This document shows, in pieces, positions 1 through 64,000 of a DNA stretch of 64,000 nucleotides. Positions within the stretch are counted from its first letter, which is position 1. Each line of letters starts with the position of its first letter. Below the pieces are notes generated by a model. That model was not told the DNA's origin and did no database searches. It saw only the letters and a list, made by a program, of their open reading frames with translations. Origin of the DNA: Actinomyces sp. (GTDB lineage Bacteria > Actinomycetota > Actinomycetes > Actinomycetales > Actinomycetaceae). The stretch covers positions 18,709 to 82,708 of the forward strand of contig NZ_JARKVC010000032.1 in the NCBI RefSeq assembly GCF_029851875.1. The letters are read 5' to 3'. A program made the position numbers and the translations under genes.

Positions 1-164
1 GTGAGCCATTCCGGTAAACCACTGGCGGTATACCTACCAATAACGAGACTGTGGCTGAGAATGACGAAGAGCGCCAAGACCAGACGCACAGCGTTCAGCG
101 CGTTATCTCGGGTTGAGAGAGCAGTACCAAGACTCGGGGAAGGGCTAGAGCCATCACCAACCAT
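1..164 (-). CDS. Acyltransferase family 3 (OafA/YrhL-like), N-terminal fragment, cut by window edge
   Basis: This gene is too short for the ORF track because it runs off the left edge. Reading the minus strand from an ATG at 164 gives about 54 residues without a stop. A short polar leader is followed by NALNAVRLVLALFVILSHS, which matches the first membrane helix of acyltransferase-3 proteins, including the conserved H-S pair after the hydrophobic stretch. Such proteins O-acetylate surface polysaccharides in the membrane. The position downstream of three glycosyltransferases on the same strand fits decoration of a polysaccharide. Only the N-terminus is visible, so the substrate is unknown. Confidence 0.7.
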   Translation of the reverse strand, partial: MVGDGSSPSPSLGTALSTRDNALNAVRLVLALFVILSHSLVIGRYTASGLPEWL

Positions 165-343
165 GACAGGTATTCTGTCTGAACTGTTCTAAGTTGTCCA
201 ACGCTCTGCCGTTGAAGCCTGGCGATCACACCTTGAGGCCCCTAGGAAGCCTTGTTCTCTACCTCACTCCCGGCACCCGTCATGAACTTTTAGAGAGGAG
301 CATCTCTCAACGACAGGGAACATGACCCTCAATCGCAAGCATC

Positions 344-1183
344 CTAGTTCTCAATACTTGAGCGGCACCGACTCATGAAGTCTCCCATATCTTGCCAACC
401 AATCTTAGCTGAATGCATAAGCCTCTGCCAACGCACCCTTGGCGCGAGCAGAGCCCTCACTTTCGACAATCCGTGTATCTCCGGCTCGATCCACTGGTAG
501 CCAGTGTTGAGTATTGTCGACGGCCCCTCCCATCTCAACAGACCGGGGCGGACCATGCAGAATCTAATCGAGTCAGGCCACAGCCGGAAATCATCTGCGT
601 TCCAATAGATACCGCACCGCAGCCCTTTCTCCACCAAGGACCTGGCGGCGCGGCGGTCAATCATATACCCGCCGGTCCCCCACATCATGCCATCGACAGT
701 GCCAACGATCCTCGGCATCAACCCGACACGTCCGACCGGTCGTGACAAGAGCGAGAGCGTCACAGACCTCTGTGAGCGTGACATCGTCACCCATCGGTCC
801 TGGACGGAAAAAACGTCGCCTAGCGACACAAATCCGGAAATCCTCGATCTCTGGAGACGACGAACGACCCGCCAGAAATCATCTGACCACCTCGAGTCAT
901 CTTCCATAACGAGAAGCCAGTCATCTTCAGCACCCTTCTCTTCCGAGAACGCTCGCAAGACCCTGAAATGACTTACCGAGCAGCCAACCTCTCCACCGCG
1001 AGGTTCACGACCGTTAACTTCAATATAGCGATCCCAGTTGAACTCCGCAGGAACATTACCCCCGCGTCCGTCAAAAGCAGTGACCAACTCAAATCGGTGC
1101 GCACCTGTTTGGTCATAGAAGCCGGCTATCCGTTCCGACTCTTGCAGTGATATCACTTTACAGGCGAGCATTCTTTGCCGCAT
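344..1183 (-). CDS. Glycosyltransferase family 25 (LPS-type galactosyltransferase fold)
   Basis: The 279-residue protein has the GT25 layout: an N-terminal KVISLQESERI strand, then GGEVGCSVSHFRVLR near residues 60-75, then LLVMEDDSRW near residue 90, the acidic metal/nucleotide-sugar motif of the family. A second aromatic-rich region (MWGTGGYMIDRRAA) fits the acceptor side. It probably adds a hexose to a surface glycan in the cytoplasm. Met-5 (nt 1171) is an alternative start. Base composition is clearly less GC-rich than the neighbouring pur genes, as for the next two genes, which suggests a transferred block. The acceptor cannot be inferred. Confidence 0.8.
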   Translation of the reverse strand: MRQRMLACKVISLQESERIAGFYDQTGAHRFELVTAFDGRGGNVPAEFNWDRYIEVNGREPRGGEVGCSVSHFRVLRAFSEEKGAEDDWLLVMEDDSRWSDDFWRVVRRLQRSRISGFVSLGDVFSVQDRWVTMSRSQRSVTLSLLSRPVGRVGLMPRIVGTVDGMMWGTGGYMIDRRAARSLVEKGLRCGIYWNADDFRLWPDSIRFCMVRPGLLRWEGPSTILNTGYQWIEPEIHGLSKVRALLAPRVRWQRLMHSAKIGWQDMGDFMSRCRSSIEN

Positions 1184-1443
1184 TTCTACCGATAGTCCTT
1201 CCTCTTCGACCGGAAATCATGAGTTCATAAAAACATGACAGAATCAAATATACCTAAATAGCAGCGGCCAACGCACCAAGGTCAACCGATTGCAAATATT
1301 TGACAGACCGCTATTGATGCGCAAACTTTATCGCTTCCGCGGAAGTCAATGCCACACGCTACTCTCAGGAGCACTGTCCCCGTTATCCGAGAACATTTGG
1401 CGTCCGTAACGCGTCGGCGAGGTAGCCTCAAGGTGGAATAGAG

Positions 1444-2661
1444 TTAGTGTCTGGGTACGTACAGATTACTGACGCGCTCCTGGAATCGACTCAGAGAAAA
1501 ACGTTTCCGGATATCGCCTGCAACAGCAAGGGCATCATCTTGGGCCCGGTCTGTCAAAAGCGCCTCGATCATGGCTGCAGCAAATTCATCCGACTCATCT
1601 GTCACCTTCCAAAAGATATCATCACCTCCAATTCCTTCGGCGCCGACAGACGTCGCGACGGTCGGGACCGCTGATATCAGCGACTCGATTGCCTTAAATT
1701 TGACTCCCGCGCCGTCCCTGAGAGGTATAACAGACAGCGCGGCCTTCTCATACTCCGAGGCCAGGTCGTCAACATAGCCGATGATCTCTACTGAACCATC
1801 CCTCGAGGCAAGATCAACAATATCGCGAGAAACGTCTTTACCTACGATACGTAACGTCGCAAACGGCACTTTGTCGACAACGAGTGGCCAGACTTCTTGC
1901 AGAAGCCATTTGATCGCGTCTACATTTTCTGGCCTAAGCATCCAACCAACGAACAGAACGCACCCGGAGGTCACCTGCCTCCTATTGCAGTCTCTCTTGG
2001 GAAATTCAATCGGAGGATCTACGACCACGATCTTTCCAGGCGCGACACCCGCCTCTTCAAGCAGGATACGATCTTTTATGCTGAATACAACACAGGTGTC
2101 AATATCATTAGCGCAGCGTCGTTCTGCACGACGGACATAGCAGCCTGCCGCTCTCAACAAGAAGCGCCGGAAGCCAGAGGAGCGTTCGCATTTCCTCATC
2201 CATCGCTGAGAATCGACATCATGAAAAGTGGCAATAATTCGAGCACGAGGCGAGTATCGCCGAACCAATGGCGCTAGCCTAGCCATCGATTCCCACTGAA
2301 GATCAACGACATCTGCATGTTCGAGATCGTCATGAAGAGCATCATCGTTCTTGATCGCGCTCCATAGACGTTGATCCCCTACGACCTTCGACATAACAAA
2401 GGCGAGCTGTCGCGCCTTAGCCGATACCGCCCTACCGAGAAAACTTAACGCTATCGATTCTCTCCCCTTCAAGAGGTGCGGCCGATCTTCCTCCACATTA
2501 TTTGCAATAGCATGCAAATTCATAGGACTTTCGGGAGCATACACATGAAGACTCACGTGAGGCATAGATCTCAATACGTTACACAACTTTTGAACATATT
2601 GTCCTCCAGCATGAGGAATGCCGTCATAGGGGGCGCTGGACGTCACCGAAACGATACGCAT
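1444..2661 (-). CDS. Glycosyltransferase, GT4-like (GT-B fold)
   Basis: About 405 residues. The N-terminal half starts with RIVSVTSSAPYDGIPHAGGQYV, a GT-B donor-independent domain with the glycine-rich acceptor loop. The C-terminal half has VLFVGWMLRPENVDAIKWLL, ATLRIVGKD, VEIIGYVDD and SVIPLRDGAGVKFKAIESL, the usual GT4 nucleotide-sugar pocket with the acidic E of the EX7E-type region. The track starts at a GTG (2664); the adjacent ATG at 2661 is preferred because GGAGG lies 8 nt upstream. It is the middle of three same-strand glycosyltransferases of relatively low GC. Donor and acceptor are unknown. Confidence 0.82.
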   Translation of the reverse strand: MRIVSVTSSAPYDGIPHAGGQYVQKLCNVLRSMPHVSLHVYAPESPMNLHAIANNVEEDRPHLLKGRESIALSFLGRAVSAKARQLAFVMSKVVGDQRLWSAIKNDDALHDDLEHADVVDLQWESMARLAPLVRRYSPRARIIATFHDVDSQRWMRKCERSSGFRRFLLRAAGCYVRRAERRCANDIDTCVVFSIKDRILLEEAGVAPGKIVVVDPPIEFPKRDCNRRQVTSGCVLFVGWMLRPENVDAIKWLLQEVWPLVVDKVPFATLRIVGKDVSRDIVDLASRDGSVEIIGYVDDLASEYEKAALSVIPLRDGAGVKFKAIESLISAVPTVATSVGAEGIGGDDIFWKVTDESDEFAAAMIEALLTDRAQDDALAVAGDIRKRFSLSRFQERVSNLYVPRH

Positions 2662-2712
2662 CACATGATCCTCCGTTCTTTTCTTATGAGAACTACCATA
2701 TCCTACACCAAA

Positions 2713-3834
2713 TTAAAATGATTCTCTATGAATCCTGTCGTCAGAAATTGCATGCTCCAAGGCACTGATCGCCGAACGAGACCACGCGTCCCAGTTCCAT
2801 GACTCTGCAGCAACCTTGCGTGAGCGCAGACTCACCTGTTGCAACCAGGTAGCATCCGCGGTGTCTAAGATCTGACGGGCGATATCTGCATCGTCTGCGG
2901 CCGGGGAAACTAGCATGCCAGTTCCGGCACTCCCCACGAGCGACGGCATGGCACCTATCGCATTGGCGATCACGGGAATACCTGCACTTGCGGCGTCCGC
3001 AACGAGAACGCCGCCGGTGTTAGCTATAGTCATCTCGATGAGGATGTCGTGTGAGAGGTACAGACGAGATAGTGATTTACGGTCCATGCGCTCGTGCGAC
3101 GTGAGCCACTTGTTATCAGACATTTTTCGACCGACGAGAGTCAACCGTACATGCGGGTTTATCTTGCGCATCTCTCGGACGATTTGCAATACTCTGGCCC
3201 CACCCTTGCGCTCCCAGTCACTAGCGACTAGGAGAATCTTAAGACCGAATCCGGAAAAAGGGCCGCGCTTTCCGCCGCTGGAATCTATTCCGGGTCCTGC
3301 AGGTGCGGTATAGATTTTTTCTTTAGGGACACCGAGGTCTCGTGTCAGAAGGTTCGCCACCCACGGTGACGACGCCAAAAATGCATTCGTGTTTTCTAAA
3401 CCTCTTTTCTCAATATGAGAAAACTGCCGGACAGAGAGCCTCGATAAATTTGAAAACATCGGGTAATGGCCGATCAGCGCCGCGGCAGTTGCGTCACAGA
3501 ATTGAACAACAGGAAGAGGGAAGGAATGTAAGTACAATGCGCTTAACGCTCCGAACGCAAGCACCGCATCAAATCGTTCTCTACTTAATTTATGAACCGC
3601 GTCTCGACTGGCTTTTCTTGAACTGGCCACCCCAATACTCGGCAAGTAACTCGTAGCGCCGGCAAACTCTCCATAACACCTTGCCAAGAGGCGATCGATA
3701 GCAGCATGTTTGTCGGTATAGACTACCGGGCGGATCTCGATCTTACGAGCGAGTGCTCTATAGGCTGGCTTGACGATCCCAGACCAGGCCGATGAGTCAT
3801 TGACGTCCCACGGTGTCAGGAAGGCTATACGCAC
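2713..3834 (-). CDS. Glycosyltransferase, GT4-like
   Basis: 373 residues, GTG start preceded by an AGAGGTGA ribosome-binding site. The N-terminus RIAFLTPWDVNDSSAWSGI is typical of GT-B glycosyltransferases. The C-terminal half carries KILLVASDWERKGG, RLTLVGRK and EMTIANTGGVLVADAASAGIPVIA, the GT4 donor-binding motifs. It starts only 39 bp after the purM stop with no hairpin between them, so transcription from purF-purM probably continues into this block. GC is lower than in purM. The precise sugar is not recognisable. Confidence 0.82.
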   Translation of the reverse strand: MRIAFLTPWDVNDSSAWSGIVKPAYRALARKIEIRPVVYTDKHAAIDRLLARCYGEFAGATSYLPSIGVASSRKASRDAVHKLSRERFDAVLAFGALSALYLHSFPLPVVQFCDATAAALIGHYPMFSNLSRLSVRQFSHIEKRGLENTNAFLASSPWVANLLTRDLGVPKEKIYTAPAGPGIDSSGGKRGPFSGFGLKILLVASDWERKGGARVLQIVREMRKINPHVRLTLVGRKMSDNKWLTSHERMDRKSLSRLYLSHDILIEMTIANTGGVLVADAASAGIPVIANAIGAMPSLVGSAGTGMLVSPAADDADIARQILDTADATWLQQVSLRSRKVAAESWNWDAWSRSAISALEHAISDDRIHRESF

Positions 3835-3873
3835 TTGTCACCTCTAGTTCGCAGCTGGTTGTCACCAACGGCT

Positions 3874-5031
3874 TCAGGCCGCCCGGTACTTCCCGAAGAT
3901 GTCTACGGCTCCGCCGTCCACGCCCTTGGTGCCCGAGACCAGGCGCCCGGCAGCCTCGTAACCGGCTGCCTCATGGACCTCACCCAGCACCCAGGCGCAG
4001 ACGCCTGAGCCCTCGGCCACGCGGATGACCGCCTCGGCAGCCTCCGGGGCGACCACGGCGACCATACCCACACCCAGGTTGAGCGTGCCCTCCAGGTCCT
4101 CCCAAGGCACCGCGCCCAGCCGCCGCACGACGTCGAAGACCGGCGGGACCACCCAGGAAGCCCGGTTGACGTCCCCGACCAGTCCGGCCGGCAGGACCCG
4201 AGCCAGGTTGGCGGCCAGGCCACCACCGGTGACGTGGGACAGGGCGTGGACGGGGCCGGCAGCCGCGCCGTCGTCCAGGGCGTTGATCGCGGCCAGGCAC
4301 ACGCGCGTGTACAGCGCGGTCGGCTCCAGCAGCTCCTCCCCCAGCGTCCGTCCGAGCTCCGGGACCTCACGCTCCAGCCCCCAGCCGGCGTGCTCGATGA
4401 CGCGGCGTACCAGGGAGTAGCCGTTGGAGTGCAGGCCGGAGGAGGCCATCGCCACCAGCACGTCCCCTGCCCGCACACGTTCGGCACCGAGCACGCGGTC
4501 CGCCTCGACGACGCCGGTGGCCGCGCCTGCGACGTCGTACTCGTCGGGGGCCATGAGGCCGGGGTGCTCGGCGGTCTCGCCACCCAGCAGCGGGGTGCCG
4601 ACGGCGGCGCAGGCGTCCGCCACACCGCGCACGATGTCTGCGACGCGCTCGGGGACCACGTGGCCGCAGGCGATGTAGTCAGTCATGAGCAGCGGGGTCG
4701 CGCCGACCACGACGATGTCGTCAACGACCATGCCCACCAGGTCCTGGCCGATGGTGTCATGGATGTCGAGGGCCTGAGCGATGGCGACCTTGGTGCCCAC
4801 ACCGTCGGTCGAGGTAGCCAGCAGCGGGCGTCGGTACTCACGCAGCTGGGAGACGTCGACCAGCCCGGCGAATCCGCCGACTCCTCCGACCACGGCGGGG
4901 GTCATCGTGGCAGCCAACGAGGCTTTCATCAGCTCCACCGCGCGGTCTCCGGCGGCGGTGTCCACGCCGGCCGAGGCGTAGGTGATGCCCTGGTCGTCAG
5001 CGCTGTGCACGGGATGGGGGATCTGGCTCAT
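3874..5031 (-). CDS. purM: Phosphoribosylformylglycinamidine cyclo-ligase (AIR synthetase)
   Basis: 385 residues, close to the usual PurM length. It converts FGAM plus ATP to AIR in de novo purine synthesis. Visible motifs are ITYASAGVDTAAGDRAVELMK at the N-terminus, ATSTDGVGTKVAIA (catalytic/ATP loop), LLGGETAEHPG and the glycine-rich SHVTGGGLAANLARVLP. The ATG overlaps the purF stop by 4 bp, so the two are translationally coupled. Downstream on the same strand is a lower-GC glycosyltransferase rather than another purine gene. Confidence 0.97.
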   Translation of the reverse strand: MSQIPHPVHSADDQGITYASAGVDTAAGDRAVELMKASLAATMTPAVVGGVGGFAGLVDVSQLREYRRPLLATSTDGVGTKVAIAQALDIHDTIGQDLVGMVVDDIVVVGATPLLMTDYIACGHVVPERVADIVRGVADACAAVGTPLLGGETAEHPGLMAPDEYDVAGAATGVVEADRVLGAERVRAGDVLVAMASSGLHSNGYSLVRRVIEHAGWGLEREVPELGRTLGEELLEPTALYTRVCLAAINALDDGAAAGPVHALSHVTGGGLAANLARVLPAGLVGDVNRASWVVPPVFDVVRRLGAVPWEDLEGTLNLGVGMVAVVAPEAAEAVIRVAEGSGVCAWVLGEVHEAAGYEAAGRLVSGTKGVDGGAVDIFGKYRAA

Positions 5032-6782
5032 CGGGTCTCTCCTTGGGCTGCGGCGGAGGCGGGGGTGGCTGAGGACGGGCTGATGGGCTGAGGACTTCCA
5101 GCAGCCAGGTCTGGCCGGGTCACCTCATCGATGCGCACAGGGACGGCGTCGCGACGCCGTCGGTAGACCGAGGGGACGCGCGAGACCGGAAGGGTGCCGA
5201 TCGGTACGCCCTCAACCGGGGGCGCGACCGGGTAGGAGCCGGTGAAGCAGGCCATGCACAGGTCGCCCGGCTCCTGGGCGGAGGACTCCACCATGCCCTC
5301 CACCGAGAGGTAGCCGAGAGAGTCCGCGCCCACGGACTCACGGATCTCCTCCACGCTCATGCCCGTGGCGATGAGCTCAGCACGCGTGGCGAAGTCGATG
5401 CCGTAGAAGCACGGCCACATCACCGGCGGGGAGGAGATGCGGATGTGAACCTCAGCTGCACCGGCCTCGCGCAGCATGCGTACGAGGGCACGCTGGGTGT
5501 TACCGCGCACGATCGAGTCGTCAACGACCACCAGGCGCTTGCCCTCGATGACCTCGCGCACAGGGTTGAGCTTGAGGCGGATACCGAGCTGGCGCAGGGT
5601 CTGAGTGGGCTGGATAAAGGTCCGCCCCACGTAGGCGTTCTTGACCAGGCCCTGGCCGTAGGGGATGCCGGAGGCCTGGGCGTATCCGATGGCCGCCGGG
5701 GTCCCGGACTCTGGGGTGGCGATGACCAGGTCCGCCTCCACCGGGTGCTCGCGGGCCAGGGCTGCGCCCATGGCGTTACGGGCGGCAATCACCGAGCGAC
5801 CGGCGATCTTCGTGTCCGGGCGGGCAAGGTAGACGTACTCAAAGACGCAGCCCGCGCGGTCAGCGACGGCAAAGCGGCTGGAGCGCACGCCATCGGCATC
5901 GATCTGCAGGAACTCGCCGGGCTCGATCTCACGGACCACCGTGGCACCCACGATGTCCAGGGCCGCGGTCTCCGAGGCCACGACCCACCCACGCTCCAGG
6001 CGGCCCAGGACCAGGGGACGCACGCCGTGGGGGTCGCGAGCGGCGTAGAGGGTGTGCTCGTCCATGAAGACCAGTGAGAAGGCACCGCGCAGCATCGGCA
6101 GGACGCGGCGTGCCGTGTCGGTCACGCTGAGCGGGGGCTCGGGCGCCTGGGTGGCCGACTCGGGGGCCCCGTCGGGATAGAGGCCGGTGGCCTCCAGGTC
6201 GGCGACGTCGTCGTGGCCTTCCAGCCTGCCGCGCTCTGAGACGAGGTTCATCAGCGAGGCGATGACGGCGGTGTCCGTGGAGGAACCACGGCCGAGCTCA
6301 CCGGTGAGGTCCTCACCGCTGGTGGCGCGCACGGCATCCATGAGCTCACGAGTGTTGGTGAGGTTGCCGTTGTGGGTCAGTGCCAGGGTGGAGCCGGCTA
6401 CCGGGCCGAGCATCGGCTGGGCGTTCTCCCAGGTGGTGGCGCCGGTGGTCGAGTAGCGCACGTGACCGACGGCCATGTGACCAGCGAGGCTGGACAGGGC
6501 GCGATCATCAAAGACCTGGGAGACCAGGCCGAGGTCCTTGTAGACCAGGATGTGGGAACCGTCGGAGGTGGCGATGCCGGCCGCCTCCTGACCGCGGTGC
6601 TGCAGGGCGTACAGACCGAAGTAGGTCAGGCGGGAGACCTCCTCACCCGGCGCCCACACGCCGAAGACGCCGCACTCCTCGCGCGGAGCGGGCTCCAGCT
6701 CGCTGGTCAGGTCGATGGTTGGGGAGGTCAGGGCAGCCGTGTCCGGGAGGAGCGACGACGGCGCGGGGCGGGTGGACTGCAT
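5028..6782 (-). CDS. purF: Amidophosphoribosyltransferase
   Basis: 584 residues from the chosen ATG; the track extends upstream in the same frame into non-conserved sequence that would overlap the next gene. A pro-segment of about 35 residues precedes the nucleophile Cys in REECGVFGVW, as in actinobacterial PurF, so autocatalytic trimming is expected. YALQHRGQEAAGIA and HNGNLTN belong to the Ntn glutaminase domain, and LVVVDDSIVRGNTQ is the PRPP-binding loop. The late CMACFTGSYP motif supplies cysteines that may bind an Fe-S cluster. It makes phosphoribosylamine, the first committed purine intermediate, and is coupled to purM. Confidence 0.96.
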   Translation of the reverse strand: MQSTRPAPSSLLPDTAALTSPTIDLTSELEPAPREECGVFGVWAPGEEVSRLTYFGLYALQHRGQEAAGIATSDGSHILVYKDLGLVSQVFDDRALSSLAGHMAVGHVRYSTTGATTWENAQPMLGPVAGSTLALTHNGNLTNTRELMDAVRATSGEDLTGELGRGSSTDTAVIASLMNLVSERGRLEGHDDVADLEATGLYPDGAPESATQAPEPPLSVTDTARRVLPMLRGAFSLVFMDEHTLYAARDPHGVRPLVLGRLERGWVVASETAALDIVGATVVREIEPGEFLQIDADGVRSSRFAVADRAGCVFEYVYLARPDTKIAGRSVIAARNAMGAALAREHPVEADLVIATPESGTPAAIGYAQASGIPYGQGLVKNAYVGRTFIQPTQTLRQLGIRLKLNPVREVIEGKRLVVVDDSIVRGNTQRALVRMLREAGAAEVHIRISSPPVMWPCFYGIDFATRAELIATGMSVEEIRESVGADSLGYLSVEGMVESSAQEPGDLCMACFTGSYPVAPPVEGVPIGTLPVSRVPSVYRRRRDAVPVRIDEVTRPDLAAGSPQPISPSSATPASAAAQGETR

Positions 6783-6858
6783 GCTCTCACCAGGGCTCAC
6801 CGCCACAGTCTCCCACACTGTGGCCGCCTCCTTCGCGCGCTCCCCTCGCCCACCCCGC

Positions 6859-7299
6859 TCAGACCCGCATGAGCGGCAGGTAGGGCGAGAGGTCGCACCG
6901 TTCGCCTGAGGCGTGCAGCGCCCCGCTGGCCAGCGCCTCCTCCCAGCCCAGGCGGCCGGTGGCCAGACGCAGCCAGGTCTGTGCGTCCGTCTCCACGACC
7001 GACGGTGGTGTCCCGCGCCGGTGCACCGTGCCCGCCACTGCCTGGGTGGCGCCAAAGGGCGGCACGCGTACCTCTACGGCGTGCCCGGGAGCGCAAGCAG
7101 CCAGCTCCTCCAGGCTGAAGCGCACCGCCGTCGCCGTCACGCGTCGCCGGGCCGAGCGTGCGGCCAGCGCCCCCTGGCCCTGCGATGGCGCGTGCGTGTG
7201 TGCTGCTTCCGCAGCGCCGCCAGCGGCGTCCTGGGACCTCGCCCACTCACGGACAGCCTGGGCCCCAGCAGAGATGTCGATGCGTCGTCGTGCTGCCAT
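6859..7299 (-). CDS. Sterol carrier (SCP2-like) family protein
   Basis: 146 residues. The core FSLEELAACAPGHAVEVRVPPFGATQAVAG and WLRLATGRLGWEEALASGALHASGERCDLSPYLPLM matches the small actinobacterial sterol-carrier family protein usually found beside purF, including the terminal SGxRxDLSPYLPL-type motif. It has no signal peptide or membrane segment, so it is probably a cytosolic lipid- or small-molecule-binding protein of unknown role. It ends 76 bp before purF on the same strand and may be cotranscribed. The link to purine synthesis is by gene neighbourhood only. Confidence 0.8.
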   Translation of the reverse strand: MAARRRIDISAGAQAVREWARSQDAAGGAAEAAHTHAPSQGQGALAARSARRRVTATAVRFSLEELAACAPGHAVEVRVPPFGATQAVAGTVHRRGTPPSVVETDAQTWLRLATGRLGWEEALASGALHASGERCDLSPYLPLMRV

Positions 7300-7318
7300 G
7301 GCGCGAGCCTAGCGGCCC

Positions 7319-7361
7319 GCTGGGCTCACCACCCCGGCCAGACCGGTGCGGCGAGCCCAGC
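7319..7361 (-). terminator. Hairpin terminator of the 5'-nucleotidase gene
   Basis: A perfect 9-bp stem GCTGGGCTC / GAGCCCAGC lies immediately downstream of the minus-strand nucleotidase stop. There is no T-run, as is common in high-GC actinobacteria. Confidence 0.6.
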
Positions 7362-7368
7362 AGACGAC

Positions 7369-9792
7369 TCACTCCTGCGAGTCGTCCTCGGTAGTGTCCT
7401 GGCTCGCGTCCTGGGCCCCACGGCGACGCGCCACGAGCACCCCGCCAGCGCCAAGCAGACCGATGACGGCCAGCGCGCCGATGCCGATCGACGCACCCGT
7501 GTTGGCGAGCTTGTTCTTCGGGGTCTTGACGACGGGCGTGCCGTCAATCTCCTCCGCGTTGTTGCTCGGCGCCACCTGCGGCACCTCCAGCTGCGGCGCC
7601 AGCTCAAGCTGACGGGTCGTGCCGTCGTTGTTGGTGACCACCAGGGCCAGAGTGCCAGGCAGCGCGGCAGCCTGGTCGCTGGCGCCAGTGACTACCGAGG
7701 AGTCAGCCGGCAGGTCCTGCGGCACGGCGAAGCGCAGGACGGCCGTGCCCGTGCTGGGCAGCCCGGAGGTCACGAGCGTGCGGTCGACATCCGCCCGAGC
7801 CAGGACCCTGCTCGTCCCGTCAGGCAGGGCGAGGACGACCTCCACGGACTTCGCGGCGCCGCCGGCCTGCTGCTCAACGGCGTTGGAGAAGCTCAGGCCC
7901 GTGAGGCGAATGGTGGCCTGTCGCCGCTGCTGGTCCTGCGTCACCGAGACACCGATCTGGCGCTTGGCGTAGCTGGCAGTGAGGTTGCCGGCGTCCTGGA
8001 GGTACTCGCTGGTGGCGTCCAGGTCGATGATGCCGGTGTTGGTGAAGGGCGCGGCCTTGAAGGCGGCGAAGTTGTCGCCCCCGGCCAGGAGGAAGGAGTT
8101 GGAGGCGACGACGACCTTGGCGTCGTCAGCCAGCGGGACGCCGTCAACGTAGACGGCCTTGATCAGGCCCGTGCGGTCGGCTGTGCCGTCAGCCTGCACG
8201 GCGTCCGCCACGTCCTGGTTGACGAAGACGCTCACGTTGCCGGACACGCCGAGCGTGAGCACGGCCCGGGAGGAACCCGCTGGTTGCCACTGCTCGGCCA
8301 GGATCTGGCGCAGCTGGGCCCCGGTGTAGGTGCCGTAGCCCAGCTCGTTACCGAAGGGCTGGACGGTGTAGGCCTCACCGTAGGTCAACTCACCCTTGGC
8401 GTAGTCCGCACGCACACCGCCGGGGTTCATGACGCCCACGAAGTGGTCGCCAGAGGCGGTGGTGTTCTTCTTCACCCACCAGGCGAAGGAGTCAGCGATG
8501 AGGTTGGAGGCGGTGGACTCGGTACCACGGTTCGAGCCGGTGGAGTCAACACTGCTGTCCGTCATCTGCGTGCCGCGCAGGAAGTCTGAGCCGAGCGTCG
8601 CCACGACGTTCTTGCCAGCCTCGTCAGAGTCGGTCTTCGCCTTCTCGACGATCGCGCCCACGCCGTATGCGTCCTGGCAGCCGGTCAGGCCCACCAGGGA
8701 GGTGTTCTCAGCGCTGCGGTCCGTGACGCTGACCTTGCCGGCCGCGTCCTTGGAGACGTTCAGGGTGATGTTGCCCAGCACGTTGCCGTAGTGGTCAGGC
8801 TGGACGACGGCGATCTTGGTGCCCTGGGTGGAGTCGACCACCTTGGCGAAGGGCACGTGGGTGTGGCCGGCGACGACGGCGTCCACCGCGCCGTTGAACT
8901 GGTGCCCGTAGATCTCGGCGTCCTCGTGCGCCAGGACCACGACGACGTCGGCCTCGCCGTTGTCCTCGTCGCCGTCCTTGAGAGCCGCGGCACGCTCGTT
9001 GGCAGTCTGCGTGGCGTCGGCTACCGTCAGGCCGTCCAGCGCCTGGGCGGAGACGAGGCTCGGCAGCTCGTCGGTCACGACGCCCACGAAGCCCACACGC
9101 ACGCCGTCGACCTCCTTGACGAAGGTGCCGTTGCCCTGCCCCTGCGAACTGAGCGCGGCGTTGCCGGTGACGTTGGCGGAGAGCACCGGGGCGTTGAGGG
9201 CCGGGAGAATGCGGTCAGTCAGGTCCGTGATGCCGCGGTCGAACTCGTGGTTGCCCGTGGCGGTCACGTCCAGACCGATGGCGTTGAGGGCGTCGATGGT
9301 CGGCTGGTCCTGGAGGATGGAGGAGATGTAGGCCGAGCCGCCCACGTTGTCTCCTGCGGAGACGAAGAGAGTGTTCTTGTTGGCCTCCCGCGCCGTCTTG
9401 ACCGCGCAGGCCAGGCCGGCAGCCCCACCGGTGACCTCCTTCTTGGTCCCGTCCTTGAGGGACTCGGTGTCCTTAAGGAGGTGGCCGTGGAAGTCCGTGA
9501 TACCGAGGATGTTGATCGTCGTGGTTGACGGCGCCGTGGCTGCCGCCTCCTCGCCGTCGGCGGGAGCAGCCTGCTCGGCCCGGACGGCCTCCGAGCCGTC
9601 GGGGCCGGTGGCGGCAGGCTCGGGCTGGGCGTTCGGCTCAGCCTCAGCCTGACTGGTCTCAGCCGGCTGCGTCGAGCTGGTCTCGGACAGGTCAGGAGCA
9701 GGCTGGGAGTCAGCGGCGGCAACAGGAGCGAGGGAACCGACGGCCAGCGCCGCGATGGCGAGGCTCGTCGTCGTGCGTGAGAGAAGACGCAT
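7369..9792 (-). CDS. Cell-wall-anchored bifunctional metallophosphatase/5'-nucleotidase (UshA type)
   Basis: 807 residues. A Sec signal peptide (first about 27, ending AAADS) is followed by an acidic, Ala/Glu-rich linker. The metallophosphatase domain begins with INILGITDFHGHL and includes VSAGDNVGGSA, TGNHEFDRG and VVAGHTHVPF, all metal-binding motifs. The 5'-nucleotidase C-terminal domain (about 400-560) carries MNPGGVRADYAKGELTYGEAYTVQPFGNEL. The C-terminus has KLANTG near residue 760, a hydrophobic helix and an RRR tail, a class C/E-like sortase signal. It should hydrolyse extracellular nucleotides to nucleosides, feeding purine salvage beside purF-purM. No sortase is in the window. Confidence 0.93.
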   Translation of the reverse strand: MRLLSRTTTSLAIAALAVGSLAPVAAADSQPAPDLSETSSTQPAETSQAEAEPNAQPEPAATGPDGSEAVRAEQAAPADGEEAAATAPSTTTINILGITDFHGHLLKDTESLKDGTKKEVTGGAAGLACAVKTAREANKNTLFVSAGDNVGGSAYISSILQDQPTIDALNAIGLDVTATGNHEFDRGITDLTDRILPALNAPVLSANVTGNAALSSQGQGNGTFVKEVDGVRVGFVGVVTDELPSLVSAQALDGLTVADATQTANERAAALKDGDEDNGEADVVVVLAHEDAEIYGHQFNGAVDAVVAGHTHVPFAKVVDSTQGTKIAVVQPDHYGNVLGNITLNVSKDAAGKVSVTDRSAENTSLVGLTGCQDAYGVGAIVEKAKTDSDEAGKNVVATLGSDFLRGTQMTDSSVDSTGSNRGTESTASNLIADSFAWWVKKNTTASGDHFVGVMNPGGVRADYAKGELTYGEAYTVQPFGNELGYGTYTGAQLRQILAEQWQPAGSSRAVLTLGVSGNVSVFVNQDVADAVQADGTADRTGLIKAVYVDGVPLADDAKVVVASNSFLLAGGDNFAAFKAAPFTNTGIIDLDATSEYLQDAGNLTASYAKRQIGVSVTQDQQRRQATIRLTGLSFSNAVEQQAGGAAKSVEVVLALPDGTSRVLARADVDRTLVTSGLPSTGTAVLRFAVPQDLPADSSVVTGASDQAAALPGTLALVVTNNDGTTRQLELAPQLEVPQVAPSNNAEEIDGTPVVKTPKNKLANTGASIGIGALAVIGLLGAGGVLVARRRGAQDASQDTTEDDSQE

Positions 9793-9948
9793 GGAAGGTC
9801 CTAGCGAGTGGGGACAGGGTTCACTACCAAACTACGCACCCGCCAGTCCCATGCCTAGAGCGCCACACGAGTGTTCACGAAGTTGTCACTTTCCCAGTGT
9901 CCTGCTACTCGCCACCTCAATCCGTCCTGGACGTGCGGCCGGTGAACG

Positions 9949-9987
9949 CCGAGTACCCCCAACAGCACTGGCTGTGGGGGTACTCGG
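9949..9987 (-). terminator. Hairpin terminator of gdhA
   Basis: A strong stem CCGAGTACCCCCA / TGGGGGTACTCGG with a short loop lies about 70 bp downstream of the minus-strand gdhA stop and upstream of the nucleotidase promoter region. Confidence 0.65.
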
Positions 9988-10054
9988 TGGCGCCGGCAGG
10001 GAACGGTCCTCTCAGGGAAGCCCGCTCAGGGAGGCACAGAGGTGTCCAGGTTGC

Positions 10055-11573
<1,519 letters not shown>

Positions 11574-11638
11574 GTACCGGCGAACCAAGATAGTGTGCCA
11601 TCTGGACAGACCCGTTTCTTTGAAAAGAGAGCCACAGC

Positions 11639-12764
11639 ATGACCCCCCCCCCAAGATCCAACGGTCACCGCCGTCATCCCCGATCTCGCCTACCAGTATG
11701 ACGGCAGGTGGTACCTCGACACCAAGACTGTCACTGGACTGGTAGAGCAGTACCGCACCTGGTCATCGCCCGTGCACGTCGTGGCCCGGGCCTCAGGCAG
11801 CACTCGGCCACCGGGACCGAATTTCTCGGAGGCATCCTTCGACGGGCTGCCCCTCACCCTGGTGACTACCCAGGACATCGCCCGTGCCATCACCCAGATC
11901 GGTTCAGAAATCTGGACGGTGCTCCTCTCTCCGTCGACGCTTCCTCTCCTCGAGGCCGAGCTGCCCGGCCGCTCGGTTCCCTATGCCGAGTTCGACCTGC
12001 ACAACCGCGTTCTGACCTCAACGATAGGAGCCACATCACGATTCGACTCTCTGCGTATCCGTCTTGGACTGCTCCGACGCGAGCGTGCGCTCAGGAACGC
12101 GGTACGCCATGCAGCGGGTATCCAGTGCAACGGTCGTGTCGCCTATGACGCCTACGGACACCTCAACCCGCACAGCCTGCTCTTCTTTGACTCGCGAGTC
12201 GCAGAGTCCACGATTCCCGAGCAGCCCGCCCCGATGCACAGCACCCTGCAACTAGCCTTTTCCGGTCGTCTCATCCCGCAGAAGGGTGTCCTTGATGCCA
12301 TTGAGGCGTTCTCTCTGGCACGGCACCAGGGCTTGAACGCAAGTCTTCACGTCTTCGGCAGCGGTAAGCTGGGGGACCAGATCCCCCACGATGACCCAGG
12401 TATTGTCATCCATGGCTCAGTCCCCTACCGTCCGGACTGGGTGAGCTTCATGTCTACAGAGATTGATGCACTCCTGATTCCACATCGCCAGGGCGATCCG
12501 TCTTGCACCTATATCGAAGGTATGGGCTGCGGACTACCGTTCATCTCCTACACGAACGACACCGCCTCTGACCTTGCCGCCAAGTCCTCCGCCGGCTGGA
12601 CAGCCCCGCTTGGGGACACTGAGGCACTGGCCCGGCTACTCCTCGACCTCCAGCGCGCTCCCGAGCGCGTGATGAAGGCCAAGTACGCTGCTCTGGCATT
12701 CGCAAGGCAACACTCGTTTGAGCGTGAGTCAGCCATGCGCGCAGCGCATCTACGCGCATGCTGA
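11639..12764 (+). CDS. Glycosyltransferase (GT4-like) out of frame at a C10 tract; candidate phase-variable gene
   Basis: The ORF track gives a 330-residue GT4-like protein from a GTG at 11772 that has no ribosome-binding site. Upstream, ATG at 11639 has an AAGAGAG-type site and is followed at once by A and ten C. As written, this ATG frame stops after 20 codons (TGA at 11699). With nine C (or twelve) it reads MTPPQDPTVTAVIPDLAYQY and joins the glycosyltransferase frame, giving about 374 residues. A TGA overlaps the ATG in the glycosyltransferase frame, so no other upstream start exists. Donor-domain motifs include LAFSGRLIPQKGVLDAI and PSCTYIEGMGCGLPFISY. Either the gene is in an OFF phase or the tract was miscounted. 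Confidence 0.8.
11643..11652 (+). repeat. C10 homopolymer tract in the glycosyltransferase start region
   Basis: Ten consecutive C follow ATGA. Loss of one C restores the reading frame. Long poly-C tracts in 5' coding sequence are a known slipped-strand contingency signal in other bacteria. Confidence 0.85.
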
Positions 12765-12977
12765 CAACTCACCCTGCAGCCGCTCACGACAGAGCCCCCG
12801 CCCCAGATCGAAGGTGCCGTTGGCGATGCCCACCGCGTGCGTCGTGTCCATTGCAAGGGGCCGAGGAGACGAGCGTGAGCATCACGGGCTCGCTCTTGCC
12901 AAAGACATTCCCAGCCTTGAAGACAGCCTCACTAAACGGCCTAGACCCATCCAGGGCTCAGGGGCTCTCCCTAAGAA

Positions 12978-14162
12978 TCAGCTGGCCACCTGGAGCACAC
13001 CCCGTGCCACAAGCTCCTGAGCCGCGCGGGCAACCATCGATCGAGACTCCGGGTGCTCCCCCATCATCGCGACGACCTGGTCATGAAGCTGGGCGAGCGT
13101 GGCGGGCTCGTCAAGCGCGGTCCAGAGCGCCGCGCCCGCTCCTCCCAGTGTCACTGGTGTACGCCCAAAGAGCAGGACAACTCTGCCCTCAGACTCCACC
13201 CCATCGTCCCAGGGCGTCCTGACCAGTGCCTCCTCTGGTTGCAGGGGAGGGCGCTCGCACACATGGAGCTCACTCGCTCCGGTCGCGTCGCCCTTCAACG
13301 CCCGTCCGGGCCTGTGTGTCCACTGCGGCCCCGGCGCGTTGCTCGGCTGCACCAGGGCACGTAGGAGCTCCGCGCACTCCAGCTGGTCGCTGAAGCGCAG
13401 CAGCCAGGGCCCACCAGCCAGGGTCAGCACCTGACTCAGGACACGTAGTGGGTCCTTGAGTGCGTAGAGCGAGGAACTCTGCGCGATCGCCGTCTCCAAG
13501 GCCTCAGCCAGGCTGATCGGGACGAGCTCGTTGCCTTCGGTCACACGCTCGGCCAGCACGAGTGCCGCGAGAGCAGCCTCCGTGTCGGGACGGATCGAGG
13601 TGAGCCCGAGGTCCGCTGGAGCGTGGTCCCTTTTTCTCCGCGCCAGGCCCGTTACCGCAGGATCGTCCTCAATGAGTGACAGGGGCTTGGGATAGGCGAT
13701 GACGCCCATGTCCCGGGGACGGACCGCCAGGGTCTCATCCGTGACGTATCCGAAGCCGTCCGTCAGTCGCTGGCAGAAAGTGGTCTTTCCTGTTCCTGAG
13801 GCCGCGATGATGCCCACGACCGGTGAGGGGAGGCCATCAGGTTGTGCAGCTCCTGGCGCAGGGAAGGGGACCAGACCTGCAGCGTGGAACATCAGCAGCT
13901 CACCCGCTGCCCGACGGATGGCGAACCAGGTCAGGTGCTGGGAGACAGAATAGGTGTGGTCCAGGCGCTGGTCCCCTAGCACGAGATCCTCCGGCCCGCA
14001 CTCGTGCCCAGCCTCTGGTGGAAGAAGGCGGATGACATCATCCTGCGGGCTATCGGCCGCTACGGCACAGTCCTGCCACAGCCACTCAATCTGGCGGGAG
14101 ACGGCTGGAAGAAGCCGGCTGGCATCGACGTCAATACGCCGACCTAGCAGAAGAAGCTGCAC
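12978..14162 (-). CDS. HprK-related P-loop kinase fused to a C-terminal PqqD-like domain
   Basis: 394 residues, probable GTG start. The central domain resembles the C-terminal kinase domain of HPr kinase: a His-rich approach (LLMFHAAGLV), the P-loop GIIAASGTGKTTFCQRL near residue 140, then GYVTDETLAVRP, as in HprK-related kinase A. The last 80 or so residues (VVLLFGRTPVTLGGAGAALWTALDEPATLAQLHDQV, ending ARGVLQV) fit the PqqD/RiPP-recognition winged-helix fold. It probably phosphorylates an unidentified partner presented by the PqqD-like domain. A separate PqqD protein and a nucleotidyltransferase lie 4-5 kb away in the same locus. The true substrate is unknown. Confidence 0.75.
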   Translation of the reverse strand: MQLLLLGRRIDVDASRLLPAVSRQIEWLWQDCAVAADSPQDDVIRLLPPEAGHECGPEDLVLGDQRLDHTYSVSQHLTWFAIRRAAGELLMFHAAGLVPFPAPGAAQPDGLPSPVVGIIAASGTGKTTFCQRLTDGFGYVTDETLAVRPRDMGVIAYPKPLSLIEDDPAVTGLARRKRDHAPADLGLTSIRPDTEAALAALVLAERVTEGNELVPISLAEALETAIAQSSSLYALKDPLRVLSQVLTLAGGPWLLRFSDQLECAELLRALVQPSNAPGPQWTHRPGRALKGDATGASELHVCERPPLQPEEALVRTPWDDGVESEGRVVLLFGRTPVTLGGAGAALWTALDEPATLAQLHDQVVAMMGEHPESRSMVARAAQELVARGVLQVAS

Positions 14163-14327
14163 AACGAGGACCTGTCGGAGGGAGTGGTATCAGGAGCGAT
14201 GGTAGCGTGGCGACAGCTGACGGGGCCATCACACGCTTGTCCGGATGTCCTTGGCCGGTGCGCCCAGTCAGGAATCGATCCACATGATGGCGGATGTCAC
14301 CGCCCTGACAACGCGGAAGGTGATCGA

Positions 14328-15596
14328 ATGGCGAGTCATCATTCGGCGGACCAAGAACGTTCCCGCTCAGGGACTCATAGACATCGATCCCGCCGCCACG
14401 GTGCTACCAGGCCCGCTGTTCCTGTCACGACGACTGAGGAGTACCTCGAGGGTCTCGGCTCTGTGTCAGACCTCTTCGGTGACGAGGCTCCGCAGGCACC
14501 TCACGACGAGCCCCCACGACGACGTCGGCGACGCAAGAAGGGGGCCTGGTACTCCCGCCACAAGGCCCTGACAGTCGTGCTCGTCCTCTTCCTCGTCATG
14601 GCACTGGGCGTGGGCGCAGGGGCGCTCTGGCTCCGTCAGGCCCTGAGCTCGATGAGCTCCTTGGGTGATCCGTTCGCCGCCCTGCCCTCCCGCGCCCCCT
14701 ACGCCACTACCGCTGCGGCGGAAGATCCGGTGACCTTCCTTGTGCTCGGCTCCGACTCACGAATCAACACCTCGGACCCCTCTCAGTGGGAGGTGGGCGC
14801 CCAGCGCACCGACACGATCATGCTCGTCCAGGTCGCCGGGGACCGTCGCAGCGTCAACGTCATGTCGATCCCACGTGACTCGTGGGTGACAATTCCTGCC
14901 AATGACGTGGTTGACCACGACTCCCAGGCGAAGATCAACGCCGCCTACTCCTGGGGAGGCCCGACGCTTCTGATCCAGACGGTGGAGAACGTCACGGGCA
15001 TCCACATCGACCATTTCGCGGTCGCTAACTTTGAGTCCTTCAAGAAGCTGACTGATGACCTCGGAGGTGTCGAGATCACCTTGACCCAGCCGCTGGACCT
15101 GCGCGGCACCCAGGACGCCGCGACGTCAGACACGGTGCTTGAGCCCGGCACACACACCCTGACCGGCGAGCAGGCGCTCATCTATGCTCGTGAGCGCTAC
15201 ACGCTGCCCAACGGCGACTTCGACCGGATCAAGCGTCAGCAGAACTGGATGCGTGCCATCCTCAAGGCGATGATCAGCAAGGACACGCTGACCAGTCCGA
15301 GCAAGCTGGCCAGCCTCATCACGACAATCAAGGACACCGTCGCGACCGACCAGGCCTTCACCGCCTCGGAGATGACGGCCTTGGCGACCTCGCTCCAAGG
15401 CCTGCGGTCTGACGACGTGCAGTTCTTCCAGGCCCCGGTCACCGGGACGAGCATGTCCGAGGACGGACAGTCCATCGTGCTGCTTGATATCCCTACGCTG
15501 TCAGCCGTCTCAGCGGCATTCCAGAACGACACCCTGACGGACTACGTCTCGAAGAACTCAGACAAGCTCAACATGCTTGGCGGCCAGGTGAACTGA
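14328..15596 (+). CDS. LCP (LytR-CpsA-Psr) family glycopolymer transferase
   Basis: 422 residues from the ATG at 14328, which has GGAAGG 8 nt upstream; the track start at 14184 adds unconserved sequence. The N-terminal cytoplasmic region is basic (RRRRRRKK), followed by one membrane helix near residues 85-107. The LCP domain carries FLVLGSDSR, RTDTIMLVQV, VNVMSIPRDSWV, AYSWGGP and ALIYARERYTLPNGDFDRIKRQQ, with the Arg/Asp residues that bind the polyprenyl diphosphate. It acts outside the membrane, moving finished polymer from its lipid carrier to peptidoglycan. Its place inside the capsule locus suggests it anchors that polymer. Confidence 0.93.
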   Translation: MASHHSADQERSRSGTHRHRSRRHGATRPAVPVTTTEEYLEGLGSVSDLFGDEAPQAPHDEPPRRRRRRKKGAWYSRHKALTVVLVLFLVMALGVGAGALWLRQALSSMSSLGDPFAALPSRAPYATTAAAEDPVTFLVLGSDSRINTSDPSQWEVGAQRTDTIMLVQVAGDRRSVNVMSIPRDSWVTIPANDVVDHDSQAKINAAYSWGGPTLLIQTVENVTGIHIDHFAVANFESFKKLTDDLGGVEITLTQPLDLRGTQDAATSDTVLEPGTHTLTGEQALIYARERYTLPNGDFDRIKRQQNWMRAILKAMISKDTLTSPSKLASLITTIKDTVATDQAFTASEMTALATSLQGLRSDDVQFFQAPVTGTSMSEDGQSIVLLDIPTLSAVSAAFQNDTLTDYVSKNSDKLNMLGGQVN

Positions 15597-15629
15597 TCCT
15601 TCGAGCGAAGACAGATCCAGGCTGAATCC

Positions 15630-15672
15630 GCGGGCGGCTCCACCCATATCGGGGATGGAGCCGCCCGCTTTT
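15630..15672. terminator. Bidirectional hairpin between LCP and BY-kinase genes
   Basis: A perfect GCGGGCGGCTCCA / TGGAGCCGCCCGC stem followed by TTTT separates two convergent genes and can serve both strands. Confidence 0.8.
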
Positions 15673-15702
15673 CTACGAGTGCTTCCGTCAGCCGCAGCCC
15701 GA

Positions 15703-17430
15703 CTAGCCGTTCCTCAGGCTACGACGTGTAGGACGGTCGGGATCCGCAGCTGTTGCCCTGCGGGTGACGGGAATCTGTGGCGGCAGCGCTGCGGCCTCCG
15801 GCTCCTGAGAGGACGGAGCGGCATGACGACGCGAGGCGCGCCTGGCGGACGAGTCGGGCTCTGCCGCACGTTCGGGGACTGACAGCGGCGCGTTAGGCAG
15901 ATCAGGCTGCTCCTCCACCACCATCTCACCGAAGCCAGCGCTGCGCCGCTTACGACGCCTTGGGAAGATCCCCAGGAACTTGCCGCGCTCATTGCCGTAC
16001 TCATAGTAGTTGTGCCCGTAGCTGCCGTAGCCGTAGCCGTAGTAGACGCTGCCAAGCTGACGACGTGAGGCACGGTTGAGAACGACACCGAGCAGGCGGG
16101 CGTCAACCTGCTTGAGGACCTTCGCGCACAGGCGAGCCTGCTCCTTGAAGGTCCCACCCACCTCCATGACCACGATCGCACCGTCAGCCAGTCCGGCAAG
16201 AAGGCCGGCATCGGTGACCGGCAACAGCGGCGGCGCGTCAAGGATCACGATCGCTTCCTCCGTCAGGCGGTCAAGGAGCGCCTTCATGCGCTGGGACCCC
16301 AGCAGCTCGGAGGGGTTCGGAGGGATACGACCAGCAGTGATGACGCGTAGGTGCGGCTGGTCCTTGACCGGCTGAGCCACCTGAGCCACCTGCATGTCCC
16401 CAGCAAGCACCTGGGTCAGGCCGACTGCCCCGTCTAGCTCAAAGATCTTGTGCTCCACAGGCTTGCGCAGGTCGCAGTCCACGAGGATCGTCCGTTGCCC
16501 GGAGGCCGCCAGCATCTGAGCGAGCACGGCAGAGACGGTGGACTTGCCTTCTCCTGGATTGGCCGAAGTCATCACGATAGCCCGAGGAGGATTGTCCACG
16601 TCCAGGAAACGGAGGTTCGTACGCAGGTGGCGCAACGCCTCAGCGGCCTCCCCGAGGCCGTCTACATGACGCCGCCCGTCCTTGTTGAGCTCGTTCGAGC
16701 GGGGGACGACGGCGAGCACCGAGGCCCCGGTCAGTTCCTCCACGTCAGAGTTGTGCCGGACGCGGTTGTCCAGGGCACGCTTGAGGAAGGCGATCAGGTA
16801 GCCGAATACCAGGCCGCCGAGCGCACCTGCCAGGGAGATCTTTGGGATGTTCGGGTAGACCGGGGTCGTCGGCACAGTCGCCTGCGCCAAGGCCACGATC
16901 TGGGTCTGAGTCGTACGGTCAGGAACGTCCACCGAAGTGGATGGTTCATTCTCCACACCGTCTGCGGCATCAGTCTGCTCTGAGGCCTGAGGCGTCGGCA
17001 CAGACAGGGACTCCAACCGGGTGACTTCAGTCCCCAAGGCCTCAACGGCAGCGTTCGCGATGTCGCGGGCTCTGGTGGCATCGTTTGAGGAGGCCGTAAT
17101 CATGATGATCGGGGAGGAGGACTGGACAGAGCCGCTTAGGGATCCGCCCAGGCTCTCCAGCCCGAGGTTCTTCGCTGTCGTCTCGGCCACTGACTGGGAG
17201 GCCACCAGTGAGGAGAAGGCCTCAGCCTTCTGCTGTGCCAACGAGTTGGCGGTGAAGGCGTCTGTACCTGCCACCACGACGAGCGCGCTCGTCGTTGCCT
17301 GATACATCCGCAGCTGCAGCTGAGCGTATCCAAAGCCAAGAGCACCACCGAGCACCGTGCAGACGATGATGAGGAGCGCATTGACCCGGGTCAGGCGCAC
17401 AAAATCCTGAATTGTCACGGCAGTGTCCAT
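15703..17430 (-). CDS. Wzz-type chain-length determinant fused to BY-kinase (capsule tyrosine autokinase)
   Basis: 575 residues. The Wzz domain is bounded by membrane helices near 17-37 and 199-216 with an extracytoplasmic loop between. The cytoplasmic kinase has Walker A ANPGEGKST near 290-298, Walker A' ILVDCDLRKP near 316-325 and Walker B IVILDAPPL near 396. A tyrosine cluster VYYGYGYGSYGHNYYEYG is the autophosphorylation tail. Unusually, about 95 basic and Pro/Ala-rich residues follow that cluster, which normally ends the protein. It controls polymer length in Wzy-dependent capsules. The phosphatase that should reset it is encoded 63 bp upstream on the same strand. Confidence 0.93.
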   Translation of the reverse strand: MDTAVTIQDFVRLTRVNALLIIVCTVLGGALGFGYAQLQLRMYQATTSALVVVAGTDAFTANSLAQQKAEAFSSLVASQSVAETTAKNLGLESLGGSLSGSVQSSSPIIMITASSNDATRARDIANAAVEALGTEVTRLESLSVPTPQASEQTDAADGVENEPSTSVDVPDRTTQTQIVALAQATVPTTPVYPNIPKISLAGALGGLVFGYLIAFLKRALDNRVRHNSDVEELTGASVLAVVPRSNELNKDGRRHVDGLGEAAEALRHLRTNLRFLDVDNPPRAIVMTSANPGEGKSTVSAVLAQMLAASGQRTILVDCDLRKPVEHKIFELDGAVGLTQVLAGDMQVAQVAQPVKDQPHLRVITAGRIPPNPSELLGSQRMKALLDRLTEEAIVILDAPPLLPVTDAGLLAGLADGAIVVMEVGGTFKEQARLCAKVLKQVDARLLGVVLNRASRRQLGSVYYGYGYGSYGHNYYEYGNERGKFLGIFPRRRKRRSAGFGEMVVEEQPDLPNAPLSVPERAAEPDSSARRASRRHAAPSSQEPEAAALPPQIPVTRRATAADPDRPTRRSLRNG

Positions 17431-17493
17431 CCTTTATGTCCCGTATGAGGACGCTTGGCGTCGTACCACTGGTCCTACACGCTAACAAGGAAC

Positions 17494-18120
17494 CTAGACC
17501 GTACGCTCCATCAAGCGGGCAAGCGTGACCAAAGGCTCGTCCAGCACTGCAGCCACACGCTCCGCCTCATCACGTGGCCGCCGGTACGGGTCGGGGACAT
17601 CCTCGCCGCTCCTTGCTACCACGCCCGTCTCATGCAGTCTCATGACGAGCTCGCGAATCTCCCAGGACTGGTCGGGGTCAGCGCCAACCAGCAGGGACCG
17701 ACCAGCCCTTCCCGCCTGGGCGAGCGTGAACACGCGAGCGTGGACCCGTGGCTCGAGGTCGAGAACGGCGTCACGGTGCCGTTTCTCCATGGTGATGATG
17801 AGGTCGGGCTCCAGCAGCATCTGAGGGTCGACGCTGCGGGACCGGTGAGCCTCGCACCAGGAACGCGGAACCCCGCGCTCCTGGGCCATCTCACTCATCT
17901 GGGGATCCATCACCCAGCGGTCAGCACCTGGGACACCAGCGCTACTGATGATCCAGGACGTCGGCGCCCCCAGATGCCTCCGCAGAACCAGCTCAGCAAA
18001 GGGGCTGCGTGAGACGTTGGCTGTACAGACGAAGAGAAGAGCATTGGCCCTGTGCCGGGGGCGACGAAAAGGTGCCACCTCGCTGTCCGAGGCATGCGGG
18101 GAGAAGATGCTGCTCATCAT
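17494..18120 (-). CDS. Low-molecular-weight protein-tyrosine phosphatase (capsule regulator)
   Basis: 208 residues, longer than the usual 150-160 because of an N-terminal extension of about 27. The catalytic loop VCTANVSRSPF supplies the CX5RS signature (Cys-32, Arg-38). DLIITMEKRHRDAV is the second conserved stretch, and VPDPYRRP contains the general-acid Asp. It should dephosphorylate the adjacent BY-kinase and so control capsule assembly. Its start overlaps the PqqD stop by 4 bp, tying a PqqD-like protein and a nucleotidyltransferase to the kinase/phosphatase pair in one transcript. Confidence 0.93.
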   Translation of the reverse strand: MMSSIFSPHASDSEVAPFRRPRHRANALLFVCTANVSRSPFAELVLRRHLGAPTSWIISSAGVPGADRWVMDPQMSEMAQERGVPRSWCEAHRSRSVDPQMLLEPDLIITMEKRHRDAVLDLEPRVHARVFTLAQAGRAGRSLLVGADPDQSWEIRELVMRLHETGVVARSGEDVPDPYRRPRDEAERVAAVLDEPLVTLARLMERTV

Positions 18121-18470
18121 CCCCCGTCCCGCCTCTCGCTCATCGGATGCTCCTCCGCCAGAAGCCCGCGACGCACCATCTCCCCCAGGAATGTCGCCAC
18201 ATCCGCACGTATCTCATCCGCTGTGGCGCCCACGCACTCGGCCACCCGCCTGGTGACAGCGTCGTTGTCACCAGGCGGCTCCTCCTGGTCGGCAGCCGAG
18301 GCATCCACCTGCCCATGACCAGATGCGAGTCGACCAACCGCTGCCCGCCAGATGAGAGCGGCAGAGTCAGACAGGACGAGGAGAGGACCATCCGGAAGAG
18401 GGGCGACGTAGACAGCGGCAGCCTCATCGTCATACACGTATCCGGTGCGGGGAGCGACAACATACGTCAT
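18117..18470 (-). CDS. PqqD-like peptide-binding protein
   Basis: 117 residues. LPDGPLLVLSDSAALIWRAAV and ADEIRADVATFLGEMVRRGLLAEE match the beta strands, the WR helix and the terminal GLL helix of PqqD/RRE domains. A Gly/Ser/Glu-rich insertion of about 30 residues (QVDASAADQEEPPGDND) sits between them. PqqD proteins present peptides to modifying enzymes, and relatives occur in HprK-related kinase systems without PQQ genes. It overlaps both neighbours by 4 bp. No radical SAM enzyme or precursor peptide was found nearby, so its partner is uncertain. Confidence 0.75.
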   Translation of the reverse strand: MTYVVAPRTGYVYDDEAAAVYVAPLPDGPLLVLSDSAALIWRAAVGRLASGHGQVDASAADQEEPPGDNDAVTRRVAECVGATADEIRADVATFLGEMVRRGLLAEEHPMSERRDGG

Positions 18471-19336
18471 TTCCTCAGCGCCCTCCTGATCTCACTGACA
18501 CCAGCACCGAGTCGGTGAAAGAACTCTTGAGCTATCTCACTACGAGTCGGCTGGCGGTGCAGCCGCATGGCCAGGTGGTCCCGATTGACCAGAAGGGCTC
18601 GCAACGCCAGACGAGTCTTTGCCTTGGCCCCGGGCGCCGCCTTCACACGCGCTGACCACTCGGACAGCCTGGAATGCGAGCTTCCGGAGAACACCTGCCA
18701 CAGGTCGTGAGCGGGGTCATCTGCGTAGAGGTCAAGCTGTCCTAGTGCTGCCGCCAGAGCAACTTCGGCATCAAGCGATACTGCAAGTCGTCGGATCGCG
18801 TCACGCGCGTCCCGTTCCAGTCCCGACCAAGCACGCGCATAGTCAGGGTCAGCCTCGCCGGCGCCATTGCGGGCCAGGTGCAGCAGGAGCAGCAGCCGTT
18901 GGGCTGACAGACCTGGGACAGCGCATACGATCCCTGCCAGCTTCGCCGCCTGTCGCCCCTGCCAGAGCTGCTCAAACGCGTCGTGCGCCCGCATCCCAGG
19001 GAATACTTTATGAACATCCGCGTACCCCCAGGAGTCATGAAAGTACGTCGCTGCGTGCTCGAAGGCGGAGCCGGTCTCAAAGGAAGTCACCGGCGTCCAA
19101 CCGTGAGCGGCAAGCAGATCGAGAAACGAGCCCACATGCTCTGGACGCACCAAGACGTCAGCGTCTGTCGAGCCCGTCCGTGGCCGCCCGATCTCCGGCG
19201 AGACTGCAGGACCTTTGATGTGCAACAGGTCTAGCCCGTCTTCAGAAGCAATCACCTGGAGCGCCGCGTGCGCGAGATAAGCACGTAGCCCAACAGGAAC
19301 CGCAGGCTCTCGACTCTCTGACGCGGAAGAAGTCAT
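18467..19336 (-). CDS. Nucleotidyltransferase-fold protein (NTP_transf_5 type)
   Basis: 289 residues. LLHIKGPAVSPEIGRPRTGSTDADVLVRPEHVGSFLDLLAAHGW is the hallmark of the NTP_transf_5 family: the KGP motif, then STDADVLV with the two metal-binding Asp. The later ATYFHDSWGYADVHKVFPG stretch continues the fold. This family commonly sits in exopolysaccharide loci beside PqqD-like and HprK-related genes, with unknown substrate. It is first in a four-gene, fully overlapping minus-strand operon with PqqD, tyrosine phosphatase and BY-kinase, and is divergent from the capsule export operon. Confidence 0.75.
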   Translation of the reverse strand: MTSSASESREPAVPVGLRAYLAHAALQVIASEDGLDLLHIKGPAVSPEIGRPRTGSTDADVLVRPEHVGSFLDLLAAHGWTPVTSFETGSAFEHAATYFHDSWGYADVHKVFPGMRAHDAFEQLWQGRQAAKLAGIVCAVPGLSAQRLLLLLHLARNGAGEADPDYARAWSGLERDARDAIRRLAVSLDAEVALAAALGQLDLYADDPAHDLWQVFSGSSHSRLSEWSARVKAAPGAKAKTRLALRALLVNRDHLAMRLHRQPTRSEIAQEFFHRLGAGVSEIRRALRK

Positions 19337-19501
19337 GGGATCAGCCTACAGCCGCCCACGGTTCCACCCACAGCCTGGTGCATACTTCGTACACAGTTGT
19401 CAATAACTGACGGACAACCCCTTGCATATGCAGGGCTGTACGCTAAGGGACATGATGAGTTGTCCGCCACCCTCAATTTCCACGGGACGTACACACTGAC
19501 G
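19337..19501. promoter_or_regulatory. Divergent promoter region of the capsule operons
   Basis: This gap separates the minus-strand regulatory operon from the plus-strand synthesis operon. It has the near-palindrome CCCTTGCATATGCAGGG and two inverted copies of a GACGGACAACCC-like sequence (the second read as GAGTTGTCCGCC), which could be regulator sites controlling both directions. No exact -35/-10 pair is assigned. Confidence 0.4.
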
Positions 19502-21316
19502 ATGAACACGCTACGCACATACCGCCACTATCTTGGCGTGCTTCTCAACCGACGTCAGCGGTGGCAGCTGGCGATCGCTGCGGTCGGCAGCATCGTCCTC
19601 GCCCTCATGGACACTGCGTCGGTACTTCTGACCGCCCCTCTTCTCGTTGCACTGAGCGGGCAGTGGGATTCGGGAGTCGCCGGAAGCATTGCACGCATGC
19701 TCGACGTCACCTCTCAAGGCGATCTCATCACGATCTTGCTTCTATTGACGGTTGGCGGATTTATCCTCAAGGACCTGCTCACCATCGGCTACAGCTGGTG
19801 GTCCGCGTCCTTCACCAACAAGATGCGGGCCCACGCCCAGGTCGAGGCAACTGACTACTACATGCGTCTGCCCTACCACGAGCACTCCCACCTCAGCCTC
19901 GCCCTCATCATCAGAAAGACGTCAACGTCAGTCATTCAGACATACCAGACATTCATTGGCGGAATTCTTGGACTTACCAGCCAGGTATTCCTTGTCGCCT
20001 GCATCTCGGTCGCACTGGTTGTAGCGACACCGATTATGTCCATCACGTTGATACTCGTTGCCACTCTCACCTCCTGGGTATTCATCCGTGTCATCAAACC
20101 CGTTAACGAACGCATCGGACAAGAGGGGCTCTCGACAGCGGAAGAGTCTTACTCGGCAACGATCGACGCCTTCGGCGCCATCCGGGAGACACAGCTGCGC
20201 CATTCATACCGTTTTTTTCTTGACGCGATCGCAACGCCAACCTATCGTAGCGCTCAACTTCAGCGAAATTCAACATTTCTTAACGGTCTCCCGAAACAAC
20301 TGATCGAGATCCTCTTTATGGTGAGCCTGGCAGTCGGCTTCCTCGTAGCCACCCTCACTGGCCAGGCGACAAATGTCCTGGCATCACTCGCGCTTCTCAT
20401 GGCGGGCGCTTTTCGACTCCTACCAACTTTCTCCGCCATGATCGGTTCCCTGAACAGCATCCGGCAGGGAGAAGCCGCTGCCCGGGAATACGTTGCGGAT
20501 CGTCTCGCTGCGAAGAGCAGGAACGACCTCATCCCAGTGACAGACAAGGGGAACGGAGCACCCACTCCTCTGACTGAGTCGTTGTCCTTGAGAGATGTTC
20601 ATTTCCGCTACTCGCCACGGTCACCCGAGGTACTGCACGGTGTCACCATGGAGATCGCGGCAGGTTCGACGGTCGCTTTTGTCGGTTCCTCAGGTGCCGG
20701 TAAGTCCACCTTGCTCGATCTCCTCATGGGGCTCCAGGAGCCGACATCCGGCACGATCATGGTCGATGGCGTGGACATCTCCTCCGCCATGTACGGCTGG
20801 CAGCGCAACATTGGGGTGGTCCCCCAAGAGGTCTTCATCACCGATCGCACGATCGCCGAGAACGTTGCCTTCGACCAGGCCAAGGAGGATATCGACGAGG
20901 ACCTGGTCCGGCAGGCTCTCAGGCAGGCAGACATCCTCAACTTTGTCGACAGCCACCCCGAGGGGATCTGGTCCTCCTTCGGGGAGCGCGGACGGCGCCT
21001 GTCCGGCGGACAGCGTCAACGGATCGGCATCGCGCGGGCGCTGTACCGCCAGCCCTCCGTGCTCATCCTGGATGAGGCCACATCCGCCCTGGACAATGAG
21101 ACCGAGGCGCGTATCGCGGCCACCGTGGCTGTCCTAGGCAGTGAGATCACTGTCATCATCGTCGCCCACCGCTTGTCCACCGTACGTGACGCCGACATGA
21201 TCGCCTATCTCGAGCACGGTCGCGTGGAGGCTACCGGTACTTTCAGCGAGCTCCAGGAACGCAGTGAGGGATTCCGGCACCTGGTGGAGCTGGCCTCTCT
21301 GGAGGAGCGACCATGA
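19502..21316 (+). CDS. ABC transporter with fused membrane and ATPase domains, probable lipid-linked glycan flippase
   Basis: About 604 residues from the ATG at 19502; the track extends 35 residues upstream without family resemblance. Six membrane helices fill the first 310 residues. The ATPase half has LRDVHFRYSP, Walker A VGSSGAGKSTLLDLL, Q-loop VVPQEVF, signature LSGGQRQRIGIARAL and Walker B VLILDEATSAL. The arrangement is that of MsbA/PglK exporters. It heads the capsule operon, which lacks a Wzx flippase, so it is inferred to flip undecaprenyl-linked repeat units. Other exporter roles cannot be excluded. It overlaps the next gene by 4 bp. Confidence 0.9.
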   Translation: MNTLRTYRHYLGVLLNRRQRWQLAIAAVGSIVLALMDTASVLLTAPLLVALSGQWDSGVAGSIARMLDVTSQGDLITILLLLTVGGFILKDLLTIGYSWWSASFTNKMRAHAQVEATDYYMRLPYHEHSHLSLALIIRKTSTSVIQTYQTFIGGILGLTSQVFLVACISVALVVATPIMSITLILVATLTSWVFIRVIKPVNERIGQEGLSTAEESYSATIDAFGAIRETQLRHSYRFFLDAIATPTYRSAQLQRNSTFLNGLPKQLIEILFMVSLAVGFLVATLTGQATNVLASLALLMAGAFRLLPTFSAMIGSLNSIRQGEAAAREYVADRLAAKSRNDLIPVTDKGNGAPTPLTESLSLRDVHFRYSPRSPEVLHGVTMEIAAGSTVAFVGSSGAGKSTLLDLLMGLQEPTSGTIMVDGVDISSAMYGWQRNIGVVPQEVFITDRTIAENVAFDQAKEDIDEDLVRQALRQADILNFVDSHPEGIWSSFGERGRRLSGGQRQRIGIARALYRQPSVLILDEATSALDNETEARIAATVAVLGSEITVIIVAHRLSTVRDADMIAYLEHGRVEATGTFSELQERSEGFRHLVELASLEERP

Positions 21317-22314
21317 ACCACCGCGTGAGTATTGTCATTCCGTTCTACGGAGATCCTGCTCCTGCTCAAGAGCTGATCTCCCGGCTGCAGCAGGATCACT
21401 CGCCCCTCCTGCACGAGATCATCGTCTCCGACGACGCCTCACCGACCGCGTTCCCGCACATGGACGGCGTCATCGTGACCCGCCGCGATCACAACGGCGG
21501 TTTCGCCCAGGCGGTGAATTCCGGTGCTTCCCTGGCCACAGGAGACCTCCTTCTCATCCTCAACTCCGACCTCCACCTGTGCCGTGGCTTCCTTGATGAC
21601 CTCATCACACAGGCACAGCCATGGATGCCTGCCATGGTGTCGGTCAACACGGCAGGCACATCCACCAGCGCCTCCTGGCCAGGACGGCACTTTCCGAACA
21701 CGTGCCACGCCGTCGCCGAGTGGCTCCTGCCCCTGGTGCGTCTACGGCATCTCCCCGCCCTCCATGAGGCCGTGGGGCACGACACTCGTGCGGACGGCTC
21801 ACGCGACATGTGCGTCGACTGGGTCGTGGGTGCTCTCATGCTCCTTCCCACCCAGGCGTTCAGAGCCGTTGGAGGGCTGGATGAGTCCTTCTACATGAAC
21901 AGCGAGGAGGTTGACCTGCAGCGTCGCTTACGTGTCCTGGGACTGCCTTCGGTCATCCTCAGCGGCCTGCACGCCGTCCATGACGGCGGAGGCTCCTCCG
22001 CTGCCGACAAGCGTGTGGCCTGGATGATGGACGGACGCCGCCGCTACCTCACCAAGTGGCGAGGGAGAACGGGACTGGCTCAGTTTGAGGCAGCCATGCT
22101 GGCTGCCACCGGAGTCAACCTCGTGTGGAACACCATCCGTCGCGCTGCCGGAACGCGCATCAGCCCATGGGGCGTGGCTCAGGAGCAGTGCCAGGTGATT
22201 CGCCACCCCGAGCAGTGGGTCCCGCTAGAGCACCGTGCGCCACGCTCGCAGCGCGGGCCGTCTTCTTCGCCTTCTTCTCACGGGGACACCCCAACGGCAC
22301 GTCAGCAAGGATGA
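21313..22314 (+). CDS. Glycosyltransferase family 2
   Basis: 333 residues. VSIVIPFYGDPAPAQELISRL opens the GT-A fold. HEIIVSDDASPT and DLLLILNSDLHLCRGFLDDLI hold the Asp residues that bind nucleotide and metal, and AVGGLDESFYMNSEEVDLQRRLRVLG is the acceptor-side motif seen in rhamnosyltransferase-like GT2 enzymes. It starts inside the ABC flippase stop (ATGA). It probably adds one sugar of the capsule repeat unit; the sugar itself is not visible from sequence. Confidence 0.9.
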   Translation: MNHRVSIVIPFYGDPAPAQELISRLQQDHSPLLHEIIVSDDASPTAFPHMDGVIVTRRDHNGGFAQAVNSGASLATGDLLLILNSDLHLCRGFLDDLITQAQPWMPAMVSVNTAGTSTSASWPGRHFPNTCHAVAEWLLPLVRLRHLPALHEAVGHDTRADGSRDMCVDWVVGALMLLPTQAFRAVGGLDESFYMNSEEVDLQRRLRVLGLPSVILSGLHAVHDGGGSSAADKRVAWMMDGRRRYLTKWRGRTGLAQFEAAMLAATGVNLVWNTIRRAAGTRISPWGVAQEQCQVIRHPEQWVPLEHRAPRSQRGPSSSPSSHGDTPTARQQG

Positions 22315-22317
22315 AGC

Positions 22318-23325
22318 ATGCCCCAGCTCCGGCTCCTCATCATCTCCCCCGCTTTCCACGGCTACTGGCGGGCCTACGAGGACGCTTTCACACGTCTTGG
22401 CTACCGCGTACGCACCCTGCGCTACGACGAGCTTCCGAGCCGCTCAGCGAAGGTCAGGCACAAGCTCGGTGTCGAGCTGATGGACCGCCTTGGCGCTGAC
22501 GGCTCCTCCCGCTGGGCCCGCAGGACGTCAGCCCTGTGCGCCAAGGAGGTTCTCTCATCACGGCCTGATCGTGTCCTCGTGATCCGGGGGGACATCCTCG
22601 GCGAGGACTTCTGGGAGGCAGTCACCCAGGTCGGTGCCCGCCCGCTCACCCTCATCTATGACGAGGTCGCTCGTATGGGCACCTCTTACGAGCAGCTCAT
22701 GAGGCATGGTCCCGTCGCCTCGTACTCGGCTCACGACACCGCCCAGCTGGCTGCACGTGGAGCACGTACCGCGCATGTTCGCGACGCCTACGACTCTCAC
22801 CTCCCCTTCCACCCGGTGGCGAGCGATGAGGTGGTCTTTATCGGCGCTCTCTACGGGTTGCGCGGCACCTACATGGAGAGTCTGCACCGCGCGCAGATCC
22901 CGGTACGCGCCTACGGCCGCTCATGGTCCCACCACATCTGGGACCGGATCCGTACCTGGGACGCTCCACGCCCGGACCTGCCAGCGCACCGTGACGTCCC
23001 CCGCGACCTGGCTTACGGCATTCAGGCCGGAGCCCTCGCCTCGCTCAACGTCCATGACCAGCAGGACGGCTTCACGATGCGGACCTATGAGATCCCCGGA
23101 GTCGGCGGGCTCCAGCTCATCGACCGGGACGATGTCGAGGACCTGTATGAACCAGGTACCGAGGTTCTTGTCTTCCACTCATCCGAGGAACTGGTCGATC
23201 TCGTCCGACGCGCCGCGACTGATACCGCCTGGGCCCGCTCGATCCGGCGAGCCGGGCGACGCCGCACTCTGGCGGAACACACTTTCGATCATCGCGTCCT
23301 TGAGCTCGCGGCACTGTGGGACTAG
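22318..23325 (+). CDS. CgeB-like glycosyltransferase
   Basis: 335 residues. LRLLIISPAFHGYWRAYEDAFTRLGY and DRVLVIRGD form the N-terminal domain. The C-terminal half has DEVVFIGALYGLRGTYMESLH, VRAYGRSW, ALASLNVHDQQDGFTMRTYEIPGVGGLQLID and EPGTEVLVFHSSEELVDLV, the pattern of CgeB/Glyco_trans_1_2 proteins, where N-H-x(n)-R-x-E-x-x-G marks the donor site. Such enzymes modify spore or surface polymers. It lies 3 bp after the GT2 gene in the capsule operon. Confidence 0.85.
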   Translation: MPQLRLLIISPAFHGYWRAYEDAFTRLGYRVRTLRYDELPSRSAKVRHKLGVELMDRLGADGSSRWARRTSALCAKEVLSSRPDRVLVIRGDILGEDFWEAVTQVGARPLTLIYDEVARMGTSYEQLMRHGPVASYSAHDTAQLAARGARTAHVRDAYDSHLPFHPVASDEVVFIGALYGLRGTYMESLHRAQIPVRAYGRSWSHHIWDRIRTWDAPRPDLPAHRDVPRDLAYGIQAGALASLNVHDQQDGFTMRTYEIPGVGGLQLIDRDDVEDLYEPGTEVLVFHSSEELVDLVRRAATDTAWARSIRRAGRRRTLAEHTFDHRVLELAALWD

Positions 23326-23334
23326 GAGAACACC

Positions 23335-24453
23335 ATGCTGACACCCTCACCGTCCCAGGCACCCGCTGACCGGCTCCTCCACCCACGCGACCTCACCGCC
23401 TGGCAGTCCTGGGCAGCCTCCCACCACCGTCTTCGTCGCCTCAAGGCGGGCCTCACCTCGTCGGCGCGGGCTATCGCCCGCCGACAGCCGCGCCAGCCCG
23501 ACGACGTCCTGGCAACGACCGGCCCTGACCCGCACGTCCTGATCGTCATCGACGCGCCGACCTCCTCACAACAGGCAGCACTTCTCCAGCCCTTGGCCCA
23601 CCTGGTCTCCACGGGCCAGGACGTCGCTGTGCTGTGTCCTCGTGAGGTACTGCCACTCCTGCAGATGACCATCGCGCCCAGGAGGACAGTGACCAGATCA
23701 GCCGCCGGCAGCCTCCCGGACTCTGACCTCACGAGCGTCTCCACGGTCCTCGCCGTCGGTCACTACCTCTCCCTGGGCTCGCAGGCTTATCGCTGGGCCA
23801 AGGAGAGGAGCGTGCGCTTCTGCGTCATCCAGCACGGGCTTCTCACTCCTTTCATGGCCCCCTTGCCCGATGACGCTCACCTCCTCGCCTGGTCCCAGGA
23901 GGACGCCGACTTCTGGATCTCCGGGCGACACGACGTGACCTACGAGGTCGTCGGCAGCCAGCTGCTGTGGCAGGCCGCCAAGGAGCCAGCCGCTCAGGTG
24001 GACCCCGACGCCCGTCCCGTCTTCTTGGGCCAGCTCCACGGCATCGAGCTCAGTCGTTCCTACATGACAAGAGTCAGCTACGACTTCTGCCGAGGCACCG
24101 GGGCCACCTATCGGCCTCATCCCTCAGAGAAGGACAAGCTCTCTCGCCTGACCCACGCCCTGTGGGAGCGTCGCGGTATCGAGATCGACCGCACCAAGGT
24201 CCCCCTGCCTCAGATCGGTCGCCCTGTTGTCGGTGTCTTCTCCACCGGGATCCTAGAGGCTGCCGCGAGAGGAGTACCCGCGTGGCAGGTCTCTACGGCT
24301 GGGTCAGGTCTAGGCACAAAGGCCCCATCATGGCTTCAGGCTTTCCACAGCCGATATAACATGTCCTCATGGGGCAGCGCGCCGACCCCACGTCCTGATG
24401 TACCCAGGGCCGAGCCGGCGCGGGCCGTCATATACGCCCTGACCACGACATAA
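23335..24453 (+). CDS. Putative GT-B glycosyltransferase, candidate nonulosonate (sialyl) transferase
   Basis: 372 residues, no confident family. HVLIVIDAPTSSQQAALLQPL starts a possible first Rossmann domain. VRFCVIQHGLLTPFMAPLPDDAHLLAWSQEDADFW resembles the QHG segment of CDP-glycerol and polysialyl transferases. TGATYRPHPSEKDKLSRL carries an HP motif and VVGVFSTGILEAAARGVPAW an S-T motif, two signatures reported for bacterial sialyltransferases. The gene lies directly upstream of neuA and the neuB fusion, so transfer of the CMP-activated sugar is a reasonable but unproven role. Confidence 0.6.
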   Translation: MLTPSPSQAPADRLLHPRDLTAWQSWAASHHRLRRLKAGLTSSARAIARRQPRQPDDVLATTGPDPHVLIVIDAPTSSQQAALLQPLAHLVSTGQDVAVLCPREVLPLLQMTIAPRRTVTRSAAGSLPDSDLTSVSTVLAVGHYLSLGSQAYRWAKERSVRFCVIQHGLLTPFMAPLPDDAHLLAWSQEDADFWISGRHDVTYEVVGSQLLWQAAKEPAAQVDPDARPVFLGQLHGIELSRSYMTRVSYDFCRGTGATYRPHPSEKDKLSRLTHALWERRGIEIDRTKVPLPQIGRPVVGVFSTGILEAAARGVPAWQVSTAGSGLGTKAPSWLQAFHSRYNMSSWGSAPTPRPDVPRAEPARAVIYALTTT

Positions 24454-24468
24454 AGGACCTACCCGCTC

Positions 24469-25173
24469 ATGAGCGCGCTCGCCGTCATCCCTGTTCGCGG
24501 GGGCTCCAAAGGTATCCCACGCAAGAACCTGCGAGATGTCGGCGGCAAGCCGCTGGTCGCATGGACCATCGAGCAGACCCTGGCGGCATCCTCCGAGCTG
24601 CGTGTGGTCGTCTCCACCGAGGACGCCGAGATCGCGCAGGTCGCCCGGGAGGTCGGAGCCGAGGTCATCGACCGCCCAGCAGACCTGGCGCAGGACACCA
24701 CGGCCACCGAGCCCGTCGTCGTCCACGCCATGAACCTCCTGTCAACCCAGGGCTACGAGCCGGACTACGTCATGCTGCTCCAGGCCACCTCACCGGTGCG
24801 TCGTCCCGGCACCATTGACCGGGCACTGACCCAGGCTCGTGACACCGCGGTGGACTCGTTGGTCGGCGTCGTGCCCCAGACTCCTTTCCTGTGGTGGACC
24901 GCCCGCGACGGACACGGCCCGACGGCCGACTTCGACGTCGATCATCGCCCCCGCAGGCAGGAGCTGACAGCGGACCAGATGCGCTACCGGGAGACCGGGT
25001 CCCTGTACGTCACCCGCCCCTGGCTCTACCGCGAGCGTATGAACCGTATCGGCGGGAAGATCGGGCTGTTCGTCATGGACGAGGTCGAAGGCGTCGACAT
25101 TGACAGCCCTCTCGACCTCGAGCTCGCAGGAAAGACCTTGACACAGATGCAGCAAGAGGAAGGCATCGCATGA
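24469..25173 (+). CDS. neuA: CMP-nonulosonic (sialic-type) acid cytidylyltransferase
   Basis: 234 residues. AVIPVRGGSKGIPRKNLRDVGGKPLVAWTIEQ is the CTP-binding signature of acylneuraminate cytidylyltransferases. STEDAEIAQVAREVGAEVIDRPADLAQDTT and LLQATSPVRRP follow in family order. It activates the nine-carbon acid with CTP in the cytoplasm. Its stop overlaps the start of the NeuB fusion by 4 bp. It could equally activate legionaminic acid, since the family does not separate cleanly by sequence. Confidence 0.9.
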   Translation: MSALAVIPVRGGSKGIPRKNLRDVGGKPLVAWTIEQTLAASSELRVVVSTEDAEIAQVAREVGAEVIDRPADLAQDTTATEPVVVHAMNLLSTQGYEPDYVMLLQATSPVRRPGTIDRALTQARDTAVDSLVGVVPQTPFLWWTARDGHGPTADFDVDHRPRRQELTADQMRYRETGSLYVTRPWLYRERMNRIGGKIGLFVMDEVEGVDIDSPLDLELAGKTLTQMQQEEGIA

Positions 25174-27428
25174 GCATCGAACGCTCCATCACGCCCTACA
25201 TCATGTTCGGCGAGGAGCCCGTCCTCAGCGCGCTGACGAAGATCAACGCCAACCGCGCCCGGACAGTCTTCCTCGTCGACGAGCACGGCACCCTCGTCGG
25301 CTCCCTGACGGACGGGGACGTGCGGCGGTGGCTGACCTCCGGTCACAACGACCTCCAGGTCCCCGCCTCGGCGGTAGCCAACCTCTCCCCACGCTTCGTC
25401 ACCGAGGGCACGATCCTGGACGAGCTCGACTGGGCGTTTCGGGACGGCGTCACCCTCATCCCGGTCCTGGACGACCGCCACCGCGTCGTCGCCATCGCCT
25501 CTCCAGGAAACGACATCTTTACCATCGGCACCCACAAGGTCGGCAAGGACCAGCCAGTCTTCATCATCGCCGAGATCGGCAACAACCACCAGGGCGAGTA
25601 CACACGTGCGATCGAGCTCGTGGACCTGGCCGTGGATGCAGGCGCGGACTGCGTCAAGTTCCAGCTGCGTGACATGGACGCGCTCTACCGTGGAGCCTCC
25701 GGGCAGATCACGGCCGGCGAGGACCTGGGAGCGCAGTACACCCTGGACCTGCTCACCCGTTTCTCCCTGCCGGCAGAGGCGATGCTCAAGGTCTTCGACC
25801 ACTGCCGCGAGCGCGGTATCGACATCATGTGCACCCCCTGGGACCTTCCCAGTCTCGACGTGCTGTGCCAGTACGGCGTCGACGGGCTCAAGATCGCCTC
25901 CGCGGACCTGACGAACCACACCCTGCTGCGTGCAGCGGCACGCGAGTCCCTGCCGATGATCGTGTCCACCGGTATGAGCACCGAGGCCGAGATCAAGGAG
26001 TCGGTGTCTCTCCTGCGACGCTACTCCGCTCCGTACGCGCTGCTGCAGTGCCAGTCCTCCTACCCCGCTCCTTTCAAGGACCTCAACCTGCGTTACATGC
26101 AGCGCCTCGCAGAGATCGGTGACTGCCCGGTCGGCTACTCCGGGCACGAGCGTGGCTTCCACGTCCCGATGGCGGCCGTGGCCATGGGAGCTGCCATCAT
26201 CGAGAAGCACTTCACCACCGACCGAGGGCTTGAGGGCAATGACCACAAGGTCTCCTTGCTCCCAGACGAATTCGCCTCCATGGTCCAGCAGATTCGTGAG
26301 GTGGAGGCCTCGCTCGGTAGTGCTGAGCCGCGCACGGTGCAGCCGGGTGAGTTCATGAACCGTGCCAATCTGGCCAAGTCCCTGGTGGCTGCCCGTGACC
26401 TGTCCGCAGGACAGAAGATCACCGGAGACGACGTCGAGGTGAAGAGCCCCGGACGGGGCCTTCAGCCCAACCGTATGACGGATCTCGTCGGACGAGTCCT
26501 GACCCGTGATATCGCTGCCGGTGACTTTTTCTACGACGGCGACGTGAACGACGACGCCCCTCGGCCCCGCGCCTACAGCTTCCGCCGTCCCTGGGGCGTG
26601 CCCGTGCGCTACCACGACTTCCGCCGCATCCTTGCCGCCGGCGCCCAGCCCGACTTCCTGGAGTTCCACTACTCCTACAAGGACCTGGACATGGATGTGG
26701 ACGAGGTCTTCGCGGACTTCACGGACAAGCCGCTGCCTATGGGCTACACCTGCCACCTGCCAGACCTGTTCAGCGGTGACTTCATCCTGGATCTTGCCTC
26801 GAAGGACGACGAGGTGTGGGAGCGCTCCATCCGAGAGCTCCAGCGCACCATCGACATCACCACCTCGCTGCGTCCTTACTTCCAGCAGGAGGAGGCTCCG
26901 GTCTTCATCGCGACCCTCGGCGGTTTCACCGAGTCGGGCTTTGTCTCTCCCGATGAGGTCCCAGCCATGTACGACCGCATCATCGAGGGCCTCAAGCAGG
27001 TGGACCACTCTGGTGTACGGCTTGCGCCCCAGACCCTCCCGCCCTACCCGTGGCTTCTGGGCGGTCAGAAGTACCACAACCTCTTTATGAGCCCTGAGGC
27101 CCTGGCTGACTTCGCTGAGCGTTCCGGCCTGCAGATCACCTACGACATCTCGCACTCGATGCTCTCAGCCAACCACGAGCACCGACCGCTACGCGAGTAC
27201 ACCGAGATCCTGGCCCCGCTCGCGGCCCACCTGCACATCGTCGACGGCAAGGGCGTTGACGGAGAGGGCACCCAGATTGAGGAGGGCGACGTCGACTGGC
27301 CAGAGCTCGCCGAGCAGCTGGACCGTCTGGCGCCTGGTGTCTCCTTCATTCCGGAGATCTGGATGGGGCACGTCAACGACGGTGAAGGCTTCTGGAGGGC
27401 CCTGGACCGCCTGGAGAAGTACCTGTGA
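25170..27428 (+). CDS. Four-part nonulosonic acid synthase: CBS pair, NeuB, SAF, C-terminal TIM-barrel isomerase-like domain
   Basis: 752 residues, about twice a normal NeuB. Residues 5-115 form a CBS pair (RTVFLVDEHGTLVGSLTDGDVRRWL). About 125-375 is NeuB (FIIAEIGNNHQGEYTRAIELVDLAVDAGADCVKFQ, MCTPWDLPSLDVL, GYSGHERG, IEKHFTTDRGLEGNDHKVSL), condensing a hexosamine with PEP. About 395-460 is the SAF antifreeze-like lid (AARDLSAGQKI, PGRGLQP). About 480-750 resembles sugar-phosphate isomerases of the AP-endonuclease-2 TIM-barrel type (YDISHSMLSANH, AAHLHIVDGKGVDGEG, FIPEIWMGH). No separate 2-epimerase gene (neuC) is present, so the C-terminal domain may help make the precursor. That is inference. 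Confidence 0.9.
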   Translation: MSIERSITPYIMFGEEPVLSALTKINANRARTVFLVDEHGTLVGSLTDGDVRRWLTSGHNDLQVPASAVANLSPRFVTEGTILDELDWAFRDGVTLIPVLDDRHRVVAIASPGNDIFTIGTHKVGKDQPVFIIAEIGNNHQGEYTRAIELVDLAVDAGADCVKFQLRDMDALYRGASGQITAGEDLGAQYTLDLLTRFSLPAEAMLKVFDHCRERGIDIMCTPWDLPSLDVLCQYGVDGLKIASADLTNHTLLRAAARESLPMIVSTGMSTEAEIKESVSLLRRYSAPYALLQCQSSYPAPFKDLNLRYMQRLAEIGDCPVGYSGHERGFHVPMAAVAMGAAIIEKHFTTDRGLEGNDHKVSLLPDEFASMVQQIREVEASLGSAEPRTVQPGEFMNRANLAKSLVAARDLSAGQKITGDDVEVKSPGRGLQPNRMTDLVGRVLTRDIAAGDFFYDGDVNDDAPRPRAYSFRRPWGVPVRYHDFRRILAAGAQPDFLEFHYSYKDLDMDVDEVFADFTDKPLPMGYTCHLPDLFSGDFILDLASKDDEVWERSIRELQRTIDITTSLRPYFQQEEAPVFIATLGGFTESGFVSPDEVPAMYDRIIEGLKQVDHSGVRLAPQTLPPYPWLLGGQKYHNLFMSPEALADFAERSGLQITYDISHSMLSANHEHRPLREYTEILAPLAAHLHIVDGKGVDGEGTQIEEGDVDWPELAEQLDRLAPGVSFIPEIWMGHVNDGEGFWRALDRLEKYL

Positions 27429-28540
27429 CCCGTCCTCAGTTCTTTTCCGATAGCGCGCGACGCACCTATAGAGGCATTCTAGGTAACGCGCCGATCGCCC
27501 TGTGGGCGGTACCGGTCGCTGATCTGGGTGGTGTAGCCCGGCACGTGCTTGACGTCGCACGCACCGGTATCCCGGATACGCGACTGGTGGTGCTGTGCCC
27601 ACCGGGGCCGCTCGCAACCGCTTTACGGGATATCGGTATTCCTGTCCTGGTCGAAGGCTTTGGTCCCGAGGCCGGCCTGCGTTCCTCAGTGCGTAGCCTG
27701 CGCCATGCAGTGGCCAAGCTGCGTCCCGCTGTCTTGCACACACATCTTGCTTACGCCGATCTCGTCGCCGCACTCGCTGTCCCGATCAGCTGGCCGGTAC
27801 GGCTGATCTCGACGGAACACGGAATCGCCGCGCCAGGAACGGATGTCGTGTACCACGGTTCAGGGGCCAAGTCGGCTTTCATGCATGCCGTTCACGCAGC
27901 CCGCTGCGAGCGTTTTGATGCGCTCATTGCTGTCTCCGAGGCGACAGCTGCTGCTATGCGCGCCACCTGGCACCCACGCCGTGAGATTCGCGTCGTCTAC
28001 AACGGCGTCAATCCGCTTGCGCATCTTGCACCGACGACAGGGCTTCGAATTCTCTCACTGGCTCGTCTTGCGCCAGAAAAGCGCATTACTGAGCTGCTCA
28101 AGGCCTTCTCTGTCCTCCACCGAGATCACCCAGAGGCATGCCTCACCATTGCGGGCACCGGTCCCCTTGAGGAGGAGTTGCGCGCGACGGTGGCCGTGCT
28201 TGGTCTTGAGGAAGCCGTTGACATGCCGGGTTTCGTAGATGCTGAGCAGGCCTTGGCTGAGCATGATGTCCTTGCCCAGCTGTCTGTGTGGGAAAACTGC
28301 TCCTACTCGCTTCTCGACGCTGTTGCCCACGGGAAGGGCGTGGTGGCCACACCCGTGGGTGGCAACCCCGAGCTCTTGCCTCCGCAGTCGCTGGTAGGAG
28401 CAGAAGACCTCCAGGGGCTTGCCTCTGTGCTCTACACCCAGGGGATGGATCTTCAGGCGCGCCCCCAGCTGGGTCACTGGCTTTCTCTGCCGGAGATGAC
28501 CGTAGAGATCCAGGATGTCTACCGAGGCTGCTTCGCATGA
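27425..28540 (+). CDS. Glycosyltransferase, GT4-like
   Basis: 371 residues, GTG start overlapping the preceding TGA. WAVPVADLGGVARHVLDVARTG is the N-terminal acceptor loop and HTHLAYADLVAALA follows. The donor domain shows LRILSLARLAPEKRITELLKAF, CLTIAGTGPLEEELRATVAVLGLEEAVDMPGFV and VWENCSYSLLDAVAHGKGVVATPVGGNPELL, the standard GT4 E-x7-E region. Translational coupling places it in the nonulosonate capsule operon. Sugar specificity is not evident. Confidence 0.9.
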   Translation: MTRPQFFSDSARRTYRGILGNAPIALWAVPVADLGGVARHVLDVARTGIPDTRLVVLCPPGPLATALRDIGIPVLVEGFGPEAGLRSSVRSLRHAVAKLRPAVLHTHLAYADLVAALAVPISWPVRLISTEHGIAAPGTDVVYHGSGAKSAFMHAVHAARCERFDALIAVSEATAAAMRATWHPRREIRVVYNGVNPLAHLAPTTGLRILSLARLAPEKRITELLKAFSVLHRDHPEACLTIAGTGPLEEELRATVAVLGLEEAVDMPGFVDAEQALAEHDVLAQLSVWENCSYSLLDAVAHGKGVVATPVGGNPELLPPQSLVGAEDLQGLASVLYTQGMDLQARPQLGHWLSLPEMTVEIQDVYRGCFA

Positions 28541-29577
28541 CCCTTATTCATCTTGCGAGCAATAACGGGGAGATCGGCGGCGGGGAGGTCATGCTTCTTC
28601 ACCTCGCCGAGGGCCTGCGCGACCTCGGTCACGAGGTGCATGTCCTCGGGCCCGCTGCGCCGTGCGGTGTGCTTGAGGCGGCTGCCGAGCGCGGCTTTGA
28701 CACGACTGAGATGCCGGCGGGCCGCCGAGACTATATGCGTGCGCTGGCGTCCTGGGACCGCAGACGGCATGGGATCTTGTGGTGCAACGGCCTGGTCCCG
28801 GCACTGGCAACAGCTGGGCGCCGGCGCCGTATTGTCCATCTGCACCAGGCGCCTACCTGGAAGCATGTGCTGGCAGGGCGCACGGCAGGCATGGGCGCTC
28901 TGGCACTTCTCGTGCCGTCAGCCTGGATGGCTGCGCGGTTCCCGGGTGCACAGATCCTTCCGAACTGGGTGGAGGCCGTAGACGTCCTCCCTCACCAGCG
29001 CAGCGAGAAGGAGCCCGTCATCCTGGGTTTCCTTGGCCGGTTGAGCCTTGATAAAGGCGTGGGGACCCTTGCACGTGCGCTGCAGCAACTGGATGTCGGG
29101 AACCCTGGCCGTTATCGTCTTCTCCTTGCAGGCGAGTCGCGTTTTGTTGATGAGGCTGATCAACAGCAGCTGCGGAAGGCCCTTGCTCCCATTGCTCATC
29201 TCACCCGCCAACCGGGCTGGATGGAGCGGGCAGACTTCTTTTCGGCCGTTGACCTTGCGGTCTTCCCCTCTACCGCGCCAGAGTCCTTTGGGCTCATCGT
29301 CGCCGAGGCGCAAAACGCACGCTGTCCTTATGTCGTGTCTGACTCGGGAGCCCTGCCGGAGGTTGCTGGCCAGGCATATCCGTGGGTCTTCCACGCAGGA
29401 GACCACGTGAGCCTGTCTCGCCGTATCGAGCAGGCCCTGGCTGTCTCAGATTCGGAGCAGGAGCAGCTTCTTCAGACTCAGCATGAGCGGTGGGAGTCCC
29501 GTTTCTCTCCCACCGCTGGTGCTGCTCGCCTTCGCCACCTGCTCACCGATGTCCTCCCGCAGGAAGAGAACGCATGA
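28537..29577 (+). CDS. Glycosyltransferase, GT4-like
   Basis: 346 residues from the ATG at 28537, which overlaps the previous stop (ATGA); the track ORF from 28288 has a spurious N-terminus overlapping that gene. NNGEIGGGEVMLLHLAEGLRDLGHEVHVLGP is the GT-B N-terminal signature. VILGFLGRLSLDKGVGTLARAL and FPSTAPESFGLIVAEAQNARCPYVVSDSGALPEV are the donor-site motifs. The protein is shorter than typical GT4 enzymes but complete. It belongs to the capsule operon. Confidence 0.9.
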   Translation: MTLIHLASNNGEIGGGEVMLLHLAEGLRDLGHEVHVLGPAAPCGVLEAAAERGFDTTEMPAGRRDYMRALASWDRRRHGILWCNGLVPALATAGRRRRIVHLHQAPTWKHVLAGRTAGMGALALLVPSAWMAARFPGAQILPNWVEAVDVLPHQRSEKEPVILGFLGRLSLDKGVGTLARALQQLDVGNPGRYRLLLAGESRFVDEADQQQLRKALAPIAHLTRQPGWMERADFFSAVDLAVFPSTAPESFGLIVAEAQNARCPYVVSDSGALPEVAGQAYPWVFHAGDHVSLSRRIEQALAVSDSEQEQLLQTQHERWESRFSPTAGAARLRHLLTDVLPQEENA

Positions 29578-30569
29578 ATACCTCTCCTCTGCACGGTCGC
29601 GACGGCGACGCTGCCCGAGCAACGCACCCGCTCACAGCCTCTCTCGTGATCCCTAGCTACAAGGGTGAGACCAAGCTCCCCACGCTCTTGGCCGCGCTCG
29701 AAAAGCAAGACGCTCCGCATGGCAGCTGGGAGGCGCTTGTCGTGATCGACGGCCTCTTTGATGACTCACCGGCTCTCATCGAGGCAGCGCGCGAACAGGG
29801 CGTACCCGTGCGCGCCGTCGTCCTGGAAGAGAACCAGGGGCGTGTCGCGGCACTCAACGCCGGATTCGCCGCAGCCACGGGCGATGTCCTCATCCGTTGT
29901 GATGATGATCTGGAGCCTGCCGCGAGCTACGTGTCCTCCCACCTCGCTCGCCACGCCCACGCCGCGCAGCCAATCGGCGTCGTCGGAATCTATCGCGATA
30001 TCCTCCCGCATTCGCGATACTCCTCAGTATATGGTCACCCACGCGAGCAAAAGGTTCGTCAGGGGGCATACGCCGCAAATCACCCCAGCTGGAAATACTG
30101 GGCAGGCAACTGCTCGGTCACTCGAGAGACCTATGACCGCCTCGGTGGATACTCAACAGCCTATGTCCACTACGGCTGGGAAGATGTGGACTTCGGTTAC
30201 CGCCTTCATGAGATCGGGGTCCCTGTCATCCTTGCTCCGGAGCTGGAGACCATCCACCACGGAGCTGCGATCTCGACCGTGACACGCACCTTGCGCGCCT
30301 ACCACTCTGGTGCAGCACGCCGCACCTTCGATGCCCAGCACCCCGGCGTCGTGCCCGCGCCCAGTGCCGGAAGCGGCTGGTGGGGACGTCTTGTCTCCGC
30401 TGTGGCAGCCGCTGGAGCAGAAGAGCAGGTAGAGACTCGTGCCCGCCTGACCGACCACTTCCTTCCCTTCCTTCCCAGTGCTCTCGGCGAGAAGCTGGTG
30501 GCTCTCAACGTGGAGTCCGCCTCTCTCGCTGGCTACGAGCACGCTCACACTGTCACGAACCGATTCTGA
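29574..30569 (+). CDS. Glycosyltransferase family 2
   Basis: 331 residues from the ATG at 29574 overlapping the previous stop; the longer track ORF is not supported. ASLVIPSYKGETKLPTLLAAL and VLIRCDDDLEPAASYVSSHLARH contain the GT-A acidic motif. The acceptor side has YWAGNCSVTRETYDRLGGYSTAYVHYGWEDVDFGYRLHEIG, the W-E-D-x-D motif of galactosyl/chondroitin-type GT2 C-terminal domains. It probably adds one residue of the capsule repeat. Confidence 0.9.
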   Translation: MNTSPLHGRDGDAARATHPLTASLVIPSYKGETKLPTLLAALEKQDAPHGSWEALVVIDGLFDDSPALIEAAREQGVPVRAVVLEENQGRVAALNAGFAAATGDVLIRCDDDLEPAASYVSSHLARHAHAAQPIGVVGIYRDILPHSRYSSVYGHPREQKVRQGAYAANHPSWKYWAGNCSVTRETYDRLGGYSTAYVHYGWEDVDFGYRLHEIGVPVILAPELETIHHGAAISTVTRTLRAYHSGAARRTFDAQHPGVVPAPSAGSGWWGRLVSAVAAAGAEEQVETRARLTDHFLPFLPSALGEKLVALNVESASLAGYEHAHTVTNRF

Positions 30570-30578
30570 GCAGCTGCC

Positions 30579-31718
30579 ATGTCACGTCCACAGATTGCGC
30601 TTGCCCATGACTACCTCACCCAGCGCGGTGGGGCCGAGCGTGTGGTTCTCGCGATGCACCGGGCCTTCCCAGACGCCCCGATCTACACGACTCTCTATGA
30701 CCAGCAAGGCACTTTCCCAGAATTCCAGGACGCCGACATCCGGGTCAGTGCCCTCAACCGTCTGCCCATCGCCCGCAAGCACTTTCGGGCCATGCTTCCC
30801 TTTCTCGCCCCGACGGCCTCTTCGATCACGGTAGATGCGGACCTGACGATCGCCTCCTCTACGGGGTGGGCACACGGCTTTCGATTCACAGGTCAGAGCC
30901 TGATCTACTGTCACTCCCCCGCGCGTTTCCTGCACCTGTCACGGCAGTACCTGGGAGACGCCTCCCCGCTGAGCCCCCAGGCACTCGCACTGGGCACGTT
31001 GCGCCCCACTTTGCGGCGATGGGACCGCCGCGCTGCTCTCAGCGCGGATCGCTACCTAGCAAACTCAACGATCGTCGCCGAGCGTATCCATCGGGTCTAC
31101 GGGATTGAGGCCGACGTCCTCTTCCCACCTGGAGGAGTGGATGCTCACGCACCGTTGACCCCCGTCCCGCAAGTCGAGCACTGGGTGACGCAGGCCGACC
31201 CACGCCCCTTCCACCTTGTGGTCTCGCGCCTCATGCCCTACAAGAAGGTCGACGTCGTCCTTGAGGCCTTCTCCCAGATGCCTGGTCACAGGCTGTTGGT
31301 CGTCGGCAGAGGGCCGGAGCAAGAACGCCTCACTCGTCTCGCCCCTCCCAATACCCGGCTCGTCTCCGGCCTTGATGACACGCAGGTCCGCTGGGCCTAC
31401 GCACACGCACGCGCGCTGATAGCGCCGGCCTTCGAGGACTTCGGCCTGACCCCGCTCGAGGCCTATGCATTTGGCACTCCTGTCCTAGCGCGGCGCGGCG
31501 GCGGCTACCTGGACACCGTCGTGGACGGAGTCACCGGCCTGTTCTTTGAGCACTCCACCTCTCAGGACATCATGCGCGCCGTCAGGCGCGAGACCACCGT
31601 GAGCTGGGACCGGGAGGCCATCATCGAGCACGGTCGTTGTTTTGCTGAAGACAGGTTCGCTGAGCGTCTACGGGCCTACGCGGATGCCATGCTGAAGGGC
31701 CCGGAGGTCCGGCGATGA
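30579..31718 (+). CDS. Glycosyltransferase, GT4 (WbaZ-like, probable mannosyl/rhamnosyl transferase)
   Basis: 379 residues. IALAHDYLTQRGGAERVVLAMHRAFPDAPIYTTLYD is characteristic of WbaZ-like GT4 enzymes, as is LIYCHSPARFLHLSRQYL. The donor domain has FHLVVSRLMPYKKVDVVLEAF, LLVVGRGPEQERL and ALIAPAFEDFGLTPLEAYAFGTPVLARRGGGYLDTV, with the catalytic E pair in EDFGLTPLE. It directly precedes and overlaps the initiating transferase gene. Specificity for mannose is inferred from family trends only. Confidence 0.92.
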   Translation: MSRPQIALAHDYLTQRGGAERVVLAMHRAFPDAPIYTTLYDQQGTFPEFQDADIRVSALNRLPIARKHFRAMLPFLAPTASSITVDADLTIASSTGWAHGFRFTGQSLIYCHSPARFLHLSRQYLGDASPLSPQALALGTLRPTLRRWDRRAALSADRYLANSTIVAERIHRVYGIEADVLFPPGGVDAHAPLTPVPQVEHWVTQADPRPFHLVVSRLMPYKKVDVVLEAFSQMPGHRLLVVGRGPEQERLTRLAPPNTRLVSGLDDTQVRWAYAHARALIAPAFEDFGLTPLEAYAFGTPVLARRGGGYLDTVVDGVTGLFFEHSTSQDIMRAVRRETTVSWDREAIIEHGRCFAEDRFAERLRAYADAMLKGPEVRR

Positions 31719-33124
31719 CACACAACAAGCTCATGCGCATCGTCGGTGTCAGCGCTGTCGTCCTGGACGCTCTCGTGATCCTGCTGACGACGGCCCTGGC
31801 TGAGGACCTACGCTCACGTCTGGAGTTCATCGCGGACGGGTACGTCCTTGACCAGACCCTCTCACAGCTGCGGATCCCTCTGGCCATCGGGTGGGTACTT
31901 GTCATTGCAGTGGCGGGCGGTTACTCCACACGAGACCTCGAGTCAGGGACCTCCAGCTACCGGCGTGTCCTCAACGCCTCCATGCTCACCGCCTGCCTGA
32001 TGACGACGGTTCTGTTCTTTGGCCGTGTGCCGATGTCACGCGCCTACGTGCTGATCCTCGTACTCATCGGACCGCTTCTGCTCCTCCTCGGACGTATCCT
32101 GCTCAGACGTCTCCTCCATGCGATCTACCGCCGCAGTATCGGGACCAGGCGGGTCATGGTCGTTGGCCACGGTCCGGTACTGGCTGCCCTCGTCAGGCGT
32201 ATCCGTCAAGGTAAGTGGCTCGGTCTGACACCCGTCGCGGTGGTCCAGGCCTCGCCGGAAGAGGCACGAGACCTTCGCCTCCCCTTGGCGGACGCCTCCG
32301 TGGGTCTGCTCCCCCTGGCAAAGGAGTACGCAGCAGATCTCGTTCTCTTTGCTGACGGCTCGATGCCCTCAACCACTGACTTCCGCCGTTACCTGTGGCA
32401 GTTCGAGCGCCACCACACCAAGCTGGCGGCAGTGTCGTCCATCATTGACGTCGCTTCCGACCGCGTACGTACCCGTCCTGTCGCGGGCACCCAGATCGTC
32501 TACATTGAGGATCCACGGTCAGCCGGCGCACTGTCCTGGAGCAAGCACCTCTTCGACATCGTCTCTGCATCCCTGATGCTGCTCGTGCTCTCTCCTGTCA
32601 TGGCCATCACTGCCCTGCTCGTCAGCCGTGACGGCGGACCTGTGCTCTTCCGACAGACACGGGTCGGTCACGATGGCAAGCCCTTCACCATGCTCAAGTT
32701 CCGTTCGATGGTGGTTGATGCCGAGAGCCGTCTGAAGTCGGTCCAGACGGAGAAGCAGACCAACGAGGTGATGTTCAAGCGCGCCGACGACCCTCGCGTC
32801 ACCAAGGTCGGACGCTACATTCGCCGCTATTCCATTGACGAGCTCCCTCAGCTCATCAACGTGATTCGCGGGGAGATGAGTCTGATCGGCCCGCGGCCGC
32901 CCTTGCCCCGCGAGGTCGCGCGCTACACCGACGACGAGTGGCGGCGTCTACGTGTACGCCCAGGACTAACGGGCCTGTGGCAGGTCTCCGGGCGTTCCGA
33001 CCTCTCCTGGGACGAGACGATCCGACTGGATCTCTACTACATCGACAACTGGTCCCTGCTCCAGGACTTCTCTATCCTGCTGCGTACCGTGAAGGCTGTC
33101 TTCGTGGGACACGGCGCCTACTAA
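31715..33124 (+). CDS. Initiating sugar-1-phosphate transferase (polyprenyl glycosylphosphotransferase, WbaP/CpsE type)
   Basis: 469 residues. Four to five membrane helices and a CoA-binding-like domain (TRRVMVVGHGPVLAALVRRI) precede the catalytic domain. The latter has KHLFDIVSASLMLLVLSPVMAITALLVSRDGGPVLFRQTRVGHDGKPFTMLKFRSMV, ELPQLINVIRGEMSLIGPRPPLPREV and RPGLTGLWQVSGRSDLSWDETIRLDLYYI, the full PGT signature. It loads the first sugar-phosphate on undecaprenyl phosphate and so starts the repeat unit. The coupling to neighbours confirms the operon as a Wzy-type capsule or EPS locus. Confidence 0.95.
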   Translation: MTHNKLMRIVGVSAVVLDALVILLTTALAEDLRSRLEFIADGYVLDQTLSQLRIPLAIGWVLVIAVAGGYSTRDLESGTSSYRRVLNASMLTACLMTTVLFFGRVPMSRAYVLILVLIGPLLLLLGRILLRRLLHAIYRRSIGTRRVMVVGHGPVLAALVRRIRQGKWLGLTPVAVVQASPEEARDLRLPLADASVGLLPLAKEYAADLVLFADGSMPSTTDFRRYLWQFERHHTKLAAVSSIIDVASDRVRTRPVAGTQIVYIEDPRSAGALSWSKHLFDIVSASLMLLVLSPVMAITALLVSRDGGPVLFRQTRVGHDGKPFTMLKFRSMVVDAESRLKSVQTEKQTNEVMFKRADDPRVTKVGRYIRRYSIDELPQLINVIRGEMSLIGPRPPLPREVARYTDDEWRRLRVRPGLTGLWQVSGRSDLSWDETIRLDLYYIDNWSLLQDFSILLRTVKAVFVGHGAY

Positions 33125-33126
33125 CG

Positions 33127-33750
33127 ATGCCTGCACGACAGATCAGCACGACTCACCATTCCCCTGGCACTCGCGCCTCCGCTTGGAGCTCGACGATCTG
33201 GACACTTGCCTTCCTCATCACGTGGCTTCTATCGGCCGCCGTCGAACCTGCCCAGGCGTTCGGATACTGGCTACTTGTTGAGCTTGGTGCCGTTCGTCAC
33301 GCCTGCCCACCGTGGCTGTTGTCCTTCATCATGACGCTTGGCTCGGCGCCAACGACTGCCTTCACACTTCTTGCCTGTCTGACTATCAGGCTATTGCGCC
33401 AGCCTTGGAAACCTGCGGTACTGGCGTTGGGTGCCGTCTGCGGTGCACTTTCTCTCGCCTTGCTCTTACCACATCTTAATCTATACGTCGACTATGGCTG
33501 GTTCCCACACGAATCCACTTTTCCTTCAGGGCATATGGCTGGATTTCTTGTCTCTCTCTTGATGCTGAAGAGCATCATGCCGAGAGGTAGGAGGCGGCAA
33601 TTCGCAGTGACCGCGTTCGCGTGTCTCATCGGTTGCGCACTCGGCGTCGTTATCCTGTCTGTCACCGCACACACCTTGTGGGATGTCCTAGGCTCCATCT
33701 TCCTGGTTCTCGCTATCCGTCCTCTCGTCAGTCCAAGGAGCAGCGCATGA
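33127..33750 (+). CDS. PAP2-family membrane phosphatase
   Basis: 207 residues from the ATG at 33127; the track ORF start overlaps the preceding gene. Six hydrophobic segments surround STFPSGHMAG and VTAHTLWDVLG, matching the second (PSGH) and third (H-x3-D-like) PAP2 catalytic motifs; the first K-x6-RP motif is weak or degenerate. In this setting it probably recycles undecaprenyl diphosphate to the monophosphate needed by the initiating transferase. It overlaps the polymerase gene by 4 bp. Confidence 0.8.
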   Translation: MPARQISTTHHSPGTRASAWSSTIWTLAFLITWLLSAAVEPAQAFGYWLLVELGAVRHACPPWLLSFIMTLGSAPTTAFTLLACLTIRLLRQPWKPAVLALGAVCGALSLALLLPHLNLYVDYGWFPHESTFPSGHMAGFLVSLLMLKSIMPRGRRRQFAVTAFACLIGCALGVVILSVTAHTLWDVLGSIFLVLAIRPLVSPRSSA

Positions 33751-35009
33751 GTATCTCGCCAGCGACTAACCTCGTACGCTCATCCGGCTATCCTGCGGAC
33801 GCGATAGCAGACTCACAGCCTCCTGGCGCCTGGGCCTGGACGCTGCCCACAATCTCCAGCAAGAGCTCCACTCACCTCGTGGATGCTCTCTTCGGCCTGT
33901 TGCTCACCTTCCGGATTCTTCCTGGCATCCCTGCTCCTCTGCCCGTCAGTGACCTTGCCGGCATCATCTTCATCCTCATCCTGCTCTTCCGCTCTCCCCG
34001 TTATCGCTTGGGACGCGCAGAGCTCCTCATTCCTGGTGGCCTCGTCATGGCGACTTATCTCATCGCCGTGTCCATCATCAACGACGTCCCCTGGACCCGG
34101 CGTATCGGCCACATAGCGATCCTGCTGGCCTTGGCTCTTCTGATCGGAAGTGGTCGCGCGCACCTGCCCTCTCTCCTGCGAGCCTCGGCTCTCGGCATCC
34201 TGGTCAACGCAGGCTTGTTCTACACAGGCGTCGCTCCGGACGAGTACGGTGGTTTCCTGACGGGCTACCTTGAGGACAAGAACCATGCCGCACTCACTAT
34301 CGCCATGATCGGCGTTACACTGTGCGGCTTTGTCCGACGCAGGTACATCATCCCCATACTTGCGACCACAGGTGGACTGATCTGGCTCACCGGCTCGCGA
34401 ACAACCCTCGGCGCCTTGGCCGCTGCGGCATTATGGATATTGTTGCGACCAAGAATGCGCACGGTGCTGCCGCGAGCAATTCTAGGTGGCATTATCGTTT
34501 TCGGGCTAAATATTTTGGTCAATAACTACTCCCAAGAGGGCGCCTTCGCAGATCGCACCGGCACTGACGCCCTGCGCCAGCGTATCGACGACGCAGTTCA
34601 GGTCAAGCTCGAATCTACTCCCCCCTACGGCGGAGGGCTCGGTACGGCAACCGTTGAGATAGACGAAAAAACCTGGTTCTTTCACAATGCGTACGATGGA
34701 CTACGCCAGGAGGGCGGATGGCTGCTCCTAGTAGTCTTTCTCGTGGTCTTTGTGTGGTACGGGCTCCGCCCTAATCGACAGGAGATTACAAACTTCACCC
34801 AGCTCGCCGTCGAAGCCGCCGTCATCGTTGAGCTAGTTTGCGCATGGAAGCTCGGCGAGGTCTTCTTCTCCACCCAAACTGTCCTGCTGCTAGCAGCCAT
34901 GCTTCAGGTGTATCTGAAGGACCACGATCCTGAAGATCTTTTGATCACCACACAAGAGGAGACAGTCACTAGACGCTACCGTCAGGCACTAGCCACGCAC
35001 AACGAATGA
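33747..35009 (+). CDS. Wzy-like O-antigen polymerase/ligase family membrane protein
   Basis: 420 residues from the ATG at 33747 (ATGA overlap). About ten membrane helices are visible, with a periplasmic-type loop before the last helices. Features of the O-antigen ligase/Wzy superfamily are YLEDKNHAALTIAMIGVTLCGF, LIWLTGSRTTLGALAAAALWILL (the SRT segment) and STPPYGGGLGTATVEIDEKTWFFHNAYDGLRQEGGWLLL (the GxG...HN..L pattern). It should polymerise exported repeat units. It is the last gene of the operon and its 3' half is slightly less GC-rich. Confidence 0.88.
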   Translation: MSISPATNLVRSSGYPADAIADSQPPGAWAWTLPTISSKSSTHLVDALFGLLLTFRILPGIPAPLPVSDLAGIIFILILLFRSPRYRLGRAELLIPGGLVMATYLIAVSIINDVPWTRRIGHIAILLALALLIGSGRAHLPSLLRASALGILVNAGLFYTGVAPDEYGGFLTGYLEDKNHAALTIAMIGVTLCGFVRRRYIIPILATTGGLIWLTGSRTTLGALAAAALWILLRPRMRTVLPRAILGGIIVFGLNILVNNYSQEGAFADRTGTDALRQRIDDAVQVKLESTPPYGGGLGTATVEIDEKTWFFHNAYDGLRQEGGWLLLVVFLVVFVWYGLRPNRQEITNFTQLAVEAAVIVELVCAWKLGEVFFSTQTVLLLAAMLQVYLKDHDPEDLLITTQEETVTRRYRQALATHNE

Positions 35010-35040
35010 GAATTGCGTTAGCGTGCTATACGCCTGCCGC

Positions 35041-35064
35041 CACCCCTCGCCTCGGCGAGTGGTG
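35041..35064 (+). terminator. Hairpin after the capsule operon
   Basis: CACCCCTCGCC / GGCGAGTGGTG pair at 10 of 11 positions around a two-base centre, 31 bp downstream of the polymerase stop. Confidence 0.5.
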
Positions 35065-35466
35065 CATGAGATACCCATGCGCTGTTTGTCAGAACCTGAC
35101 CTGGACGCCGTTCACGCGGCATAGATGTCCAGGCTCGCCCGCAGAGTCTCGTCTCACAGGTCCACCTGCCGGCATCTTCACGTGACGACAGGGGAGCGTC
35201 GCGATGTTCGAGCCGCTTCCGCTATCTCCAGGGTCATTACCGGCTCTTCCCTCACGAGCGGAGGGACGACCCATGCCGGCGCTCGACGCCGCCGCTGGTC
35301 CTCGGCGGCTCATGGAGTCCCCGTCCCTGACCGGAGAGCCTTGACCGCCAGGCCAAGGCTCATGCTCAGCGGCATGCTCCTGACTCCTTCGTCGAGCGCT
35401 GGACCGGCCTCTGGCAGCAATGATCCGAATCCACAGCATCCCAGTCAGACCACCGGCGGGCCGGAG

Positions 35467-35512
35467 GAGGTGGGTGGTGTTGGATACTGCTCCTTCCAGC
35501 ACCGCCCACCTC
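35467..35512 (-). terminator. Hairpin terminator of purL
   Basis: GAGGTGGGTGGTGTTGGA and TCCAGCACCGCCCACCTC form an 18-bp stem with two G-U/mismatch positions and a 10-nt loop, 10 bp beyond the minus-strand purL stop. Confidence 0.7.
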
Positions 35513-35522
35513 GTCTGGCCGC

Positions 35523-37925
35523 TCAGAACAACGCCGGCAGCGTCGCCTCAACACCCTCGCGCAGCTCCGCCAGGTCCAGCGTCAGCGGCTGGCCCTCCCC
35601 GCCGTCGGACAGCAGGTCCGAGCCGACCACGGTCAGCAGCTCACCGCCCGTGGTCCCCAGGCGGGTCCAGGCCACGCCCTCGGCCTCGGCGGCAGCGGCC
35701 ACCACAGCCACCGCGCCCTCCGGCACGGCGAGGACGGCGCGGGCGCCGGACTCGGAGAACAGTGCGGTGAAGTCGTCGACCTCGTCTCGGCCCTCCAGGC
35801 CGGCCAGGTTGATGCTCGCCCCCACGCCGTGACGCAGCACCGAGTCCACCAGGGTCTGGATGAGGCCGCCGTTGGAGACGTCGTGAGCAGCACGCACCAG
35901 CTTCTCGCCGTCCGGGCCGTCCGCCTCGCTCAGGGCCAGCAGCACCCGCCCCAGCGCCATCTCGGCCTCCAGGTCCACGCGCGGAGGCAGACCACCCAGG
36001 TGGTCGTGGACCACGCGCGTCCAGGCCGAGCCGTCCAGCTCGTCAGCCGTGGTACCCAGGGCAATGACAGCCAGCCCCTCCTCGAACCAGCCCGAGGGGT
36101 TAGCACGGCGCACGTCGTCCATGACACCCAGGACACCGACCACCGGGGTGGGGTTGATGGAGGAGTCGATAAGTCCCTTGACCTTGCCGTGGGAGTTGTA
36201 CAGGGACACGTTGCCGCCGGTCACCGGGATCCCCATGACCTGACAAGCGTCAGCCAGCCCCGTGATCGCCTCGACAAGCTGCCACATGGCGTCAGGGTCC
36301 TCCGGGGAGCCAAAGTTCAGGCAGTCAGTCACAGCCAGCGGCCTGGCACCCACCGTGCACACGTTACGGTAGGACTCCGCCAGCGCCTGAGCAGCACCAG
36401 TAGCCGGGTCCAGCTTGGTAAAGCGCCCGTTGGCGTCAGTGGAGATCGCCACGCCGCGGCCAGTGGCCTCGTCCACACGGACCACGCCCGCGTCGTCAGG
36501 CTGAGCCAGAGCGGTACCACCGCGCACAAAGCGGTCGTACTGGCTGGTCACCCACGCCGTCGAGGCCTGGTTGACGCTCGTGACCACCGCACGCACCTGC
36601 TCAGTCAGCTCGGTAGCGCTGGAGGGACGAGCCAGGCGCGCGGAGGTGTCCGCGTTGAGCTCGTCCTGCCAGGCCGGACGAGCGTAGGGACGGTCGTAGG
36701 TCGGACCCTCGTGGGCCACGGTACGCGGGTCGACGTCCACGATCCGCTCACCGAAGTGGTCGATGGTCAGGCGACCCGAGCCGTTGACCTCACCAATGAC
36801 CGCGGCCTCGACGTCCCACGTGGCGATGACCTCCATGAAGGCCTCCAGCTTGTCCGGGCAGACCACCGCCATCATGCGCTCCTGGGACTCGCTCATGAGG
36901 ATCTCACCAGCGGTCAGCGTGGGGTCGCGCAGCAACACGTTCTCCAGGTCCACGTGCATACCGCCGTCACCGTTGGAAGCCAGCTCGCTCGTGGCGCAGG
37001 AGATTCCGGCCGCGCCCAGGTCCTGGATGCCAAGGACCAGGTCCTGGGCAAACAGGTCCAGGCAGCACTCGATGAGGACCTTCTCCATGAAGGGGTCACC
37101 CACCTGGACGCTGGGGCGCTTGGCCGGCATACCGTCCTCGAAGGACTCCGAGGCGAGGATCGAGGCACCACCGATCCCGTCCCCACCGGTACGCGCTCCG
37201 AAGAGCACCACCTTGTTGCCCGCGCCCGAGGCGTTGGCCAGGTGGATGTCCTCGTGGCGCAGCACACCCACGCACAGGGCGTTGACCAGCGGGTTCTCCT
37301 GGTAGGAGGAGTCGAACTCGGTCTCGCCACCGATGTTGGGCAGGCCCAGGCAGTTGCCGTACCCACCCACACCGGCTACCACGCCGTGAACCACACGCGC
37401 GGTGTCCGGGTGGTCCACCGCGCCAAAGCGCAGCTGGTCCATGACAGCCACAGGACGGGCACCCATGGAGATGATGTCACGCACGATACCGCCCACACCG
37501 GTGGCCGCACCCTGGTAGGGCTCCACGAAGCTGGGATGGTTGTGAGACTCCACCTTGTACGTCACAGCCCAGCCGTCACCGATATCCACCACGCCGGCGT
37601 TCTCGCCCATGCCCACCAGCAGGTGCTCCTTCATCTGGGGCGTGACCTTGGCACCGAACTGCCTGAGGTGGATCTTGGAGCTCTTGTAGGAGCAGTGCTC
37701 GGACCACATGACCGAGTACATGGCGAGCTCGGCGTTGGTGGGACGACGCCCCAGCAGACCCTTGATGGAGGCGTACTCCTCGTCCTTGAGGCCCAGCTCG
37801 CGGTAGGGCATCTCCTGGTCAGGGGTGGCTGCGGCGTCCTGGACGGTGTCCGGGTGCTCGACCGGCCACGGGGTCAGGCCCGGCTCGGGGGCGGGGACGG
37901 TGGACTCGGAGGACGCGGTTGCCAT
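35523..37925 (-). CDS. purL: Phosphoribosylformylglycinamidine synthase subunit PurL
   Basis: 800 residues from the ATG at 37925, which has AGGAG 8 nt upstream; the track extends 32 residues further without support. This is the small-type PurL that works with PurS and PurQ to make FGAM. Motifs include [61 protein letters not shown] and [22 protein letters not shown]. The gene is separated by about 16 kb from purQ-purS, although all lie on the same strand, suggesting insertion of accessory DNA into an ancestral cluster. Confidence 0.97.
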
Positions 37926-38064
37926 GCGGCTGCTCCTGGGGTCGAGGAGGTGAGTGGACCAAGGCTGAGGATACCTGCCGCCGACCGCCCCTCGCTCGTC
38001 GGCGACTCCTATGGTCGCCACCCGCCTCCCACCAGGCCCGACGACGTGCCTCCTCCCCGTACAT

Positions 38065-38108
38065 CACCTCGCCTACCAGCCTGCTCACGCGGGCTGGTAG
38101 GCGAGGTG
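38065..38108 (-). terminator. Perfect 17-bp hairpin after the TM2 gene
   Basis: CACCTCGCCTACCAGCC and GGCTGGTAGGCGAGGTG pair perfectly around a 10-nt loop, between the TM2 gene stop and the purL start. Confidence 0.75.
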
Positions 38109-38159
38109 GGAGGAGACAGGCAGGCACCGCCGTCGTCCTTGCGACGGCAAGCGGGCATC

Positions 38160-38585
38160 TCAGCGCAGCGAGCCGTCCTTGGACACGAGGATCATGATGA
38201 ACTCGACAAAGGCCCACAGGCCGTTGACGGCGATGAGCAGGTAGGCCGTGAGCAAGACACCGCCGGCCCTGAGCGCGTCAGAGTCGGCGATCTGACCGGA
38301 GGCGTCGGCGTGCGAGGCCGCCATGGCCACAGCGGCGACGATCAGCACGATCGTCAGGACCACGAGGGCAAGGTGGCCTGCACCCCGCTTCATCTGGCCC
38401 CGGTAGAAGCTGTGCGCGCCGACCCCGCCCAGGAAGAAGGCGAGCAGCGCCGCCGCGGTCTTGGACTTGGCGTTCGGGTTGTAGGGCTGCTGGCCGTAGG
38501 CCGGCGGGTAGCCCTGCTGTCCGTAAGGCTGCTGCGGCTGGCCGTAGGGCTGGGCAGAGTTCTGGGGGTAGGAGGGCTGAGCCAT
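38160..38585 (-). CDS. TM2 domain membrane protein with Pro/Gln/Tyr-rich N-terminus
   Basis: 141 residues from the ATG at 38585 (AAGGAAA site 5 nt upstream); the track ATG at 38603 overlaps that site. The first 45 residues are a low-complexity PYGQPQQPYGQQGYPPAYGQQP tract. The TM2 domain follows: KSKTAAALLAFFLGGVGAHSFYRGQMKRGAGHLALVVLT, with the conserved G-x-G-x-H-x-F-Y core, and a further hydrophobic segment. Function of TM2 proteins in bacteria is poorly defined. It is monocistronic, bounded by a terminator. Confidence 0.88.
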   Translation of the reverse strand: MAQPSYPQNSAQPYGQPQQPYGQQGYPPAYGQQPYNPNAKSKTAAALLAFFLGGVGAHSFYRGQMKRGAGHLALVVLTIVLIVAAVAMAASHADASGQIADSDALRAGGVLLTAYLLIAVNGLWAFVEFIMILVSKDGSLR

Positions 38586-38771
38586 CACGTTTCCTTTGTT
38601 CATCAGGACCAGGGCACGGGAGTCGGCGCACCAGCCGTGACAAGCTCACCGCGGCACGGCCCCACCCGCGAGAACGATTATGGAGGCCCCGGATCAGCAA
38701 TCCGGACAGCTACGTGCGACACGCTCACTCAAAGTGCTGCGAGTCACACAAAAGAGGGGCAGGATCGGGAC

Positions 38772-40202
38772 ATGAGAACTATCGACGTCGCACCCCTGCC
38801 CCTGTCGGACCTGGAGAGCCACCTCGACGAGGTCGCGATCCGCCGTCTGTACGACGGCGTCGCCGCAGCCCACGGACTGCTGGACGGCCGCACCGTGTGG
38901 ACCGTGACGCCGTCGGCCGCCGCGGAGGCAGGACCGGCCCAGACCGTGGCCCCGCTGGTCGGCTACGCGCGCGGGCTGGGCATTGACGCCCGGTGGCTCA
39001 CGCTTGACGCCCCCGCCGAGTTCCTGACCGTCACCGCGCGGCTCAACGCCGCCCTCCACGGCTCGCACGGCGACGGGGGCAAGCTCGCCGACAAGCAGCG
39101 GGACCTCTACGAGCACGTCCTGGCCTCCAACGCCGAGAACGTGGTGGAGGACGTGCGCGAGGGGGACGTCGTCATCCTCCACGACCCAGCCACCGCCGGG
39201 CTCTCCCGTGCCTTCCACCAGGCCGGGGCGACCGTCGTCTGGCGGTGCCACGTGGGCGCGACCGACGCCGGCGAGGAGGGGCAGCGGGCCTGGGCCTTCC
39301 TCGACCGCTACCTCGAGGACGCCGACCTCGTCGTCGCCTCGCGCGCGGAGTACCTGCCGCCCTACGCCGAGGAGGAGCGCTGCGCCGTCGTCGCCCCCTC
39401 GATCAACCCCGACTCCCCCAAGAACCGCGTGCTCGACATGGACGAGGCCGCCTCGGTAGTGCGCCTGACCGGGTTCTTTGACGGGCAGCCGCCCTTCGAC
39501 GCCGTTCCCTTCATCCGCGAGGACGGTCGGCCGGACGCCTTCCGGGGCCTGGGCGAGGACGCCCCGAGCGGGCCCGCCGCCGGCGCGCCCGTACCCGAGG
39601 GCGCCAAGGTGGTGACCCAGGTCCAGCGCTGGGACCCGCTCAAGGGCGGTCTGGAGCTCATCGAGGCCTTCGCCTCCCAGATCGAGACCCTGCCGAGCGA
39701 CGCGCACCTGGTCCTGGCTGGGCCCACGCCCGATCCTGCGCGCGAGCCCGGTGCCGCGCGGACCCTGGAGGAGATCACGGAACGGGTCTCTACCCTGCCG
39801 GAGTCCGTGGCCTGCCGGATCCACGTGCTCGTCATCCCTGCCTCGGACCGTGAGGTCAACGCGACGATCGTCAACGCCCTGCAGCGGGTGAGCGCGGTGG
39901 TCACGCAGCGCTCGCGCGTGGAGGCCTTCGGGCTGACGGTGGCTGAGGCGATGTGGAAGAAGGCTGCCGTGGTAGGTAGCGCGGTCGGCGGCATCCAGGA
40001 CCAGATCAAGGACGGGGTCTCCGGCGTGCTGGTGGCGGCTGACGACGCTGCCGGGTGGGCCGAGGCCGTGCGTGACCTGCTGCTGTTCAGCGAGCGGGCG
40101 CGCGAGATGGGGGAGGAGGCGCACGAGGCGGTGCGCCGGGACTACCTGCCTGATCGTCACCTCATGGAGGTTTTCAACGTCATCGCCCAGGCCGCAGTCT
40201 GA
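38772..40202 (+). CDS. TreT-like trehalose synthase / GT4 glycosyltransferase
   Basis: 476 residues from the ATG at 38772. The 1457-residue track ORF is this gene plus an antisense shadow of purL. Features of trehalose glycosyltransferring synthases are DVVILHDPATAGL, VVWRCHVGATDAGEEGQRAWAFLDRYLEDADLVVASRAEYLPPY and VAPSINPDSPKNR. The C-terminal donor domain has VQRWDPLKGGLELIEAF and VTQRSRVEAFGLTVAEAMWKKAAVVGSAVGGIQDQI. It probably makes trehalose from a nucleotide glucose and glucose, for stress protection. It is divergent from the TM2 gene and monocistronic. Confidence 0.82.
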   Translation: MRTIDVAPLPLSDLESHLDEVAIRRLYDGVAAAHGLLDGRTVWTVTPSAAAEAGPAQTVAPLVGYARGLGIDARWLTLDAPAEFLTVTARLNAALHGSHGDGGKLADKQRDLYEHVLASNAENVVEDVREGDVVILHDPATAGLSRAFHQAGATVVWRCHVGATDAGEEGQRAWAFLDRYLEDADLVVASRAEYLPPYAEEERCAVVAPSINPDSPKNRVLDMDEAASVVRLTGFFDGQPPFDAVPFIREDGRPDAFRGLGEDAPSGPAAGAPVPEGAKVVTQVQRWDPLKGGLELIEAFASQIETLPSDAHLVLAGPTPDPAREPGAARTLEEITERVSTLPESVACRIHVLVIPASDREVNATIVNALQRVSAVVTQRSRVEAFGLTVAEAMWKKAAVVGSAVGGIQDQIKDGVSGVLVAADDAAGWAEAVRDLLLFSERAREMGEEAHEAVRRDYLPDRHLMEVFNVIAQAAV

Positions 40203-40626
40203 GCGGGTGCGCGGGAGGCACGGCGGGCACGCAGGCACGGGCGTGCGGGTGCATGCAGTCTGAGCGGGCGGCGCAGGCGTTCAGGTGTGCGGGTGCGCAA
40301 GCCTGGTCTGGGGTTCCCCTCGGCTCTCGTCGTTTGAGGCCCGCAACCGTCCGCACCCACCTGCCCAGCCCCACACATCCCTCGCTTCAGGCTCTGAACA
40401 GTCGATCCCCGCACCCACCGCAACCAAGCCGACTGTTCCCAGCCTGAAACGACGACCCTGACCAGCCCTGGACACCCAAACCGACTGTCCAGGGCCTGAA
40501 CCGACGTCGTCATCACAGACGCGCGCACTGGCCCGGGCTCCACAGGCAGCTCCCATGACACCCCTGTCCACAGCCCTCGCCATGCACCTTGGCATTCCCG
40601 CCCCACCGCGTTGCACGCTGGGGCAC
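40203..40626. repeat. Left copy of the structured GTCGYTTNAGGC repeat block, plus low-complexity leader
   Basis: There is no gene in this interval. 40194-40209 and 40255-40270 are direct copies of GCAGTCTGAGCGGG, the first covering the TreT stop. From 40327 to 40505 there are four copies of a roughly 25-bp motif related to TCGCTTCAGGCCCGNAACAGTC: two on the plus strand (40327, 40381) and two inverted (40429-40453, 40481-40505). The same arrangement recurs after the DUF559 gene. Confidence 0.75.
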
Positions 40627-41657
40627 ATGAGCAGCGTTCCGCCTCCTCCAGCAGTGCCGCAGCTGACCTTGACCACCCTGCGCGACGACGCACGAGCGAT
40701 TGTCGAGACCGGCGCGGTCAAGATCATGCGCGGCGTCTATCTCCACCCCGAGCCGAAGCTCGCACCGTGGGAACAGCGTCGCGAGGCAACACTCGCACGG
40801 GCGGCAGCCGCGCTGCACACACCCGTCCGCCGTGTGCCTGACACACGAGGCTGCAGCAGTCGCGCACGGATACACCTGTCTGGCGGCAGAGCCCGACATT
40901 CGTATCGCCGTCCCGAAGGTCCCCACCGGCGGTCGACGTCTCCTACCTACGCTGACATACACCGCTGAGGACGGTCGCACGTTCCACGGGCGGGAGGTCT
41001 CACTCGTGCGAAGCACGCGGCTTCCTCGGTCAGATGAGATCGAGGTCGTCGGCGGCCTCAGAGTGACCAGCCCGGCCCTCACCGCACTGGACTGCGCCTG
41101 TGACCTGCCAGCGCGCGAGGCGATCTGCGTCGTGGACTCCATCTTCCGCAAGATCTGCGAGGCGGATCGGTTCACACGCACCTGATCTCGGGCCAACACC
41201 CGAGGAGCTGCGCGCCACGCTCCTGACCATGCTGGAGCGTTACCCACGACGTCCTGGCCTCCGTCGTGCGCGCGCGGTCCTCGCCATCGCGAGCCCGTTC
41301 TCAGAGTCCCCAGGTGAGAGCATCCTGCGGTGGGCCGTACACGCGGCTGGTTTGCCCATGGCTGTCCCTCAGCTGTGCTGGCAGGGTCGGGAGGACTCGA
41401 CGACCTTCTTCCTTGACCTGGGCTGGGAGGCACACAAGCTAGGACTGGAGTTTGACGGTTATGCCAAGTACGGCCAGGCCAAGGACCTCCGTGCCGAGAA
41501 GTCTCGCGAGATGCGGCTACACCGCGATGGGTGGCGCATCGAGCGCTTTGAGTGGTCAGAGCTCAAGAAGCCACACGAGCTCACTGCCCGTCTGACATCT
41601 TTGTTCCCTGCCGACGTCGTGCGCAACGCGCGCCCGGTCCGGGACCTGTGGCTCTAG
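40627..41657 (+). pseudogene. DUF559/Vsr-like nuclease with AbiEi-type N-terminal region, broken by two frameshifts
   Basis: Three consecutive frames read as one protein of about 340 residues. Frame 1 starts at the ATG at 40627 and reaches LARAAAALHTP. Frame 2 continues SAVCLTHEAAAVAHGYTCLA to EADRFTR (about 40,830-41,180). Frame 3 gives DLGPTPEELRATLL to the end. The last part is a DUF559 PD-(D/E)XK domain: TTFFLDLGWEAHKLGLEFDGYAKYG, EKSREMRLHRDGWRIERFEWSEL. The first part resembles the regulator-like domain of AbiEi-type proteins. Both junctions need removal of one base. It is either a recent pseudogene or affected by indel errors. It lies between two direct repeat blocks. Confidence 0.78.
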
Positions 41658-41869
41658 GCCTGAAGTGACGGCCCGGACGCACCTGGGCCCCTGCCGCCTC
41701 AGGCCCCAAACCCTCCACGCCCACCCCACCGGCCACACAGCCCCCTCGCTTCAGGCCCGCAACAGTCAATCCCCACGCCCACCGCAACCACACCGACTGT
41801 TCCCGGCCTAAAGCGACAACCCGCCCCGACCCAGGACACCCACACCGACAGTCCACGACCTAAAGCGAC
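41656..41869. repeat. Right copy of the structured repeat block
   Basis: Copies of the same motif are at 41656-41669 (partial, inverted), 41745-41767 (CTCGCTTCAGGCCCGCAACAGTC), 41793-41817 (inverted) and 41845-41869 (inverted), with a degenerate copy near 41695. Long stretches such as CGCACCCACCGCAACCA versus CGCCCACCGCAACCACA align with the left block in the same orientation. Confidence 0.75.
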
Positions 41870-42302
41870 ACGCTGGACGCGCCTAGGAACCGGGCAGACG
41901 CAATCACCAGCACACTTATCCACAGATTCTGTCCACAGCCTTGTGCACAGAATCCCCAGAGCGGGGAAATGACGCCACTCGCCTTGTGGCTACCGGCCGA
42001 CGACCCACCCGACCCCACCCGGAGACCCCGTCGGGCGCGCCACACACCTCACCCGCGCCGCTATTACCTACGATTCTCAACCACGTCAAATCGTTGAAAT
42101 GGCGCGGTTCTCCTCAGCGAAATACGCCTCGGCACATCACTACCCTCCGCACTGGCGACTCTCGATCCTTGTAACGACGCCAAGATCCATAGACCGCCGG
42201 AAGCACCTAGGACGATCGTCTCCTCACCTGCCGTTCGGGGTCGATGCTGAGGACTTTCCCACAGCACATGTGGACGACTGTGGACTATCTGTGACGATGC
42301 TG
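41658..42302. other. 645-bp gene-free region: right repeat block and DnaA-box-like cluster
   Basis: No ORF here has a recognisable product. The first 210 bp hold the right copy of the structured repeat block. The next part has clustered DnaA-box-like 9-mers. The remainder holds short TGTGGAC repeats just before the ROK gene end. Regulatory function is unknown. Confidence 0.65.
41916..41949 (+). promoter_or_regulatory. Cluster of three DnaA-box-like 9-mers
   Basis: TTATCCACA (41916), CTGTCCACA (41929) and TTGTGCACA (41941) lie on one strand at 12-13 bp spacing. Further TTTCCCACA and TGTGGAC copies occur at 42256-42286. dnaA, dnaN and rpmH are not nearby, so this is not supported as oriC. Confidence 0.5.
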
Positions 42303-43454
42303 CTACTTCGTCGTCCGTACGGCCGTGTCGAGAACCAGAGAGGCGGCCCCCAAGGCTGCCGCGGTCCCTGAGCTGGGCGACAGGCGGATCTCCATCGGCC
42401 CGCGAACGCCCGCACCAAAGCGCAGTGCCAGCTCCTCCTCCAGCACCGGCAGGTAGAAGGCCCCAGCGGCGCCCGCGCTCGGTCCGGTGAGCACCACCGT
42501 CGCCACGTCCAGGACGTTGACCACCGAGCGCACCGCTACCGCCAGCGCCCGCGCCGACTCGGCCAGCAGCCCCTGCGCCGCCAGGTCTCCGGCCTGCGCC
42601 GCACGCGCCACAGCCGCAAAGTCCGCCTCGACGCTCCCGCGCGCACCGGGCTGGGGCCCGAGCCCCGCGGAGCACGCCAGGCTCTCCTGGGCACCAGCCC
42701 GCCTGACCACGGACACCGGCCCGCCCACAGCCTCCAGACAGCCGCGCGCGCCGCACGAGCACACTGGCCCAGCCAGCTCTACGCACACGTGGCCGAGCTC
42801 ACCCTCGCCCTGGTTGACTCCGCGCTGCAGCCGGCCGCCAGCCAGGTAGCCGCTACCGATCCCAGCCCCCAGGTAGACCACGAGCGCGTCATCGGTACTG
42901 CCGGCCGGCGAGACCCACCACTCCCCCACTGCCGCCGCCGAGGCGTCGTTGTCAAACAGGACCGGCAGCCCCAGGACGCTGGTCTGTCGCGCCTGCTGAC
43001 TCGCCAGGATCTCCGCGCGCACCGAGTCGGAGCCGACGACGCCAACCCCCAGCACCCGCTCGCGCGGCACCCCAGCACCCGTGAGAAGCTCGTCAACCGC
43101 CTGCGCCAGCGCCTGTAACCACTGGCTGCTGCCCAGGTCGCACGGGCGCCGCGTTCGCGCCACCACCGCCCCCAGGAGGTTGGCGAGAACCAGCACCATG
43201 TCGCACCGGGTGAGGTGGACGCCGACGGCGTAGCGCGCGTCAGGCACGACCTGGACGAAGGTGCGGGGCTTGCCGCCCGTCGAGCGCGCACGGCCGCTCT
43301 CCTCGACCAGACCCTCCTCCATCAGATGGCGTACCAGGGTGGAGATGGTGGCGCCAGTCAGGCCGGTGCGCTCGGCCAGGCCCGCACGCGATGCCCGCCC
43401 CGAGGCGCGCACGAGGTCAAAGACGAGCGCCCTGGTGTCCACGCCCCTGGCCAT
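42303..43454 (-). CDS. ROK-family transcriptional regulator (NagC/XylR type)
   Basis: 383 residues. The N-terminal winged helix is RALVFDLVRASGRASRAGLAERTGLTGATISTLVRHLMEEGLVEE. The ROK sugar-kinase-like domain follows, with LPVLFDNDASAAAVGEWW, ALVVYLGAGIGSGYLAGGRL, EGELGHVCVELAGPVCSCGARGCLEAVGG (the ExGH and CxCGxxGCxE zinc motifs) and VVLTGPSAGAAG. It should bind a sugar and repress a transport or catabolic operon. It is divergent from the HTH-less LacI-type gene and next to the beta-mannosidase/Opp operon, the probable target. Confidence 0.93.
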   Translation of the reverse strand: MARGVDTRALVFDLVRASGRASRAGLAERTGLTGATISTLVRHLMEEGLVEESGRARSTGGKPRTFVQVVPDARYAVGVHLTRCDMVLVLANLLGAVVARTRRPCDLGSSQWLQALAQAVDELLTGAGVPRERVLGVGVVGSDSVRAEILASQQARQTSVLGLPVLFDNDASAAAVGEWWVSPAGSTDDALVVYLGAGIGSGYLAGGRLQRGVNQGEGELGHVCVELAGPVCSCGARGCLEAVGGPVSVVRRAGAQESLACSAGLGPQPGARGSVEADFAAVARAAQAGDLAAQGLLAESARALAVAVRSVVNVLDVATVVLTGPSAGAAGAFYLPVLEEELALRFGAGVRGPMEIRLSPSSGTAAALGAASLVLDTAVRTTK

Positions 43455-43631
43455 CGTCCCTCCCTCATCGTGTCCGTGGACCCTAGCGCCGGCACCTGTG
43501 CTGGTGCCAGCGCGGGCCCGACCCTGTCACCGGTTAGTCACAGCGCGCTCTAGACTGACCAGGCGCCCGCTGCAGTGCAAGGATCGCACTCATCAGGCCC
43601 CGCCTGCACCCTCAACGCCCAAGGAGCACCC
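43455..43631. promoter_or_regulatory. Divergent promoter region between ROK and LacI-type genes
   Basis: The gap contains the inverted repeat GGCACCTGTGCTGGTGCC near 43,491 and GGTTAGTCACAG further on. Either could be a regulator site. No confident -35/-10 pair is seen. Confidence 0.3.
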
Positions 43632-44480
43632 ATGGCGACCGCGACCCACCGCTGGGGCATGGTGCTGGACCGGCCTCGCGGCCTGTACACCGCCGAGTCC
43701 TACTACGCCGAGGTCACCGACGGCATCGAGGAGGTCCTGCACGAGACCGCCGTGACCTTCTTCCTCCACCAGGTCTCCAGCATGGAGGAGGAGATCGCCG
43801 CCTACCAGCGTTGGGCCCGTGAGCGCTTCGTGGACGGCGTCATCATCGTGGACCTGGTCGACGACGACCCCCGCCCACCGCTGCTGGAGCGCCTGGGACT
43901 GCGCGCCCTGTACGCCGGAGCCGACACTCCGCCGTCGGGCTCTAGCGCCCTGACAAGTAAGAACGCTGAGTGGACCCGCACCGTCCTCACTCCCCTGGTC
44001 CAGGCCGGCCACCATCACATCGCGCGCGTGAGCGGCCCCGCGAGGCTGGTTCACACCCGCGTGCGCACCGAGGCCGCCGGAAGCTTTGCCAGCGAGCACG
44101 GCGTGGAGCTGACGACGCTCGAGGGCGACTACTCCGCCGCCTCCGGCCGGGAGGCGACTCGTGCCCTGCTGCAGCTCGATCCGAGGCCCACCGCCATCAT
44201 CTATGACAACGACACCATGGCCCTGGCCGGTATCGCCACCGCGCGCGAGATGGGCGTCCCGGTCCCCGAGCAGCTGAGCGTAGCCGCCTGGGACGACTCG
44301 CTGTCCTGCCGTCTCGCGCACCCGCCGGTGGCTGCGCTGACGGACAACTCCCACGAGCTCGGCCGCCTCATCGCCCAGGCGCTGCTGCTCCTGGACGAGG
44401 GCGAGACCCGCGTCCTCCTGCCGCACCCGCAGCGACGCTGGCTGGCCAGAGGCTCGGTGGGGCCGGTGGCGTCTCGGTGA
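43632..44480 (+). CDS. LacI/GalR-type sugar-binding protein lacking the DNA-binding domain
   Basis: 282 residues from the ATG at 43632, with AAGGAG 7 nt upstream. The whole protein is a LacI-family effector domain: RWGMVLDRPRGLYTAESYYAEVTDGIEEVLHE (start of the first lobe), FVDGVIIVDLVDDD, AEWTRTVLTPLVQAGHHHIARVSG, PTAIIYDNDTMALAGIATAREMGVPVPEQLSVAAWDDSLSCRLAHPPVAAL. The usual 55-60-residue HTH is absent, and no HTH is seen in other upstream frames. It has no signal peptide, so it is probably a cytosolic sensor. It may act with the ROK protein or be a relic. A short CCGGCTG/CAGCCGG hairpin at 44514-44530 separates it from the convergent mannosidase gene. Confidence 0.8.
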   Translation: MATATHRWGMVLDRPRGLYTAESYYAEVTDGIEEVLHETAVTFFLHQVSSMEEEIAAYQRWARERFVDGVIIVDLVDDDPRPPLLERLGLRALYAGADTPPSGSSALTSKNAEWTRTVLTPLVQAGHHHIARVSGPARLVHTRVRTEAAGSFASEHGVELTTLEGDYSAASGREATRALLQLDPRPTAIIYDNDTMALAGIATAREMGVPVPEQLSVAAWDDSLSCRLAHPPVAALTDNSHELGRLIAQALLLLDEGETRVLLPHPQRRWLARGSVGPVASR

Positions 44481-44522
44481 GGACGGCGTCGCCCGCCGCC
44501 TTCCACGACACCACCGGCTGGC

Positions 44523-47012
44523 TCAGCCGGCCAGGTCGTTGGCGCTGCGCAGCACCGGCCAGGAGCCGAGCACCGAGGGATCGTCCAGTTCCGGGCCCCG
44601 GACGGTGAAGGTCGCCGTCTCACCGGGCAGGAGGGTGACCAGCATGTCGTCGACGACGGCGCCGGGCAGCACCTCATCGGCCGTCAGCGCGAGGTCACGC
44701 AGCAGGACCTGCGCCGTCACCTCGACCCGGTAGCCGTCCTCGACCCGGTCCACCGCTACCTGCGCCTGGGGCGCCGGGAGCCCGGCCTCGCGGTCGGTGG
44801 AGGTGAACCACACGGCCCGTCGCACGCCGTCGGCCTCGGCCACGAGGAAGCCGTCCGCCTCCAGCGGCGCCGCCACGAGGACGGCCGTCGAGGAGGCCGG
44901 CGCCGTGCTGAGATCCAGCGTCTCCCAGACCACCTCACCGCCGTGGCGCGACCCGCGACCGAGGCGAACCTGGGCGTTCCAGGGCTGGCGCAGGTTGTTG
45001 ACCGCCGCCAGGCGCACCTGCCCCGGCCCTGCTGGCTGGAGCACGAGCATCCGCTCCTCGTGGGCGTGACGCATGGCGTACCAGCCGGGCTTGCGCACAC
45101 CGGCGCTGTCCACCACAGCCCAGGAGATGACCGGCCAGCAGTCGTTGAGCTGCCAGATCACCGAGCCGGTGCACAGCGGCTGGATGGAGCGGAAGTGGCT
45201 GATGCCAAAGTGGAGGGCCCGGGCCTGGTTGAGCTGGGTGGCCCAGTGCCAGCGGCGGAAGTCGGCCGGCTCAGTGAGGTGGTTGTCGATGCCGCGCTGG
45301 AGCTTGGCGAAGCCGTTGTCCGCCTTCTGGTGGACGGCCAGCTGGGCGCCGTCGCGCGAGAGCGGGGAGTCGTGCACTGAGGCGAGCAGGGTCGAGTAGG
45401 CCATGGGCCCGCCAAAGCCGAACTCGGAGGCGAAGCGCGGGGCGTGGTCGGCGTAGTGGAGGTAGTCGAGCTCGTTCCACACGTCCCACACGTGGGTGTC
45501 GCCGTCGGTGTCGTTGTTGGCCTCAGCCTGCGGGTCGGGGCAGAAGGGGCTGGCTGGGACGTAGGGCGTGGTGGGGTCGAGCTCGGCCACGATCGCCGGC
45601 AGCAGCTCGCGGTAGTAGCCCAGCCCCCAGGTACGCTCCCCCAGACGCTCCTTCCAGCCCCAGCTCTGGTAGCCGGTCTCGTTCTCGTTGTTGCCGCACC
45701 ACAGGGCCAGGCTCGCGCGCCCGCCGATCCGTCCCACCGCCTGGCGCGCCTCGATGAGGACCGTCTGGCGCAGCCAGTCCTCCTCGGCGTAAGCGGCGCA
45801 GGCGAAGGCGAAGTCCTGCCACACGAGCAGGCCGAGCTCGTCAGTGGCGTCGTAGAAGTCCTCGGACTCGTACAGGCCGCCGCCCCACACGCGCACGAGG
45901 TTGCAGCCGCCGTCGACGGCGTCCGTCAACGCCCGGCGGTAGTCGGCGGCAGTGACGCGAGTGAAGAAGACGTCGTCGGGGATCCAGTTGACGCCCTTGA
46001 CGAGGATGAGCTCGCCGTTGACCAGCAGCCGCAGAGGCGCGCCGACCTCGTCGGGGGTCAGGTCGGTCCCCATGTGGCGGAAGCCGACCTTGCGGCTCCA
46101 GACCGGCTCGCCGTCGACGCTCAGGACCGAGTCGTACAGCGGCTGCTCGCCGTAGCCTCGCGGCCACCACACCTGCGGCTCGGCCACGCGCGCCTCCAGG
46201 ACCACCTCGCTGACGCCCGGCTCGCTCACAGTGGCCGTGACCGTCTGGCCGCCGACGGCGTAGCTCAGACGCGTGGGCGCCTCGCCCTCCGCCCGCTCGA
46301 CCTGAGCGGTCAGGCGGGCGAGGCCGATCAGTCCGCCCTGGCCCGCGGTCACCGGTGCGGCGAGCGGCTCGCCTCCCGCGCCCAGCAGGTCGACGCCCAC
46401 ACGCACCTCTCGCAGACGCGAGCCACTCCAGCGCTCCAGCCGTACCGGCTTCCAGATGCCGGCGGTGACGGTGACGGGGCCCCAGTCCCACCCGAAGGAG
46501 CAGGAGGCCTTGCGCACCATGGAGAAGGGCACAGGATAGGCGGTGGGGTAGTCCCCGTAGCGGCGGGCGCGCTCCTCCGCGACGTTGAGGGCCGAGGTGA
46601 AGTCGACGACGAGCTCGTTGCCCTCCTCACGCAGCAGGTGGGTGACGTCGAAGTGGTAGGAGCGGAACTGGTTGTCGGTACGTCCCACCTCGGTGCCGTT
46701 GAGGGTGACGACGGCGATCGTGTCCAGTCCGTCGAAGGCCAGCTCAGCGTGCTCGCCCTCGGCGAGCACCGCGGCGTCGAAGGTGGTGGCGTAGCGCCAG
46801 TCGCAGCGCCACATCCACTTCAGCCTCTCCTCGTTGTCCCCGTCCAGGGGATCGGGGATGAGGCCGGCGTCCAGCAGGTCGGTGTGGACGCACCCGGGGA
46901 CCGTGGCCGGGACGGTGGCGGGCAGGCGGAGGCGGGTGGCGAGGTCAGCGGGCAGCGGACCGTCCAGGAGACTGAGCTGCCAGCCAGAGTCGAGGGTGGT
47001 GGAGGTGAGCAT
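44523..47012 (-). CDS. Beta-mannosidase, glycoside hydrolase family 2
   Basis: 829 residues, normal for intracellular GH2 beta-mannosidases, with no signal peptide. The N-terminal jelly-roll has LAFDGLDTIAVVTLNGTEVGRTDNQFRSYHFDVTHLL, and MVRKASCSFGWDWGPVTVTAGIWKPV is diagnostic. The barrel has VKGVNWIPDDVF, NLVRVWGGGLYESEDFYDATDELGLLVWQDFAFACAAY, the acid/base Glu-443 in LWCGNNENE and the nucleophile Glu-530 in ASEFGFGGP. It removes terminal beta-mannose from imported oligosaccharides. It is the last gene of the Opp-type import operon. Confidence 0.93.
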   Translation of the reverse strand: MLTSTTLDSGWQLSLLDGPLPADLATRLRLPATVPATVPGCVHTDLLDAGLIPDPLDGDNEERLKWMWRCDWRYATTFDAAVLAEGEHAELAFDGLDTIAVVTLNGTEVGRTDNQFRSYHFDVTHLLREEGNELVVDFTSALNVAEERARRYGDYPTAYPVPFSMVRKASCSFGWDWGPVTVTAGIWKPVRLERWSGSRLREVRVGVDLLGAGGEPLAAPVTAGQGGLIGLARLTAQVERAEGEAPTRLSYAVGGQTVTATVSEPGVSEVVLEARVAEPQVWWPRGYGEQPLYDSVLSVDGEPVWSRKVGFRHMGTDLTPDEVGAPLRLLVNGELILVKGVNWIPDDVFFTRVTAADYRRALTDAVDGGCNLVRVWGGGLYESEDFYDATDELGLLVWQDFAFACAAYAEEDWLRQTVLIEARQAVGRIGGRASLALWCGNNENETGYQSWGWKERLGERTWGLGYYRELLPAIVAELDPTTPYVPASPFCPDPQAEANNDTDGDTHVWDVWNELDYLHYADHAPRFASEFGFGGPMAYSTLLASVHDSPLSRDGAQLAVHQKADNGFAKLQRGIDNHLTEPADFRRWHWATQLNQARALHFGISHFRSIQPLCTGSVIWQLNDCWPVISWAVVDSAGVRKPGWYAMRHAHEERMLVLQPAGPGQVRLAAVNNLRQPWNAQVRLGRGSRHGGEVVWETLDLSTAPASSTAVLVAAPLEADGFLVAEADGVRRAVWFTSTDREAGLPAPQAQVAVDRVEDGYRVEVTAQVLLRDLALTADEVLPGAVVDDMLVTLLPGETATFTVRGPELDDPSVLGSWPVLRSANDLAG

Positions 47013-47073
47013 GGGGCTCCTTCGCAGGTACGTGGTGGACGGGAAGAGGCAGGGACGTGGAGGGAGAGGAAGA

Positions 47074-47751
47074 TCAGCGACAGTGGCGCTGCGTCCAGGC
47101 GCTCCACCACTGCTCAGCGATGAGACGGTGCCCAGCGGGGCCGGGGTGGACCCCGTCGGCGGCGACCGCGGCGGCTCCGACCTGCTCAGCCAGGGCTTCC
47201 ATCGGTTCCTGAAGAGGGACGTAGACGGCCCCTAGCCACGAGGCGACCGCCTCGATCGCGCTGATCCTGGGCTCCAGGTCCTGCGCCCAGTCACGGTCCT
47301 GCCCCACAGCCGGCAGGACGAAGGGTGAGACGAGGACCAGCTGCGTGCCCGCCTCGGCCAGGGGTGCGAGCAGGCTCGCGAGCCGGTCTCGGAAGAGGTC
47401 CGTGGGGGAGAGCATGCCGCAGTCGTAGCGACGCCAGGTGTCATTGATACCGATGTAGACGCTGAGCAGGTCAGGGTGCAGGTCCAGCACGTCGGTGGAC
47501 CAGCGTGCTGCCAGGTCGGCCAGTCGGTCCCCGCCCACTCCGGTGTTGAGGACCTCGACGCCCGCAGGCCCCGTGGCAAGGGGCCCTGCCGCGAGCACGC
47601 TGACGTAGCCCTCCCCCAGATCGTGCGGGTCAGTGTTGTCACGCCGTCCCCACTCGGTGATGGAGTCCCCGGTGAACAGCCAGCGCGAGCGGGGAGGCGT
47701 GCCTGGGTGCGCGCCCGTCGCGGCCAGGGAGGAAGCGGGTGAGCAAGTCAT
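47074..47751 (-). CDS. SGNH/GDSL-family hydrolase (probable carbohydrate esterase)
   Basis: 225 residues. All four SGNH blocks are visible: FTGDSITEWG (Ser), NTGVGGDRLADLA (Gly), YIGINDTW (Asn) and VAADGVHPGPAGHRLIAEQWW (Asp/His). No signal peptide is evident, so it acts inside the cell. It is flanked by the ATPase gene (4-bp overlap) and beta-mannosidase, suggesting it removes acetyl groups from imported manno-oligosaccharides. The substrate is inferred from context. Confidence 0.88.
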   Translation of the reverse strand: MTCSPASSLAATGAHPGTPPRSRWLFTGDSITEWGRRDNTDPHDLGEGYVSVLAAGPLATGPAGVEVLNTGVGGDRLADLAARWSTDVLDLHPDLLSVYIGINDTWRRYDCGMLSPTDLFRDRLASLLAPLAEAGTQLVLVSPFVLPAVGQDRDWAQDLEPRISAIEAVASWLGAVYVPLQEPMEALAEQVGAAAVAADGVHPGPAGHRLIAEQWWSAWTQRHCR

Positions 47752-48581
47752 GCCTGCGCCCCCGCTGCCGTGCGGGCCGCCCGCAGCTCGGCGAGCCGAC
47801 GCTCAGGGTCTGGCGCCGCTGCCCGCAGGGTGCGGGTGTACTCGTGCTGAGGAGACAGGATCACCGAGTCGGCTGGCCCGCGCTCGACCACCTGGCCGCG
47901 ATAGAGCACCATGATCTCGTCAGAGAAGTGACGCGCTGTAGCCAGGTCGTGGGTGATGTAGAGGACGCCGAGCTCTCGCTCCTGCTGGATCTCAGCCAGC
48001 AGGTTGAGCACTCCCAGCCGGATCGAGACGTCCAGCATGGACACCGGCTCGTCCGCGATGAGGATTCCCGGATCAGGAGCCAGGGCGCGTGCGATCGCCA
48101 CTCGCTGGCGCTGACCGCCGGACAGCTCATGGGGCTTGCGCTCGGCGTAGTCCTCCGCCGGGTCCAGGCGCACGTGCCGCAGCAGGCCCAGCACACGCTC
48201 ACGCACCTGCTCGCGGCTCGTCTGCGGGTTGTGGAGCCTGACGGGCCGAGCCAGGTGGTGGCCGATGGAGTGGTAGGGGTTGAGGGAGGCGAAGGGGTCC
48301 TGGAAGACCATCTGGACGATCCCCCGGTAGTCCTTCATCCCGCGCCCGTGGTGGGCCACCGGCTCGCCGTCGATGAGGATCTGCCCGCTGGTGGGGGACT
48401 CCAGCTGAAGCAGGAGCTTGGCGATGGTGGACTTTCCTGAACCGGACTGGCCCACGAGCGCGATGGTCTTGCCGGGCACCAGACGGAAGGAGACATGGTC
48501 GACGGCACGCAGCGTCGTCGTCCTCAGCCCGTTGCGCAACGTGTAGTCCTTGACAAGGTCCTTGGCTTCCAGGACGGTCAT
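47748..48581 (-). CDS. Oligopeptide-type ABC transporter ATP-binding protein (OppF/DppF class)
   Basis: 277 residues. Walker A VGQSGSGKSTIAKLLLQLE, Q-loop IVQMVFQDPFASLNPYHSIG, signature LSGGQRQRVAIARALAPDPGILIADEPVSMLDVSI and H-loop YITHDLATARHF are complete. The VFQDPFASLNP motif is characteristic of the OppF class. It pairs with the OppD-class ATPase to power the importer, and its start overlaps that gene by 4 bp. Confidence 0.93.
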   Translation of the reverse strand: MTVLEAKDLVKDYTLRNGLRTTTLRAVDHVSFRLVPGKTIALVGQSGSGKSTIAKLLLQLESPTSGQILIDGEPVAHHGRGMKDYRGIVQMVFQDPFASLNPYHSIGHHLARPVRLHNPQTSREQVRERVLGLLRHVRLDPAEDYAERKPHELSGGQRQRVAIARALAPDPGILIADEPVSMLDVSIRLGVLNLLAEIQQERELGVLYITHDLATARHFSDEIMVLYRGQVVERGPADSVILSPQHEYTRTLRAAAPDPERRLAELRAARTAAGAQA

Positions 48582-49489
48582 GACTGCTCCTCCTTGTGGC
48601 TGCGTCCGGTGCGCACAAAGTCACCGCGCTCCCCCGTCAGCGACGGGAAGGAGCTGAGGAGCCGCTTGGTGTACTCCTCCTGGGGACGGGTGTAGAGCTC
48701 GACGGCGTCCGCCAGCTCGATGACCACGCCCTTGCGCATGACGGCGATCCGGTCAGAGATCTCCAGCAGAAGGGGCAGGTCATGGGTGATGAAGATGACG
48801 GCAAAGCCAAGCTCGGCGCGCAGCCGTGAGATCTCCTGGAGGATCTCTCGCTGGACCACGACGTCCAGGGCGGTGGTCGGCTCGTCCATGATGAGGATCT
48901 GGGGCTCCAGCGCCAGGGCCATGGCGATCATGACACGCTGGCGCATGCCGCCCGACAGCTCGTGGGGGTAGGCCTCCAGCCGGTTGCGGTCCACTCCCAC
49001 GCTCTCCAGCAGGTCCCCGCAGCGGGCCAGTCGCTCGGCCCTGCTCATCTCAGGACGGTGGGTGGTCAGCACGTCACCGAGCTGGGTCTTGATCTTGAGG
49101 ACCGGGTTGAGGGAGTTCATCGCTCCCTGGAAGACCATGGCCACCTTGTCCCAGCGCACGGCCCTCAGGTCCGCACCGGTGAGGGCGGTGAGGTCAATGT
49201 CGTACCCCTCACGGGAGTGGAAGACGGCAGAGCCGGCGACACGGCGTGCAGGGTCCTTGAGGAGCTGGATCGCCCCGTAGGCGAGGGTGGACTTTCCGCA
49301 ACCCGACTCCCCGGCCAGACCGAGGATCTCGCCGCGGTGGAGCGTCAGGCTGACGTCCTTGACCGCGTGGACGGGAGGATCGACGTCGTAGTCGATACTC
49401 ATGTGCTCGATGGTGAGCACCGGTGGGCGCCCGGGAGCCGAGCCGCCGGTGGCCTGGGCGTGAGTGCCTGGCTGGTGTGTGGGGGTCAT
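48578..49489 (-). CDS. Oligopeptide-type ABC transporter ATP-binding protein (OppD/DppD class)
   Basis: 303 residues from the ATG at 49489, which overlaps the permease stop; the track start adds 61 unsupported residues. It has LAGESGCGKSTLAYGAIQLL, VAMVFQGAMNSLNPVLKIKTQL, HELSGGMRQRVMIAMALALEPQILIMDEPTTALDVVVQ and FITHDLPLLLEISDRIAVMRKG, as in OppD proteins. It hydrolyses ATP on the inner face of the OppBC channel. Confidence 0.93.
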   Translation of the reverse strand: MTPTHQPGTHAQATGGSAPGRPPVLTIEHMSIDYDVDPPVHAVKDVSLTLHRGEILGLAGESGCGKSTLAYGAIQLLKDPARRVAGSAVFHSREGYDIDLTALTGADLRAVRWDKVAMVFQGAMNSLNPVLKIKTQLGDVLTTHRPEMSRAERLARCGDLLESVGVDRNRLEAYPHELSGGMRQRVMIAMALALEPQILIMDEPTTALDVVVQREILQEISRLRAELGFAVIFITHDLPLLLEISDRIAVMRKGVVIELADAVELYTRPQEEYTKRLLSSFPSLTGERGDFVRTGRSHKEEQS

Positions 49490-50463
49490 GCGAGCGCCTC
49501 CTGCTTCTGGCGGGCACGGCGAGACTCCACCTTCTGGCGGGCCCGACGGCGTTTCCTGGCGTCCGTGGCAGCGCGTAGCCTGGGGTTGATGGTCTCGTCG
49601 ATCGAGTAGTTGATCATGGACAGCGCTGCTCCGAACGCGGCGAGCATGAGGCCGGGCGGAATGAACCACCACCAGGCGCCCAGCCGCAGGGCCAGGCCGT
49701 TTTGTGCGTAGTAGAGCATCGTGCCCCAGGTGAAGGAGCCTGAGGCGCCCAGGCCCAGGAAGGCCAGTCCGGCCTCGCCCAGGATCCCGGCGATGATGGC
49801 ACCCACAACCTGGGAAGCCAGCAGCGGGATGAGGTTGGGCAGGATCTCGACGGTCAGGATGCGCCAGGTCTTCTCTCCGCTCACGCGAGCGGCCAGCACG
49901 TAGTCACGGCTGCGCACGGACAGGGTGACGCCTCGCAGCACCCGGGCTGATCCCGCCCAGGAGGTCAGCGACAGGATGAACGCCACGAGCCACACGCTCT
50001 TCTTGGGCACGTAGCCGGAGATGATGATGACCAGGGGCAGGCCTGGGATGACCAGCATGACGTTGGTGAACAGGGAGAAGAGGTCGTCGACCACGCCGCC
50101 GGCGAAGGCACCGACGACGCCGAAGAAGGCTGAGAGCAGCAACGTCAGGGCACCGACGACAAGGCCTACCAGGAGCGAGCCGCGCGTGGCATAGGCCAGC
50201 TGGGCCAGGACGTCCTGGCCGGTCTGGGTGGTGCCCAGGACGAACTCGCCGCTGGGGGCCGTCATACCGATGTCGCGCACGAGGGAGGGGTCACCGACGA
50301 CGAGAGGACCGATGAGTCCGAACAGGACAGTCAGCGTGACCACGCCACTCCCGATGGCGAGCTTCGGGGTCAGCCGCAGGCGCCGTCGTCGTGAACGACG
50401 TGTGGTGGGCACAGCGCCAGGAGCGCGGGAGGCTGAAGAGGTAGCAGGGCTTTCGTGTGACAT
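49486..50463 (-). CDS. Opp/Dpp-type ABC transporter permease (OppC class)
   Basis: 325 residues. A short basic N-terminus precedes the first helix (LAIGSGVVTLTVLFGLIGPLVVGDPS). HVLGTTQTGQDVLAQ-type sequence is present as FVLGTTQTGQDVLAQLAYATRGSLLVGLVVGALTLL, and the coupling EAA loop is DYVLAARVSGEKTWRILTVEILPNLIPLLASQ. It ends MINYSIDETINPRLRAA, as in OppC. It sits between OppB and OppD in the operon. Confidence 0.92.
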   Translation of the reverse strand: MSHESPATSSASRAPGAVPTTRRSRRRRLRLTPKLAIGSGVVTLTVLFGLIGPLVVGDPSLVRDIGMTAPSGEFVLGTTQTGQDVLAQLAYATRGSLLVGLVVGALTLLLSAFFGVVGAFAGGVVDDLFSLFTNVMLVIPGLPLVIIISGYVPKKSVWLVAFILSLTSWAGSARVLRGVTLSVRSRDYVLAARVSGEKTWRILTVEILPNLIPLLASQVVGAIIAGILGEAGLAFLGLGASGSFTWGTMLYYAQNGLALRLGAWWWFIPPGLMLAAFGAALSMINYSIDETINPRLRAATDARKRRRARQKVESRRARQKQEALA

Positions 50464-50475
50464 GACGTTTCTCCT

Positions 50476-51465
50476 TCAGCCCCGGGCCCGCGTGCGCGGG
50501 TCGATGACGCCGTAGAGCAGGTCGACGATGAGGTTGGCGCCCAGGACGGACAGGGTGATGACGAGGAAGATGCCCTGCATGAGCGCGTAGTCGTTGTTGT
50601 TGACAGCCTGGTAGAGCGCCGTGCCGATCCCCGGGTAGGAGAAGACCTGCTCGGTGACCAGCGACCCTGCCACGACGAATCCCAGGGAGATCGCGAAGCC
50701 GGAGATCGAGGGCAGGACCGCGTTACGGGCGGCGTACCAGGCGCGGATACGGCGTGGGGTCAGCCCCTTGGCCTCTGCGGTGAGGATGTAGTCCTCGCTC
50801 ATGGTGGAGATCATCATGTTGCGCATCCCCAGCGCCCAGCCGCCGACCGAGGAGATGACGATCGTGACCGCAGGCAGGACGCCGTAGTACAGCACTGACT
50901 TGATGAAGGGCCAGTTGAGGCCGATCTGGGTGCCGTAGACGTCGTAGCCGCCGTGGATGGGGAAGACCCGCCAGGTGGAGGCGAAGAGGAGCAGCAGGAT
51001 GAGCGCCAGCCAGAAGTAGGGAACTGACTGGAGCATGGTGAGCCCCGGGATGATGTTGTCCAGGAAGTGACCGCGCTTCCATCCAGCGGCGGCCCCCAGG
51101 CCCACGCCGAGCAGGAAGGAGATGACGGTCGCCAGGCCTACCAGGCCGATCGTCCAGGGCAGAGTCTGACCGATGACCTGGCTGACCGGCGTCGGGAAGT
51201 AGGCCACGGAGACCCCCAGCTCGCCGTGAGCCAGCTGGGAGAGGTAGTCCAGGTACTGCTGCCACATGGAGGAACCGGTATCCGTGCCCAGCAGGGCCTC
51301 GATGGCCTGGCGGGTGGCGGGGTTGACCTGACCGCGTGCAGCCAGTCGCGAGACCATGATGTCCACGGGGTTGCCTGGTAGCAGGCGGGGAAGGAGGAAG
51401 TTGAGGGTGACGGCTGCCCACAGGGCGATGGCGTAGAACCCAAGCTTTCTCATCAGAAATCGCAT
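50476..51465 (-). CDS. Opp/Dpp-type ABC transporter permease (OppB class)
   Basis: 329 residues from the ATG at 51465, which has GGAAGG upstream; the track ORF begins 33 residues earlier without support. FLMRKLGFYAIALWAAVTLNFLLPRLLPGNPVDIM is the first OppB helix with the LPGNP motif. ILTAEAKGLTPRRIRAWYAARNAVLPSISGFAISLG is the EAA loop, and VVAGSLVTEQVFSYPGIGTALYQAVNNNDYALMQGIF is conserved in the family. It forms the channel together with OppC. Confidence 0.92.
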   Translation of the reverse strand: MRFLMRKLGFYAIALWAAVTLNFLLPRLLPGNPVDIMVSRLAARGQVNPATRQAIEALLGTDTGSSMWQQYLDYLSQLAHGELGVSVAYFPTPVSQVIGQTLPWTIGLVGLATVISFLLGVGLGAAAGWKRGHFLDNIIPGLTMLQSVPYFWLALILLLLFASTWRVFPIHGGYDVYGTQIGLNWPFIKSVLYYGVLPAVTIVISSVGGWALGMRNMMISTMSEDYILTAEAKGLTPRRIRAWYAARNAVLPSISGFAISLGFVVAGSLVTEQVFSYPGIGTALYQAVNNNDYALMQGIFLVITLSVLGANLIVDLLYGVIDPRTRARG

Positions 51466-51518
51466 CAGTGCGCCTTCCGTGATGTGTGCCAGTGGGACGG
51501 GGGTGCTGGCGAGCAGGC

Positions 51519-53210
51519 TCAGGCAGCCGGCTTGAGGCGCTGGAGGATGATGCCCGAGGACCATCCGCTCCAGGAGGCGGGAAGCGCGTAGGCGTCCTCC
51601 TTGCTGGGCCAGCCCACGTAGCGAGAGGTGTTGAACTCCGTGAGCATGGAGTTGACGTAGATCGGGATGTAGGGGAGGTCCTCAGCCACCTGCTCCTGGA
51701 TGACGGCGTACTGCTTGGCCTTCTCCGCCTCGTCGTCGGTCAGGCTTGCGGCATGTATCGCGGCGTCAACGACCTCGTTGGAGTAGCGGGCGTAGTTGCC
51801 GCCGATGGCGGACTCGCCCACGGGTGCCGTGGAGTCAGTGTGGAGCATCCGCTTGTAGGTGAAGTAGGGGTCGGTGGAGGCGCCCAGGCCCAGGGAGTCC
51901 AGGGATAGCTGGTAGTCCCCGCTCAGCTGCTTCTGGTTCCACTCGTTCCAGGACACCTGTGAGGTCGTCAGCTCGATGCCGGCCTTGGCGAGCTGCTGGA
52001 CCAGGGCGTCGTTGATGGAGATGAAGTCTGACCACCCCGAGACGGTCTGGATGGTCAGGGCCAGACGCTCGCCGTCCTTCTCGCGCACGCCGTCTGCTCC
52101 CTCGACCCAGCCGGCCTCGTCCAGGATCTTCTTGGCGCGCTCCAGGTCCGCGGACTGGGGGACGATGACGTTGTCCTTGTCCGCGATCCACTGGTCGTCG
52201 CGTCCGGGCATCAGCAGAGAGGGCGAGGCCTCTGCGGCGAAGCCGCCGCCGGCCAGCTTGTTGAGCTGGGCACGGTCGATGGCGTAGTAGATCGCCTGGC
52301 GCACGGCCTTGTCTGTCTGGGGGCCGGTGGCGCCGAGCTCTGCGTTGCCGGAGGCGTAGATGCAGGTCGTCATCGAGGGGGTGTTGACGTAGGTCAGATC
52401 CGGGTTGGAGGCGATGATCTGGTCGATTCCCGGCAGGAAGGCGCTCATCCAGTCGACTTGGCCGTCCACCAGCGAGGCCGAGGCGCTGTCAGCGTTCTCC
52501 AGGGAGATGTAGCGGACCTCGGAGACGGCAGGCTTGCCGCCCCAGTACCTCTCGTTGGCAACCAGCGAGTAGGACTGGGCGGACATGGTCTCCAGGACGA
52601 AGGGGCCGGTGCCCACAGGCTTGTCGTTGGTGTAGGTGTCCGGCTCAGCCACGTCCTTCCACAGGTGCTCCGGAAGGATGCCCTGGTTGCCGAGGGTGTC
52701 AGCCTCGGAGGTGAAGGAGGTCTGGGAGAAGGTGAGGATGACGGTGGTGTCATCAGTAGCCTCAGCAGTGGCTGCCAGGCCGGAGGTGTTGAGGGCCGGA
52801 GTCCTCTGGATGAGGTTGAAGGTGAAGGCGACGTCCTTGGCAGTGAACGGCTCACCGTCGGACCAGGTGACACCCTCACGGGTGGTGACGGTGAGCTGGG
52901 TGCCGTCCTCGTTCCACGAGAAGTCGGTGCCAAGCATGGGCTGAGGGTCCTCGCCGGTGACGAGGTTGTAGAAGAAGAGGGTCTCGAAGATCAGGCCGCG
53001 GGTGGGCTGGAGGGCGGTCGGGCTCTGCGGGTTGAAGTTGGCGGTGACGGTGCCGGTGGCGCCGTTGAAGACCGTCAGCACCTCACCGGAGGAGCCCGAG
53101 CCCTGGGAGGAGCCCGAGCCGCCGCAGGCCGCGAGCGCACCCAGGCACGCGGCAGCGGCGGAGGAGACCAGGAACGAGCGGCGGGCGATGGGAGTGGGGA
53201 GCAGCGACAT
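51519..53210 (-). CDS. Solute-binding lipoprotein of an Opp-type ABC importer (SBP family 5)
   Basis: 563 residues. The N-terminus has twin arginines in ARRSFLVSSAAAACLGALAACGG, so Tat-type export is possible, and the lipobox LAAC makes it a lipoprotein. SBP_bac_5 features are LTVTTREGVTWSDGEPFTAKDVAFTFNLIQ, VGTGPFVLETMSAQSYSLVANERYWGG and ARKILDEAGW-like ERAKKILDEAGWVEGADGVREKDGERL. Family 5 proteins bind peptides and, in some bacteria, beta-linked oligosaccharides. The esterase and beta-mannosidase downstream favour a manno-oligosaccharide ligand here. Confidence 0.9.
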   Translation of the reverse strand: MSLLPTPIARRSFLVSSAAAACLGALAACGGSGSSQGSGSSGEVLTVFNGATGTVTANFNPQSPTALQPTRGLIFETLFFYNLVTGEDPQPMLGTDFSWNEDGTQLTVTTREGVTWSDGEPFTAKDVAFTFNLIQRTPALNTSGLAATAEATDDTTVILTFSQTSFTSEADTLGNQGILPEHLWKDVAEPDTYTNDKPVGTGPFVLETMSAQSYSLVANERYWGGKPAVSEVRYISLENADSASASLVDGQVDWMSAFLPGIDQIIASNPDLTYVNTPSMTTCIYASGNAELGATGPQTDKAVRQAIYYAIDRAQLNKLAGGGFAAEASPSLLMPGRDDQWIADKDNVIVPQSADLERAKKILDEAGWVEGADGVREKDGERLALTIQTVSGWSDFISINDALVQQLAKAGIELTTSQVSWNEWNQKQLSGDYQLSLDSLGLGASTDPYFTYKRMLHTDSTAPVGESAIGGNYARYSNEVVDAAIHAASLTDDEAEKAKQYAVIQEQVAEDLPYIPIYVNSMLTEFNTSRYVGWPSKEDAYALPASWSGWSSGIILQRLKPAA

Positions 53211-53296
53211 TGCTTGCCTTCTTTCATGGGCGCCGACTGTGGCGCGTGACCGGTAGCTCAGGAGGGGCCCTCCCGGCGACGCCCACTATCTTTGCG

Positions 53297-53310
53297 TACT
53301 TAACTAAGTA
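53297..53310. promoter_or_regulatory. Palindromic operator candidate upstream of the Opp/beta-mannosidase operon
   Basis: TACTTAACTAAGTA has perfect 6-bp arms around AC and is flanked by TTGC (53292) and GCAA (53314). It lies about 90 bp upstream of the lipoprotein start in an AT-richer patch. The site resembles AT-rich ROK operators, and a ROK gene ends the locus. Confidence 0.5.
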
Positions 53311-53605
53311 AGTGCAAGAGGTAGAAAGTCCTAGGTCTGGGCTACAGGGCGACCGGGGTGCTGGGGGTACCTGGCTGTCAGGCTGCTGGGGCCATCTTCT
53401 GGCGCCTTGACCTCAGCCATGAACCGATTGCTATCGTGCCTCCACGACGAAGGAGCGTCTGCCAGGCCTCCACACGCACGCTGCCGTGGGCATGCTGCAG
53501 GCACCTCCCCCACGACCACGAGCTGCGCCTGTCACCCCGCCGGTGGCTGGCCGCCCTTCCCCAGGCGCAATGACCACACGCTCCTCCTACAAGACCGGCC
53601 ATCAG

Positions 53606-53650
53606 CGACCGCGGCGTGCCTCCCAGAGCCCGGGAGGCACGCCGCGGTCG
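53606..53650 (-). terminator. Perfect 19-bp hairpin terminator of the purS-purQ transcript
   Basis: CGACCGCGGCGTGCCTCCC and GGGAGGCACGCCGCGGTCG pair perfectly, 40 bp downstream of the purQ stop. Confidence 0.8.
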
Positions 53651-53689
53651 TCAACGCGCGCACCGCGAGAACGCGGCGTCACAAGTCTC

Positions 53690-54388
53690 TCAGGCCCCGA
53701 CCAGCGCGCTGATAGCGGACTGGAAGATCCTCAGTCCGTCCACGCCCGTGCGCGGGCCCGCCGCGGAGTCCGGCCCGAAGCCCGGCTCGACGGCGTGCTC
53801 GGGATGCGGCATCAGCCCGACGACGTTGCCGCGCTCGTTGCGCACGCCGGCGATGTCACGCGCCGAGCCGTTGGGGTTGGAACCGGTGTAACGGAAGACC
53901 ACGAGCCCCTCTCCCTCCAGGCGGTCGAGCTCCTCGGGCGAGGCGATGAAGTTGCCCTCACCGTTCTTCATGGGGATGGTGATCTCGTCACCATCCTCGA
54001 AGAGGTTGGTCCACGCCGTTGTCGTGGACTCGACCCGCAGTCCCTGCTCGCGGCAGATGAACTTCTGGTGGTCGTTACGAATGAGAGCGCCAGGCAGCAG
54101 GTGCGCCTCGGCCAGGATCTGGAAGCCGTTGCAGATGCCGAGCACGGGCATGCCCTTGCCGGCTGCCTCAACAACCTCGTCCATGACCGGGGCAAAGCGC
54201 GCGATGGCGCCGCAGCGCAGGTAGTCGCCGTAGGAGAACCCGCCGGGCACCACGACGGCGTCGACGCCGTGGAGGTCGGTGTCCTTGTGCCACAGGGAGA
54301 CCGGCTCGGCACCGGCCAGGCGCACGGCCCGCAGCGCGTCGACGTCGTCGAGCGTGCCGGGGAAGGTGATGACGCCGATGCGGGTCAC
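53690..54388 (-). CDS. purQ: Phosphoribosylformylglycinamidine synthase glutaminase subunit
   Basis: 232 residues. [27 protein letters not shown] opens the class I amidotransferase. [20 protein letters not shown], the nucleophile Cys in [21 protein letters not shown], and the His/Glu in [14 protein letters not shown] complete the triad. It supplies ammonia to PurL. Its start overlaps the purS stop by 4 bp. Confidence 0.97.
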
Positions 54389-54648
54389 GCCTGGGCCCCC
54401 TCGTCCTCAGCGTGAACGGAGACGACGTCCTCGATGATGGGGTTGGACAGCAGCTTCTCGGCAGCCTCGGCCGCAGCGTCCAGGTGGGCCTGCGTGACCG
54501 TGCCGTCGACCGTCAGCTCGAAGCGACGCCCCTGGCGTACCGCGGTGAACTGGTCGAATCCGAGCCGCGGCAGGCTCCCGACAACTGCCTTGCCCTGGGG
54601 ATCAAGAATCTCGGGCTTGGGCATGACCTCGACGACGATACGTCCCAT
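54385..54648 (-). CDS. purS: Phosphoribosylformylglycinamidine synthase subunit PurS
   Basis: 87 residues, the normal PurS size. [27 protein letters not shown] and [13 protein letters not shown] are conserved, and the C-terminal [18 protein letters not shown] strand completes the dimeric fold. It bridges PurQ and PurL in the FGAM synthase complex. Its presence identifies the three-subunit type of enzyme, consistent with the 800-residue PurL. Confidence 0.96.
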
Positions 54649-54830
54649 CGGTTCTCCTGGGTGCGGGTGGGCGGAAGAGGGTCCGGACCCAGCCTACCCG
54701 GCCAGGTCGGGGCAGGCCCAGCCAGCGGGGCGCCAGGACCAGCGACGACGGCGAGGCCCCTCGCCCGTCACACCTCACCGGGTCCGCAGTCCCTCGGCCC
54801 TCGGCGGCTCCCACTGCCCGCCTACCTGAG

Positions 54831-55748
54831 TCACAGGGCGAGCGGGTGACCGGTCAGGCGCTCGTAGGCCTCGAGGTAACGGGCACGGGTGCGCTCAACG
54901 ACGTCGTCAGGCAGGGCCGGGGGCTGCTGGCCGCTGCCTCGCTGCCAGCCGGAGTCAGGCCCGGTGAGCCAGTCACGCACGAACTGCTTGTCAAAGGAGG
55001 GGGTCACCTGGCCCGGGACCCACTCGTCAGCCGGCCAGAAGCGCGAGGAGTCAGGGGTCAGGACCTCGTCTCCCAGGACCATCTGGCCGTCGGCGTCGCG
55101 ACCGAGCTCGAACTTGGTGTCCGCCAGGATGATCCCGCGCTCGCGCGCGATGTCCGCGGCAGCGCTGTACAGGCGCAGCGTGACCTCGCGCAGCGAGGAG
55201 GCTGTCACCTCCCCCACCATCTCAGCCACACGCTCAAGGCTCACGTTCTCGTCATGATCGCCGAGCTCGGCCTTGGCAGCCGGGGTGAAGACCGGCTCCG
55301 GCAGGCGTGAGGCCTCGGTCAGCCCCTCGGGCAGGGCGACGCCGCACACCGACCCTCCCGCTCGGTACTCCGCCAGTCCCGAGCCGGTGAGGTAGCCGCG
55401 GGCCACGCACTCCACCGGGTACATGTCCAGGCGCTGGCAGATCATGGCACGCCCAACCACCTGCTCGGGCACGTCAAGGGAGACGAGGTGGTTGGGGACG
55501 ATACCTGCCAGCTGCTCGAACCACCAGGCGGACAGGGCAGTAAGGACCTTGCCCTTGTCCGGGACGGGGGTGGACAGGATGTAGTCGTAGGCACTGATGC
55601 GGTCAGAGGCGACGACGAGGAGGACGTCCCGCCCGTCCCACGGGCCACCGGCCGCTGGGACGTAGACGTCCCGGACCTTGCCGGAGGACAGGTGCTGCCA
55701 GCCGGGCAGGGCGGGGGCAGCGGGGATGACAGGCTTGGTCGCGCTCAT
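54831..55748 (-). CDS. purC: Phosphoribosylaminoimidazole-succinocarboxamide synthase (SAICAR synthetase)
   Basis: 305 residues, the longer actinobacterial/eukaryote-like form. [18 protein letters not shown] and [38 protein letters not shown] bind [24 protein letters not shown] is diagnostic. [31 protein letters not shown] carries the aspartate/CAIR-binding residues. It lies 182 bp upstream of purS on the same strand, with no clear terminator between them. Confidence 0.97.
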
Positions 55749-55820
55749 GGAGCCATCCTAGAGGGCTCCTGTGACACGAGCCCGAGCGCCTCGTGATCCC
55801 ACCTCGTGGACCAGGCCGCA

Positions 55821-55836
55821 CATGGTCTACACCATT
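55821..55836. promoter_or_regulatory. dre-like (DasR/NagR) operator, copy 1
   Basis: CATGGTCTACACCATT matches the TGGTCTAGACCA core of GntR-family DasR sites at 11 of 12 positions, upstream of the GH84 gene. Confidence 0.65.
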
Positions 55837-55853
55837 TCGCCGTCTGAGCCTGC

Positions 55854-55869
55854 GGTGGTCTAGACAACC
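55854..55869. promoter_or_regulatory. dre-like (DasR/NagR) operator, copy 2
   Basis: GGTGGTCTAGACAACC matches the same core at 11 of 12 positions. Its centre is 33 bp from copy 1, about three helical turns. Confidence 0.65.
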
Positions 55870-56002
55870 CCCGGCAGCACCGATATGGTGATGCCGGTTC
55901 CGATCACATCACAGAGTCGTCGTATGTGCAACGAAGCCATGCCAGCGCCGACCACTGTGGGAACCGCGCCATACCCACCCCTTCCTTCACTAGGACAGGT
56001 TC

Positions 56003-59000
56003 ATGTCACCTACATCGGCACGACGCAGACGTCCCACCGCCGCGTTCCTCACGTCCTTGATCGCGGTCCTCGGCCTGACCGTCCCTCCGGCCGCAGCGGC
56101 CGAGACCACCGTCCCTATCCACTCTGAGGTGGTAGCCGCCGCGGCAGCCTCCACCCACCCCACCGTCTTCCCGGTCCCCCAGTCACTGACCTGGGACGAC
56201 TCGCAGTCACTGCCCCTGAGCGGCCCGGTCGTCCTTGACGTCGCCAACGGCGACCAGCCCACCGCAGACCTGCTGCGCGGCATCGTCGAGGCCGCGGGCG
56301 GCAGCATCGTCGAGGCGGGGACCGACGGCGCCACCACGATCACGGTGAGCACGGTCCCTGCCGAGCAGCAGGGGGATGACATCTCCCAGGTCCCCGCTCA
56401 CGCCGAGGCCTACCTGCTGACCACCTCCACGCAGCCCAGCCCCACGATCACTATCCAGGGCGCGGACGACCGCGGTGCCTACTACGGCGCCCAGACCCTG
56501 GCCCAGCTCGTCGTCGACGGCAGCGTCACCGGAGCACGCGTGCGCGACTGGCCGCTCATGAGCGTGCGCGGCACCATCGAGGGCTTCTACGGCATCCCGT
56601 GGTCCCACCAGGCCCGCCAGGACATCCTGGCCTGGTCCGGCCCGCACAAGATGAACACCTACATCTACACCCCGAAGGACGACAGGTACCTGCGGGCTGC
56701 CTGGCGTGAGCTCTACCCCGCCGAGGAGCTGGCCGAGCTCAAGGAGCTCGTGGACGAGGCCGCCTCCCACCACGTCGACTTCGTCTTCGCCCTGTCTCCA
56801 GGTAATGACATCTGCTACTCCAAGGACAGTGACTACCAGGCCACGACCGCGAAGCTCGAGCAGCTGCGCAGCATCGGCGTGCGCTCCTTCTACATCGCGC
56901 TGGACGACATCAACCCGACGCTCAACTGCGACGAGGACTGGGACACCTTCCCCAGCCGCGGGCCCTGGACCCAGCTGGCCGACGCGCAGTCCTACTACCT
57001 CAACAAGGTCCAGAACGACTACATCAAGGGCCACCAGCTGCCAGACCTCATGATGGTGCCGACCAACTACAACGGCAACGCGACGGACCCCTTCAAGACC
57101 GCTCAGGGCGAGCGTCTGGACCAGAACATCCGGATGCAGTGGACCGGCATGGGCGTCTTCTCTGACACGATCTCCTCCGCCGAGGTCGTCAAGGCGACGC
57201 AGACCTACAACAACCAGCACATGTTCCTGTGGGACAACTTCCCGGTCAATGACGGCCAGCGCGGCCGTCTCTTCCTCAACCCGCTCACCGGGCGTGACCC
57301 CGAGCTCTACAAGCACCTGGAGGGCTTTACCTCCAACCCGATGATCGAGCCGTACGCGTCCTTCCCCTCGCTGGCCAACTACGGCGACTACACGTGGAAC
57401 GGCCCGGCCTATGACGCCAAGGCCTCCTTCTCGGCTGCTCTGGGTCGCATCGCCGGCGAGGACCCGGCCGTGCGTGCCTCGCTGGACGCCTTCGTCGACC
57501 TCAACCAGTCCTGGGGCCCCTACCGCCAGGACTCCGAGCACGCCCCGGCTCTAAGCGCCGACATCGAGGCCTTCAACGCCGCCCTTGCGGGCCAGGACGA
57601 GGAGGCGCTGACCGGGGCCACCACGACCTTGCGTGACCGCCTGGCACTCATTGCGGACACGCCGAGCTCCCTCAAGAAGCTGGCGGTCACCGGGTTCTAC
57701 GACGACGTCGCCCCGTGGGCCGAGGCCGCCGCGGACTGGGCCCACGCGAGCGAGGAGGCCGTCAACCTGCAACTGGCCCTGCGCTCGGGCGACGGCGAGG
57801 CCGCCACTGCCGCGCTGCTCAAGATGCAGCAGCACGAGCAGGTCGCCTCGACCACCAAGCGGGTCGATGACATGAACTCGAGCTTTGAGTACACCGAGAA
57901 CGCGATCGTGCCGTCCATCGGCGACGGCGTCTTCCAGGGCTTCCTGAGCAGCGCGACCAGGGCCTGGAACGAGTGGCTGGCCCTTCCTGCCGCCCAGGGG
58001 GCGAGCAGCCTGGACATCGCGGGCGTGACGACGACGATGGGCCAGTACGGGGACAACGCGCCGAGCCGTGCCGCTGACGGCGATGACAACACCTTCTGGT
58101 GGTCCAGCTCCAGCCCGTCCGCAGGCTCCTCCCTGACCGTGGACCTCGGCGAGGTCAAGGAGGTCGGCAACGTCGTCATCGAGCAGGGCCGCGCCGCTAA
58201 CCAGACCGGCGACATGATCTACCACGCCGCGGTGGAGGTCTCCTCCGACGGCCAGCAGTGGGAGCGCGTGGGCACCTACGAGAACGCCCCGACCATCGCC
58301 CAGGACCTGCCGGCCGGCACGCAGGCCCGTTACGTCCGCCTGGTCGCGACCGCGGCGAGCAGCAACTGGGTCCAGGTCCGCGAGTTCACGGTGTCCGCTC
58401 CCCTCACGGGTCTGTCCACGACCCTGACGACCGCGGACGGCCACGGCGTCACGGCCGCAGCCGACGCGGACGGCAGCACCTGGCTCCAGGCCGCCTCCCC
58501 GGAGGCCGCCGAGGGCTCGGTGACCCGTGAGTACCCGCAGGCCCTGACAGGCGCCCTCTCCGCCGTCGTCGCAGGCAGTCTCACCGGCACCGTGGAGGTG
58601 CTTGACGCCCAGGGCACGTGGAAGGCGGTCGGCGAGCTCTCTGCGGACCGTGCCTACCAGGTCTTCCCCTTCGAGGGACCAGCCACGGGCGTTCGCGTCT
58701 CCGGCACGGGGGCTTCACCCCTTCCCAGGATCCTGGAGCTCGGCCTTCGTCCCCTGCGCGCTGGGGACGTGGACAAGTCCAGCCTGGAGGCATCGATCAA
58801 GACCGCTGAGGAGGCGAAGGAGACCGTCGCGTACACCAAGGCCTCTGAGAAGGCGAAGGCTGACCTCGACGCCGCCCTGGCCACCGCCAAGGAGGTCGAC
58901 GCCAAGGTAGAGGCCACCCCGCAGGAGGTCGCCGCTGCCAAGGAGGCGCTTGACGCCGCGGTCAAGGCCCTCGACGGCCAGGAGACCCCCTCCGAGCCGA

Positions 59001-59272
59001 CCGACCAGCCCACTGACAACCCGAGCCAGCCGAGCGAGCAGCCCACTGAACCGACCGAGCCGTCTGACAGGCCGACTGACACGCCCAGCCAGTCGACTGA
59101 CAACCCCAGCCAGCCCGGCGCGTCGACGTCTCCCTCCGGCAAGGACACGGCCCGCGGCAAGGCGAGGCAGCGCCTGGCGAAGACCGGCGTCAGCATCGGC
59201 ATCGGCATCGCCGCGGCCGCAGGCCTGGCAGGTGCAGGCCTCCTGCTCGCCCGCCGCCGTCACGACGCCTAG
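56003..59272 (+). CDS. Cell-wall-anchored GH84 beta-N-acetylglucosaminidase
   Basis: 1089 residues. A signal peptide (about 1-34, ending AAAAE) precedes the hexosaminidase N-terminal domain. The GH84 barrel begins near residue 190 with TIEGFYGIPWSHQARQDILAW; the catalytic Asp pair is in FYIALDDINP near residue 300. An F5/8 type C (CBM32-like) domain spans about 673-798. A FIVAR-like helical repeat (AKEVDAKVEATPQEVAAAKEAL) follows, then a Pro/Thr/Ser-rich linker with PTDNPSQPSEQ repeats, and the sorting signal LAKTGVSIGIGIAAAAGLAG..RRR from about 1057. It likely trims GlcNAc from host mucins or glycoproteins, under GlcNAc-responsive control by the upstream dre-like sites. Confidence 0.94.
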   Translation: MSPTSARRRRPTAAFLTSLIAVLGLTVPPAAAAETTVPIHSEVVAAAAASTHPTVFPVPQSLTWDDSQSLPLSGPVVLDVANGDQPTADLLRGIVEAAGGSIVEAGTDGATTITVSTVPAEQQGDDISQVPAHAEAYLLTTSTQPSPTITIQGADDRGAYYGAQTLAQLVVDGSVTGARVRDWPLMSVRGTIEGFYGIPWSHQARQDILAWSGPHKMNTYIYTPKDDRYLRAAWRELYPAEELAELKELVDEAASHHVDFVFALSPGNDICYSKDSDYQATTAKLEQLRSIGVRSFYIALDDINPTLNCDEDWDTFPSRGPWTQLADAQSYYLNKVQNDYIKGHQLPDLMMVPTNYNGNATDPFKTAQGERLDQNIRMQWTGMGVFSDTISSAEVVKATQTYNNQHMFLWDNFPVNDGQRGRLFLNPLTGRDPELYKHLEGFTSNPMIEPYASFPSLANYGDYTWNGPAYDAKASFSAALGRIAGEDPAVRASLDAFVDLNQSWGPYRQDSEHAPALSADIEAFNAALAGQDEEALTGATTTLRDRLALIADTPSSLKKLAVTGFYDDVAPWAEAAADWAHASEEAVNLQLALRSGDGEAATAALLKMQQHEQVASTTKRVDDMNSSFEYTENAIVPSIGDGVFQGFLSSATRAWNEWLALPAAQGASSLDIAGVTTTMGQYGDNAPSRAADGDDNTFWWSSSSPSAGSSLTVDLGEVKEVGNVVIEQGRAANQTGDMIYHAAVEVSSDGQQWERVGTYENAPTIAQDLPAGTQARYVRLVATAASSNWVQVREFTVSAPLTGLSTTLTTADGHGVTAAADADGSTWLQAASPEAAEGSVTREYPQALTGALSAVVAGSLTGTVEVLDAQGTWKAVGELSADRAYQVFPFEGPATGVRVSGTGASPLPRILELGLRPLRAGDVDKSSLEASIKTAEEAKETVAYTKASEKAKADLDAALATAKEVDAKVEATPQEVAAAKEALDAAVKALDGQETPSEPTDQPTDNPSQPSEQPTEPTEPSDRPTDTPSQSTDNPSQPGASTSPSGKDTARGKARQRLAKTGVSIGIGIAAAAGLAGAGLLLARRRHDA

Positions 59273-59307
59273 TCACTGACCCTGCGGCAACAGCCTGCCG
59301 TAGCAAC

Positions 59308-59347
59308 CGGGTGTGGGCCGTTCTCCTCGGAGAGCGGCCCACACCCG
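59308..59347 (+). terminator. Hairpin terminator of the GH84 gene
   Basis: CGGGTGTGGGCCGTTCTCC and GAGAGCGGCCCACACCCG form a long stem 36 bp after the stop. Confidence 0.75.
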
Positions 59348-59375
59348 TTCCAGCCACCCGTGCCGCGCCTGCCTG

Positions 59376-59422
59376 CCGACGGCGCCGCGCGCTCCCGTGC
59401 AGAGCGAGCGGCGCCGTCGTCG
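59376..59422 (-). terminator. Hairpin terminator of purD
   Basis: GACGGCGCCGC and GCGGCGCCGTC pair around a 20-nt loop just downstream of the minus-strand purD stop. Confidence 0.6.
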
Positions 59423-59436
59423 GTTGCCGTGCCGGG

Positions 59437-60690
59437 CTAGCGGCCCAGTGCGATGTCCTTGCGGTACTGGGCTCCGTCAAGGTGGATCAAGCCGATCGCC
59501 TCGTAGGCGCGGGCGCGCGCGTGCTCCACCGTGTCCCCCAGGGCGACCACGGACAGGACGCGCCCGCCGGTGGCGACGAGCTCGCCGTCGTCGTCCAGGC
59601 CGGTACCTGCGTGCAGGACGTGCACGCCGTCGAGCGCCTCAGCGGCCTCGATCCCGGTGACGCGCCCGCCGGTGGTGACGGTGCCGGGGTATCCCGGGGC
59701 CGCAAGGACGACGTCGACAGCAGCCTGGTCGGACCAGGTCGGGCAGGAGACCTCGTGGAGACGGCCGGTGGCTGCGGCCAGCAGCAGCTCGGGCAGGGAG
59801 GAGGTCAGGCGAGCCAGGACGGCCTGGGTCTCAGGGTCGCCGAAGCGGACGTTGAACTCCACCACGCGCAGGCCGCGACTGGTCAGGGCCAGGCCGCAGT
59901 AGAGCAGGCCGGAGAAGGAGGCGCCACGTCGCGCCATCTCGTCGACGACGGGCTGTGCGACCTCTGAGACGACCTGCTCGGTCAGCTCCGCAGGCGCCCA
60001 GGTGAGCGGGGTGTAGGAGCCCATGCCGCCGGTGTTGGGGCCGGCGTCGCCGTCGGCCAGACGCTTGAAGTCCTGGGCGGGGGCAAGGGGACGGACGGTG
60101 GCCCCGTCGCAGACGCAGAAGAGGGAGACCTCGGGGCCGTCGAGGTAGTCCTCGACGACGACGCGGCCCCCCTCCTTGGCCAGGCAGGCCAGGCCGTGGG
60201 CGAGGGCGGCGGCGCGGTCATCGGTGACGACGACGCCCTTGCCTGCGGCGAGCCCGTCGTCCTTGACGACGTAGGGGGCGCCGAAGCGCTCGAAGGCGGC
60301 CTCAAGCTCAGCCTGCGTGGTGCACACGGCGGCCTCGGCGGTAGGGACGCCGGCCGTCTCCATGACCTCCTTGGCGAAGGCCTTGGAGCCCTCGAGACGG
60401 GCGGCCTCGGCGCCGGGCCCGAAGACGGGGACGCCGGCCTCACGCAGGGCGTCAGCGACCCCTGCCACCAGCGGGGCCTCGGGGCCGACGACGACGAGGT
60501 CGGCCTGCATCTCGGCGGCGAGCTGGGTGACTTCGGTGGGCGAGGCAGGGTCCGCCTTGATGTTGATGGCGACGGCGCCGATGCCAGGGTTTCCAGGGAC
60601 GGCGACGAGCTCGGTGGTCTTCGGGTCTGCGGCAAGGGCACGGGCGAGGGCGTGTTCGCGCGCGCCGGAGCCTAGAAGGAGGATCTTCAC
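59437..60690 (-). CDS. purD: Phosphoribosylamine-glycine ligase (GAR synthetase)
   Basis: 417 residues from the GTG at 60690; the track includes 19 extra unsupported residues. [20 protein letters not shown] is the N-terminal signature. [26 protein letters not shown] and [17 protein letters not shown] are conserved, and [18 protein letters not shown] is the ATP-grasp lysine loop. [17 protein letters not shown] binds metal and PRA. It catalyses the second purine step. It stands alone here, with the GH84 gene separating it from purC. Confidence 0.97.
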
Positions 60691-60837
60691 AGGGCCAGGG
60701 TAGCGGGGTCGGGCGCGCAGGCGGCGACACAGCCGCGCCCGACACACTGGGTACCGGTACCGAGGCGAAGTCCTCCACGCGGTCGGCGTCCGGCTGCGAG
60801 CAGCAGGGGGACGCCGACCGTGCCAGGAAGCACGCAG

Positions 60838-61329
60838 TCAGTCTGCCAGGAGCACCTGGATGAACGGGTGCTCGCCCTCACCGGCTGCGGCCTGAAGGCC
60901 CGCCGTCGTGGCGATGTCCTCCGCAGTGGCCCGGTAGGACTCCCCAAAGTAGGTCACGCCTGAGGACAGCACACCGACGCCGTCAGAGGTGACCACCTGG
61001 ACGGAGATGTAGCCAGCCTGTCGCAGGCTGGTCGCCAGCTCGTTCGCCTTGTCGGCCTGGAGGCTGGAGGCCTGGATGTTGACGGCTGCCTCATGGCTGA
61101 CTGAGCCCAGCTTCGGGGCGGCGAAGGTCGGGCGGACGGTGATGGGGGCAGCAACGTTGACGGAGGCGGCGGCGCTCGCCTGTCTCTCAGCGCTTCCGTC
61201 AGGGCCCAGGGCCAGGTATCCGAGGGCGGCAGCGGTGATCAAACCACCGACGACGGTGACAATTCCCCAGATCAGCAGCCACGGCTTCTCGTTGCCGGAG
61301 GTCCTGGCTGCTTGTGCGTGCTTGATCAT
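60838..61329 (-). CDS. Membrane-anchored LytR C-terminal-domain-like protein
   Basis: 163 residues. One membrane helix near 18-41 (PWLLIWGIVTVVGGLITAAALGYLALG) follows a short cytoplasmic segment, giving an N-in topology. The external part, AAVNIQASSLQADKANELATSLRQAGYISVQVVTSDGVGVLSSGVTYFGESYRATAEDIATTAGL, matches the LytR_C domain (strand, helix, strand with a Y-F/G motif). The domain usually ends LCP enzymes but here stands alone. Role at the wall is likely but unspecified. It is 148 bp upstream of purD on the same strand. Confidence 0.7.
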   Translation of the reverse strand: MIKHAQAARTSGNEKPWLLIWGIVTVVGGLITAAALGYLALGPDGSAERQASAAASVNVAAPITVRPTFAAPKLGSVSHEAAVNIQASSLQADKANELATSLRQAGYISVQVVTSDGVGVLSSGVTYFGESYRATAEDIATTAGLQAAAGEGEHPFIQVLLAD

Positions 61330-61360
61330 GCAGGTCTTTCTCCGTGTCTCAGAAGACGGA

Positions 61361-61394
61361 CTCGGGGCCGGTAGGTCTTCCTACCGGCCCCGAG
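61361..61394 (-). terminator. Perfect 15-bp hairpin after the 61.4-kb surface protein gene
   Basis: CTCGGGGCCGGTAGG and CCTACCGGCCCCGAG pair perfectly around TCTT. Confidence 0.8.
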
Positions 61395-61435
61395 ACCACT
61401 TCACCGTGTTCTGTCACAGGTGACAGAGGCCGGAA

Positions 61436-62582
61436 TCAGGCGTTGCGGCGACGGGCGAGGACCGCACCGGAACCGACCAGGCCGGAGGCCAGGACGGCGA
61501 GGCCGAGGCCAGCACCAGTCTTGGCCAGGGTCTTCTTGCTGGTCTTCTTGGCGTCGTCCTTCTTCTCGTCGGCGTCCTTGGTCGGGGTGGCCGTGGGCTC
61601 CTCGGACTCAGAGGCGGTGGGGTCGGTCGTGGGCTCCTCGGTCGGGGCCGGACCGAAGTCGGTCTCCCACACCTTCTCGGTCAGGACCTCACCGTTGGCG
61701 CCCGTACCGAAGTAGCAGCCGTCCTGGGCGACAGCCTTGACCTTGAAGATGCCGTACCTGGGAGCCGCGAGGGTGTCGTCAACCCAGTCAGGGTTGACAG
61801 CCATCCACTCGTCGGTATCGCCCTCGGAGAAGTAGTAGGCGGTGCACTCGGTCTGGGCCAGCTCGAAGAAGTTGCCTTCGCTGTTGCTGATGAAGCCCAC
61901 ACCGGGGTTGACAAGCTTCAGCTCAGCCGGAGGGTTGCCGAAGTAGTGACCCCAGACACGCTCGGTGTCCTTCTCGCCCTTGGTGAAGGTGTAGCCGGGG
62001 GAGGCGACTGCCTTGACCTTGAACTCACCGTACCTGGGAGCCGCGAGGGTGTCGTCAACCCAGTCAGGGTCGATCTGACGCCACTCGCCGGAGTCGCCCT
62101 CAGACATGTAGAAGGTGACGCCCTCAACCGGATGGACCCTGAAGGTGTTGCCGGACTCGTTCTCGTAGAACCACACGGTCGTCTCAACGACGGTGTCCTC
62201 TGCCTCCTGCGCAACAGCGTCATAGCTGCAGGGGAAGGAGGAGACCTTGCCGACGAGGTCCTCACGGCCGGAGAGGTCAGTTGGGGTCGCGGTCACCGTG
62301 AAGGCGTCCTTCGAGACGCCAAAGCCGCCGTCGCCGCTCTTGGCCGTCCACACGCTGTCGCCGTCGGACACCACGTAAGAGAGCTCCGCGCCAGGAACAG
62401 CGTTGAAAGTGATGACTCGGTTGCCGTCCTCCTGCATACCGACTGAGATGGCGGAGGTGCAGATCTCGTTCTGGAAGGCAGCGACGCGAGCCTCGTCCGT
62501 CAGCTCCTCAGCGACGGCCGTGGACACCCCCCCCGAGGAGGGTGGCGGCAGCGACCGCCGCGATGAACCTGGAGTGTGCCAT
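61436..62582 (-). CDS. LAKTG-anchored surface protein out of frame at a G8 tract in the signal peptide; candidate phase-variable gene
   Basis: The track gives 363 residues from a GTG (62527) without signal peptide or ribosome-binding site. An ATG at 62582, with AAGGAG 9 nt upstream, encodes MAHSRFIAAVAAATLLGGG and then stops after HGRR because of eight G. With seven G it reads ATLLGGVSTAVAEEL, a normal signal peptide joined to this ORF (about 381 residues). The mature part has an N-terminal domain like the neighbouring protein and two repeats of about 92 residues (each with DPDWVDDTLAAPRYG or NPDWVDDTLAAPRYG). A Thr/Glu-rich linker and TLAKTGAGLGLAVLASGL..RRR follow. It is OFF as written, or the tract is miscounted. 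Confidence 0.82.
61752..62070 (-). repeat. Two identical 43-bp direct repeats inside the surface protein gene
   Basis: 61752-61794 and 62028-62070 are identical over 43 bp. The offset is 276 bp (92 codons), so recombination between them would remove or add one whole protein repeat in frame. Confidence 0.85.
62527..62534 (-). repeat. G8 (coding strand) homopolymer in a signal-peptide codon run
   Basis: Eight C on the plus strand, read as G8 in the gene. Seven or ten would place the signal peptide in frame with the surface protein. Confidence 0.85.
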
Positions 62583-62790
62583 GTGAATTCTCCTTGCTAA
62601 ACGGGAGTCCCTCACGCACAGAGAACGAGCGAAGGGACAGGTTACGCTGGGTAAGCGCACAGATTGACTTTAACAAGTCGTGACGTCGGCACGCCAGGTG
62701 TTACTGGTGTGAAATATGAGACGCAAGACTCTCTCCGCCTCCTCTCCGGGCGTGCCGGGAGGTGCGTAGCCAGTCTGCCAGGACTACCTG

Positions 62791-62836
62791 GTGAGGAACG
62801 GGGCTGGCAAGTCTGCCTGCCAGCCCCGTTCCTCAC
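62791..62836 (-). terminator. Perfect 19-bp hairpin after the 62.9-kb surface protein gene
   Basis: GTGAGGAACGGGGCTGGCA and TGCCAGCCCCGTTCCTCAC pair perfectly around an 8-nt loop, 34 bp beyond the stop. Confidence 0.8.
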
Positions 62837-62870
62837 GTGGAGTAACCTGTCACCAAGACAGAGGTCTCAC

Positions 62871-63746
62871 TCAGGCGACGCGGCGACGCAGCAGGGCGGC
62901 ACCAGAGCCAAGGAGGCCGGTGGCGAGGAGGGCGGCACCGGCGCCGATACCGGTCTTGGCCAGGGTCTTGTCACCCTTGGTGGCCTTCTTGGCGTCGTCC
63001 TTCTTCACCTCGTCGGCGGGCTTGGTCTCGTCAGCCGGCTTGGTCTCCTCGGAGGGGGTCTCCGGCTTGGCCGGCTCCTCGGGCTGTGCCGGGGTCTCCG
63101 GCTCGGAGGGGGTCACCTCGGGACGCTCCGGGGTCCCGGGGGTGGAGGAGGCGGAGAAGTAGAAGACCTCAGCGTGGTCGGCAACGCCGCCCCAGCCGTA
63201 GAAGAAGGTGCCCTCAGGGCCGGTCACCGTGGCGGCAACGCGGAACTCGCCGGTGGGGACAGTGAACGACTCACCCTCACCGTGGACGAAGGAACGGCCG
63301 TCAGCCAGGATCACGGTGTAGGAGACCTCGGCGTCCTCGACAACGGGGAGAGTCACCTGGGAGTAGACGGTGCCCAGGGCAACGGTCGGCGCAACCTGGT
63401 CGCGGGTGACGTAGCTGTACTCCTGAACCTCGACGACGCCCTCCTCAACGTTGCAGTCGAGCTCAGAGGTACGGGTGACGACGTGGATCGTCTGAGCGTC
63501 GTTGCTGATGACCTTGGTGCCGTCGTAGGCGATGGTGTCGTCAGCACGGAAGATGTAGGTCACGGCGCCGAGGTCGTCACCGGGGGTCAGGGTGACGGTA
63601 CGGCCGTCCATCGTGGCAGCGCCGACAGAGAGCAGGGAGGAGCAGCTCTGCTCAGCGACCTCATCCGCAGCAGCGGTCGAAGCGAAACCGCCACCGACCA
63701 GAGCAGCGACAGCCGCAGCAGCGGCAAGAGACTTGATACGGGTCAT
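62871..63746 (-). CDS. LAKTG-anchored surface protein
   Basis: 291 residues with an intact signal peptide (MTRIKSLAAAAAVAALVGGG, cleavage after STAAA). The mature N-terminal domain (EQSCSSLLSVGAATMDGRTVTLTPGDDLGAVTYIFRADDT) resembles that of the frame-off neighbour. A second beta-rich segment has VSYTVILADGRSFVHGEGESFTVPTGEFRVAATVTG. A Pro/Glu/Thr/Lys-rich wall-spanning linker leads to KTLAKTGIGAGAALLATGLLGSGAALLRRRVA. No catalytic motif is seen; adhesin or structural roles are possible. Its ribosome-binding site is AAGAGAG. Confidence 0.85.
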   Translation of the reverse strand: MTRIKSLAAAAAVAALVGGGFASTAAADEVAEQSCSSLLSVGAATMDGRTVTLTPGDDLGAVTYIFRADDTIAYDGTKVISNDAQTIHVVTRTSELDCNVEEGVVEVQEYSYVTRDQVAPTVALGTVYSQVTLPVVEDAEVSYTVILADGRSFVHGEGESFTVPTGEFRVAATVTGPEGTFFYGWGGVADHAEVFYFSASSTPGTPERPEVTPSEPETPAQPEEPAKPETPSEETKPADETKPADEVKKDDAKKATKGDKTLAKTGIGAGAALLATGLLGSGAALLRRRVA

Positions 63747-64000
63747 GTTGATCTCTCTTCACGAAACGTTCACACCTCCTGCACTAGCACGACATCGCCA
63801 GACCAGGAGGTGCGGCACGCGGGGAACGTGTCGGCACGACCCTAGGGCGGGGGGGGAGACGCAAGCGGTTCTGATCACAAACCGCCCAGTTCCTTCTCTC
63901 CTCGCCGAAGAATCGTGGTCACCACCTGGTATCACGGCCCAAAGTCCCTCATCGCCCCCTGCTATACAGCGTATTTGCGTAGTCCAGACACCGGTGGCGG
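63747..64000. promoter_or_regulatory. Upstream region of the last surface protein gene, with a G8 tract
   Basis: No gene is seen. A run of eight G (63849-63856) lies about 103 bp upstream of the minus-strand start, a position where length change could alter promoter activity. The window ends before any further gene. Confidence 0.35.

Follow-up and report, generated by a model that had tools for sequence, protein, structure and literature searches.

The gene at positions 25170 to 27428 of the window (the whole 64,000-nucleotide stretch of Actinomyces sp. DNA analysed here) encodes a CBS pair, a NeuB catalytic barrel, a SAF domain and a second, isomerase-like TIM barrel on one polypeptide. With a probability of roughly 0.6, judged from sequence and from analogy with a studied Serratia system, this protein is a synthase of the Kdn (2-keto-3-deoxy-nononate) type within an operon for a surface polysaccharide. 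Its NeuB/SAF core would join PEP to a hexose that bears no 2-acetamido group; mannose or mannose-6-phosphate is the likeliest such sugar. The neuA product would activate the resulting acid to CMP-Kdn, and the neighbouring glycosyltransferases would place Kdn in the polymer. A nucleotide of the pathway, for instance a CMP-nonulosonate, would probably bind to the KpsF-type CBS pair and so regulate the first committed step. The most likely substrate of the C-terminal barrel is the hexose precursor, on which it would act in an isomerase- or epimerase-like manner, supplying or handing over the aldose. As Kdn synthesis needs no ManNAc, neuC, legG and pse genes would be dispensable. The genes and domains concerned are as follows.

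22318..23325, + strand: glycosyltransferase (PF13524) in the operon of the fusion and conserved along with it
23335..24453, + strand: conserved 372-aa protein, candidate nonulosonate transferase, encoded immediately before neuA
24469..25173, + strand: neuA-like CMP-nonulosonate cytidylyltransferase, 234 aa
25170..27428, + strand: CBS-NeuB-SAF-TIM fusion gene with orthologues, 752 aa plus stop in one uninterrupted ORF
25170..25514, + strand: CBS pair of the KpsF/GutQ type, residues 1-115
25518..26354, + strand: NeuB catalytic barrel, residues 117-395
26376..26543, + strand: SAF (antifreeze-like) domain, residues 403-458
26565..27425, + strand: C-terminal AP_endonuc_2/xylose-isomerase-like TIM barrel, residues 466-752
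27425..28540, + strand: GT4 glycosyltransferase directly downstream of the fusion gene

The fusion gene overlaps both of its neighbours by 4 bases, at the neuA stop and at the start of the next glycosyltransferase, and is therefore part of a tight operon. The 372-aa protein is without a Pfam, NCBIfam or PDB match and is kept directly 5' of neuA in most fusion loci. Within the fusion, the Pfam NeuB model (PF03102) matches residues 150-385 with an E-value of 2.5e-81 (273 bits against a cut-off of 22.1, model positions 1-239 of 241), the SAF model residues 403-458 (E 7e-14) and the AP_endonuc_2 model (PF01261) residues 526-749 (E 1e-19; 71.7 against 31.1 bits), with the start of the last domain placed at about residue 466. 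The protein reaches the curated cut-off of neither TIGR03569, the N-acetylneuraminate synthase equivalog (314 versus 399.65 bits), nor TIGR03586, the pseudaminic acid synthase (238.5 versus 340.25 bits). The four-part architecture on a single polypeptide, as described in the initial annotation, is borne out by the single 752-aa ORF and, because it is conserved in about 30 loci, is the product of neither chance nor assembly error.

A scan of genome contigs placed the NeuB-SAF-barrel fusion at 30 actinobacterial loci with 56-82% identity, in Actinomyces vulturis, Rothia, Propionibacteriaceae, Tessaracoccus, Ornithinimicrobium, Nocardioides and Tetrasphaera. This set includes one locus that ends at a contig edge (L026), two identical cluster copies in opposite orientation on one contig of Tessaracoccus massiliensis (L011 and L028), and two loci, from Ornithinimicrobium sp. 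INDO-MA30-4 and Rothia aeria (L029, L030), that are frameshifted in the barrel part through sequencing error or decay. In the window's family the barrel is found in 7 of 200 genomes, every one with an open frame of 748-774 aa, and the fusion is thus patchy there but intact wherever present. The nearest non-actinobacterial fusion is that of Ensifer canadensis, a full four-part form of 784 aa with 49% identity that adjoins neuA and manC. CBS-less NeuB-SAF-barrel forms occur in an actinobacterial MAG (G342/L085) and in a gammaproteobacterial MAG (G674/L143), the latter with the CBS pair carried by a neighbouring HddA-like kinase instead. In a marine gammaproteobacterial MAG, a CBS-HddA-like GHMP kinase fusion (L149:11014-12372) lies directly upstream of a CBS-less NeuB-SAF-barrel gene.

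The substrate assignment draws chiefly on two positions of the NeuB/SAF core.

26142..26144, + strand: Gly325
26445..26447, + strand: Ser426, aligned with NmeNeuB Arg314

The metal-site His pair of the NeuB barrel is invariant (H326 in the SGH motif, H347 in EKHFT), and the SAF arginine (NmeNeuB Arg314) is replaced by Ser in all 33 fusions; position 325 is likewise Gly in 33 of 33, against Arg and Asp, respectively, in 50 of 50 SAF-bearing non-fused NeuBs, a set retrieved by similarity to the query and not a random sample. The same Ser and Gly are found in the further fusions G674, G323 and four relatives, and the Arg is kept in the characterised PseI. The alignment was referred to the N. meningitidis structures, among which residue 314 is identified by the mutant entries 4ipi and 4ipj. 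This arginine is essential in the N. meningitidis enzyme and is thought to position the N-acetyl group of ManNAc (PMC6795526), and its loss from an otherwise intact metal site argues for a substrate without an N-acetyl group. In most fusions a basic residue (Arg or Lys) stands three positions past Ser426; it could partly replace Arg314, which counts against the Kdn reading. N. meningitidis NeuB (NmeNANAS; 1xuu, 4ipi/4ipj) shares with the fusion the NeuB barrel, the SAF domain and the metal His pair, but it uses ManNAc, bears Arg314 and an SDH motif, has neither a CBS pair nor a second barrel, and works with NeuC. A further position was considered as a signature and set aside. Met42 of human NANS reportedly affects Kdn activity (Hao 2006); at the putatively corresponding position most fusions have Leu153, but the residue is variable among non-fused NeuBs.

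In trees of the NeuB core the fusions form one group, with support of 89/66 when all sequences are included and 100/100 without the SAF-less set. Together with SAF-less, SGHE-type actinobacterial synthases (L117-L141) they make up a clade at 100/98, apart from all Arg-type NeuBs. These sister synthases have the SGHE motif in common with the fusions, unlike which they are devoid of SAF, CBS and second barrel; they are mostly from one genus, probably Streptomyces, the walls of which contain Kdn as teichulosonic acid (PMC11481543, PMC7831098), and probably include the Streptomyces Kdn teichulosonic-acid synthase. As the fusions are one clade, the residue correlation represents one evolutionary event and not many; a reading of the domain co-occurrence as many independent events is ruled out on the same ground, and no p-value is claimed.

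The only fusion of this kind to have been studied is the NeuB of Serratia marcescens KL1/KL2 (UMH9, gn773), where neuA is accompanied only by a NeuB with an additional COG1082 isomerase/epimerase domain, encoded by a 2241-bp ORF; the capsules contain Kdn and Neu5Ac at about 20:1, and neuB deletion abolishes both sialic acid and capsule (PMC9000132). Like the window's protein of 752 aa, which joins NeuB to AP_endonuc_2 beside neuA and in the absence of neuC, the Serratia protein combines PF03102 with the COG1082 domain in about 746 aa and is accompanied by neuA but not by neuC, a likeness drawn from the text of that paper (PMC9000132) and so of description rather than sequence. It differs in serving a Gram-negative capsule, and its authors mention no CBS pair; from its length and their domain description, the Serratia NeuB would be expected to have both the pair and the Ser/Gly signature. 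Being of the same kind by description, it indicates that such a fusion was already known and that it would yield chiefly Kdn. Support for the Kdn reading comes from the Ser and Gly of the fusions, and also from the Ensifer fusion when set beside Sinorhizobium fredii, which makes Kdn (PMC7845648). The Neu5Ac that Serratia also makes in some amount (PMC9000132) counts against it, as does the composition of the conserved operon, which holds no Kdn-9-P phosphatase, an enzyme that Man-6-P as substrate would call for. Man-6-P is available, as 12 of 13 fusion genomes encode ManA.

The absence from the window of neuC and of leg/pse dehydratase genes beside neuA, pointed out in the initial annotation, extends to the rest of the genome, and near-complete relatives agree. 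The window's own genome (2.45 Mb, 89.8% complete) holds the fusion as its one NeuB, no neuC was found in it, and its single PF02350 protein is a non-hydrolysing epimerase of the WecB type by NCBIfam; its matches to PF02719 are weak only. PF02350 is absent from 4 of 12 fusion genomes (Rothia mucilaginosa, R. amarae, R. aeria and a Tetrasphaera MAG), and in the others every PF02350 protein classified, with L108 (Nocardioides) left out, is WecB, those scored by NCBIfam exceeding the TIGR00236 (wecB) cut-off and the unscored ones bearing WecB motifs. Congener G902, whose genome is 100% complete in two contigs, combines the fusion with a lack of PF02350 proteins, and neither a NeuC-type hydrolysing epimerase (TIGR03568) nor a LegG-type PF02350 protein was found in the fusion genomes searched. 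In R. mucilaginosa and R. amarae PF07221 (AGE) is absent and matches to PF04131 (NanE) are weak only, and these two species therefore have no known ManNAc-making enzyme. The window's own genome encodes NanE and an AGE-family protein, so that ManNAc may be available there, which counts against the Kdn reading.

The initial annotation had suggested that the barrel could supply or edit the hexosamine precursor of a sialic-like acid. A need for ManNAc from the barrel is not supported, in that Kdn needs no ManNAc, the N-acetyl-site residues are changed in all fusions, and the Serratia fusion yields mostly Kdn (PMC9000132). A self-contained sialic acid synthase, with a barrel that converts GlcNAc or its phosphate to ManNAc for Neu5Ac synthesis by the NeuB part, is very unlikely: a barrel fold closest to sugar 3-epimerases, the want of neuC in every fusion genome searched and the little Neu5Ac made by Serratia fusion strains with neuA and neuB only (PMC9000132) would suit it, but Arg314 and the SDH Asp are gone from every fusion, Kdn prevails in Serratia, and the first of the two catalytic 3-epimerase glutamates is Gln in nearly all fusions. 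It is also quite improbable that the fusion yields a different nonulosonate, of the Leg/Pse kind or new, using a precursor that is scavenged or produced elsewhere. Such a product would accord with PseF as the top NCBIfam model for neuA and with the FlaA1/CapD-type PF02719 protein present in Rothia and Tessaracoccus; yet neuA scores only 117 bits against the PseF cut-off of 206, and the weak PF02719 matches of the window's genome, the want of a LegG-type PF02350 protein in the fusion genomes searched and the Arg kept by the characterised PseI all tell against it.

The CBS pair of the proposed Kdn synthase is of the KpsF/GutQ type. The window's match at residues 15-55 lies just below the Pfam PF00571 cut-off (22.5 versus 24 bits), KpsF/GutQ CBS models match residues 18-109, and in the Ensifer homologue PF00571 exceeds the cut-off with 42.6 bits and two CBS stretches. 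The best PDB match, 4o9k, is the CBS pair of an arabinose-5-phosphate isomerase, in a structure that presumably holds CMP-Kdo. In KpsF/KdsD arabinose-5-P isomerase and in PtmE the same CBS type sits on early enzymes of ulosonate pathways, whereas that of the window is on the synthase itself; in 21 of the 50 non-fused loci the same kind of pair is carried by a gene next door, which in almost every case encodes a PtmE-like nucleotidyltransferase. As it moves between early enzymes of these pathways, the pair would most plausibly serve as a feedback sensor for a pathway product and act as a regulator at the pathway level; its type, and the way it recurs in nonulosonate clusters, favour a pathway ligand over an adenine nucleotide.

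The role of the C-terminal barrel is less readily assigned. Its putative metal-ligand positions, mapped by alignment with distant relatives and with a stand-alone barrel (L054), are the following.

27030..27032, + strand: Gln621, first ligand position, Glu in G342/L085 and L086
27144..27146, + strand: Asp659, invariant
27234..27236, + strand: His689, invariant
27354..27356, + strand: Glu729, invariant

The Glu-Asp-His-Glu tetrad of 3-epimerases is thus Gln621-Asp659-His689-Glu729 in the window, and the first Glu is Gln in every fusion but G342. In the D-tagatose 3-epimerase/UlaE/YcjR/MJ1311 family (3wqo) the AP_endonuc_2 barrel has the Asp, His and Glu of the metal site as the fusion does, but its first ligand is Glu and it is joined to no synthase. 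About 20 polar positions, among them Asp659, His662, His687, His689 and Glu729, are invariant in the barrel across Actinobacteria, Ensifer and G342, which disfavours a decayed domain, and the Gln at the first ligand disfavours a standard two-base 3-epimerase. The barrel's metal ligands, the inspection of which had been proposed at the outset, are therefore present in three of four isomerase positions and altered in the fourth, and its residues mark the barrel as neither plainly inactive nor plainly an ordinary isomerase. The stand-alone barrel, from Aurantiacibacter (L054:1952-2821), has the full Glu-Asp-His-Glu; its neighbours are neuA, an Arg-type neuB and a CBS-DegT aminotransferase gene, showing that the association also occurs as separate genes. 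In the actinobacterial draft genome G339, a truncated Glu-type barrel fragment (L086:1486-1920) abuts a methyltransferase.

Fold comparison was made on a barrel-only AF2 model (pLDDT 84.8, pTM 0.88; the full-length model has a pTM of 0.56), which resembles MJ1311, UlaE, YcjR, D-tagatose 3-epimerase and endonuclease IV at TM 0.6-0.7. Endonuclease IV, among the best fold matches (4hno), is also the one further match by sequence in the PDB (E 0.009). Since Man-6-P is usually the precursor of Kdn (PMC7845648), a related metal phosphoesterase would fill the phosphatase gap in the conserved operon, whether by taking the 9-phosphate off Kdn-9-P or by releasing mannose from Man-6-P. Sugar epimerases fit the fold equally well, however, and profile alignment (hhalign) to E. 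coli Nfo gave no ligand mapping; this activity is decidedly improbable. A Kdn synthase with a non-catalytic barrel, serving as a scaffold or as a substrate-binding or regulatory domain, is unlikely but deserves consideration, given the Glu-to-Gln change at the first ligand, the frameshifts that the barrel sometimes bears (L029, L030) and a supply of mannose-6-P that is on hand without it; against this stand the invariant polar residues, a conservation equal to that of the NeuB part and no loss in intact copies. A barrel active on the hexose precursor of Kdn is accordingly only slightly more likely than a purely structural one. A further reading, less likely than not, is that the one polypeptide comprises the whole precursor-to-nonulosonate part of the Kdn pathway: the barrel would make the mannose, or produce it by dephosphorylation, NeuB/SAF would condense it with PEP, and the KpsF-type CBS pair would gate the enzyme in response to CMP-Kdn feedback.

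The fusion family is thus known but little studied, and the window's protein and its actinobacterial relatives are new members of it. If the single-polypeptide reading is true, the activity of the barrel would be new, and the fusion and neuA would by themselves make up a compact pathway of the sialic type. Databases lump Kdn, Neu5Ac, Leg and Pse synthases together as N-acetylneuraminate synthase, and the signature described here (Ser for Arg314, SGHE for SDHT, and the barrel fusion) would help annotators to tell likely Kdn synthases from the others. The fused isomerase-fold barrel stands in a pathway that seemingly has no need of one. The analysis predicts Kdn-bearing surface polymers in Rothia, relatives of Actinomyces, Propionibacteriaceae, Nocardioides and Ensifer, some of which are animal or human oral residents.
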